From Flavobacteriales bacterium (GTDB lineage Bacteria; Bacteroidota; Bacteroidia; Flavobacteriales_H; JAHEZO01), in the NCBI GenBank assembly GCA_023250995.1, contig JAHEZO010000010.1, positions 1 through 35,102 on the forward strand: 35,102 nucleotides of DNA. Direction: 5' to 3'. Numbering within the stretch: the stretch's first letter is position 1; each line of letters opens with the position of its first letter. The notes under the pieces are model-generated. The model did not search any database, had not been told where the DNA came from, and saw nothing but the letters and a program-made list of their open reading frames with translations. Positions 1-35,102 of this stretch are shown piece by piece. The position numbers and the translations under genes were made by a program.

Positions 1-23
1 AGTTTTTTTTTTTTCTTTTTTAA

Positions 24-135
24 GTCTCCTGTCTCCTAACTCCCGACTCCGGACTTCCAACTCCCAACTCCCAACTCCCAACTTCTGACTCCCAACTTCC
101 GACTTCCGACTCCCGACTCCCGACTTCCGTCTTCC
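24..135. repeat. Heptanucleotide tandem repeat array 1 (RACTYCC)
   Basis: Sixteen 7-base units run in unbroken register from 24 to 135. They are variants of RACTYCC: gtctcct twice, aactccc, gactccg, gacttcc, aactccc three times, and so on to gtcttcc. The + strand is almost purely C/T with A and few G. The period is not a multiple of three and no open frame uses it. Two more arrays of the same unit and orientation lie at 4771-4860 and 6408-6469. The function is unknown. Confidence 0.9.
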
Positions 136-157
136 CTCCCCCCATTAAAAATACATT

Positions 158-188
158 TTGAGTTATCAATTAATTTTACTTACTTTTG
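158..188 (+). promoter_or_regulatory. Bacteroidota-type promoter of the GT5-like/DUF4270/glmS run
   Basis: TTG at 158-160 and TACTTTTG at 181-188 are 20 bases apart. This matches the Bacteroidota sigma-A pattern TTG-N19-21-TAnnTTTG. Transcription would begin around 195, leaving a leader of about 30 bases before the ATG at 224. It is the only good promoter seen ahead of the three co-directional genes that end at 4315. Confidence 0.7.
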
Positions 189-223
189 TGCCTCTTTTCA
201 AAAAACCAACCTCCAACTAAAAT

Positions 224-1054
224 ATGAAAAAATACAGAGTTTTGTTTGTTTCTCAGGAAATTTCCCCTTATTTGCCTGAAAGTGAGATGTCGCTGATTGG
301 CCGCAATCTTCCACAGGGAATCCAGGAAAAAGAAAAGGAAATCCGCACCTTTATGCCCCGTTACGGATCAGTAAATGAGAGAAGGCACCAACTTCACGAA
401 GTGATCCGCCTCAGCGGGATGAATCTTATTATTGATGATACCGATCATCCGCTTATTATTAAGGTGGCCTCCATTCAGCCCGCAAGGATGCAGGTTTATT
501 TTATTGACAATGAAGAATATTTTCAAAGAAAAGCCTCCTTTACCGAACCCCTCACCGGAAAGGCCTTTCCTGATAATGATGAAAGATCAATCTTTTTTTG
601 CAGAGGCGTAATTGAAACAGTTAAAAAGCTTGGGTGGTCGCCTGATATTATTCATTGCCATGGATGGTGTACCGCACCCATGGGATTATACCTGAAAAAA
701 GCTTTTTCCGATAATCCTCTTTTTTCTGAATCAAAAGTAATTTATTCGGTTTATAATGATGATTTCAAGGGATCATTGAATAAGAATTTTTCGAATAAAC
801 TTATTTATGATGGTATAACAGAAAAGGATGTAAAAACTGTTCTTGACCCAAACTTTATCAATATTACAAAACTCGGTATCCAGTATGCCGATGGAGTTAT
901 TGCCGGAAGCAAATCAATTAACCCCGAAATTCAGAGTCTTTTAAAAAGGGTTAACAAACCTTTCCTCGGGCATCAGTCACCTGAAAGTTTAATCAGTGCC
1001 TACTCCGATTTTTATGAGGAGGTTTTGGAAGAGGATTCGGTGTATGCCGAATAA
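224..1054 (+). CDS. Glycogen/starch synthase (GT5) N-domain protein, probably non-catalytic
   Basis: The 276-residue product resembles the N-terminal Rossmann half of GT5 glycogen/starch synthases: VLFVSQEISPY at the start, FMPRYGSV near 44, PDIIHCHGW near 139, then TVYS-like IYSVYND and ADGVIAGSKS near 221. A full GlgA is about 470-500 residues, so the whole C-terminal GT-B half is absent, and the stop is followed within 38 bases by another gene. The ADP-glucose-binding KTGG loop is also missing; PESEMSLIGRN stands in its place. Short GT5-like proteins of this size are usual in Bacteroidota next to DUF4270 and glmS genes, which argues for a conserved, re-purposed protein and not a recent truncation. 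Its true role is unknown. The start fits the promoter at 158-188. Confidence 0.75.
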   Translation: MKKYRVLFVSQEISPYLPESEMSLIGRNLPQGIQEKEKEIRTFMPRYGSVNERRHQLHEVIRLSGMNLIIDDTDHPLIIKVASIQPARMQVYFIDNEEYFQRKASFTEPLTGKAFPDNDERSIFFCRGVIETVKKLGWSPDIIHCHGWCTAPMGLYLKKAFSDNPLFSESKVIYSVYNDDFKGSLNKNFSNKLIYDGITEKDVKTVLDPNFINITKLGIQYADGVIAGSKSINPEIQSLLKRVNKPFLGHQSPESLISAYSDFYEEVLEEDSVYAE

Positions 1055-1092
1055 AAAAACATCAAAATATAAAATTTAAGGTTCAGAGTTAA

Positions 1093-2409
1093 ATGTTTAA
1101 AGCTCATAGTTTTTTGGGACTTTGGACGTCCGGTTTTGTTTTTTGCATTGTTTGTTTTTCTCTCTTTTTCAGTTGCAGGGATTCAGAAATAACTACTCCC
1201 GGAGTTTTGCCCGATTCTGAGAAACTGGGTTTGCTGAATACCGATACGTCCTCCCTTATTGCCTATTCCCTCCCGGATGATTCCATCCGAACGGACGAAA
1301 CCTCTTTAAACCTTTTAGGAATATACAATGACCCTGTTTTTGGCGTTGCGGAAGCTTCTATTAATTTTCAGCTGCGACTTTCAATTGAAAACTTTTCCTT
1401 TGGGAACCCATCTGATTTAACCATTGATTCGGTTGTTTTGTCATTGGCTTATTATTCAATTTATGGGGATACATCTCCTCAGAGTTTTAAGGTTTTTGAA
1501 CTAAATGAAGATTTAGCGAAGGACAAAAATTATTATTCCACGAATTCCTTTTTAACCAAAACTCCTGAATTAGGGAGTGCCATTAATGTAGTACCACGTA
1601 TTTTCGATAGTGTTTTGGTTGGAGGAGTAAATCAGGGCCCTCAAATGCGCATCTCGTTAAGCAATTCAATAGGATCATTTTTATTAAATACAGTTCAAAC
1701 AAGCCAAACCAATAGTGCATTTTTAAATGTTTTTAAAGGTTTGCAAATTAAACCCCAATTTTCTTCTGCTCCTCCGTTAGGAACCGGTGCTATTTTGTAT
1801 TTGAATCTGCAAAGCAAATATACCAGACTGACTGTTTTTTATAAGGATACAGCAGAAAAATCGTATGAATTCCTGATAAACAATGATTGTGCAAGAACAA
1901 CCGGGTTTAGCTTTAACCGGAGCGGAACTTCAATATTTTACAATGATTCGGTAAATGGGGATAATTTGTTATTTATTCAATCCATGTCGGGAGTGAAAAC
2001 AAAAATAAAAATTCCTTTTCTTGGCAAATTTGTAGAAAACGGGAGAGTAGCGGTAAACAAAGCTGAAATAATTTTTAACCTCGAAGACAATTCGGAATTA
2101 CCATACCCGCCTCATTTTAACCTTTACCTTTCGTCTATAGATTCTTCCGGATTACCGGGGTTTCTTTTGGACCAGTTTGAGGGGGCCGATCATTATGGAG
2201 GAGATTATAATGCCACATCAAAACAATATGTTTTTAATGTAACCCGTCATATTCAATACTTGTTAACAAATTATTATGAGGGCAAAAATCTTAATTTCGG
2301 AATGTATTTGATGGCCGGAGGAAAAAGCGTTAATGCAAACCGGACCATTCTGAAAGGAAACAAAAACACAAACCCTTTAAAATTTAAAATTTCTTATACA
2401 CCTTTGTAA
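1093..2409 (+). CDS. DUF4270 family outer-membrane lipoprotein
   Basis: The product has 438 residues. A hydrophobic segment (about 10-27) ends at Cys28 in SLFFSC, a Bacteroidota-style lipobox, so it should be a lipoprotein. The mature part starts with TPGVLPDSEKLGLL and later has SIRTDETSLNLLGIYNDPVFG, the opening typical of DUF4270. The rest is beta-rich with repeated LTIDSVVLSL and AEIIFNL type strands, ending in LKFKISYTPL. Family members are found almost only in Bacteroidota and have no assigned biochemical function. It sits 38 bases after the GT5-like gene and 31 bases before glmS, so the three are probably one operon. The envelope location agrees with GlmS supplying envelope amino sugars, but that link is inference. 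Confidence 0.85.
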   Translation: MFKAHSFLGLWTSGFVFCIVCFSLFFSCRDSEITTPGVLPDSEKLGLLNTDTSSLIAYSLPDDSIRTDETSLNLLGIYNDPVFGVAEASINFQLRLSIENFSFGNPSDLTIDSVVLSLAYYSIYGDTSPQSFKVFELNEDLAKDKNYYSTNSFLTKTPELGSAINVVPRIFDSVLVGGVNQGPQMRISLSNSIGSFLLNTVQTSQTNSAFLNVFKGLQIKPQFSSAPPLGTGAILYLNLQSKYTRLTVFYKDTAEKSYEFLINNDCARTTGFSFNRSGTSIFYNDSVNGDNLLFIQSMSGVKTKIKIPFLGKFVENGRVAVNKAEIIFNLEDNSELPYPPHFNLYLSSIDSSGLPGFLLDQFEGADHYGGDYNATSKQYVFNVTRHIQYLLTNYYEGKNLNFGMYLMAGGKSVNANRTILKGNKNTNPLKFKISYTPL

Positions 2410-2440
2410 AAACAAAAGGTTTAATAATTTATAAATTTTT

Positions 2441-4315
2441 ATGTGTGGAATTGTAGCATATTTAGGGGACAGGGATGCATATCCTGTATTAATCAAAGGG
2501 TTGCACCGTCTTGAATACAGAGGGTACGACAGTGCCGGGGTTGCTCTATTAAATGGGGAAATAAACCTCTATAAATGTAAGGGAAAGGTATCCGACTTAG
2601 AAGAACATATTAAGGGCTTAAATAACTCAGGGAATGGAAAAAATATTGGAAGTGCTAATACCTCCGGGACCCTGGGAATGGGGCATACCCGCTGGGCTAC
2701 CCATGGCCTCCCGAATGATGTTAATGCCCACCCACATTTTTCGGGGTCGGATAGTTTGGTCATTATTCATAATGGAATTATTGAAAATTATTCTACTCTT
2801 AGAAAAGGACTTGAAAAACGCGGTTTTAAATTCAGAAGTGAAACCGATACAGAAGTCCTTGTAAATTTAATTGAAGATATCCAGCAAAATGAAAAAGTGA
2901 ATTTGCCGGAGGCAGTTAGGATTGCTTTAAATGAAGTGGTGGGAGCCTATGCCATTGTAATTATTTCAAAAAATGAACCTGATTTGCTAATTGCTGCGAA
3001 AAAGGGAAGTCCATTGGTTATTGGAATAGGAGAGGGGGAATATTTTCTTGCTTCTGATGCCACCCCTATAGTGGAGTATACCAAAAACGTAGTTTACCTC
3101 AAGGATGAAGAAATTGCCATCATCCATAGGAAAAAAGAATTGAAAATAATTAACATTAAAAACCAAAAGCAAACCCCGTATATTCATGAGCTTGAAATGG
3201 AATTGGAAGAGCTGGAGAAGGGTGGATATCCGCATTTTATGCTCAAGGAAATTTATGAACAACCAAGGTCTATTCGCGATAGCATGAGAGGCCGGCTGGC
3301 ATGGAACAAAAAAAGTGTAATCCTTGGTGGTATTAGGAATCATGAACAAAAACTGGTGGATGCCAAAAGGATAATAATTATTGCTTGTGGTACTTCCTGG
3401 CATGCCGGACTTGTGGGAGAATATCTTTTTGAAGAACTTGCAAGAATTCCTGTTGAAGTGGAATATGCCTCTGAATTCAGATACCGCAACCCGGTTATTT
3501 ATGAGGATGATGTGGTAATTGCCATTTCTCAATCGGGCGAAACGGCCGATACACTTGCCGCAATAGAATTGGCAAAATCAAAAGGGGCCACTATTATTGG
3601 TATCTGCAATGTGGTTGGATCATCCATTCCCCGAACCACCCATGCGGGTTCCTACACACATGCCGGCCCCGAAATTGGAGTGGCTTCAACTAAAGCTTTT
3701 ACCGCCCAGGTAACCTTACTTACCCTAATGGCTCTGAGCCTGGCACAAAAAAGAAAAACAATAGATCAATCCCGGTTAGAAAAAATAATTTCCGAACTCG
3801 ATAAAATTCCAGAAAAAGTGCAAGAGGTTTTGGAAACAAACGATAAAATTAAAACCATTGCAAAAAAATTTAAAAACGCCAGAAATTTTTTATATCTGGG
3901 GAGAGGATATAGTTTCCCTGTGGCACTGGAAGGAGCCTTAAAGTTGAAAGAGATTTCATATATACATGCCGAGGGGTATCCTGCCGCGGAGATGAAGCAC
4001 GGGCCTATTGCACTTATTGATGAAGAAATGCCTGTGGTAATCATTGCCCCAAAGGGCGGCTCGTATGAAAAAGTAGTAAGTAATATTCAGGAGGTAAAAG
4101 CCCGTAAAGGAATCATCATTGCCGTTGTTACCCGGGGAGATCAATTGGTAAAAGAAATGGCCGATTATATTATTGAAATTCCCGAAACCGAAGATATTTT
4201 AATGCCTCTGGTTTCTTCAATACCCCTTCAACTTCTTTCTTACCACATAGCAGTGATGCGAGGTTGCAATGTGGATCAGCCACGCAACCTGGCAAAGAGT
4301 GTAACTGTAGAATGA
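2441..4315 (+). CDS. glmS: Glutamine--fructose-6-phosphate aminotransferase (isomerizing)
   Basis: GlmS makes glucosamine 6-phosphate from fructose 6-phosphate and glutamine, the entry step to UDP-GlcNAc for peptidoglycan and outer-membrane glycans. The 624-residue length is normal (about 600-615 in most bacteria). The N-terminal nucleophile glutaminase domain starts MCGIVAYLGDRDA, with Cys2 the catalytic residue after Met removal; HTRWATHG near 82 and RYGYDSAG-like EYRGYDSAGV near 25 are present. Two SIS isomerase domains follow, with SQSGETADT near 365, AEMKHGPIALI near 523 and the conserved terminus RNLAKSVTVE. The start is fixed by the requirement for Met-Cys. No glmS ribozyme or other leader structure fits in the 31 bases before it. 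Confidence 0.98.
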   Translation: MCGIVAYLGDRDAYPVLIKGLHRLEYRGYDSAGVALLNGEINLYKCKGKVSDLEEHIKGLNNSGNGKNIGSANTSGTLGMGHTRWATHGLPNDVNAHPHFSGSDSLVIIHNGIIENYSTLRKGLEKRGFKFRSETDTEVLVNLIEDIQQNEKVNLPEAVRIALNEVVGAYAIVIISKNEPDLLIAAKKGSPLVIGIGEGEYFLASDATPIVEYTKNVVYLKDEEIAIIHRKKELKIINIKNQKQTPYIHELEMELEELEKGGYPHFMLKEIYEQPRSIRDSMRGRLAWNKKSVILGGIRNHEQKLVDAKRIIIIACGTSWHAGLVGEYLFEELARIPVEVEYASEFRYRNPVIYEDDVVIAISQSGETADTLAAIELAKSKGATIIGICNVVGSSIPRTTHAGSYTHAGPEIGVASTKAFTAQVTLLTLMALSLAQKRKTIDQSRLEKIISELDKIPEKVQEVLETNDKIKTIAKKFKNARNFLYLGRGYSFPVALEGALKLKEISYIHAEGYPAAEMKHGPIALIDEEMPVVIIAPKGGSYEKVVSNIQEVKARKGIIIAVVTRGDQLVKEMADYIIEIPETEDILMPLVSSIPLQLLSYHIAVMRGCNVDQPRNLAKSVTVE

Positions 4316-4335
4316 GCAAATTTTCCAACCCCATT

Positions 4336-4589
4336 TCAGATTTTTATTTTTCCATAATAAAGTTGGATTATAGGAAAAATTAAGCCCCAATCATTTCCCC
4401 ACACAATGTTTCCGTTTTCAATTTTCAATTTTTTAAAATTTATTTTATTTTTATATTTATTAAAAGCCGGGTGACTTCTATTATTTAAAAACTTTCCAAA
4501 ATCAATTATCCTTTTTTTTTATCGTTAAAAATCAGACGAACTTTGAAATCTTTTAAATAGTGGGCCTCTGAAATATTAATTTCTTTCAT
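4336..4589 (-). pseudogene. DUF2442 protein gene with a frameshift in an A9 run
   Basis: Reading leftwards from the ATG at 4589 gives MKEINISEAHYLKDFKVRL then IFNDKKKG and a stop. The break is at a run of nine A residues (T at 4512-4520 on the + strand). One extra A restores the frame to the stop at 4336. The restored half continues RIIDFGKFLNNRSHPAF and later ENGNIVWGNDWGLIFP, which is the DUF2442 pattern: N-terminal strand pair, then IVW..G.D..P near the end. DUF2442 genes normally follow a DUF4160 gene, as here. Either the gene is dead or the homopolymer length is a sequencing or assembly error. Together with the DUF4160 stump just upstream, decay is more likely. Confidence 0.65.
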
Positions 4590-4698
4590 AATCAAATTCA
4601 ATTTTGTTTTCAAATTCTCCAGACTGAGCGTGGACATGAACCGGTTCGTGCTCATTAAAGAAAAAAATGATTCCAAAATATTCATAAATTTTTGGCAT
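4576..4698 (-). pseudogene. Truncated DUF4160 gene remnant
   Basis: From the ATG at 4698 the minus strand encodes MPKIYEYFGIIFFFNEHEP followed by VHVHAQSGEFENKI and a stop after 40 residues. This is the start of DUF4160: MPKIYEYFG, then NEHEPxHVH, then a short strand. The family is usually 80-100 residues, so the C-terminal half is gone. Two residues that usually lie between IIFFF and NEHEP also seem to be missing. Its end overlaps the DUF2442 start by 14 bases. DUF4160/DUF2442 pairs are often regarded as small toxin-antitoxin-like modules, a general suggestion not tested here. It is too short to be found as an ordinary gene. Confidence 0.65.
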
Positions 4699-4770
4699 AT
4701 TCTAAATTATTATCCGAAAATATAAAATTTTTGCCGAGTTAAAATTACCCCATGCGAATTTAATTCTTCA

Positions 4771-4860
4771 AACTTCCGAATCCCGACTTCCGACTCCCTT
4801 CTTCTGACTCCCTTCTTCTGACTCCCATCTTCATACTTCCAACTCCCGACTTCCGACTTT
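4771..4860. repeat. Heptanucleotide tandem repeat array 2
   Basis: Twelve consecutive 7-base units plus a partial one, from aacttcc at 4771 through gaatccc, gacttcc, gactccc, ttcttct and so on to gacttt at 4860. It is in register throughout and in the same orientation as the array at 24-135. It ends four bases before the last codon of cysN (minus strand), so it would be in the 3' untranslated region of the cys transcript. No terminator-like hairpin is seen there. Confidence 0.88.
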
Positions 4861-4863
4861 TTC

Positions 4864-6156
4864 TTAAATAATCATCCCCGCCCCAACCGTTTCATTCGTA
4901 CCTTCCTCAATAAAAATAACGGAGCCCGTAATTCTGTTTTTAGAATAGCTGTCGAAAAAGAGTGGAACGGTGGTCCTTATTTTAATTCTTCCAATATCAT
5001 TCATCCCAATGCTTTTATCATCCGGCATGCGGTGCATCGAATTGATGTCCATTTTATAAATTATTTCTTTAATTAAGCAACGGGATTCCCTTGTGGTATG
5101 TTTTAATAAATATTTGCCATTTATCTGGAGGGGCCTTTGATTAAACCAGCAAACCATCAAATCAATTTCCTGTGAAACCTGAGGTAAATTACTTTCTCTC
5201 ACTATCATGTCACCTCTTGAAATGTCAATTTCATCTTCAAGGGTTAATGTAACACTCATTGGTGGAAATGCTTCATTGAGTGAACCGCTCATAGTATCAA
5301 TGGACTTTATTTTAGAAGATAGCCCATTTGGGAAAACAGTCACTTTGTCTCCTTTCCTGAAAATTCCACCAGCTATCCTACCTCCAAAGCCCCGGTAATC
5401 GTGGTATTCCGTTCTCATGGGTCGAATAACATTTTGAACGGGGAAACGTGCGTCAATATGATTCAGGTCACCCGAAATATGAATGTGCTCCAGTAAATAC
5501 ATCAATGTGGGCCCTTGGTACCAGTTCATATTTTTCGATCGGTCAACCACATTATCTCCCAGGAGTGCCGAAATAGGAATGAACCTGATATCCACTGTTT
5601 CCAATTTTGCCGCAAAGGCCTCAAAATCCTTTTGAATTTTATCAAATATTTCTTCTTTGTATTCTACCAGATCCATTTTGTTAATGCAAACTACTATATG
5701 CGGAATTTTTAAAAGGGAGGCAATAAACGCATGACGCATCGTTTGTTCAATAACTCCTTTTCTTGCATCAATTAAAACAATGGCAAGGTTTGCCGTGGAT
5801 GCCCCGGTTACCATATTTCGGGTATATTGAATATGTCCGGGTGTATCTGCAATAATAAATTTACGTTTAGGTGTTGCAAAATAACGGTAGGCCACATCAA
5901 TTGTAATTCCCTGTTCGCGTTCTGCTCTCAGTCCGTCTGTTAGCAAAGCCAAGTTAACATATTCTTCACCTCGCTTTTCACTCGATGATTTTATGGCCTC
6001 GTATTGATCGTCAAAAATGGATTTGGAGTCGTAGAGCAGCCTTCCGATTAGAGTGCTTTTTCCGTCATCCACACTTCCTGCCGTTGTAAAACGCAAAAGC
6101 TCCATGTTCAGGTAGCCGGATAAATCGGTGGTTTCTTCTTTTAAAATCTTTTCCAT
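4864..6156 (-). CDS. cysN: Sulfate adenylyltransferase subunit 1 (GTPase)
   Basis: CysN is the GTPase subunit of ATP sulfurylase; GTP hydrolysis drives adenylation of sulfate to APS by CysD. Counting from the Met used here, the P-loop GSVDDGKST is near residue 27, the G3 motif DTPGH near 105 and NKMD near 160. They are followed by the beta-barrel domains typical of EF-Tu-like proteins. The length of about 430 residues is normal and no CysC domain is fused. An upstream in-frame Met at 6195 would add 13 basic residues (MFAPKKNKLFKNF); the Met at 6156 fits family N-termini better, in which a short acidic stretch precedes MELLRFTTAG. It lies 312 bases after cysD, unusually far for a cysDN pair, with a repeat array and an RNA-like element in the gap. 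Confidence 0.96.
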   Translation of the reverse strand: MEKILKEETTDLSGYLNMELLRFTTAGSVDDGKSTLIGRLLYDSKSIFDDQYEAIKSSSEKRGEEYVNLALLTDGLRAEREQGITIDVAYRYFATPKRKFIIADTPGHIQYTRNMVTGASTANLAIVLIDARKGVIEQTMRHAFIASLLKIPHIVVCINKMDLVEYKEEIFDKIQKDFEAFAAKLETVDIRFIPISALLGDNVVDRSKNMNWYQGPTLMYLLEHIHISGDLNHIDARFPVQNVIRPMRTEYHDYRGFGGRIAGGIFRKGDKVTVFPNGLSSKIKSIDTMSGSLNEAFPPMSVTLTLEDEIDISRGDMIVRESNLPQVSQEIDLMVCWFNQRPLQINGKYLLKHTTRESRCLIKEIIYKMDINSMHRMPDDKSIGMNDIGRIKIRTTVPLFFDSYSKNRITGSVIFIEEGTNETVGAGMII

Positions 6157-6204
6157 AAAATTTTTAAACAGTTTATTTTTTTTTGGAGCGAACATTTTCT
6201 TCTC

Positions 6205-6275
6205 CGTAGCCTGCCGGCCACCCGCTTTCCGCTTTCCTTGCTAAATGGCACTACAAGCTCCAATCGGGGCTACTT
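6205..6275 (-). ncRNA. Candidate structured RNA element, copy A (AGCCCCGAT...GCGGAAAGCGGG)
   Basis: On the minus strand AGCCCCGATTGGAGC (6271-6257) is followed by a variable centre, then AAGCGGAAAGCGGG ending at 6221. The same two boxes with a different centre occur at 13663-13723 on the + strand. I recognise this two-box element as common between genes in Bacteroidota. It resembles the Flavo-1 RNA motif as I remember it, but I cannot check that. This copy lies between cysD and cysN in their orientation, so it would be part of their transcript unless it has its own promoter. The rest of the 6157-6468 gap holds repeat array 3 and nothing else I can name. Confidence 0.5.
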
Positions 6276-6407
6276 TAATTTCTCCTGTTTTGCATAGTGA
6301 GTTTCAACAAATAAAAGTTCAAAAAAATGCCAACCTTCTCGGTAAGGACTTCTTCTGAAAAATCTATAATTCCGATGAAAAAAGACTTACTTTTTCTCCC
6401 CACCTCT

Positions 6408-6469
6408 AACTTCTAACTTCCGCTTCCGACTTCCGACTTCTAACTTCCGTCTTCCGTCTTCCGACCTCC
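6408..6469. repeat. Heptanucleotide tandem repeat array 3
   Basis: About nine units: aacttct, aacttcc, a six-base gcttcc, gacttcc, gacttct, aacttcc, gtcttcc twice and gacctcc. It is the same unit and orientation as the arrays at 24-135 and 4771-4860. It touches the last base of the cysD stop codon (TAG, 6471-6469 on the minus strand). The single 6-base unit shows the array tolerates a change of register. Confidence 0.85.
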
Positions 6470-7374
6470 TAAAAATACCCCTCCTTCTTCCTGTCTTCCA
6501 TTGCCGCTTCACTTCTTCTGTCATCAATCCTGCTTCCGCGTTCGGTAACTCTTGTGGCAGCCACTTCCTGAATTATTTCTACCAGTGAATTTGCTTTCGA
6601 TAAAACCGCACCGGTGCAGCTTATATCACCTATGGTTCGAAATCGCACCTCCATTATTTCAGGTTTTTCTGAGGGTTTTAGGGGAATTACATTTTCATGG
6701 GCATAAATAACACCATCCCTTACAAAACATTCCCTTTTGTGGGTGAAATAAAGTGATGGCATTTCAATTTTTTCTTTCAGAATATATTGCCAAACATCCA
6801 TTTCCGTCCAGTTGCTTATCGGGAAAACACGGAAATGTTCCCCAATGTTTTTTTTGCCGTTAAAAATATTCCACAACTCAGGCCTCTGGTTTTTAGGATC
6901 CCATTGGCCGAATTCATCTCTATGCGAAAAAAAACGTTCCTTCGCCCTGGCTTTTTCTTCATCCCTGCGGGCGCCCCCCATGCAAGCATCAAATTTATAT
7001 TTTTCAATGGTATCAAGAAGGGTAACCGTTTGCAAAACATTCCTGCTTGCATTAAACCCTTTTTCTTCAATGGCCCTGCCGGCATCAATGCTTTCCTGCA
7101 CAGACCCGACAATTAAATTTGCACCATATTTTTTGGCCATTTCATCTCTAAAATCCAGTGTTTCACGGAAGTTGTGGCCTGTATCAATATGAACAATTGG
7201 GAAAGGGATTTTGGCAGGGAAAAATGCCTTCAAGGCCAAATGAAAACAAACAATGCTGTCCTTTCCTCCTGAAAATAACAGGGCCGGTTTTTCAAACTGA
7301 GAGGCCACTTCGCGGATTACATAAATGCTTTCACTTTCTAATTCTTCAAGGTGGGTAAGGGAATAATTTTTCAT
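6469..7374 (-). CDS. cysD: Sulfate adenylyltransferase subunit 2
   Basis: CysD is the catalytic subunit of ATP sulfurylase (ATP + sulfate to APS + PPi) and acts with CysN. The PP-loop SGGKDS is at residues 35-40, in the PAPS-reductase/ATP-sulfurylase fold. HIDTGHNF near 92 and GGARRDEEKARAKER near 147 are hallmark CysD segments, and ERGSRIDDR lies near the C-terminus. At 301 residues it is full length. It starts six bases after cysC ends, so the two are co-transcribed. No cysH, cysJI or sulfate transporter is in the window. Confidence 0.97.
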   Translation of the reverse strand: MKNYSLTHLEELESESIYVIREVASQFEKPALLFSGGKDSIVCFHLALKAFFPAKIPFPIVHIDTGHNFRETLDFRDEMAKKYGANLIVGSVQESIDAGRAIEEKGFNASRNVLQTVTLLDTIEKYKFDACMGGARRDEEKARAKERFFSHRDEFGQWDPKNQRPELWNIFNGKKNIGEHFRVFPISNWTEMDVWQYILKEKIEMPSLYFTHKRECFVRDGVIYAHENVIPLKPSEKPEIMEVRFRTIGDISCTGAVLSKANSLVEIIQEVAATRVTERGSRIDDRRSEAAMEDRKKEGYF

Positions 7375-7380
7375 TTCTAA

Positions 7381-7968
7381 TTAAATTAATTCTTTTAAAA
7401 TTTTTTCAACGCAATTATTAATGCTATTTGATTCTGTTTTTACCTCTATCCTTGGTTTCACCGGTGGTTCAAAAGGCATTTGAATTCCTGTGAAATCTTT
7501 TATCTTACCGCTTCGGGCAAGGGCGTAAAGGCCTTTCACATCCCGTTTCTCACAAATTTCAATCGGGGTGTTAACATAGATCTCAAAAAAATCTTTTCCC
7601 CCGATAATCTTTTTTGCCATTGCCCTAATTGCCCTTGTTGGACTCACAAAACAACAAATAGTGATGATGCCGCAATTTAAAAAAAGCTTTGCTACCTCGG
7701 CAATTCTTCTTATGTTCTCCATTCTGTCTTCCTCTGAGAAACCGAGGTTTTGATTTATTCCGGCCCTAATGTTATCCCCATCTAAAATCTGGGTAAGATA
7801 GCCTTGTTTTGCAAGTTTTTTTTCCAAAGCGATTGCAATGGTAGTCTTGCCCGATCCACTTAACCCGGTAAACCATATTACCCTTCCCTTTTGTTTAAGA
7901 AACTTTTCTTTGTCTTTGCGCAAAAGAATTTTCTCAGATGGGAAAATATTTTGGTTCTTTGTTTTCAA
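7381..7968 (-). CDS. cysC: Adenylylsulfate (APS) kinase
   Basis: CysC phosphorylates APS to PAPS, the donor for sulfotransferases and the substrate of PAPS reductase. The P-loop GLSGSGKTT is at about residues 35-43. DGDNIRAGINQNLGFS and the phospho-acceptor segment CFVSPTRAIR follow, with GLYALARSGKIKDFTGI and the PFEPP end region. No ATG precedes the conserved body. I chose the TTG at 7968 (MKTKNQNIFPSEK), which fits family N-termini and lies just below a TACCTTTG -7 box at 7982-7975. A TTG at 7986 would add six residues but would put the start codon upstream of the box. It is first of the cysC-cysD-cysN run. A free APS kinase beside cysDN makes PAPS the probable end product. Confidence 0.94.
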   Translation of the reverse strand: MKTKNQNIFPSEKILLRKDKEKFLKQKGRVIWFTGLSGSGKTTIAIALEKKLAKQGYLTQILDGDNIRAGINQNLGFSEEDRMENIRRIAEVAKLFLNCGIITICCFVSPTRAIRAMAKKIIGGKDFFEIYVNTPIEICEKRDVKGLYALARSGKIKDFTGIQMPFEPPVKPRIEVKTESNSINNCVEKILKELI

Positions 7969-7974
7969 GGTCGG

Positions 7975-7982
7975 CAAAGGTA
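7975..7982 (-). promoter_or_regulatory. -7 box for the cys operon
   Basis: TACCTTTG on the minus strand fits TAnnTTTG. No well-spaced TTG is obvious at -33. Initiation 6-8 bases downstream would be at about 7967-7969, directly at the preferred cysC start, so the message could be almost leaderless. A + strand box for deoC (8002-8009) lies 20 bases away, making this a compact divergent promoter region. Confidence 0.45.
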
Positions 7983-8001
7983 ACAAACCACAAATTATTT
8001 A

Positions 8002-8009
8002 TACTTTTG
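8002..8009 (+). promoter_or_regulatory. -7 box upstream of deoC
   Basis: TACTTTTG fits the Bacteroidota TAnnTTTG box, 20 bases before the deoC ATG at 8030. A convincing TTG at -33 is not seen, so this is a partial promoter match. Confidence 0.5.
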
Positions 8010-8029
8010 AATAGAAATTTTTTTTTCCA

Positions 8030-8953
8030 ATGAAAAACAACAAAACAGCAGCAAAAAATATTCCCGATTTTCATTTAACCCCAAATATTGACCAGGTGGG
8101 AATTGAAGAGAGAACTTCCAGATTTCAAAAAAGAAGCATAAAGGGAGGAGCTAAAACAGAGGGTTTGAAAATGGTATTAAACATGATTGACCTAACTACC
8201 CTTGAAGGTAAAGATACCGTTCAAAAAGTAAGGCAGATGTGCTATAAAGCATTGCATTTGCACGATTCTTTTCCCGGATTGCCAACGGTGGCGGCTGTTT
8301 GCGTTTACCCATCTATGGTAAAAGTGGCAAAGGATGAAGTTTCGGGAAGTGGTGTTAAGGTTGCCTCCGTGGCCACTGCCTTTCCCAGCGGACAGTCAAC
8401 ACAGGAAATTAAAATTGCCGATACAAAATTTGCAGTTAGCGAAGGTGCCGATGAAATTGACATGGTGATATCGAGAGGCAGGTTTCATTCGGGTGATTAC
8501 AATTTTGTTTTTGATGAAATTGCCTCAATTAAAGAAGCCTGTGGGTCAGCCCGGCTAAAGGTAATTCTTGAAACAGGTGAACTTGGAACCCTTGATAATG
8601 TTAGAAAAGCCAGCGATATTGCCATGTATGCCGGAGCCGATTTCATTAAAACCTCTACCGGAAAAATTCAGCCGGCAGCAACTATGCCGTTTACCTTGGT
8701 AATGCTCGAGGCAATAAGAGATTATTATTATAAAACCGGAAAAATGATTGGGATGAAACCTGCCGGTGGCATATCAAAATCAAAACTCGCCTTGCATTAT
8801 CTGGTAATGTTGAATGAAACCCTCGGTGCGGCATGGATGACCAACGAATGGTTTCGTTTTGGGGCAAGTTCCCTCGCAAATGATGTTTTGATGCAAATTG
8901 TAAAAGATAAAACGGGGGTATATCAGAGTATGGATTACTTTTCGAAGGATTAA
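8030..8953 (+). CDS. deoC: Deoxyribose-phosphate aldolase
   Basis: DeoC cleaves 2-deoxyribose 5-phosphate to glyceraldehyde 3-phosphate and acetaldehyde through a Schiff base. The catalytic lysine is Lys207 in FIKTSTGK; LKVILETGEL and EGADEIDMVIS give the other active-site strands, and KPAGGI is the phosphate-binding loop. At 307 residues it is a long DeoC: about 45 residues precede the barrel, as in many Bacteroidota and actinobacterial members. Two aldehyde dehydrogenase genes follow on the same strand, which suits oxidation of the aldehyde product. A transposase gene with palindromic repeats now lies between deoC and those partners. Confidence 0.96.
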   Translation: MKNNKTAAKNIPDFHLTPNIDQVGIEERTSRFQKRSIKGGAKTEGLKMVLNMIDLTTLEGKDTVQKVRQMCYKALHLHDSFPGLPTVAAVCVYPSMVKVAKDEVSGSGVKVASVATAFPSGQSTQEIKIADTKFAVSEGADEIDMVISRGRFHSGDYNFVFDEIASIKEACGSARLKVILETGELGTLDNVRKASDIAMYAGADFIKTSTGKIQPAATMPFTLVMLEAIRDYYYKTGKMIGMKPAGGISKSKLALHYLVMLNETLGAAWMTNEWFRFGASSLANDVLMQIVKDKTGVYQSMDYFSKD

Positions 8954-8956
8954 TTT

Positions 8957-8990
8957 ACCCTGACTGGGTTTCTCACCCTGTCAGGGTTTT
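8957..8990 (+). repeat. Paired REP-like palindromes, terminator-like hairpin after deoC
   Basis: ACCCTGACTGGGT (8957-8969) and ACCCTGTCAGGGT (8975-8987) are each palindromic. Together they can form a 13-bp stem with one mismatch and a 5-base loop (TTCTC), followed by a T run. The core matches the perfect palindrome inside the adjacent transposase gene at 9267-9287. It can be read as a RAYT-associated REP pair and also as a terminator for deoC. Confidence 0.75.
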
Positions 8991-9006
8991 AAATTAATTA
9001 ATAATT

Positions 9007-9657
9007 ATGATTACAAAAACAACAGTACCGCTGGAAGAAGGAAATTATTACCATATTTACAACCATGCCAACGGAAATGATAAAGTTTTCTTTTCCGAGG
9101 AAAATTACCGATTTTTTCTTGTTAAATACCAGGAATATATTTCACCAATGGCCGATACTTTTGCCTATTGCTTAATGCCAAATCATTTTCATTTTTTAGT
9201 AAAAATTAAAGAAGAAGTAGATTTATTTACTTGGTTAAAAGCAAATGGAAAAATTTCAGAGGTCCCCCAAACCCTGTCAGGGTTTGGAAATACAGACCCT
9301 TTTTCCCTTCTTATTAGCCGCCAATTTTCGCATTTTTTTAATTCGTATGCCCAGGCAATTAATAAACAAGAAAATCGAATAGGAAGTTTGTTTGCAAGGC
9401 CATTCAAACGGAAAAAAATTACCTCTGAAAAACAGTTGCGTTATACCTTAATTTATATCCACAATAATCCAATTAATCATGGTTTTGTTGTTAATGTTGA
9501 GAATTGGATTCATTCTTCTTTTCATACTTTTTTAGGGGAAAGGCCGACCATGCTTAAACGCAATGAGGCTATCGAATGGTTTGGTAACAAAGAAAATTTT
9601 CTGTTTTACCATAAATATTATTCTGAAGTATTGATTGACGAAAATGAAATAAGTTAA
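9007..9657 (+). CDS. REP-associated (RAYT / IS200-like) Y1 transposase
   Basis: The 216-residue product is a Y1 HUH-family transposase of the REP-associated type. It starts with YYHIYNHANGND, has the HUH pair His60-x-His62 in MPNHFHFLV, and the probable catalytic Tyr150 in YIHNNPINHG. RAYTs make single-strand nicks at REP palindromes and are usually single-copy residents, not active insertion sequences. REP-like palindromes lie just upstream (8957-8990). A perfect one is also inside the coding sequence, read in frame as residues 87-94 (PQTLSGFG). The gene separates deoC from the ALDH pair, and the frame is intact. Confidence 0.88.
   Translation: MITKTTVPLEEGNYYHIYNHANGNDKVFFSEENYRFFLVKYQEYISPMADTFAYCLMPNHFHFLVKIKEEVDLFTWLKANGKISEVPQTLSGFGNTDPFSLLISRQFSHFFNSYAQAINKQENRIGSLFARPFKRKKITSEKQLRYTLIYIHNNPINHGFVVNVENWIHSSFHTFLGERPTMLKRNEAIEWFGNKENFLFYHKYYSEVLIDENEIS
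9267..9287. repeat. Perfect REP-like palindrome inside the RAYT coding sequence
   Basis: Two perfect 10-base arms, CCAAACCCTG and its complement CAGGGTTTGG, flank a single central T. The core AACCCTGTCAGGGTTT matches the element upstream of the gene. It falls between the HUH motif and the catalytic tyrosine, in a stretch that reads as a flexible linker. Confidence 0.9.
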
Positions 9658-9686
9658 ATATTGATGAATTAAAAATATAATAAAAA

Positions 9687-11156
9687 ATGACCAAAACCAT
9701 TAACCCTCTTGCATTCAACGCTGCATTTAAATATGCTCCAGCTCCCGAAAGCAAAACCCATATTCAGCTTAAGCCACGGTATGATTTATTTATCAACGGG
9801 AAATTTACAGCTCCTTCGTCTGGAAAGCATTTTGATTCTATCAATCCTGCAAACGAGCTTAAAATTGCAGAAATTGCGGAGGCAAATGAGAAAGATGTGG
9901 ATATGGCCGTGAAAGCCGCAAAAACAGCCTACGAAAAAGTTTGGAGTAAAATGGCTCCAAAAGAGCGGGGAAAATATCTTTTCCGCATTGCCCGCATGAT
10001 TCAAGAGCAGGCCCGCGAGTTAGCGGTAATTGAAAGTTTAGACGGAGGAAAACCCATCAGGGAATCCAGGGATATAGATATTCCGCTGGTGGCTGCTCAT
10101 TTCTTTTATTATGCCGGATGGGCGGATAAACTGGATTACGCTTATCCCAATAAAAAACCGGTTTCTCTTGGTGTGGCAGGGCAGATTATTCCTTGGAATT
10201 TTCCTCTGTTGATGGCTGCCTGGAAAATTGCCCCCGCCCTTGCCTGTGGGAATACCGTGGTTTTAAAGCCTGCCGAAACAACTTCGCTAACTGCCCTTAA
10301 ACTTGCCGAGATAATTCAGGAATCGGGTCTTCCGGAAGGGGTGGTTAATATCGTTACCGGATTTGGAAATACCGGGGCTGCAATTGTAAACCATCCCGGT
10401 ATTAATAAAATTGCATTTACCGGAAGCACTGACGTTGGAAAAATAATTCAGAAATCTATTGCCGGAACAAACAAAAAATGCACCCTGGAACTTGGTGGAA
10501 AAGCCGCCAACATTATTTTTGAAGATGCCCCCATTGATCAGGCCGTGGAAGGAATTATCAATGGTATTTATTTTAACCAGGGGCATGTATGTTGTGCGGG
10601 CTCACGCTTGTTTGTTCAGGAATCAGTTTATGATATGGTTATTAGAATACTTAAGGACAGGATGGAAACACTTATTGTTGGTGATCCAATGGATAAAAAT
10701 ACCGACATAGGAGCCATAAATTCTAAAAACCAGTTGGATACTATTCGAAAATATATTAAATATGGAAAGGAAGATGGAGCTGAAATGTTTCAACCTTCTT
10801 GTGAGGTGCCTAATAAAGGATTTTGGTGCAGGCCAACTTTATTCATGAATGCCTCGCAATCTCACCGCATAGTACAGGAGGAAATTTTCGGCCCGGTGCT
10901 GGCAGTGCAAACATTCAGAACCGTGGACGAGGTTATTGAAAAAGCCAATAATACACCCTTTGGCCTTTCTGCCGGAGTGTGGACCGATAAGGGATCCAAA
11001 ATTTTTAATCTCACAAGTAAATTAAGGGCTGGGGTAATCTGGGCAAACACCTACAATAAATTTGACCCCACTTCGCCTTTTGGCGGATATAAGGAAAGCG
11101 GTTTCGGAAGGGAGGGAGGATTGCATGGGTTGGGGGCGTATTTGAATTTTAATTAA
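9687..11156 (+). CDS. Aldehyde dehydrogenase (NAD(P)+), catalytic
   Basis: Full-length ALDH superfamily enzyme of 489 residues that oxidises an aldehyde to the acid. The motifs are GQIIPWNFPL near 165, GNTVVLKPAE near 188, FTGSTDVGK, the base Glu268 in LELGGK, and the nucleophile Cys302 in GHVCCAGSR. EEIFGPVLAV and PFGGYKESGFGRE occur near the end. Glu and Cys fall at the same numbers as in ALDH2-type enzymes. The substrate cannot be read from sequence. Placement after deoC suggests acetaldehyde or a related aldehyde. It is followed after 22 bases by a defective ALDH homologue, probably its partner. In deoC/ALDH clusters this enzyme resembles the catalytic half of ALDH16 proteins (inference). 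Confidence 0.93.
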   Translation: MTKTINPLAFNAAFKYAPAPESKTHIQLKPRYDLFINGKFTAPSSGKHFDSINPANELKIAEIAEANEKDVDMAVKAAKTAYEKVWSKMAPKERGKYLFRIARMIQEQARELAVIESLDGGKPIRESRDIDIPLVAAHFFYYAGWADKLDYAYPNKKPVSLGVAGQIIPWNFPLLMAAWKIAPALACGNTVVLKPAETTSLTALKLAEIIQESGLPEGVVNIVTGFGNTGAAIVNHPGINKIAFTGSTDVGKIIQKSIAGTNKKCTLELGGKAANIIFEDAPIDQAVEGIINGIYFNQGHVCCAGSRLFVQESVYDMVIRILKDRMETLIVGDPMDKNTDIGAINSKNQLDTIRKYIKYGKEDGAEMFQPSCEVPNKGFWCRPTLFMNASQSHRIVQEEIFGPVLAVQTFRTVDEVIEKANNTPFGLSAGVWTDKGSKIFNLTSKLRAGVIWANTYNKFDPTSPFGGYKESGFGREGGLHGLGAYLNFN

Positions 11157-11178
11157 AAAATAAATAATCATTTTTCCA

Positions 11179-12126
11179 ATGAAAACAATTACCAAAGCAA
11201 CCGAGGTAGTAATTGCCAGCTCCCAAAACGGGGAGGAAAAACCAAACAGATTGAAGGTTATAAAAACCTATAAGATTTATGTTGGAGGAAAATTCCCCCG
11301 GACAGAATCGGGGCGGTATTATACCCCGAAAAATTCAGAAGGGCATTCACTTGGAAATATTTGCCTTTGCTCCAGAAAAGATTTTAGGGATGCCGTGGTA
11401 GCAGCTCGTTCTGCCTTTGCCGGATGGTCGGGTACTGCCCCATTTACACGGAGTCAGATTCTTTATCGAATGGCAGAAATGCTGGAGGGCCGGAAAGCTC
11501 AATTTATTGAAGAACTTCAAAGGCAGGGAAGCTCATTGAAAGAAGCAAATTACGAAGTAGAAATATCAATTGACCGGCTCATTTATTATGCAGGCTGGTG
11601 CGATAAATACCAACAGATTTTTTCATCGGTAAACCCTGTGGCTTCTTCACATTTTAATTTTTCTGTTTGCGAGCCAACAGGGGTTGTATCCATCCTTGCC
11701 CCCGAAGAAAATTCTCTTATCGGTTTAGTTTCTGTAATTGCCCCGGCCATTGCCGGAGGAAATACCTGTGTTGTTCTAGCCTCCGAAAACAAACCTTTGT
11801 GTGCGGTTACATTTGCCGAAGTGCTAAACACTTCTGATGTTCCGGGTGGGGTTGTTAATATTCTCACAGGAAAAAAATCTGAATTGCACGAACAGTTTTC
11901 CTCTCACATGGATGTGAATGCCATTGTATATTGCGGGATAGAGGAAGAAGTAATAAAAAGTATTCAAATAAAATCAGCCAATAATGTAAAGCGTGCCCTT
12001 ATCCGCAAAAACATTAACTGGCTTAATGATTCGGCACAATCTCCCTACTTTATTTTAGATACTCAGGAAGTAAAAACCACCTGGCACCCGGTTGAAAATA
12101 TTGGAGGTGGGGGAGGGGGGTACTAA
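11179..12126 (+). CDS. Catalytically dead, NAD-domain-only aldehyde dehydrogenase homologue
   Basis: The 315 residues align with only the first half of an ALDH: YKIYVGGKFPRTESGRYY, DAVVAARSAFAGWSG, RLIYYAGWCDKYQ, GVVSILAPEENSLIGL, then GGVVNILTG. Where an active enzyme has KPAE this has LASENK. FTGS is replaced by VYCGIE. The LELGGK glutamate region reads RALIRKNINW. The chain stops where the catalytic domain would start, ending in a glycine run plus Tyr. It therefore lacks the cofactor lysine, the base and the nucleophile. It sits 22 bases after the active ALDH. The two together (489 + 315) are close to the length of ALDH16 proteins (about 800), which have an active domain followed by a dead one. 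It is probably a structural partner subunit (inference). Confidence 0.8.
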   Translation: MKTITKATEVVIASSQNGEEKPNRLKVIKTYKIYVGGKFPRTESGRYYTPKNSEGHSLGNICLCSRKDFRDAVVAARSAFAGWSGTAPFTRSQILYRMAEMLEGRKAQFIEELQRQGSSLKEANYEVEISIDRLIYYAGWCDKYQQIFSSVNPVASSHFNFSVCEPTGVVSILAPEENSLIGLVSVIAPAIAGGNTCVVLASENKPLCAVTFAEVLNTSDVPGGVVNILTGKKSELHEQFSSHMDVNAIVYCGIEEEVIKSIQIKSANNVKRALIRKNINWLNDSAQSPYFILDTQEVKTTWHPVENIGGGGGGY

Positions 12127-12186
12127 ATTTTGTTTTCTTTAAGGGGATGGTTTATCCCATTCTTTAAAAGGTATAAGGCCCAAATT

Positions 12187-12265
12187 CCAAATTTCAAGCC
12201 CCAAGACATTCGCAACAAACTCTACTTTCAATTTTGGACTTTGAGCTTGGTATTTGAAATTTTTC
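12187..12265. repeat. Imperfect inverted repeat in the 12127-12304 gap
   Basis: CCAAATTTCAAGCCCCAAG near 12188 and GAGCTTGGTATTTGAAATTT near 12242 pair imperfectly; the shared core is AAATTTCAA-nnn-CCAAG in opposite orientations. It lies between convergent genes and could fold in either transcript. The short open frame across it (12130-12339) has no credible protein features. Confidence 0.45.
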
Positions 12266-12304
12266 AAATACGACAATGTGCCCCGTTTTCATTATTAAAA
12301 AGAT

Positions 12305-13159
12305 TTACCTGCTTGCAAATTTTATTATTTTCTCTATGAAAAAGTTTTCTTCCTTTTTAAATTTAATAAAATATATTCCATCAGGAAACGCGGATAAATC
12401 AATGGTTTCCACTTGGCTTTGAATTTTTGCTGAGAGGATGGTTTCACCAAAAAGGTTTTTCACTTCCATTATTTCAACATATTCAGAAATATTTTGAATG
12501 GTGAATTTTCCATTTTGGGATGGGTTTGGAAGAATAAGAATTTTTTCGTTTCCCTTTATGAATTTTGCTCCAAGGGTTAAGATGGTTACAGAATCAATAA
12601 TGGAACAACCGGTAGCATCAGTAACGGTAAAAAAATAAGTTCCCTCACATAAATTTTCATTAAAACTAGTAGTGGTACCATTGCTCCATTGAATTGAAAA
12701 TGGGTAGGTTCCTCCCGAAATATTAGCAGATGCATTACCATCACAAACTGAGTCAGTTGTTGTAGAATATTGTGAAATGTTTACTCTCATACCGGAGGGC
12801 AACAAGTTAATTGAAAAAACTCTGGATGAAACGCACCCTGAGATGTCGGTTATTGAAACCGAATGAGTCCCCATGGGTAGGCCTGTGGCCATTGAATCTG
12901 TTTGACCATTTGACCATAAATAAGAATAAGGAGGAGAACCACCATGGATAAGAGTGGAAGTTGCACCATTACTATCATTTGCACATTGAACATTTTGCAC
13001 ATTGAATAAAAAATTCATCCCACAAGTATCATTTAACATTCCGCATGAAGAATCAAATTCGCTTGAAGAGGATTTAAAATCAATAGAATATCCAACGAAG
13101 TAATCTACATATTTATTAATGCAAATAGCATATTTTCTCCTGCATTCACCTGAAGGCAA
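12305..13159 (-). CDS. T9SS-secreted SprB-repeat protein, C-terminal part (frameshifted)
   Basis: This frame carries two SprB-type repeats, each with a C-x-G/N-ATxxIxGGxPPYxYxWSNGxT core and ending in VxITDxSGC. One is around VQCANDSNGAT and SYLWSNGQT, the other around CDGNASANISGGTYPF and IQWSNGTTTS. A type IX secretion type A sorting domain (LPNPSQNGKF, then FPDGIYFIKF) closes the chain. The protein would be exported and anchored at the cell surface. It has no start of its own; the only candidate is a TTG at 13159. Reading IxNKYVDYFVGYSID links straight on from the upstream frame (13105-13581), so a one-base deletion near 13120-13125 splits one gene. Confidence 0.85.
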   Translation of the reverse strand: MPSGECRRKYAICINKYVDYFVGYSIDFKSSSSEFDSSCGMLNDTCGMNFLFNVQNVQCANDSNGATSTLIHGGSPPYSYLWSNGQTDSMATGLPMGTHSVSITDISGCVSSRVFSINLLPSGMRVNISQYSTTTDSVCDGNASANISGGTYPFSIQWSNGTTTSFNENLCEGTYFFTVTDATGCSIIDSVTILTLGAKFIKGNEKILILPNPSQNGKFTIQNISEYVEIMEVKNLFGETILSAKIQSQVETIDLSAFPDGIYFIKFKKEENFFIEKIIKFASR

Positions 13160-13581
13160 GGTTCATTTTGTGATCCGGATAACCCATTTAAACCGGTTAT
13201 ACCAGGTACGTTTGAAAAGTTGCAGGAAATTTCGAGTGAACTGTCAAAATAAATTTGGGAACAGAATGCGTTGGATAAATTAAAAACGGCCCAGTCAAAA
13301 TCTTTGTTTAATGTATCGGGAATCACGGAAAAACACAAACTCCCGCTATTTTTTACGCAATAGGAAAACCATGAAGAATTCTTTTCGCCCGAAAACAAAC
13401 AGGACAAACTTCCATTAATTTCATTTTGGATACCCCCTTCACCAGGAGAAGGAAAGGATTGTATGATTGTATCATTTGTTATAGGAATTGCCCCTAAACA
13501 ATCTTGCTGTGTTTGCGAAAAAGAATTTTTGTGTGGGAAAAGCAAATTGCAAAGAAGAATAATTTTGAATATCTTTTTCAT
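13105..13581 (-). CDS. T9SS-secreted SprB-repeat protein, N-terminal part (frameshifted)
   Basis: The frame opens with a signal peptide (MKKIFKIILLCNLLFP, cut near SFSQ) and a lectin/immunoglobulin-like domain typical of Bacteroidota surface proteins: QDCLGAIPITNDT, then SSWFSYCVKNSGSLCFSVIPD and NKDFDWAVFNL. It ends abruptly LFALINM-stop at 13105. The neighbouring frame supplies INKYVDYF at the same place, so adding one A in gcattaat would fuse the two into a protein of about 425 residues with signal peptide, N-domain, two SprB repeats and T9SS tail. Whether the frameshift is real or an assembly error cannot be decided here. Confidence 0.82.
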   Translation of the reverse strand: MKKIFKIILLCNLLFPHKNSFSQTQQDCLGAIPITNDTIIQSFPSPGEGGIQNEINGSLSCLFSGEKNSSWFSYCVKNSGSLCFSVIPDTLNKDFDWAVFNLSNAFCSQIYFDSSLEISCNFSNVPGITGLNGLSGSQNEPCLQVNAGENMLFALINM

Positions 13582-13654
13582 AAGTTGAAGTAAAGATATT
13601 AAAAACTACTCTTTTAGTTTGTTTGTTTCGGCAAAATTTAACAACCAGCAGCCC

Positions 13655-13735
13655 CACAAACCAGCCCCGATGGAAGCGAAAATCCTTTGCCTTTTTAGGC
13701 AAAGATTGAAGCGGACAGCGGGACCAAAAATTACA
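13655..13735 (+). ncRNA. Candidate structured RNA element, copy B (AGCCCCGAT...GCGGACAGCGGG)
   Basis: AGCCCCGATGGAAGCG (13663-13678) and GAAGCGGACAGCGGGACC (to about 13725) flank a strong hairpin ATCCTTTGCC-TTTTTA-GGCAAAGAT. The two boxes match copy A at 6221-6271 while the centres differ, which is the pattern expected of a conserved RNA or DNA element. It lies between the T9SS gene start and the purE end, antisense to both. No gene is seen in 13582-13777. Resemblance to the Flavo-1 motif is from memory only. Confidence 0.55.
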
Positions 13736-13777
13736 GAATGGCAGCCCGGTTCGCTAAAAGAAATAAAAAAAAAGAAA

Positions 13778-14287
13778 TTATACTCTGAATTTGAACTTAA
13801 ATTGTTTAAGTTCTTCGTTGGCTTTGAGGATTTTTTTCTTCAGGTTTTCTTTGAACGAAAGAACTTTTTTCAGAAGAACTTCATCTCCTGTGGCAATTAT
13901 TTGTACAGCGAGAATTCCGGCATTTTGCCCACCATCTACACCCACGGTAGCCACGGGAATTCCCGGAGGCATTTGAACAATTGAAAGAAGAGAGTCCCAG
14001 CCATCGAGCGAAATACTGGAGCGGCAAGGCACCCCAATTACAGGGCATGGAGTTAAGGCAGCCACCACTCCCGGGAGATGAGCTGCACCGCCCGCTCCTG
14101 CAATAATTACTTTTACCCCGCGGGCGCTGGCATTTTTTGCAAATTCCATCACCTGCTCGGGCACGCGGTGGGCCGAAAGGGCGTTTATCTCAAAGGGAAT
14201 TTCGAACTCATCAAGAATTTTTGCGGCTTCCTGCATCACGGGCATATCCGAGGTGCTTCCCATGATGATACTTACGGTTGGATTCAT
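13778..14287 (-). CDS. purE: 5-(carboxyamino)imidazole ribonucleotide mutase (class I PurE)
   Basis: PurE moves the carboxyl group of N5-CAIR to give CAIR in de novo purine synthesis. The motifs are IIMGSTSDMPVM at the start, SAHRVPEQV near 38 with the catalytic His, and GAGGAAHLPGVVAA near 64. Then come GVPCRSS and PPGIPVATVGVDGGQNAG. At 169 residues it is a normal class I PurE with a slightly long basic tail. The partner purK is not in the window. It is divergent from hpt, so purine synthesis and salvage genes share an intergenic region of about 105 bases. Confidence 0.96.
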   Translation of the reverse strand: MNPTVSIIMGSTSDMPVMQEAAKILDEFEIPFEINALSAHRVPEQVMEFAKNASARGVKVIIAGAGGAAHLPGVVAALTPCPVIGVPCRSSISLDGWDSLLSIVQMPPGIPVATVGVDGGQNAGILAVQIIATGDEVLLKKVLSFKENLKKKILKANEELKQFKFKFRV

Positions 14288-14370
14288 AAATAAAAATTGA
14301 TAATTATTAGAAGTTATAAAGGGGTAAAATTAATTATTCCATGTGAGCAATTTAACTTATGGATAAAGAT

Positions 14371-14378
14371 TAATTTTG
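14371..14378 (+). promoter_or_regulatory. -7 box upstream of hpt
   Basis: TAATTTTG fits TAnnTTTG. Its position decides the hpt start. The TTG at 14376 that opens the longest frame lies inside this box, while the ATG at 14394 lies about 15 bases below it. No clear TTG is seen at -33. Confidence 0.45.
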
Positions 14379-14393
14379 TCCGAAATTAAACAA

Positions 14394-14930
14394 ATGAAAG
14401 AAATTCAGATTCGCGATAAAAAATTCAGAGTGTTAATTTCTTCGGACAAAATTCAGGAAGGAATTTCGAGAGTGGCCGAAAAAATTAACATGGAGCTAAA
14501 AGGGCAGCAGCCAATTTTTATTTGTGTGCTGAATGGCGCCTTTATTTTTGCTGCAGATCTATTAAAGAAAATTACCATTGAATGTGAAATTTCTTTTGTA
14601 AAGCTGGCCTCTTATTACGGAACTACTTCTTCGGGACAGGTTAAAACCCTTATTGGCCTGGACGAAAATGTAAAAAACCGCACGGTGGTGATTTTAGAAG
14701 ACATTGTAGATACAGGTTTAACGGTTGAAACCATAGTAAAGCAATTGGGAATTTTTGAACCGGCAAAAATTAAAATCGCCACACTTCTATTCAAGCCGGA
14801 GGCGTATCATAAAAATATAAAAGTTGATTATGCCGCTCTTGAAGTTCCCAACGATTTTTTGGTTGGCTTTGGTTTGGATTACGATGGATTCGGAAGGAAT
14901 CTGGAAGACATTTATGTGTTGGTTCCCTAG
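14394..14930 (+). CDS. hpt: Hypoxanthine phosphoribosyltransferase
   Basis: Hpt salvages hypoxanthine (and often guanine) with PRPP to IMP/GMP. From the ATG at 14394 the protein has 178 residues. It has CVLNGAFIFAADLL near 45, the flexible-loop region LASYYGTTSSG, and the PRPP-binding motif EDIVDTGLT at 102-110. KVDYAALEVPNDFLVGFGLDYDG lies near the end, the purine-binding segment. A TTG start at 14376 would add six residues but lies within a promoter-like box. It is convergent with the ATPase gene that ends six bases downstream. Confidence 0.96.
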   Translation: MKEIQIRDKKFRVLISSDKIQEGISRVAEKINMELKGQQPIFICVLNGAFIFAADLLKKITIECEISFVKLASYYGTTSSGQVKTLIGLDENVKNRTVVILEDIVDTGLTVETIVKQLGIFEPAKIKIATLLFKPEAYHKNIKVDYAALEVPNDFLVGFGLDYDGFGRNLEDIYVLVP

Positions 14931-14936
14931 CGGAAA

Positions 14937-16070
14937 TTAAATTTTCATATAAACCCTTTTGAACCATAGTTTAAAAAGGGGATCCATAAAATCAATTTTG
15001 CCTCCTGTAAAATCAACAATTTCTTTTTCCTCCAAAGCATTTTTTATTCTCAACACGTTGGCCGAGGTTCCGAGCCGGTATTCCCTGATTGTTTCATAAG
15101 AACTGAATTGCGAAACATTGTTTGTTAGTGCTTTTAGAAAATTTATCTGTGTGGTTGTTAAATTATCGGTTTCGCGCTGAAACAAAATGTTGGAGTGATT
15201 AAAAAGCAATTCAATGGCTTCATTGAGAATTGGCAGGGTGCAATTTTTGGGAGTGAGATCCCATGCTGTGTATGCCAGTTGTTGAACAAAATAGGGATGG
15301 TTTTCCATGGTTGAAGCGATGGATGCTGCAACATCTTCTCCAATATATTTTTTTGTTTTTTTGAAATTTTTAACAATAAAATCAATGAGAATCCTGTTTT
15401 CAATTTTATCAAGAAAAAGCACATCTCCGAATTTATAAAAAGGCATGGATTTGTTTTCGAATAATTCCATCATCAAGTGCCTTTTGCTCCCGTAAAGGCA
15501 ATAAGTGGCTTTCTGGTGGTGTTGCCAACAGGCCCTTAGCCTTTTCTGAAAGGCAAGGGGGTGGTCGAAAAAACTGATGTTTTGAAATTCATCCAGGCAT
15601 ATTACAATATTGATTTTTTTTGAATGGCTAATAAACTCAGGTAAATTTAATACCTCCTCCGGAGATTTGCTTATTTCCTTCCAGTCGAAACTTAAAGAGA
15701 AATCATTCATGGGATCTATGCTGAAATTAAATTTCGGAATCACCCTTTTAAAAAATTTTTTGCTGTTGTTAAGCCAGTCCTCTGTTTTTGTAGAAGTAGA
15801 TTTAAGCAGTTCTCTTGCCAGGGTTTCATAAAATTCCTGCTCTGTGCGGATGTTAAATAAATCAACAAAACAAAAGTGTGTTTTTGATTTTTTTGCTGAA
15901 ACCTTTTTTGCCACCATTTTCATCAGCGAAGATTTTCCCCACCTTCGGGGTGAAATAAGGATGGTGTTAATGTGAGAATTTAAATTCCGGATAATTCTCT
16001 TTTGTTCCGCTTCCCGGTTTGTAAAGCTTCGTCCTATTGCTATTTTGCCGAAAGTGAAAGGATTAACCAT
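14937..16070 (-). CDS. ATPase_2-type P-loop ATPase with winged-helix tail
   Basis: The 377-residue product has an N-terminal GRSFTNREAE element, Walker A at 41-48 (PRRWGKSS) and Walker B near 155-161 (IVICLDE, Asp160-Glu161). A sensor-like YCLYGSKRHLM and a helical lid follow, then a C-terminal winged-helix-like region (TTTQINFLKALT to LGTSANVLRIKNALEEKEIV). PRRWGKS, LDE and the C-terminal IDFMDPLFKLWF are typical of the archaeal-type ATPase_2 family of STAND-like AAA+ proteins. These are common in Bacteroidota and their cellular role is mostly unknown. Three 15-base direct repeats lie 30-70 bases upstream of its start. Confidence 0.85.
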   Translation of the reverse strand: MVNPFTFGKIAIGRSFTNREAEQKRIIRNLNSHINTILISPRRWGKSSLMKMVAKKVSAKKSKTHFCFVDLFNIRTEQEFYETLARELLKSTSTKTEDWLNNSKKFFKRVIPKFNFSIDPMNDFSLSFDWKEISKSPEEVLNLPEFISHSKKINIVICLDEFQNISFFDHPLAFQKRLRACWQHHQKATYCLYGSKRHLMMELFENKSMPFYKFGDVLFLDKIENRILIDFIVKNFKKTKKYIGEDVAASIASTMENHPYFVQQLAYTAWDLTPKNCTLPILNEAIELLFNHSNILFQRETDNLTTTQINFLKALTNNVSQFSSYETIREYRLGTSANVLRIKNALEEKEIVDFTGGKIDFMDPLFKLWFKRVYMKI

Positions 16071-16100
16071 AGAAAAGTTTTTTGCAAATATATAAAATTA

Positions 16101-16142
16101 AACTTACAAATATGTAACTTACAAACATGTAACTTACAAATT
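16101..16142. repeat. Three 15-bp direct repeats upstream of the ATPase gene
   Basis: AACTTACAAATATGT, AACTTACAAACATGT and AACTTACAAATTGAA follow without spacing. They end 31 bases upstream of the ATPase ATG (minus strand). Iterated sites so near a start may bind a regulator, possibly the winged-helix protein itself, but nothing shows this directly. Confidence 0.7.
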
Positions 16143-16281
16143 GAACATGGATATTATCAGGAATCTATTAAAAAAATATAACGCAAACCTGATTGCAATT
16201 AACTGAAGTTACGCAAAAACATTAATTTCCAAAATACAAATATCAAAATACAAATAATATTCAATATCAAAATTTCAATTA

Positions 16282-16735
16282 TCAAACCGTTTGCCGACTT
16301 GATTTTTCGATTATTGTCGAAAAAATATTCTTTATTTGAATTGCCTCATCTTGTAAATGTTTCCCTTCATGTTCAAATTCAAGTGCATTTTCCTTATAAA
16401 TTATCCGAAGAAAATATGCACTTTCCTTAGCTTCTTTTCGACCTATTTTTACTCTCTTCATAAAATCCTTTTTACTCAGCCCTTCACTTACTTCGATATA
16501 ATTAGATTCAACAGAACCTGGCGATCTGATAACCTGCTTTCCAGCTTCAATATTATCGGTTGTTTTTTGAAATTTTTTAAAAAATAAACGAACATTCTTA
16601 GCAAAATGAAATGTCCTTTCTTATACATAGTACTACGTAGTTCAGGAAATATTTTTTCATTTGAGAATCATGTCGCCTATGCAATGAACGAAGTAGTAAG
16701 TCGAATGGCGGTTTAGAATTTTCTTTATTGGTCAT
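16282..16735 (-). pseudogene. Four-helix-bundle (23S rRNA intervening-sequence type) protein, disrupted
   Basis: From the ATG at 16735 the minus strand reads MTNKENSKPPFDL, then 76 foreign bases (16696-16621), then ERTFHFAKNVRLFF and onward in another frame. The rest is intact to the stop at 16282: KQVIRSPGSVESNYIE, then EGLSKKDFMKRVKIGRKEA, then KEAKESAYFLRII. This is the S23/IVP four-helix-bundle family, whose members start (F/Y)DLEERT. The 76 bases are not a multiple of three and bring in a stop, so no full protein is made. It is the only cargo of the surrounding TIR element. Confidence 0.78.
16621..16696. mobile_element. 76-bp insert with imperfect terminal inverted repeats
   Basis: It interrupts the four-helix-bundle gene between the DL and ERT codons. 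ACTACGTAGTTCA near its left end and TGAACGAAGTAGT at its right end are inverse to one another at 10 of 13 positions. No clear target duplication is seen. It may be a tiny MITE or a decayed palindromic unit nested in the larger element. Confidence 0.45.
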
Positions 16736-16970
16736 TGGAATTTTTTTGCAATTTGATTATTGTTATTTGTTATTTGAAATAGAGATGTGCGTAACATCAG
16801 TAATTAAGACATGTGGTTATAAATACCGGATAAGAAATTTGAAAATCGAAAATGAAAATTTTAAATGTTTTTTCTATATTTTTTCCCTTGGGTCTAGGAA
16901 ATTGAGGCATGACGCCAAATCTCACCATTTGCAAAAACGGATAAAAATTTATTCCATAATAATAAATGTT

Positions 16971-17004
16971 GGAATTTGGCCGTGAAACGGCAACCTGAAA
17001 TTCC
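16971..17004. terminator. Bipartite hairpin at the 3' end of polA
   Basis: GGAATTT (16971-16977) pairs with AAATTCC (16998-17004). Inside it GCCGT and ACGGC form a second stem around GAA. It starts nine bases past the polA stop (minus strand). There is no strong T run after it, so termination is only a guess; mRNA end protection is another option. The rest of 16808-17012 shows nothing I can identify. Confidence 0.4.
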
Positions 17005-17012
17005 GGCAAGCT

Positions 17013-19856
17013 TTAATGTGCCTCGAGCCAATTCTGACCTGTGCCCATTTCTACTTCAATTGGAACTTCCATAGGGATGGCATTTTTCATTTTATCCCCA
17101 ATGATAATTTTTATTTCAGCCAGTTCCGTTTTATGTGCGTCAAAAACAAGCTCATCATGCACTTGAAGCAGCATTTCTGATTTCAATCTGCGTTGGGAGA
17201 ATTCCTTATAAATATTAATCATGGCAACTTTAATCATATCGGCCGCACTTCCCTGGATAGGTGCATTGATGGCATTTCGTTCTGCAAATCCCCTTACTGT
17301 GAAATTGGCTGAATTAATATCACGCAAATACCTTTTTCTTCCCAAAATGGTTTGCACATAACCTCGTTCGCGGGCAAAAAGAATGCTTTCGTCCATGTAG
17401 GCTTTTATCCGGGGATATTCAGCAAAGTAATTATCTATTATTTCTTTGGCTTCCTTGCGCGGGATTCCCAATCTCTGGGATAATCCGAATGCAGAAATCC
17501 CATAAATGATTCCGAAGTTTACCATTTTTGCGTTTCTCCTCATTTCGGAAGAAACTTGGGTAATTTCAGTTTTATAAACTTTAGCTGCAGTTGCAGCATG
17601 AATATCTTGTCCTTGCTTAAATGCTTCAATCATCCCCTTATCACCGCTCAGTTCGGCAATGATGCGCAACTCAATTTGCGAATAATCTGCAGAGAGTAGT
17701 ACAAAATCATCATTTCGGGGAACAAATGCCTTTCTGATTTCTTTACCTCTTGCAGTACGGATTGGAATATTTTGCAAATTCGGATTATCCGAACTTAACC
17801 GCCCGGTGGCAGCCACAATTTGATTAAAGGAGGTGTGAACCTTTCCGGTATCTGAATTTATCATCAGGGGCAGGGTGTCTACATAAGTATTTTTAAGTTT
17901 TTGAAGTTCGCGGTAATCTAAAATATTTTCAATAATGGGATGGGTTCCCAGCATTGAAGCCAGGATGTCTTCCCCGGTGGCATATTGGCCCGTTTTTGTT
18001 TTCTTTGGTTTTTCCACCACCTTTAATTTTTCAAAAAGAATTTCGCCCACCTGCTTTGGAGAATCTATATTGAATGTATTTCCGGCCATGGAATAAATTT
18101 TATCTCCCAATGAAAGAATATCTTTTGAGAGTTCCTCCGAAAGTTCTTTCAGCGCCAGTATGTTGAGTTTTATTCCCTGTGCTTCCATCGAAGAAAGAAC
18201 AGGAATAAGAGGAACTTCAACCTCTTCAAATAATTTTTTTACACCGGTTTTTTCCAAAAGGGGATCAAACACATTTTTTAATTGAAGGGTGACATCGGCA
18301 TCCTCGGCTGCATATTCGCAAATCTGTTCCAGTGGTACATCCCTCATTGATTTCTGATTTTTCCCTTTGGGGCCAATCAATGTGGTAATAGAAACCGGCT
18401 TGTAATTTAAATAGGTTTCCGAGAGCAAATCCATGCCATGACGCATATCCGGCTGAATAAGATAATGGGCCAGCATGGTATCAAAAAATTCCCCTTTTAA
18501 AGTAATCCCGTATTTTTTTAAAACGGAAAGGTCAAATTTAATGTTTTGACCGATTTTCCCAATCTGCTCATTTTCCAAAAGCGATTTGAATTTCGTTACA
18601 ATTCTTTGTGCTTCATCTTTGTCTTCAGGAACAGGAACATACCATGCTTCAAATGGTTTAACAGAAAACGACATCCCGACTAATTCTGCGGAAAGAGTAT
18701 CTAAACCCGTAGTTTCAGTATCGAAACAAATTAATACCTGACCTGATAAAAGTGAGGCAAGTTCATCTATTTTTTGTTCCGAATCTGCTAAGAAATAATT
18801 ATGGGGGATTGCACTTATTTCCTTAAAAGATTTTTTTTCCTCAGGGGTTTCAGTGTTGGATGGGATGAAATTTTCGGTTTTTTTTTCTTCGGTCTCCGGT
18901 GCATCGAACAGGCCCATTTGTCCGGTATTATTTTCATCAGCAACGGCCTTGTTGTTTTCTCCGGCTTTATTACCGGCCTCACCAAAAATTCTTTCTCCCA
19001 GCCTTCTGAATTCAAGGTCGGCAAAAATCTCCTTCAATAATTCCTTATGAGGCTCTCCGGTTTTGAAATAGTTCTCATCAAATTCAACCGGGGCATTGAG
19101 CAAAATGGTTGCAAGTTTTTTTGAAAGTATGGCCTTGTCGGTATTCTTTTCAATTTTTTCTTTCAGTGAACCCTTAATTTTATCTGTGTTTAACAAAATG
19201 TTTTCAATGCTCCCAAATTCTGAAATTAATTTTTTGGCTGTTTTTTCACCCACCCCCGGAACTCCGGGAATGTTGTCCACCGCATCTCCCATCAACCCCA
19301 AAATATCTATTACCTGAAGCGGATTTTGTATTTCGAACTTTTCACAAACCTCCTTAATACCCATTATTTCGGCATTATTTCCGAAACGGGCCGGTTTATA
19401 AATAAAAATGTTTTCCGAGACCAATTGTCCGAAATCCTTATCCGGTGTCATCATAAAAGTTGTAAAGCCTTCCTTTTCCGCTTTTTTGGCAAGAGTTCCT
19501 ATAATATCATCGGCCTCAAAGCCATCTGAGCTAATTACAGGAATATTAAAGGCTTCAATAATTTTAATAATATATGGAATTGCTTTGGAAATATCCTCCG
19601 GTGTTTCCTCTCTGTTCGCTTTGTAATCTGCAAAATCCGTATGCCGTTCGGTAGGAGCCCCGGTATCAAAAACCACCGCAATATGAGAGGGCTTTTCTTT
19701 TTCCAGAATTTCGAGCAGGGTATTGGTGAAGCCAAACATTGCCGAGGTATTTAATCCCTTGGAATTGATTCGGGGCGTTTTTATAAAAGCATAATAAGCC
19801 CTATAGATAAGCGCAAAGGCATCTAACAGGAAAAGTTTTTTTTCTGGTTGAGTCAT
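17013..19856 (-). CDS. polA: DNA polymerase I
   Basis: PolA fills gaps and removes RNA primers in replication and repair. The 947 residues hold an N-terminal 5'-3' exonuclease (LLDAFALIYRAYYAF at the start, FEADDIIGTLA near 110, GVPGVGEKTA near 198). A 3'-5' exonuclease domain has Asp379 and Glu381 in FDTETTGLD, so proofreading looks intact. The family A polymerase domain follows, with motif A around Asp724 (LSADYSQIELR), motif B RRNAKMVNFGIIYG and motif C LLQVHDELVFD. A Lys/Glu/Asn-rich linker of about 50 residues lies near 290-345. The start is the ATG at 19856, divergent from gapA. Confidence 0.98.
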   Translation of the reverse strand: MTQPEKKLFLLDAFALIYRAYYAFIKTPRINSKGLNTSAMFGFTNTLLEILEKEKPSHIAVVFDTGAPTERHTDFADYKANREETPEDISKAIPYIIKIIEAFNIPVISSDGFEADDIIGTLAKKAEKEGFTTFMMTPDKDFGQLVSENIFIYKPARFGNNAEIMGIKEVCEKFEIQNPLQVIDILGLMGDAVDNIPGVPGVGEKTAKKLISEFGSIENILLNTDKIKGSLKEKIEKNTDKAILSKKLATILLNAPVEFDENYFKTGEPHKELLKEIFADLEFRRLGERIFGEAGNKAGENNKAVADENNTGQMGLFDAPETEEKKTENFIPSNTETPEEKKSFKEISAIPHNYFLADSEQKIDELASLLSGQVLICFDTETTGLDTLSAELVGMSFSVKPFEAWYVPVPEDKDEAQRIVTKFKSLLENEQIGKIGQNIKFDLSVLKKYGITLKGEFFDTMLAHYLIQPDMRHGMDLLSETYLNYKPVSITTLIGPKGKNQKSMRDVPLEQICEYAAEDADVTLQLKNVFDPLLEKTGVKKLFEEVEVPLIPVLSSMEAQGIKLNILALKELSEELSKDILSLGDKIYSMAGNTFNIDSPKQVGEILFEKLKVVEKPKKTKTGQYATGEDILASMLGTHPIIENILDYRELQKLKNTYVDTLPLMINSDTGKVHTSFNQIVAATGRLSSDNPNLQNIPIRTARGKEIRKAFVPRNDDFVLLSADYSQIELRIIAELSGDKGMIEAFKQGQDIHAATAAKVYKTEITQVSSEMRRNAKMVNFGIIYGISAFGLSQRLGIPRKEAKEIIDNYFAEYPRIKAYMDESILFARERGYVQTILGRKRYLRDINSANFTVRGFAERNAINAPIQGSAADMIKVAMINIYKEFSQRRLKSEMLLQVHDELVFDAHKTELAEIKIIIGDKMKNAIPMEVPIEVEMGTGQNWLEAH

Positions 19857-19878
19857 AATGCAAATTAAAGCATTTTCT

Positions 19879-19886
19879 TACTTTTG
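19879..19886 (+). promoter_or_regulatory. -7 box upstream of gapA
   Basis: TACTTTTG fits TAnnTTTG and lies 20 bases before the gapA ATG. No TTG at the standard spacing is seen; the nearest is 28 bases up. It probably serves gapA and the genes behind it. Confidence 0.5.
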
Positions 19887-19906
19887 TTCCTCACAAAATT
19901 TTTAAG

Positions 19907-20905
19907 ATGAAAAAAATCAGAGTAGCTGTGAATGGTTTTGGCCGGATAGGTCGGATAGCTTCAAGGGCCATCCTGCAAAAAGAGAATATTGAGTTGGTTG
20001 CTGTAAATGACCTTACCGATACCTCCACCCTTGCACACTTATTTAAATACGATTCGGTGCATGGGAAATATAAAGGTTCAGTTTCAGCTGACGAAAAAAA
20101 TATTTTTATACAGGGAAACCCTGTTAAGATTTTTGCTTTTAAAGACCCCTCTGCCCTTCCATGGAAAGAGCTAAACATTGATGTGGTAATTGAATCCACC
20201 GGATTTTTTTTATCTGAAGAAGAAGCCGGCAAACATATTCTTGCGGGTGCAAAAAAGGTTATTGTTTCAGCTCCCCCTAAAGGAAAAGGAATAAAATCTG
20301 TTGTGATGGGCGTAAATGAAAATTCACTGGATGGTACAGAAAAAATAATATCGAATGCTTCCTGTACTACCAATTGCAGTGCACCTATGGTAAAAATTCT
20401 GGATGAACTTTGGGGAATTGAGGAAGGTTTCATTTCCACCATTCACGCCTACACCGGTGACCAGAGGTTGCACGATTCCCCACATAGCGATTTAAGGAGG
20501 GCCAGAGCTGCAGCGGTTTCTATTATCCCTACCAGCACAGGTGCCGCAAAGGCTATTACAAAAATTTTCCCTCATCTCACGGGTAAGTTGGATGGCCTTG
20601 CTTTCCGGGTGCCAGTCCCAAGTGGATCATTGACCGATTTTACCTGTACACTTAAAAAACCTGCATCAAGGGAAGACATTAACAATGCATTTAAAAAATG
20701 TGCTGAAGGTGCAATGAAAAACATCCTTGAATACAGTGAAGAACCTCTGGTATCAATTGATATAGTAGGAAATCCGCATTCTTGTATTTTTGATTCGCAG
20801 CTTACCGTGGCCTTTGGCAAAATGGTGAAGGTAGTTGGTTGGTATGATAATGAGGCAGGATATTCACACCGCATTGCCGATTTAATCGAATTTATTTCTA
20901 AATAA
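19907..20905 (+). CDS. gapA: Glyceraldehyde-3-phosphate dehydrogenase (type I)
   Basis: GapA converts glyceraldehyde 3-phosphate, NAD(P)+ and phosphate to 1,3-bisphosphoglycerate. The Rossmann start VAVNGFGRIGRIASR, the catalytic Cys153 in SNASCTTNCSAP and HAYTGDQRLHDSPHSDLRRAR are all present. The C-terminal WYDNEAGYSHR is also there, and the length of 332 residues is standard. It heads a run of co-directional genes (transaldolase, yciO-like, SpmAB-like) with gaps of 33, 27 and 73 bases, but the last two have no metabolic link to it. Confidence 0.98.
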   Translation: MKKIRVAVNGFGRIGRIASRAILQKENIELVAVNDLTDTSTLAHLFKYDSVHGKYKGSVSADEKNIFIQGNPVKIFAFKDPSALPWKELNIDVVIESTGFFLSEEEAGKHILAGAKKVIVSAPPKGKGIKSVVMGVNENSLDGTEKIISNASCTTNCSAPMVKILDELWGIEEGFISTIHAYTGDQRLHDSPHSDLRRARAAAVSIIPTSTGAAKAITKIFPHLTGKLDGLAFRVPVPSGSLTDFTCTLKKPASREDINNAFKKCAEGAMKNILEYSEEPLVSIDIVGNPHSCIFDSQLTVAFGKMVKVVGWYDNEAGYSHRIADLIEFISK

Positions 20906-20938
20906 GCCGCAATTAAAAATTAATAATAAAAATTCATC

Positions 20939-21598
20939 ATGAAATTTTTTATCGACACTGCAAGTTTATCTCAAATTAAAGAAGCCAATGATTTGGGAGT
21001 GCTTGACGGGGTAACCACCAACCCCTCTTTAATGGCAAAGGAAGGTATTACCGGAGAGCAAAACATCATTCAACATTATTTGGATATTTGCCGGATTGTG
21101 GATGGGGATGTAAGTGCTGAAGTAATTTCAACCGATTTTAAAAATATTATTTCAGAGGGTGAAAAACTTGCAGGGCTTCACAAGAATATCGTGGTAAAAG
21201 TTCCAATGATAAAGGAGGGAGTGAAGGCAATTAAATATTTTTCGGAAAAGGGAATAAAAACGAATTGTACTTTGGTGTTTTCAGCAAGCCAGGCCATGCT
21301 GGCCGCAAAAGCAGGAGCAACCTATGTTTCGCCTTTTATCGGAAGGCTGGATGATGTTTCTACTGATGGATATGAACTGATAAAATCCATGAGGTTAATT
21401 TTTAATAATTATAAATTTAAAACACAGATTCTTGCCGCTTCCATTCGTCATCCCATGCATGTAGTAAAGTGTGCCGAAATAGGTGCAGATGTGGCAACCT
21501 GTCCACTAAGCACAATTTTAGCCCTTCTGAAACATCCCCTAACTGATATCGGCCTTGCCCAGTTCCTTGCCGACCACGCGAAAGGAGAAAAAAAATAA
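20939..21598 (+). CDS. Transaldolase / fructose-6-phosphate aldolase family protein
   Basis: The 219-residue protein is of the short TalC/FSA class: [18 protein letters not shown] at the start, [13 protein letters not shown] near 26, and the Schiff-base Lys87 in [40 protein letters not shown] and [10 protein letters not shown] follow. Transaldolases of this length act in the pentose phosphate pathway; the FSA subgroup instead cleaves fructose 6-phosphate. The sequence alone does not settle which. Placement after gapA suits the transaldolase role, because both use glyceraldehyde 3-phosphate. Confidence 0.92.
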
Positions 21599-21625
21599 GT
21601 TGGAATATTTTAACACTGTGATTTT

Positions 21626-22246
21626 ATGATTATAAAAATCCATCCGGACAATCCTGATGTTAGGAAAATAAAAATTGTTGCCGAATGTTTAAAAGAAGGC
21701 GGGGTTATTATTTACCCCACCGATACTGTTTATGGAATTGCCTGTGATATGAATAATCTTAAGGCTCTTGAGAAAGTGGCAAGAATAAAGGGGGTAAAAA
21801 GGGAAATGGCTAATTTTTCGCTGATTTGTTACAACCTGAGCCATCTTGCAGATTTTTGCCGCCCCATGGAAACAGCTACTTTTAAAATTATGAAAAAGGC
21901 ACTTCCCGGACCTTTTACTTTTATTCTGAATGCCAATACAAATGTTCCCAAAATTTTTAAAAGCAAAAAAAGAACTATCGGCATTCGGGTTCCGGATAAT
22001 AATATTTCAAGGGATATAGTGAAGGAACTCGGAAATCCTATTATAAGCACTTCCTTAAAAGAAAATATTGGTTCAGAGGAATACCTCACTGATCCCGAAA
22101 AAATTCATGAAAAGTATAAAAATCTGGTAGATCTGGTGGTGGATGGCGGATTTGGGTTCAATGAAGCATCAACCATAATTGACTGCACTAACAATAAACC
22201 CGAAATAATTAGGCAGGGCATTGGAATTATCGAAGGCTATATTTAA
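21626..22246 (+). CDS. YciO-like member of the Sua5/YrdC/YwlC family
   Basis: The 206-residue product has a YrdC-fold domain: IKIHPDNPDVRKI at the start, GGVIIYPTDTVYGIACDM near 29, then MKKALPGPFTFIL and RTIGIRVPDN. STSLKEN near 147 and STIIDCTNNKPEIIRQGIG at the end complete it. YrdC enzymes make threonylcarbamoyl-AMP for tRNA t6A. The HPDNP opening, the length of 206 and the general spacing match E. coli YciO more than TsaC or Sua5. Whether YciO-type proteins take part in t6A synthesis is less certain, so I give no tsaC symbol. Confidence 0.9.
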   Translation: MIIKIHPDNPDVRKIKIVAECLKEGGVIIYPTDTVYGIACDMNNLKALEKVARIKGVKREMANFSLICYNLSHLADFCRPMETATFKIMKKALPGPFTFILNANTNVPKIFKSKKRTIGIRVPDNNISRDIVKELGNPIISTSLKENIGSEEYLTDPEKIHEKYKNLVDLVVDGGFGFNEASTIIDCTNNKPEIIRQGIGIIEGYI

Positions 22247-22319
22247 GGCTCTTTAAATAATTATTACATTTCAAATGATAGGTAATAACTCCGATACCCC
22301 AGAAAAAATCAGGTAAAAA

Positions 22320-23552
22320 ATGGCTCTGAATTATATCTGGATTGCCTTTTTTCTTATCTCTTTTGCAGTTTCTCTTTTTAAATTATTTTTTTTTAATGAT
22401 ACGCAGGTATTTTCGGCCATGGTTAACAGCAGTTTTGAAATGGCCAAAACCGGTTTTGAAATTTCATTGTACCTCACCGGGGTGATGACCCTTTGGCTTG
22501 GGATTATGAAAATTGGAGAGCGGGGGGGGATGGTAAATTTATTATCCAAGGCGGTGTCACCTTTTTTTTCAAAACTTTTCCCTGAAATTCCCAAAAACCA
22601 TCCTGTAAATGGATCAATAATGATGAATTTTGCGGCCAATATGCTGGGGCTGGATAATGCTGCCACTCCGCTCGGATTAAAAGCCATGAATGAATTGCAG
22701 GAATTAAATCCTCAAAAAAATACTGCCAGCAATTCACAAATAATGTTTTTGGTCCTTAATGCTTCCGGGTTAACAATTATTCCCATCAGCATTATGGTTT
22801 ACAGGGCCCAGCTTGGAGCCGCAAATCCTTCCGATATTTTTATTCCAATTTTACTTTCAACTTTTTTCTCCACCCTTGCCGGACTTATTTCAGTTTCCCT
22901 TTTCCAAAAAATTAATTTGCTTCAAAAAAACATTCTTATTTTTCTGGGAGGATTTACTTTTTTAATCGGAGGGGTTATTTGGTATTTTTCACAATTGCCA
23001 CAGGAAAAAATTAATTTGGTTTCAACATTTTCGGCCAATTTTGTTTTATTTTTAATAATTGTTTCTTTTATTTTTTTGGGTGTGATAAAAAAAATCAATG
23101 TGTATGAAACATTTATTGAAGGTGCAAAAGATGGTTTTCAGGTAGCAGTAAAAGTGATACCCTACCTCGTTGCAATGCTTGTGGGAATTGGGGTCTTTAG
23201 GGCTTCCGGAGGAATGGATTTAATAATTTCCGGATTTGCCAGGCTTTGTGAATTGGCAGGAATAAACACTGATTTTGTTGCCTCTCTTCCTACTGCTTTT
23301 ATGAAACCATTAAGTGGGAGCGGATCCCGAGGACTTATGATTGAAACCATGAAAAATTATGGTGCAGATTCTTTTGCCGGCCGCCTGGCTTGTGTTTTTC
23401 AGGGGTCAACGGAGACTACATTTTATGTTCTTGCAGTTTATTATGGTGCGGTTAGCGTTGTTAAAACCCGATATACCCTTATTTGCGGTCTTATAGCTGA
23501 TTTGGTTGGGTTTATTGCCGCCATATTTTTGAGTTATTTATTTTTTCACTAG
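22320..23552 (+). CDS. SpmA-SpmB fusion, nucleoside-recognition (Gate) membrane protein
   Basis: The 410-residue membrane protein has two Gate domains. The N-terminal half is SpmA-like (MNFAANMLGLDNAATPLGLK near 101, NASGLTIIPISIMVYR). The C-terminal half is SpmB-like (GAKDGFQVAVKVIPYLVAMLV near 270, PLSGSGSRG, FQGSTETTFYVLAVYYG). Several hydrophobic segments make it an inner-membrane protein. SpmA and SpmB are separate spore-maturation proteins in Bacillus; fused versions are usual in non-sporulating Bacteroidota, so sporulation is not implied. The transported or sensed ligand is unknown. It ends at a bidirectional terminator. Confidence 0.9.
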   Translation: MALNYIWIAFFLISFAVSLFKLFFFNDTQVFSAMVNSSFEMAKTGFEISLYLTGVMTLWLGIMKIGERGGMVNLLSKAVSPFFSKLFPEIPKNHPVNGSIMMNFAANMLGLDNAATPLGLKAMNELQELNPQKNTASNSQIMFLVLNASGLTIIPISIMVYRAQLGAANPSDIFIPILLSTFFSTLAGLISVSLFQKINLLQKNILIFLGGFTFLIGGVIWYFSQLPQEKINLVSTFSANFVLFLIIVSFIFLGVIKKINVYETFIEGAKDGFQVAVKVIPYLVAMLVGIGVFRASGGMDLIISGFARLCELAGINTDFVASLPTAFMKPLSGSGSRGLMIETMKNYGADSFAGRLACVFQGSTETTFYVLAVYYGAVSVVKTRYTLICGLIADLVGFIAAIFLSYLFFH

Positions 23553-23567
23553 GGTAAAAGCGGTCAT

Positions 23568-23604
23568 AAAAAAAACCACCTGCAGGAGCAAGTGGTTTTT
23601 TTTT
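23568..23604. terminator. Bidirectional rho-independent terminator
   Basis: AAAAAAAACCAC and GTGGTTTTTTTT flank a loop of about 12 bases (ctgcaggagcaa). There is a T run on either strand. It serves the SpmAB-like gene (+, ends 23552) and the Cys-rich protein gene (-, ends 23622). Confidence 0.85.
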
Positions 23605-23621
23605 AATCCCAAAATGAAACC

Positions 23622-23951
23622 TTATTTTACCGGAGCAGTTTCTCCAGTCTTCATTTCACTGTTCTCGGTTTTTGCTTTTGATTTGCAGCAGGATTTTTTA
23701 GCTCCGCAAGATTTTGGAGCTTCTCCTTCTGCAGAGGCTGTTCCTTCTGTTCCATGGCTACAAGCTTTGGCCTCATCTTTTTTGCAGCATTTTGATTTTT
23801 TTCCTTCTTTACAATCCTTTGTGCATTTTCCGTCTTTTCCACCGCATTTTTCACATTCAACTTTTATGGCTGAAGTAATAACAGCGGCTTTTGTTACCGA
23901 ATTGCTTCCTACAAAAGCCACCAGGGCAAAAATTAAAAATATTTTTTTCAT
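23622..23951 (-). CDS. Small secreted cysteine- and lysine-rich protein
   Basis: From the ATG at 23951 the protein has 109 residues. A clear signal peptide (MKKIFLIFALVAFVGSNSV, cut near TKAA) is followed by a mature part with ten cysteines: VECEKCGGKDGKC, TKDC, KSKCC, KACSHG, KSCGAKKSCC. The rest is mainly Lys, Glu, Gly and Ala. An upstream in-frame ATG at 23999 would put 16 residues ahead of the signal peptide and is unlikely. I do not recognise the family. The paired cysteines suggest metal binding or disulfides in the periplasm, but this is inference. TATTTTTG at 24004-23997 could be its -7 box. Confidence 0.75.
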   Translation of the reverse strand: MKKIFLIFALVAFVGSNSVTKAAVITSAIKVECEKCGGKDGKCTKDCKEGKKSKCCKKDEAKACSHGTEGTASAEGEAPKSCGAKKSCCKSKAKTENSEMKTGETAPVK

Positions 23952-24037
23952 TTTTTTTAGTTTTAATAAAGTGATTAGTTCAATTTTTTTGTTTAGCAAA
24001 AATACAAATTTTTTTTTACGTTTGAACCCATTAACAT

Positions 24038-24303
24038 TTATTAACTGAAGTTACGCAAAAAATAAATATTTACGCAAAGCCGCAAAGTTCGCAATTGGAA
24101 AAAAAAAGAAAACTTTTTAATAGTTCTCAATTTTTAAATAATTTGGATGTATACGGATTACCTTTTTAAGTACGCAAAGTCCCCCACAGTTTTACTGTGG
24201 GGTTGCTCTGCAAACTTTATCCTTTGCGGCCGTTGCGACTCTTCGTGTATTTTCTTTGCGTTCTCTGCGGTAAAAAATGTATTTGGCTAACATCAGTTAT
24301 TAA
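24038..24303. mobile_element. TIR/TSD-bounded element 2, no gene inside
   Basis: CTGAAGTTACGC at 24045-24056 and GGCTAACATCAG at 24285-24296 are imperfect inverted ends of a 252-bp element. It is flanked by a perfect 7-bp direct repeat TTATTAA (24038-24044 and 24297-24303). The left end matches element 1 (16203 onward) over about 17 bases. Inside are inverted cgcaaag-rich stretches (24072-24094 against about 24218-24275) and a perfect hairpin at 24182-24202 (CCCCACAGT, loop TTT, ACTGTGGGG). No open frame is present. It lies seven bases beyond the end of the nnrDE gene. Confidence 0.75.
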
Positions 24304-24309
24304 CCCTAA

Positions 24310-25836
24310 TTACGGCTTCCTCCTGAAATGAGAATAAGCATTGGAGATATTTTCGATAATGTCTCCTGCAATAAGTGATTCTACATCTTTTTTTTCGGCT
24401 GCAATATCACCCGCAAGCCCATGGAGATAAACACCCAGAACAGAAGCTTCAAATTGGGAATAGCCTCTTGCTAAAAGACCGGTTAGAATTCCCGTCAAAA
24501 CATCTCCGCTTCCTGCCGTGGCCATCCCGGGGTTGCCGGTTGAATTGAAAAAAATTCTTCCATCCGGACAGGCAATGGATGTAAAGGCCCCTTTTAAAAT
24601 TACAAAGCAGGAAAATTTTTTTGCAAAATCAATTTGTTTCATCATTCTTTCATAGCTGGATTTGGATTTTCCGGTCAACCGTTCAAATTCCTTTTGATGT
24701 GGAGTGAAAATGGATTTTTTTGGAATAAACGGAATCCAGGTTTTATTTTCAGAAATGATATTTATGGCATCTGCATCAATAACCAGGGGAACAGCGGAAT
24801 TTTGAATAAGAGATTTTACCAATGCCACAGTAGATTTTTCTTTTCCAATCCCAGGCCCGATTCCAACGGCATTAAATTTTTCAATTTCCGGTAAGGTTGA
24901 AATAAAATCGTCCGATTCATCTATGCTTACCATGGCTTCGGGGACAGAAATTTGAAGTGTTGTCACCCCCTTTTTAGGAACGTGGGTGGTCAAAAGACCG
25001 GCTCCTGAACGCAAACATGCTTTGGATGCCAAAACGGAGGCTCCGATTTTTCCAATACTTCCGCTGAGTAAAAGTGCATGGCCGAAATTTCCTTTATGTG
25101 AAAATTTTCCCCTGGATTTGATAATATTTTCAATAATTTTCTTCTCTGAAAAGAAATATTCACTGGGAGTATCCCTCAGGAATTTTTTATCAAGGCCAAT
25201 GGAAATTACTTCCCAATTTCCTGCAAACACACCGGAATCAGGCAAAAGAAATGAAAGTTTCGGAAATTCAAAAGTGAGGGTGTGGGTAGCCTTTATAATT
25301 TTTTCGGAGGGGATGTGGTTATTTTCCTCGCAAAACAGTCCGGAAGGAATGTCAATTGAAATAACAGTATTATTCAGCCGGTTGATTTCTTTAATAATAT
25401 CAGCTCCCAGCCCTTCTGCCGGCCGTGTGAGACCAGTTCCGAAAATAGCATCAATAAAAATTTGCTCCTGTGGTATATTTTCAGACAATAAAAAGGCTTC
25501 TCTTTCCCCTGAATCGTACACAGCAAGACCCGAAATAATTTTTGCCCTTTCATAATTTATCAAAAAATCATCTGAGCATTTTTCTGAAAACCTAACGATT
25601 AATACTTCAGTTTTATAACCTTTTTCAAAAAGTTTTCTTGCAATTACTAATCCGTCCCCCCCATTGTTTCCTACACCGCAGAATATTTTAAATGAATAGG
25701 AGGAGTCAAACCTTTGGGTAATCCAATCAGCACATTTTCCTGCGGCTCTTTCCATAAGGTTGGTGGAAGTAATGGGCTCATGTATTATGGTATAAGAATC
25801 GGCTTCCCTAATTTTTTTAGAAGTAAAAATTTTCAT
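24310..25836 (-). CDS. nnrDE: Bifunctional NAD(P)H-hydrate epimerase / ADP-dependent dehydratase
   Basis: This enzyme repairs hydrated NAD(P)H. The NnrE half (about 1-215) epimerises R/S-NAD(P)HX and the NnrD half (about 225-508) removes the water with ADP. NnrE signs are IFCGVGNNGGDGLVIARKL near 54 and FIDAIFGTGL near 131. NnrD signs are GNFGHALLLSGSIGKIGASVL, GIGPGIGKE, IDADAIN and GNPGMATAGSGDVLTGIL with the conserved GSGD. The length of 508 residues is normal for the fused form. It overlaps coaE by four bases, so the two are translationally coupled. Confidence 0.96.
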   Translation of the reverse strand: MKIFTSKKIREADSYTIIHEPITSTNLMERAAGKCADWITQRFDSSYSFKIFCGVGNNGGDGLVIARKLFEKGYKTEVLIVRFSEKCSDDFLINYERAKIISGLAVYDSGEREAFLLSENIPQEQIFIDAIFGTGLTRPAEGLGADIIKEINRLNNTVISIDIPSGLFCEENNHIPSEKIIKATHTLTFEFPKLSFLLPDSGVFAGNWEVISIGLDKKFLRDTPSEYFFSEKKIIENIIKSRGKFSHKGNFGHALLLSGSIGKIGASVLASKACLRSGAGLLTTHVPKKGVTTLQISVPEAMVSIDESDDFISTLPEIEKFNAVGIGPGIGKEKSTVALVKSLIQNSAVPLVIDADAINIISENKTWIPFIPKKSIFTPHQKEFERLTGKSKSSYERMMKQIDFAKKFSCFVILKGAFTSIACPDGRIFFNSTGNPGMATAGSGDVLTGILTGLLARGYSQFEASVLGVYLHGLAGDIAAEKKDVESLIAGDIIENISNAYSHFRRKP

Positions 25837-26417
25837 TCCGTCAAAAATTTTTTGTGGAGATTAAGAATTGTTTGAAGGACCATTGTTTTTCCGTCATTAT
25901 TAATTATGAAATCGGCAAATTTTATTTTTTTTTCATCTTTCCACTGATTGGCAATCCGGAGAGCTAAATTTTTTTTAGTCATGTTTTTCCGGCCAGAAAC
26001 TCTTTCAATCCTTTCATTTTCCGGGGCTGTAACAAGAATGGTATAATCCATTAATTTATATCCTCCGGTTTCAATTAAAATTGCCGCTTCCTGCAATACA
26101 TAAGGAGCCCTTTCGTTTTTTTTCATCCATCTTTCAAAATATTTTCTTACTGCTGGATGAATGATGGCATTGAGTTTCAATAACATATCATTGTCATAAA
26201 AGGCTGTTTCAGCAAGTTTTTTCCTGTCTAATATCCCATTTGGAAATACAATGGGTCCGAAAATTTTTTTTACCCTTTTTAAAATGGCCTCATCATAAGT
26301 GAGGATTTTAGCTGCTTCGATGTCTGAATAAAATACCGGAATCCCAAGTCGCAAGAAAACATGAGTAATTGTCGTTTTACCGGCACCGATCCCCCCTGTA
26401 ATTCCAATTTTCAGCAT
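25833..26417 (-). CDS. coaE: Dephospho-CoA kinase
   Basis: CoaE phosphorylates the 3'-OH of dephospho-CoA, the last step of CoA synthesis. The P-loop GITGGIGAGKTT is at residues 5-16, with FYSDIEAAK near 29 and the lid-region LNAIIHPAVRKYFERWM near 81. RVSGRKNMTKKNLALRIANQW follows near 134. At 194 residues it is standard. It lies 61 bases below ybbR and overlaps the nnrDE start, inside the nusB to nnrDE run. Confidence 0.97.
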   Translation of the reverse strand: MLKIGITGGIGAGKTTITHVFLRLGIPVFYSDIEAAKILTYDEAILKRVKKIFGPIVFPNGILDRKKLAETAFYDNDMLLKLNAIIHPAVRKYFERWMKKNERAPYVLQEAAILIETGGYKLMDYTILVTAPENERIERVSGRKNMTKKNLALRIANQWKDEKKIKFADFIINNDGKTMVLQTILNLHKKFLTE

Positions 26418-26478
26418 CTTAAATAATTTGAATTTTTTGAAAAAAAATGGAATAACATTTCCGGAATTTTTGGAATTA

Positions 26479-27423
26479 TTACTTTTTTACAATGAATTCC
26501 ACTTTTTCAGGGAAAATTTTAATGGAATTAATAAAATCGGGAAACTTTGAAATTTTGACTTTCAGTTTTGTTTTTTTTTCATTAATAATTTCATTGTAGT
26601 CAACGGTTGCCGTAAATAAATCGGGGCTAAGCTTTTTATATTGACTGAAAGAAACAAAAAAGGTGATGGTAACTTTATCCGGAAAAATTTTCAGGGTCAG
26701 TTTTTTAGGAATATTTAGCACCTCAACCGGAACTGTTATGGAAGATTCGGTGAATTTGCCCACCGGAATTTTAATATTAACTTTTTCGGGAAAAACTGAA
26801 ATGTTTTTATTCTCACTTCCACCGGAAAATCCCAATTCTGAATTAATATTTTCTTTCAGTGATAAAAATTCAGCGAATTCGGTATTTATTGAATTCATAG
26901 AATCAACCATTGATGCCGGGCCGGTGACCTTTACAAAGGGCGGTTTTATTGAAATTCCTCCATCAAGAAGAAATTGTTTTTCAAAACTATAACGAATATT
27001 AGCTTTGACCGGAACCTTTTTGGTAAGAATTTTGTCAAAATCAAAATAAATGGAATCAGTTAAAATGTTTTTTACTTTAACCCCGGTTCCAAGCTGATCT
27101 GTAAATTTATCCAGGAGTGACCGTGTTTGAATGTAATGTTTTGGAAATGCTCCTGTTCTTTCCTGAATCAATTCTCCCGAAATTTCAATGGTGTCCTGTT
27201 TTTGGGATATTTTATGGGTGAGAAGATAAAAGCCATAAGTGCTCACTTCAATCCCGATGTTTTTTGGCAGTTCGTTTAAAACCGCTTTGTTTTTCGGAAG
27301 ATTCACATATTTAATCGGAACGATTAAAAGGGTATCGTAGTTTTTTGTAAATGCATTTAGAAACCAAAAGAGAGTGGATAAGAGCAGGCAAACCAGAAAA
27401 ACCGAGAGGTTTGATTTTTTCAT
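26479..27423 (-). CDS. YbbR-like domain protein
   Basis: From the ATG at 27423 the protein has 314 residues. A single N-terminal membrane segment (about 5-24, LSVFLVCLLLSTLFWFLNAF) is followed by the extracytoplasmic YbbR-type beta domains: IPIKYVNLPKN-like strands, then VKVTGPASMVDSMNSINTE, then KIFPEKVEFIVKK at the end. The Bacillus homologue CdaR regulates the diadenylate cyclase CdaA. No cyclase gene is in this window, so that role is not assumed. The upstream Met at 27459 would add MNGLPFSVKEWN before the membrane segment and is less likely. Confidence 0.85.
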   Translation of the reverse strand: MKKSNLSVFLVCLLLSTLFWFLNAFTKNYDTLLIVPIKYVNLPKNKAVLNELPKNIGIEVSTYGFYLLTHKISQKQDTIEISGELIQERTGAFPKHYIQTRSLLDKFTDQLGTGVKVKNILTDSIYFDFDKILTKKVPVKANIRYSFEKQFLLDGGISIKPPFVKVTGPASMVDSMNSINTEFAEFLSLKENINSELGFSGGSENKNISVFPEKVNIKIPVGKFTESSITVPVEVLNIPKKLTLKIFPDKVTITFFVSFSQYKKLSPDLFTATVDYNEIINEKKTKLKVKISKFPDFINSIKIFPEKVEFIVKK

Positions 27424-27509
27424 GTTCCATTCCTTGACCGAAAAGGGCAAACCATTCAATCAAAGGCAAATTCCCTTTTTTAGGTACATCTAAATGAAAA
27501 GTAATTTAT

Positions 27510-27848
27510 TTAGGTTTTTGCAAGTTCACCTTCGGCATTTTGGCCGGCCGAAAATTCCATTGAAACAGCCGATTTTTCAATTTTCAATCTGGTTCCGCCT
27601 TCCACAGAAATTATTAGGGTGGTATCTTTCACTTCTTCAATTTTACCATGTATTCCTCCTATGGTAACAATTTTATCCCCTTTTTTAATTCCTTCACGAT
27701 AGGCCTTTAGCTTTTTGGCTTTCTGTGTCTGGGGCCTTATCATAAAAAAATAAAAAATAATAATTATAGCCCCAATAAAAATTAAATTTGGAATTGGACT
27801 GGATCCTTCTGGCGAAGCCATTAATAAAATGTTTAAGAGAATTTGCAT
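27510..27848 (-). CDS. yajC: Preprotein translocase subunit YajC
   Basis: YajC is a small accessory protein of the SecDF-YajC complex. The 112 residues have one membrane segment (about 22-38, LIFIGAIIIIFYFFMIRP) followed by the diagnostic RPQTQKAKKLKAYREGIKKGDKIVTIGGIHGKIEEV region. It is encoded between the DUF1573 and ybbR genes, the usual Bacteroidota arrangement. secDF is not in the window. Confidence 0.96.
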   Translation of the reverse strand: MQILLNILLMASPEGSSPIPNLIFIGAIIIIFYFFMIRPQTQKAKKLKAYREGIKKGDKIVTIGGIHGKIEEVKDTTLIISVEGGTRLKIEKSAVSMEFSAGQNAEGELAKT

Positions 27849-27915
27849 CGAAATTTTTTTAGCTGGTTAAATTATTTGTTTAAAGTATATTTGGTTTAAT
27901 TGAAAAGTCACTTAA

Positions 27916-28374
27916 TTATTTTTTCTCTTCAGGAGCGATAACATTCCCCTTTATTGCAATAACGGTTGTACTCGGGTATGTATTGGCTACAAGGGTAACG
28001 GTTTTATGCTGGTTCCCTTTTTTACCATTGCTGTCAAATGAAACCTCGATAACATTTTCGGCACCCGGTGCAATGGGATTTTTCGGATAACTTGGAACGG
28101 TGCAACCACAGCTTCCCTGTGCCGATGTAATTACCAGATCCGTTTTTCCGGTATTTTTAAACTTGAAAGAATGAGTCACTTTTTCACCTTGGGTTATGTC
28201 ACCGAATTCGTAAACTTCCTCCTGAAAAGAAAACTTTGGAACGTTTGTAGTATCTGCCTGGCCCATTGCAGAGGCAGGATTGTTTACAATATCAGTACTA
28301 ATTTTATTGCTTTCTTCATTCGAACAGGAGACGCAAGCAATTGCAAAAATCAGGTAAGTTAAATTCTTTTTCAT
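27916..28374 (-). CDS. DUF1573 lipoprotein
   Basis: From the ATG at 28374 the protein has 152 residues. A lipoprotein signal ends at Cys17 (AIACVSC), followed by a Ser/Asn/Glu-rich spacer and one DUF1573 domain: FSFQEEVYEFGDITQGEKV, then HSFKFKNTGKTDLVITSAQGSCGC, then PGAENVIEVSFDSNGKKG. The fold is an immunoglobulin-like (ASPM/SPD-2/Hydin-like) sandwich and the function is unknown. The longer frame from 28416 would put 14 residues before the signal and overlap nusB. Confidence 0.88.
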   Translation of the reverse strand: MKKNLTYLIFAIACVSCSNEESNKISTDIVNNPASAMGQADTTNVPKFSFQEEVYEFGDITQGEKVTHSFKFKNTGKTDLVITSAQGSCGCTVPSYPKNPIAPGAENVIEVSFDSNGKKGNQHKTVTLVANTYPSTTVIAIKGNVIAPEEKK

Positions 28375-28399
28375 GGTTTTTTTTGGAAGGCGAAGATAA

Positions 28400-29359
28400 T
28401 TAAAACATAAATCCAATTAACCCCCGGCCTTTTTTAATTATTTTCCCCGATGATTTCAAATCAATTACAATTTTATCAAGGATTCCGTTGATAAAGGTTT
28501 TGCTCTGCGGGGTACTGTATTCTTTTGAAAGTTCAATATATTCATTGAGGGAAACTTTTATGGGAATGTTTTCGAAACGGAGTAATTCACAGAGGGCCAT
28601 TTTCATTAAAATCATATCAGCAACCGCTATACGGTCCAATTCCCAGTTGGCAGCTTTTTCCGATATCATTTTAGAAAATTCTGATTCCGAAAGAATAGTT
28701 TTCCGGAAAAGTTCCCTTGCAAATTCTGCATCTTCCGCTTCATCTTTGTAAAGTGGAATCAAAATGCTCTCTTCCTCCGATGTTTCAGGCTTTAATAATT
28801 CAAGTGTTTTGATTACACTTAACCCCGCAAGGGTAATATCATCCTCCCAATGAATGTTTTTTTCTTCAAAATGCAGATGAAGTTCTTCAGAATGCAAAAT
28901 AAAGTTTTTGTAAATGTCAATCCATATTTTTTTATCCTTTTCAAATCCATTTTCATTTCCGCTAAGGTATTCCTGGTAATCCTTCCATTGTCGAATTTCC
29001 CTGAATATTTTTCCGGGAAAATCAAATTCACTGCTCCATTGAATTTTTTTTTGTTCAAGATGTTTATTAAACCTTTTGTTTTTTGCAAGGGTTGAAATTA
29101 TTCTGTTATCAATAAAAAGTGTTTTTGGGTTTAAGTCTTCAAAGGTGGAAAGATGCTTTGTTTTAGATTTTTCAAGATAAAGCCTGGCGGTTTTATTTAT
29201 TTCAAGGGCAAGCAGCAGCAGGGATAAATACAAATCGTAAATTTTTTCAAGAGATTGAAACAAAGCCATTTCACTCCGGTTTATGTCGGCCCGGGAGGAT
29301 ATGAAAAATGAATATAATTGTTGAAAAACCTTTATCCTTAAATATCTCCTGTTTAACAT
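28400..29359 (-). CDS. nusB: Transcription antitermination factor NusB, long Bacteroidota form
   Basis: NusB binds boxA RNA with NusE in rRNA antitermination. Here it is 319 residues, about twice the E. coli length. It starts NRRYLRIKVFQQLYSFF, an RNA-binding helix like that of all NusB proteins. A long helical insert follows, and the canonical second half FARELFRKTI, NWELDRIAVADMILMKMALCELL, VSLNEYIELSKEYSTPQSKTFINGILDKI. The long form is standard for this phylum. The start at 29359 fits a TTG-N18-TAGCTTTG promoter upstream. It heads the run down to nnrDE. Confidence 0.95.
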   Translation of the reverse strand: MLNRRYLRIKVFQQLYSFFISSRADINRSEMALFQSLEKIYDLYLSLLLLALEINKTARLYLEKSKTKHLSTFEDLNPKTLFIDNRIISTLAKNKRFNKHLEQKKIQWSSEFDFPGKIFREIRQWKDYQEYLSGNENGFEKDKKIWIDIYKNFILHSEELHLHFEEKNIHWEDDITLAGLSVIKTLELLKPETSEEESILIPLYKDEAEDAEFARELFRKTILSESEFSKMISEKAANWELDRIAVADMILMKMALCELLRFENIPIKVSLNEYIELSKEYSTPQSKTFINGILDKIVIDLKSSGKIIKKGRGLIGFMF

Positions 29360-29426
29360 TTAGAATTCATTATAAAGTTCAATGGTACTTTTTCATTTCT
29401 AAAATAATAATTTTGCTTTGGGTTGG

Positions 29427-29455
29427 CAAAGCTATACTTTTTACCTTTTGAACAA
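29427..29455 (-). promoter_or_regulatory. Promoter of the nusB operon
   Basis: On the minus strand TTG (29455-29453) and TAGCTTTG (29434-29427) are 18 bases apart, a good Bacteroidota promoter with a leader of about 60 bases. A weaker + strand set, TTG at 29413-29415 and TACTTTTT at 29435-29442, overlaps it and could serve the ABC exporter at 29481. The two would then be alternative, divergent promoters. Confidence 0.6.
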
Positions 29456-29480
29456 TAATGGTTCTTATATTCATTTTTGA

Positions 29481-31343
29481 ATGAAGCATTTAAAGCACTT
29501 AAATAAATATTTTTTAAGATATCGCTGGCGTTTTATTTTAGGGTTGGTATTTATTTTCATCTCAAATCTCTTCGCTATTTTTCCGGCACAGGCCATTCGG
29601 TATTCTTTTGATTTTGTTGGTCAGGCCATTCTTTCCTTTAAATTATTTAATGGTTTTGATGTTCAACCCGGTTATTACGGAATTGTGGTGAAAACCCTTT
29701 TGGTGATTGGCTTTATGGTTGGGGTTTCCGCAATTTTAAAAGGGGTTCTTATGTTTTTTATGAGACAAACTATTATCGTAATGTCGCGATTAATAGAGTA
29801 TGATTTAAAAAATGAAATTTTTGAACACTACCAGAAATTAAGCACCTCATTTTTTAAAAAGAACAATACCGGGGATTTAATGAATAGAATAAGCGAGGAT
29901 GTTAGCCGGGTACGAATGTACCTCGGACCGGCAATTATGTACACTTTTAACCTTGCTGCTTTGTTTATAATGGTAATAATAACCATGATAACTGTAAATC
30001 CCACCCTAACTTTTTTTTGCCTCCTTCCAATGCCGGTTTTGTTTTGGCTGATATATTTTGTAAGTAATAAAATAAACAGGCAGGGGGAAAGGGTTCAGTG
30101 GCAATTATCTAACCTCTCTACCTTTGCCCAGGAATCATTTTCAGGAATTAGGGTTTTAAAGTCCTTTAACAGAGAAACTGAAACCTCCCGCAACTTTCAA
30201 AAAGAGTCCACTGAGTACCTTGAGAAAAACCTTGCACTTGCCAAAACCGATTCTCTTTTCCAGCCATTGATGATATTGCTGGTAGGCATGAGTACTATTC
30301 TTACTGTATATATAGGTGGTAATTTATCCATTACGGGGAACGTTACTGCCGGGAATATTGCGGAGTTTGTTTACTATGTAAATATGCTTACCTGGCCTGT
30401 GGCGATGGTTGGATGGGTAACCTCACTGGTTCAACGGGCTGCGGCATCCCAGGAAAGGATAAACGAATTTCTGAAAATTCATTCGGAAATTACTCTCGCA
30501 GAAAAATCCCCAAAAGAAATAAACGGGGAAATAGAATTCAGAAATGTTTCTTTTTATTATCAAATGGCAGATAATGGAACCGCAATAAAAGGAGTAAAAA
30601 ATATTTCTTTTAAGGTAAACGCGGGTGAAACATTGGCCATTACCGGGAGGGTTGGTTCGGGCAAATCCACTATTGCGAATTTGATTTGCAGGCTTTACAA
30701 TGTTGCTTCGGGAGAAATTTTTATTGACGGAATAAACATTTCTGAATTTAATCTTAATGGATTAAGAAGGTCTATTGGTTATGTTCCTCAGGAAGTTTTT
30801 CTTTTTTCGGATACCATCGCCAGCAATATTTCTTTCGGAATTTCAGGGGAAAACCTGCCCTTAGATAGAAACATGAAAAATGACGATGATTTTTCCATTA
30901 GCGAGAATGAACTCAGCAATTTGGTAAAAAAGGCCGCCATGGAGGCCGGAATATTTTCTGATGTAATGGAATTTAAAGACCAATTTGAAACTATAATTGG
31001 GGAGCGGGGAATCACTCTTTCGGGAGGACAAAAGCAAAGGTTATCCATAGCCAGGGCATTGATAAAATCTCCCAAAATACTTTTGCTTGACGATTGTCTT
31101 TCTTCGGTAGATACTCAAACTGAAGATGAAATTTTTTCAAATCTTAAAAATTCCATGAATGGAGTTACAAAAATTATCATCAGTCACCGAATTTCTTCAG
31201 TGAAAAATGCAGATAATATTATTGTATTGGAAAACGGGTCTATTTCAGAATTCGGAAGCCATGAGTTTTTATTAGAAAAAAAAGGCAACTATTACGATAT
31301 GTACCTTTTGCAACTTTTAGAGCAGGAAAAAATATTCGAATAA
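29481..31343 (+). CDS. ABC exporter, fused permease and ATPase (MsbA/MdlB-like)
   Basis: The 620-residue half-transporter has six membrane segments in about residues 15-310, with the ABC exporter coupling segment FFKKNNTGDLMNRISEDVSR near 122. The nucleotide-binding domain has Walker A GRVGSGKST (389-397), a Q-loop in YVPQEVFLFS, the signature LSGGQ (513-517) and Walker B ILLLDD (533-538). In place of the usual catalytic Glu after the Walker B Asp537 is Asp538, as in MdlAB/TM287-type half-sites. It should therefore work best as one half of a heterodimer or hydrolyse slowly, but no partner is adjacent. The H-loop His is in ISHRIS. The substrate is unknown. Confidence 0.9.
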   Translation: MKHLKHLNKYFLRYRWRFILGLVFIFISNLFAIFPAQAIRYSFDFVGQAILSFKLFNGFDVQPGYYGIVVKTLLVIGFMVGVSAILKGVLMFFMRQTIIVMSRLIEYDLKNEIFEHYQKLSTSFFKKNNTGDLMNRISEDVSRVRMYLGPAIMYTFNLAALFIMVIITMITVNPTLTFFCLLPMPVLFWLIYFVSNKINRQGERVQWQLSNLSTFAQESFSGIRVLKSFNRETETSRNFQKESTEYLEKNLALAKTDSLFQPLMILLVGMSTILTVYIGGNLSITGNVTAGNIAEFVYYVNMLTWPVAMVGWVTSLVQRAAASQERINEFLKIHSEITLAEKSPKEINGEIEFRNVSFYYQMADNGTAIKGVKNISFKVNAGETLAITGRVGSGKSTIANLICRLYNVASGEIFIDGINISEFNLNGLRRSIGYVPQEVFLFSDTIASNISFGISGENLPLDRNMKNDDDFSISENELSNLVKKAAMEAGIFSDVMEFKDQFETIIGERGITLSGGQKQRLSIARALIKSPKILLLDDCLSSVDTQTEDEIFSNLKNSMNGVTKIIISHRISSVKNADNIIVLENGSISEFGSHEFLLEKKGNYYDMYLLQLLEQEKIFE

Positions 31344-31373
31344 ATTTTTGGCGATTATTAGATTTTTTTTTAG

Positions 31374-31381
31374 TATGTTTG
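31374..31381 (+). promoter_or_regulatory. -7 box upstream of the DUF3276 gene
   Basis: TATGTTTG fits TAnnTTTG, with a TTG at 31348-31350 spaced by 23 bases (somewhat long). It leaves a leader of about 65 bases before the ATG at 31453. Confidence 0.45.
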
Positions 31382-31452
31382 TGGATGGTATGTTTCAATT
31401 CAAAAACTTAATTAACGAATTTATATAAACCAATTTATTAATACCTGATCCG

Positions 31453-31836
31453 ATGGAAGCAGCCGAAAACCAGAATCACCCGCAAAATCACGACCGCGAG
31501 GCAATTTTTGCCAAAGCTGTGAGGGCCGGGAAAAGAACTTATTTTTTTGATGTAAGGACCACTAAAAACAGTGATTTTTATTTAACCATCACGGAGAGCA
31601 AACGGAAATACAATGACGATGGAACTTTTATTTATCAGAAACACAAAATATTTTTATATAAGGAAGATTTTGAAAAGTTTACTGATGCCCTTTCCGAAGC
31701 TTTGAAAAAAGTGATTGAGCTTCAAAAGGAAAAAGGCGAGACCTCAGTTGAAAATCTTCAAGGAAAATTCACGGATGTAAATTTTGAAGATTTGGGTGGA
31801 AATGGTCATTCCGAAAAATCAGCAGATGACAAATAA
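31453..31836 (+). CDS. DUF3276 (PUR-domain) nucleic-acid-binding protein
   Basis: The 127-residue protein has an acidic, Asn/Gln/His-rich N-terminus and one PUR-like repeat: IFAKAVRAGKRTYFFDVRTTK, then DFYLTITESKRKYNDDGTF and KHKIFLYKEDFEKFTDALSEAL. This is DUF3276, the bacterial PUR-alpha-like group found in Bacteroidota and spirochaetes; the Borrelia member binds single-stranded DNA and RNA. An acidic tail of about 30 residues follows. It is monocistronic, with its own -7 box and a strong terminator. Confidence 0.9.
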   Translation: MEAAENQNHPQNHDREAIFAKAVRAGKRTYFFDVRTTKNSDFYLTITESKRKYNDDGTFIYQKHKIFLYKEDFEKFTDALSEALKKVIELQKEKGETSVENLQGKFTDVNFEDLGGNGHSEKSADDK

Positions 31837-31854
31837 TTTTTATTGAATTTATTT

Positions 31855-31883
31855 AAAGCCGCAAATTTTGCGGCTTTTTTTAT
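31855..31883 (+). terminator. Rho-independent terminator of the DUF3276 gene
   Basis: AAAGCCGC and GCGGCTTT flank a 7-base AAATTTT loop, followed by a T run. It starts 19 bases after the stop codon at 31836. Confidence 0.9.
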
Positions 31884-31960
31884 GTCATTATTTTTTTATT
31901 AAAAATTCCGTTATTTTGGCGGCTGCAAAAAAAGCAAGAAAGATATAATTTCAAAAAAAT

Positions 31961-33166
31961 ATGAGTTATCCGGAACCGGATTTAATTAAGTCAAATGGTA
32001 TATCTTTTTTGGATACTAAAACTGCATTTGCTTGGAAATCAGATAGAGAATTAAGGTTTTCCTATTTAATTTTCAGAATGATGCAAAGCAGGTTGTTTGT
32101 ATTGATTTCCTCCTTTTTTTCTTTATTGGCTCTGAAACTTTCAATTCCTGTTGCCCCACTTATTAAAGCCACGGTTTTTAAGCAATTTTGCGGTGGAGAA
32201 ACAATGGATGAAAGCCGGACAACAATTAATAAACTGGGAAAATCGGGGATTGGGGCCATCCTGGATTTTGCCGTTGAAGGAAGTACAAAAGAGTTTGTTT
32301 TTGATGAAACGCAAAAGGAGATTTTGCGTGTAATAGCGTTTGCAAAGGAAAATCCTCATGTTCCTTTTGCCTGTTTAAAACCCTCAGGAATTGCAAATGT
32401 AAATTTGCTGGAAAAGGTTTCAGGAGGAGGGGTGTTGACCTCATTAGAAATTGTAGAATTTGAAAATGTTGAAAGAAGGTTGGATGAAATTTGTACAGTT
32501 GCTTTAAATTGCAGGATGCCCATTTATATTGATGCCGAGGAATCCTGGATTCAACCGGCTATTGATAAACTGGCTGAAAAAATGATGAGGAAATATAATA
32601 AAGAACGTGCAATTGTGTCCACAACCCTGCAAATGTACCGGACCGACCGCCTTGCTTATTTGGAAAAATTAATTAATGACTCTAAAGAAAACAATTATGT
32701 TTTAGGTGTTAAAATTGTGAGGGGGGCATATATTGAGAAGGAAGGGAAAAGAGCTTTGGAGTTTGGTTACCCAACACCAATAAATGAATCAAAACCAAAA
32801 ACCGATGAGTATTATAATACTGCTATGAAAATTTTGGCCTCAAACATTAACCATGTTGAGTTTTGCGCAGGAACCCATAACGAGGAAAGCTGCCATGTAC
32901 TTATTAATGAAATGAAACAAAAAGGAATACCAAATAATCACCCGGGAATTTGGTTTTCGCAACTCAATGGAATGAGCGATCATATTAGTTTTAATCTGGC
33001 TGCCGCAGGTTATAATGTTACTAAATATCTACCCTATGGGCCGGTTAAATCAACCATACCCTATTTAGTTAGGAGGGCTCAGGAAAATTCAGCCATTGCG
33101 GGCCAAATGGGAAAAGAACTTATTTTAATCTCGAAAGAAATAAAACGAAGAAAAAATAAATCTTAA
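31961..33166 (+). CDS. Proline dehydrogenase
   Basis: This FAD enzyme oxidises proline to pyrroline-5-carboxylate. It is a stand-alone, monofunctional form (401 residues) without the P5C dehydrogenase half of PutA. The barrel motifs are LGKSGIGAILDFAVEG near 91, IYIDAEESW near 188, TLQMYRTDRLAYLEKL near 224 and GVKIVRGAYIEKEG near 248. EFCAGTHNEES near 300 and YLPYGPVKSTIPYLVRRAQEN at the end complete it, including the substrate-binding RR pair. It has no operon partner here; a terminator precedes it and the next gene is convergent. Confidence 0.95.
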   Translation: MSYPEPDLIKSNGISFLDTKTAFAWKSDRELRFSYLIFRMMQSRLFVLISSFFSLLALKLSIPVAPLIKATVFKQFCGGETMDESRTTINKLGKSGIGAILDFAVEGSTKEFVFDETQKEILRVIAFAKENPHVPFACLKPSGIANVNLLEKVSGGGVLTSLEIVEFENVERRLDEICTVALNCRMPIYIDAEESWIQPAIDKLAEKMMRKYNKERAIVSTTLQMYRTDRLAYLEKLINDSKENNYVLGVKIVRGAYIEKEGKRALEFGYPTPINESKPKTDEYYNTAMKILASNINHVEFCAGTHNEESCHVLINEMKQKGIPNNHPGIWFSQLNGMSDHISFNLAAAGYNVTKYLPYGPVKSTIPYLVRRAQENSAIAGQMGKELILISKEIKRRKNKS

Positions 33167-33184
33167 AATTAATTTTAATAAAAT

Positions 33185-35002
33185 TTATTTTTTGCCGAGA
33201 AAACCCTTTTCAATAAGTTCCTCAAGGAATTTTTTATTTCCGTTTAAATAGGCAAGAATAAAAGCATCATTTACCTTTCTTTCAAAGGCTTTTTTCTTAA
33301 ACGCATCTGCCTCAATTAATGTGGTAAATTCACCCATTACAAACCTTGTGATTCCGTCAGGAAGAGATTGTTTATCCACTTTTCCCAAATCATTCATAAA
33401 ATTATAATTAAAATTTTCTTCCTCCCTGTATGCACCAATCTGAACTCTGTAAACAAGGCCCTCGATTGAAACACCACCATATTTTTTTAGTATTTCGGCA
33501 TAAGTAGCCGGGTCTGAAAGGTCAACTGTCCAACGGTTAAAAAGATTATTTACATCCAAAGGATAAAGATCCTTTCCTGAAAGAATAAAACGTCCGGAAG
33601 AATCTGTTTTAATAATATTGTTTATTAATACACCTATCGAAGGATTCCCGTTATAGGTCAAAATTCCATTTAGCTGAGGTTCATTTCCTTTAATAAGATT
33701 GGGGTCATCTGCATTTAGCGATAAAATGTAATTTTGTTCTCCCGGAAGATTTGCAAACCTGAATTTTCCCTTTTCATTGGTGTACATTTTTTTTACTATC
33801 GGAAATTTCTCCTCAGAATTTACAATGTAAATTTCGGTATTAACAACCGGGTCCCCTTTGCCACTCTGGTACTTAATTTCACCTTCAACAAGAAATTGGT
33901 GCAGGGTATCAATTTCATCAATTGAAACCAACTGAGGATTTCTTTTTTTAATGGAGCTTTTCTTTTTTAATTCTTCGGCTGCCTTTTGTTTTGCTTTTGC
34001 ATCGTTAATTCTTTTTTCCGCTTCTTCTGCCTTAGCTTTTTCTGAAGCATCCCTTTCTGCCTTTTTTCGTGCTTCCTCTTCTGCCTTTGCTTTAGCGGCA
34101 GAATTTTTCCTATCATCTTCCGCGGCCTTTTTTTTTGCCTCGGCTTCAACTTTTGCCAAACTCTCAGCCCTTTTTTTGGATTCTGCATCCTCTTTTGCTT
34201 TTGCCAGCTTCATCTTTTCAAGTGCTGCCAAAGAATCTTTTTCAGCCTGAGTTTTTTCAATCGGAGGTTTGGTTACATATTCGGGTAACTTTTCAATTAT
34301 TTTTGCTTTTTCAATGCTTACGTTATCGTTTTGGGTTTTTAAATTTATTTCCCTGTAACAGGCACTTAACACAAGATAATGGAATGCATCGGCCCCTCCA
34401 ACATTATAAATGTTAATATAATAGGTTTCACCGGCCTTTCCCATTATTCCATCTAGAAATGGGGTGTGATGCAGAATCCGTTTAAAATAAAAATCCGTAG
34501 AATCGCTGTAGTTAATTTTTATTCCTTCAGTAATTCCTGTGCCGATAATTCCCTCCTTGTGTTCGAGCATATTTGCCCTGATGGGAACCACTTTTTTTTC
34601 GCTTAAAAGCTGGCAAAAACCCGGATCGTCATTCTGTCGATAAACGAAATAATGATAAATATCTTCAGTCCGGTCGGCATATATCCTGAAAGATAATTCG
34701 CAATCCGTTTTAAAAATCAGCTTGTACCAAACGGTTTTATTTCCCCCTTCCGAAAAATTGATATTTGCTTTCCCCTTGGCATCCTTTGTAATAATGCCGG
34801 CCTTCATGCTAATAGTATTTGTTTCGTTGGAATTAATACTAAATTCGATTGAATTGTAACAGGGATTCCCCGGGGATGGGTAACCAGACATTAATTGTGG
34901 TACAGTTGAAAAAAATTTCTCCTCGAAAGGGTTTTGAGAAAAAGCATTGAAGAAATTGGCGGAAAAGAAAATAAGTAAGGTTAAAATTTTCGCCTTATTC
35001 AT
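33185..35002 (-). CDS. Large secreted protein: coiled coil, CarboxypepD-like domain, SPOR domain
   Basis: From the ATG at 35002 (MNKAKILTLLIFFSANFF) a signal peptide ends near AFSQ. The 605 residues then hold an N-terminal beta domain with YSIEFSIN- and WYKLIFKTDCELSFRIYADRTED-like strands. A Lys/Glu/Ala-rich helix of about 90 residues (near 255-345) follows, like the TolA stalk. Next is a carboxypeptidase-regulatory-like domain (YQSGKGDPVVNTEIYIVN, then NEKGKFRFANLPG). A C-terminal SPOR domain (VYRVQIGAYREEENF to FERKVNDAFILAYL) closes it. SPOR domains bind denuded peptidoglycan at division sites. The whole suggests an envelope-spanning protein acting at the cell wall (inference). The frame at 35029 adds nine basic residues before the signal and is less likely. 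Confidence 0.82.
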   Translation of the reverse strand: MNKAKILTLLIFFSANFFNAFSQNPFEEKFFSTVPQLMSGYPSPGNPCYNSIEFSINSNETNTISMKAGIITKDAKGKANINFSEGGNKTVWYKLIFKTDCELSFRIYADRTEDIYHYFVYRQNDDPGFCQLLSEKKVVPIRANMLEHKEGIIGTGITEGIKINYSDSTDFYFKRILHHTPFLDGIMGKAGETYYINIYNVGGADAFHYLVLSACYREINLKTQNDNVSIEKAKIIEKLPEYVTKPPIEKTQAEKDSLAALEKMKLAKAKEDAESKKRAESLAKVEAEAKKKAAEDDRKNSAAKAKAEEEARKKAERDASEKAKAEEAEKRINDAKAKQKAAEELKKKSSIKKRNPQLVSIDEIDTLHQFLVEGEIKYQSGKGDPVVNTEIYIVNSEEKFPIVKKMYTNEKGKFRFANLPGEQNYILSLNADDPNLIKGNEPQLNGILTYNGNPSIGVLINNIIKTDSSGRFILSGKDLYPLDVNNLFNRWTVDLSDPATYAEILKKYGGVSIEGLVYRVQIGAYREEENFNYNFMNDLGKVDKQSLPDGITRFVMGEFTTLIEADAFKKKAFERKVNDAFILAYLNGNKKFLEELIEKGFLGKK

Positions 35003-35081
35003 ATTTTTTTTTGACTTAACAAAAGCCAAATCATGGTTGATGCTTCAATGTAAAAGAAAGTTCAAAAATATGAATATTATT

Positions 35082-35089
35082 CAAAGGTA
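35082..35089 (-). promoter_or_regulatory. -7 box of the SPOR-protein gene
   Basis: TACCTTTG on the minus strand fits TAnnTTTG, about 80 bases above the ATG at 35002. The -33 site would be beyond the end of the window, so it cannot be checked. Confidence 0.45.
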
Positions 35090-35102
35090 AAATTTTTCCA
35101 AA

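Follow-up and report, generated by a model that had tools for sequence, protein, structure and literature searches.

The window, a stretch of 35,102 nt, is contig C316 of a Flavobacteriales MAG (3.6 Mb in 341 contigs, 92% complete; hereafter the host genome). Between an AAA-ATPase gene (14937–16070, minus strand) and polA (17013–19856, minus strand), it carries a 600-bp element spanning 16202–16801, within which the S23/IVP gene alone covers 16282–16735 on the minus strand. Upstream of the AAA-ATPase gene, at 16094–16143, there are also three near-repeats spaced by 15 bp (AACTTACAAAYATGT).

An S23 pseudogene between IS701-type ends

The element is bounded by 14-bp inverted ends, for which the family consensus is ACTGA[A/T]GTTACGCA. 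The left terminal inverted repeat (TIR; 16202–16215, plus strand) reads ACTGAAGTTACGCA and is of the IS701 type, the same motif terminating IS701 elements of ~1.12 kb in two other Bacteroidia (G314 and G346); the right one (16788–16801, minus strand) reads ACTGATGTTACGCA. Immediately outside these repeats, AATTA at 16197–16201 is matched perfectly by AATTA at 16802–16806, giving a target site duplication (TSD) of 5 bp, the length that is the rule in this family. The preliminary description had proposed a near-perfect duplication of 7 bp; we reject this candidate because those bases form the outer half of the inverted ends.

Its view of S23 as the sole gene between the inverted ends, and a broken one, was borne out. 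No transposase gene is present inside the element, and the minus-strand S23 remnant matches PF05635 (23S_rRNA_IVP) over 16324–16626, with one in-frame stop and a score of 45 bits against a gathering cut-off of 33.8. The pseudogene opens with an ATG (16735–16733) and begins MTNKENSKPPFDL, followed by roughly 80–100 bp of extra sequence that an intact relative lacks; a frameshift and stops further disrupt the frame, leaving no intact S23/IVP ORF in this copy. In the orientation of S23, the downstream arm of the module (16226–16286) consists of quasi-repeats complementary to the upstream arm (16734–16780), which runs into the start codon; predicted folding likewise supports both arms. On each side, ~21–24 nt of IS701-type sequence is left outside this module.

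The end family, its MITEs and the autonomous partner

With up to one mismatch allowed, the 3.6-Mb host genome contains 143 occurrences of the end motif, and none of a reversed-pattern control. A perfect 5-bp duplication flanks 25 of the 50 distinct paired elements found there, and matches at 3, 7, 8 or 9 bp flank none of the 50. The members fall into several interior classes, the largest being the S23 class with at least 45 members supported by TSDs, most of which are 227 bp in size. Alignment shows that the 227-bp MITEs retain the start and first codons of S23 as well as its last codons, with the middle missing (positions equivalent to window 16232–16334 are joined directly to those of 16708–16785, the segment 16335–16707 being deleted), and they are therefore internal deletions of an S23-bearing form. 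Other internal deletions gave intermediates of 540, 353, 327 and 276 bp, and the window copy is the longest and most complete family member in the host genome. The extra sequence near the 5′ end of S23 is common to all copies long enough to hold it, and none of the long copies has an intact gene; copying proceeded with the gene already damaged, and the S23 protein was therefore not needed in cis. Our confidence in the identity of the element, and in the origin of the MITEs by internal deletion from an S23-bearing element, is high.

At 24044–24297, the window holds another element of this end family, with TIRs ACTGAAGTTACGCA and ACTGATGTTAGCCA, the TSD TATTA and a CGCAAAG-type hairpin interior without S23; eight related sequences were clustered with it, the window element itself being counted twice among them. 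We do not claim the CGCAAAG- and CGCAGAG-type MITEs as S23 remnants, such arms occurring at no sampled S23 locus. Elsewhere, several element pairs lie exactly 5 bp apart (L031, 615–621; L066, 1727–1733; L068, 1859–1865; L139, 1890–1896; L127, 2161–2167) and look as though the target duplication of one element had served as the exact insertion site of the other. A 213-bp hairpin element with weak ends (L016, 2587–2799) has arms that match, at 93% over 45 bp, those of an S23 gene (L050) located at a separate place in the same genome.

The 14-bp ends were surveyed in 395 genomes of the class and proved numerous only in the host genome, G059, G346 and G373; G314 has three. Some end pairs in G314 and G346 lie ~1.12 kb apart and have identical 14-bp ends. 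The G314 element of this size encloses an ORF of 360 aa with a score of 295 bits against NCBIfam NF049921 (IS701_2; cut-off 250), which places its product in the IS701 family by the family model; the G346 ORF is 48% identical to it, part of one copy (L191) reading N, and two G346 copies bear perfect 5-bp TSDs, TACTT and TACTA. In their ends, TSD length and AT-rich target, these elements agree with the window family. They resemble the IS701 family (the NF049921 group) in the 14-bp ends, the AT-rich target, the short duplication and the single DDE transposase of the G314 and G346 copies. They depart from it in two respects: the autonomous form measures ~1.12 kb instead of 1.4–1.55 kb, and the duplication is 5 bp long, whereas canonical IS701 members generate 4-bp duplications (PMC2266710). 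The window element additionally differs from the family in lacking a transposase.

Searches for an IS701 transposase of this group gave no match at E≤1 in the host genome, and none was detected in the end-rich G059 and G373. Because no transposase was detected in the host genome, we infer, on the basis of the shared ends, that mobilization occurred in trans. The partner of the host genome may have been lost, may be unassembled, or may be too distant in sequence to detect; a transposase copy may be missing from a 92% complete MAG whose contigs tend to break at repeats. Six G059 contigs (C1, C14, C16, C35, C42 and C120) start or terminate within a 154-bp MITE that has IS701-type ends and the interior CCGCAGAGAACACAGAG, and the end family therefore fragments assemblies. 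Judged by the shared ends and duplication, there is good reason to regard an IS701-family transposase as the probable mobilizer of the window family.

The window element thus displays the defining features of a MITE, namely TIRs, a TSD of fixed length, multiple copies without a transposase gene, and ends common to an autonomous element, the latter residing in other genomes (G314 and G346) and not in the host genome. Bacterial IS-derived MITEs such as MITECca01, a MITE from IS982 in Cardinium (PMC9769881), are likewise short and multi-copy, with TIRs, TSDs, an internal deletion derivative and a transposase acting in trans. Unlike them, the window element derives its interior from a foreign S23 module rather than from a transposase gene, and the host genome yielded no autonomous partner for it.

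Stand-alone S23 genes and their complementary arms

S23 genes are present in 48 of 60 relatives, with up to 23 per genome, and they extend far beyond these, as illustrated by 80 loci from many phyla that were chosen by similarity to the window protein. The structure 2RLD represents this S23 or ‘four helix bundle protein’ family (PF05635). The stand-alone genes share the family and the flanking-arm architecture with the window module, but, in contrast to the window copy, most are intact and lack IS701-type ends.

The 200-bp sequences before and after S23 genes are mutually complementary: when one flank is reverse-complemented and aligned locally to its partner, the score reaches at least 20 in 61% of 149 loci, compared to 0% of 289 shifted windows (mostly coding sequence), 0.7% when the flanks are shuffled and 15% when flanks of different loci are paired. 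Under the stricter control of dinucleotide-preserving shuffles, 77% of the loci, in the Bacteroidia and the cross-phylum sets alike, score above every one of their 30 shuffles. In predicted folds, the flanks are joined by a median of 34 pairs versus 8 in controls. The arm sequences vary by locus and are built of short degenerate repeats such as GTCGTAAGTTGTAAGTCGTAAG; the arm type found downstream of the window pseudogene also lies beside an intact, TIR-free S23 gene of G059 (L339). S23 is co-directional with both neighbours in 117 of 128 cases and opposed to both in none, a bias to which the operonic surroundings contribute, given that adjacent control pairs agree in 82 of 91. For clean pairs differing at the protein level, dN/dS ranges from 0.02 to 0.20, the ratio for L252/L269 being unusable on account of indel misalignment; by this measure, the S23 protein is kept by purifying selection.

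In the 23S rRNA intervening sequences (IVSs) of Leptospira and Coxiella, complementary sequences border the S23 ORF, and RNase III excises the insert (PMC4990558). The window module is similar in having the S23 ORF in a loop, with complementary borders forming a long stem, but it lies between protein genes and outside any 23S rRNA gene, wrapped in IS701-type ends, and its stand-alone relatives also differ from IVSs in being located between protein genes in operons. We searched for 23S rRNA motifs, using a motif set that had no positive control, and found no cluster of them beside 153 S23 loci and one weak 16-base match; an Rfam search detected no rRNA in 20 S23 loci. On these two grounds, we reject the idea that the loci are hidden rRNA IVSs. 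In the open-access papers searched, we came across no report of S23 enclosed by IS ends and none of stand-alone S23 genes flanked by complementary arms, an absence that is itself weak evidence.

Several comparisons bear on the movement of these modules. Two loci from Cloacimonadota and Armatimonadota MAGs (L252 and L269) are ~84% similar, and three from Desulfobacteraceae and Desulfobacterales MAGs (L261, L262 and L282) ~89% similar, in both cases over the ORF and arms only, with unrelated flanks. In G059, an S23 module (L165, contig C20) sits between nuoI and nuoJ, identified by the Pfam domains Fer4 and Oxidored_q3. The two genes are adjacent in six congeners (L349–L354), with 3–139 bp unmatched between them versus ~490 bp in G059. 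Three of these congeners (G016, G188 and G215) have clean empty sites, the G095 junction bears a hairpin of the same arm type as the G059 module without the gene, and the G158 and G127 junctions bear a different, CCTCCCC-type hairpin. The comparison shows gain or loss of an S23 module at this orthologous site, by whatever mechanism. Relatives of the nuoI–nuoJ module occur elsewhere on the same nuo contigs of two congeners (L363, G215:C97:11528-11949; L364, G095:C407:10533-10893). The ends of stand-alone modules revealed no convincing target duplication; apparent TSDs there are mostly palindromic continuations of the arms, and we do not claim them.

We lean towards the view that stand-alone S23 genes are widespread small mobile modules, in which the ORF occupies the loop of a long, imperfect hairpin built from short degenerate repeats and is sense-oriented between operon genes. 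Such modules would be to mRNA what intervening sequences are to 23S rRNA, cleanly gained and lost, able to leave gene-less hairpins behind and occasionally picked up by conventional transposons. Our confidence that S23 modules are, as a rule, mobile hairpin elements is moderate, drawn as it is from ~150 loci and one orthologous-site comparison. RNase III may cut the S23 module out of polycistronic transcripts, which would make its insertion nearly neutral.

Origin of the composite element and the spread of S23 modules

The preliminary description anticipated an intact relative of the window gene, and the expectation held in part: the S23 gene of L339 in G059 is intact (120 aa) and has a matching downstream arm at a gene junction, but it lacks IS701 ends, and all five long copies of the host genome are broken. 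The arms of the window copy are like those of stand-alone S23 genes, and its G059 relative is free of TIRs, which makes an S23 module between IS701-type ends the best reading of the window element. Very probably, then, the element is a non-autonomous, MITE-like IS701-family derivative whose S23 module, comprising the gene and both arms, is complete but inactivated. Against this count the failure to detect an IS701 transposase in the host genome, duplications of 5 bp where canonical IS701 makes 4, and the fact that no ‘empty’ MITE sharing these ends and devoid of the S23 module turned up. Under this explanation, an S23 module of the kind that is free in G059 would have become enclosed between IS701-type ends, and an IS701-family transposase recognizing these ends would have moved the composite in trans, cutting AT-rich targets (TTAATA/TATTA-like) and leaving a 5-bp duplication. 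Internal deletions would subsequently have removed most of the S23 gene, and the 227-bp version would have become the main MITE of the host genome. Both the mobilization in trans and the order of these events are inferred.

How the enclosure came about admits a variant of this explanation, to which we assign even chances: instead of being captured by IS ends, the S23 module may have jumped, by a mechanism of its own, into a short IS701-type MITE that was already there, the composite transposing thereafter as one unit. Elsewhere, S23 modules insert on their own as discrete units, and the strip of IS701-type sequence on either side of the window module is short, as this variant would have it. 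However, the elements collected include no S23-free MITE with the same sub-terminal sequence, and S23 modules usually lie between operon genes rather than in MITEs.

In either form, the explanation treats S23 as passive cargo. That the gene instead serves as a mobilizing or regulatory factor of the element, in a partnership of the RAYT/REPIN kind, would fit its being the sole ORF of the long form and the purifying selection on stand-alone S23 genes, yet it seems quite improbable: the ends and TSD belong to a DDE element of the IS701 family with its own transposase, several long copies exist in the host genome although every one of them is dead in S23, and MITEs without the S23 gene are abundant.

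The preliminary description went further and offered a mobile cassette with these ends as a route by which S23 genes have spread. As far as the window is concerned, S23 as the cargo of a non-autonomous element is well supported by the ends, the TSD, the deletion series and the autonomous match elsewhere. As the general vehicle of stand-alone S23 genes, IS701-type ends appear highly improbable. Apart from the window case itself, this idea could draw on G059 and G314, which hold many S23 genes as well as the end family. However, TTACGCA and TGCGTAA occur on both sides of a single locus, the window copy, out of 146 S23 loci with enough flank, and at none of the tested S23 loci of the end-bearing G059, G314, G346 and G373; moreover, at the orthologous site an S23 module is present or absent without such ends. 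Nearly all S23 genes elsewhere thus lack the TTACGCA ends, and we reject these as a general S23 feature. Finally, the sequence is AT-rich and hairpin-rich, but the notion that these are no more than ordinary hairpins between genes whose termini resemble each other by chance has practically nothing left to it in view of the 143 end motifs against none in the control, the perfect 5-bp duplications at half of the paired elements with none at the other lengths, and the identical ends on a coding IS.

The window element is a concrete example of how an S23 gene can turn into the cargo of a transposon and subsequently supply the material for a family of MITEs. The arms of stand-alone S23 genes, together with their gain and loss, point to a different and wider way of spreading than IS701-type ends. 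How S23/IVS elements spread has long been open and can now be tested, taking the ORF plus its complementary arms as the mobile unit and using the orthologous empty sites of one genus. If this holds true, many genes annotated as ‘four helix bundle protein’ would be small mobile elements living in mRNA.
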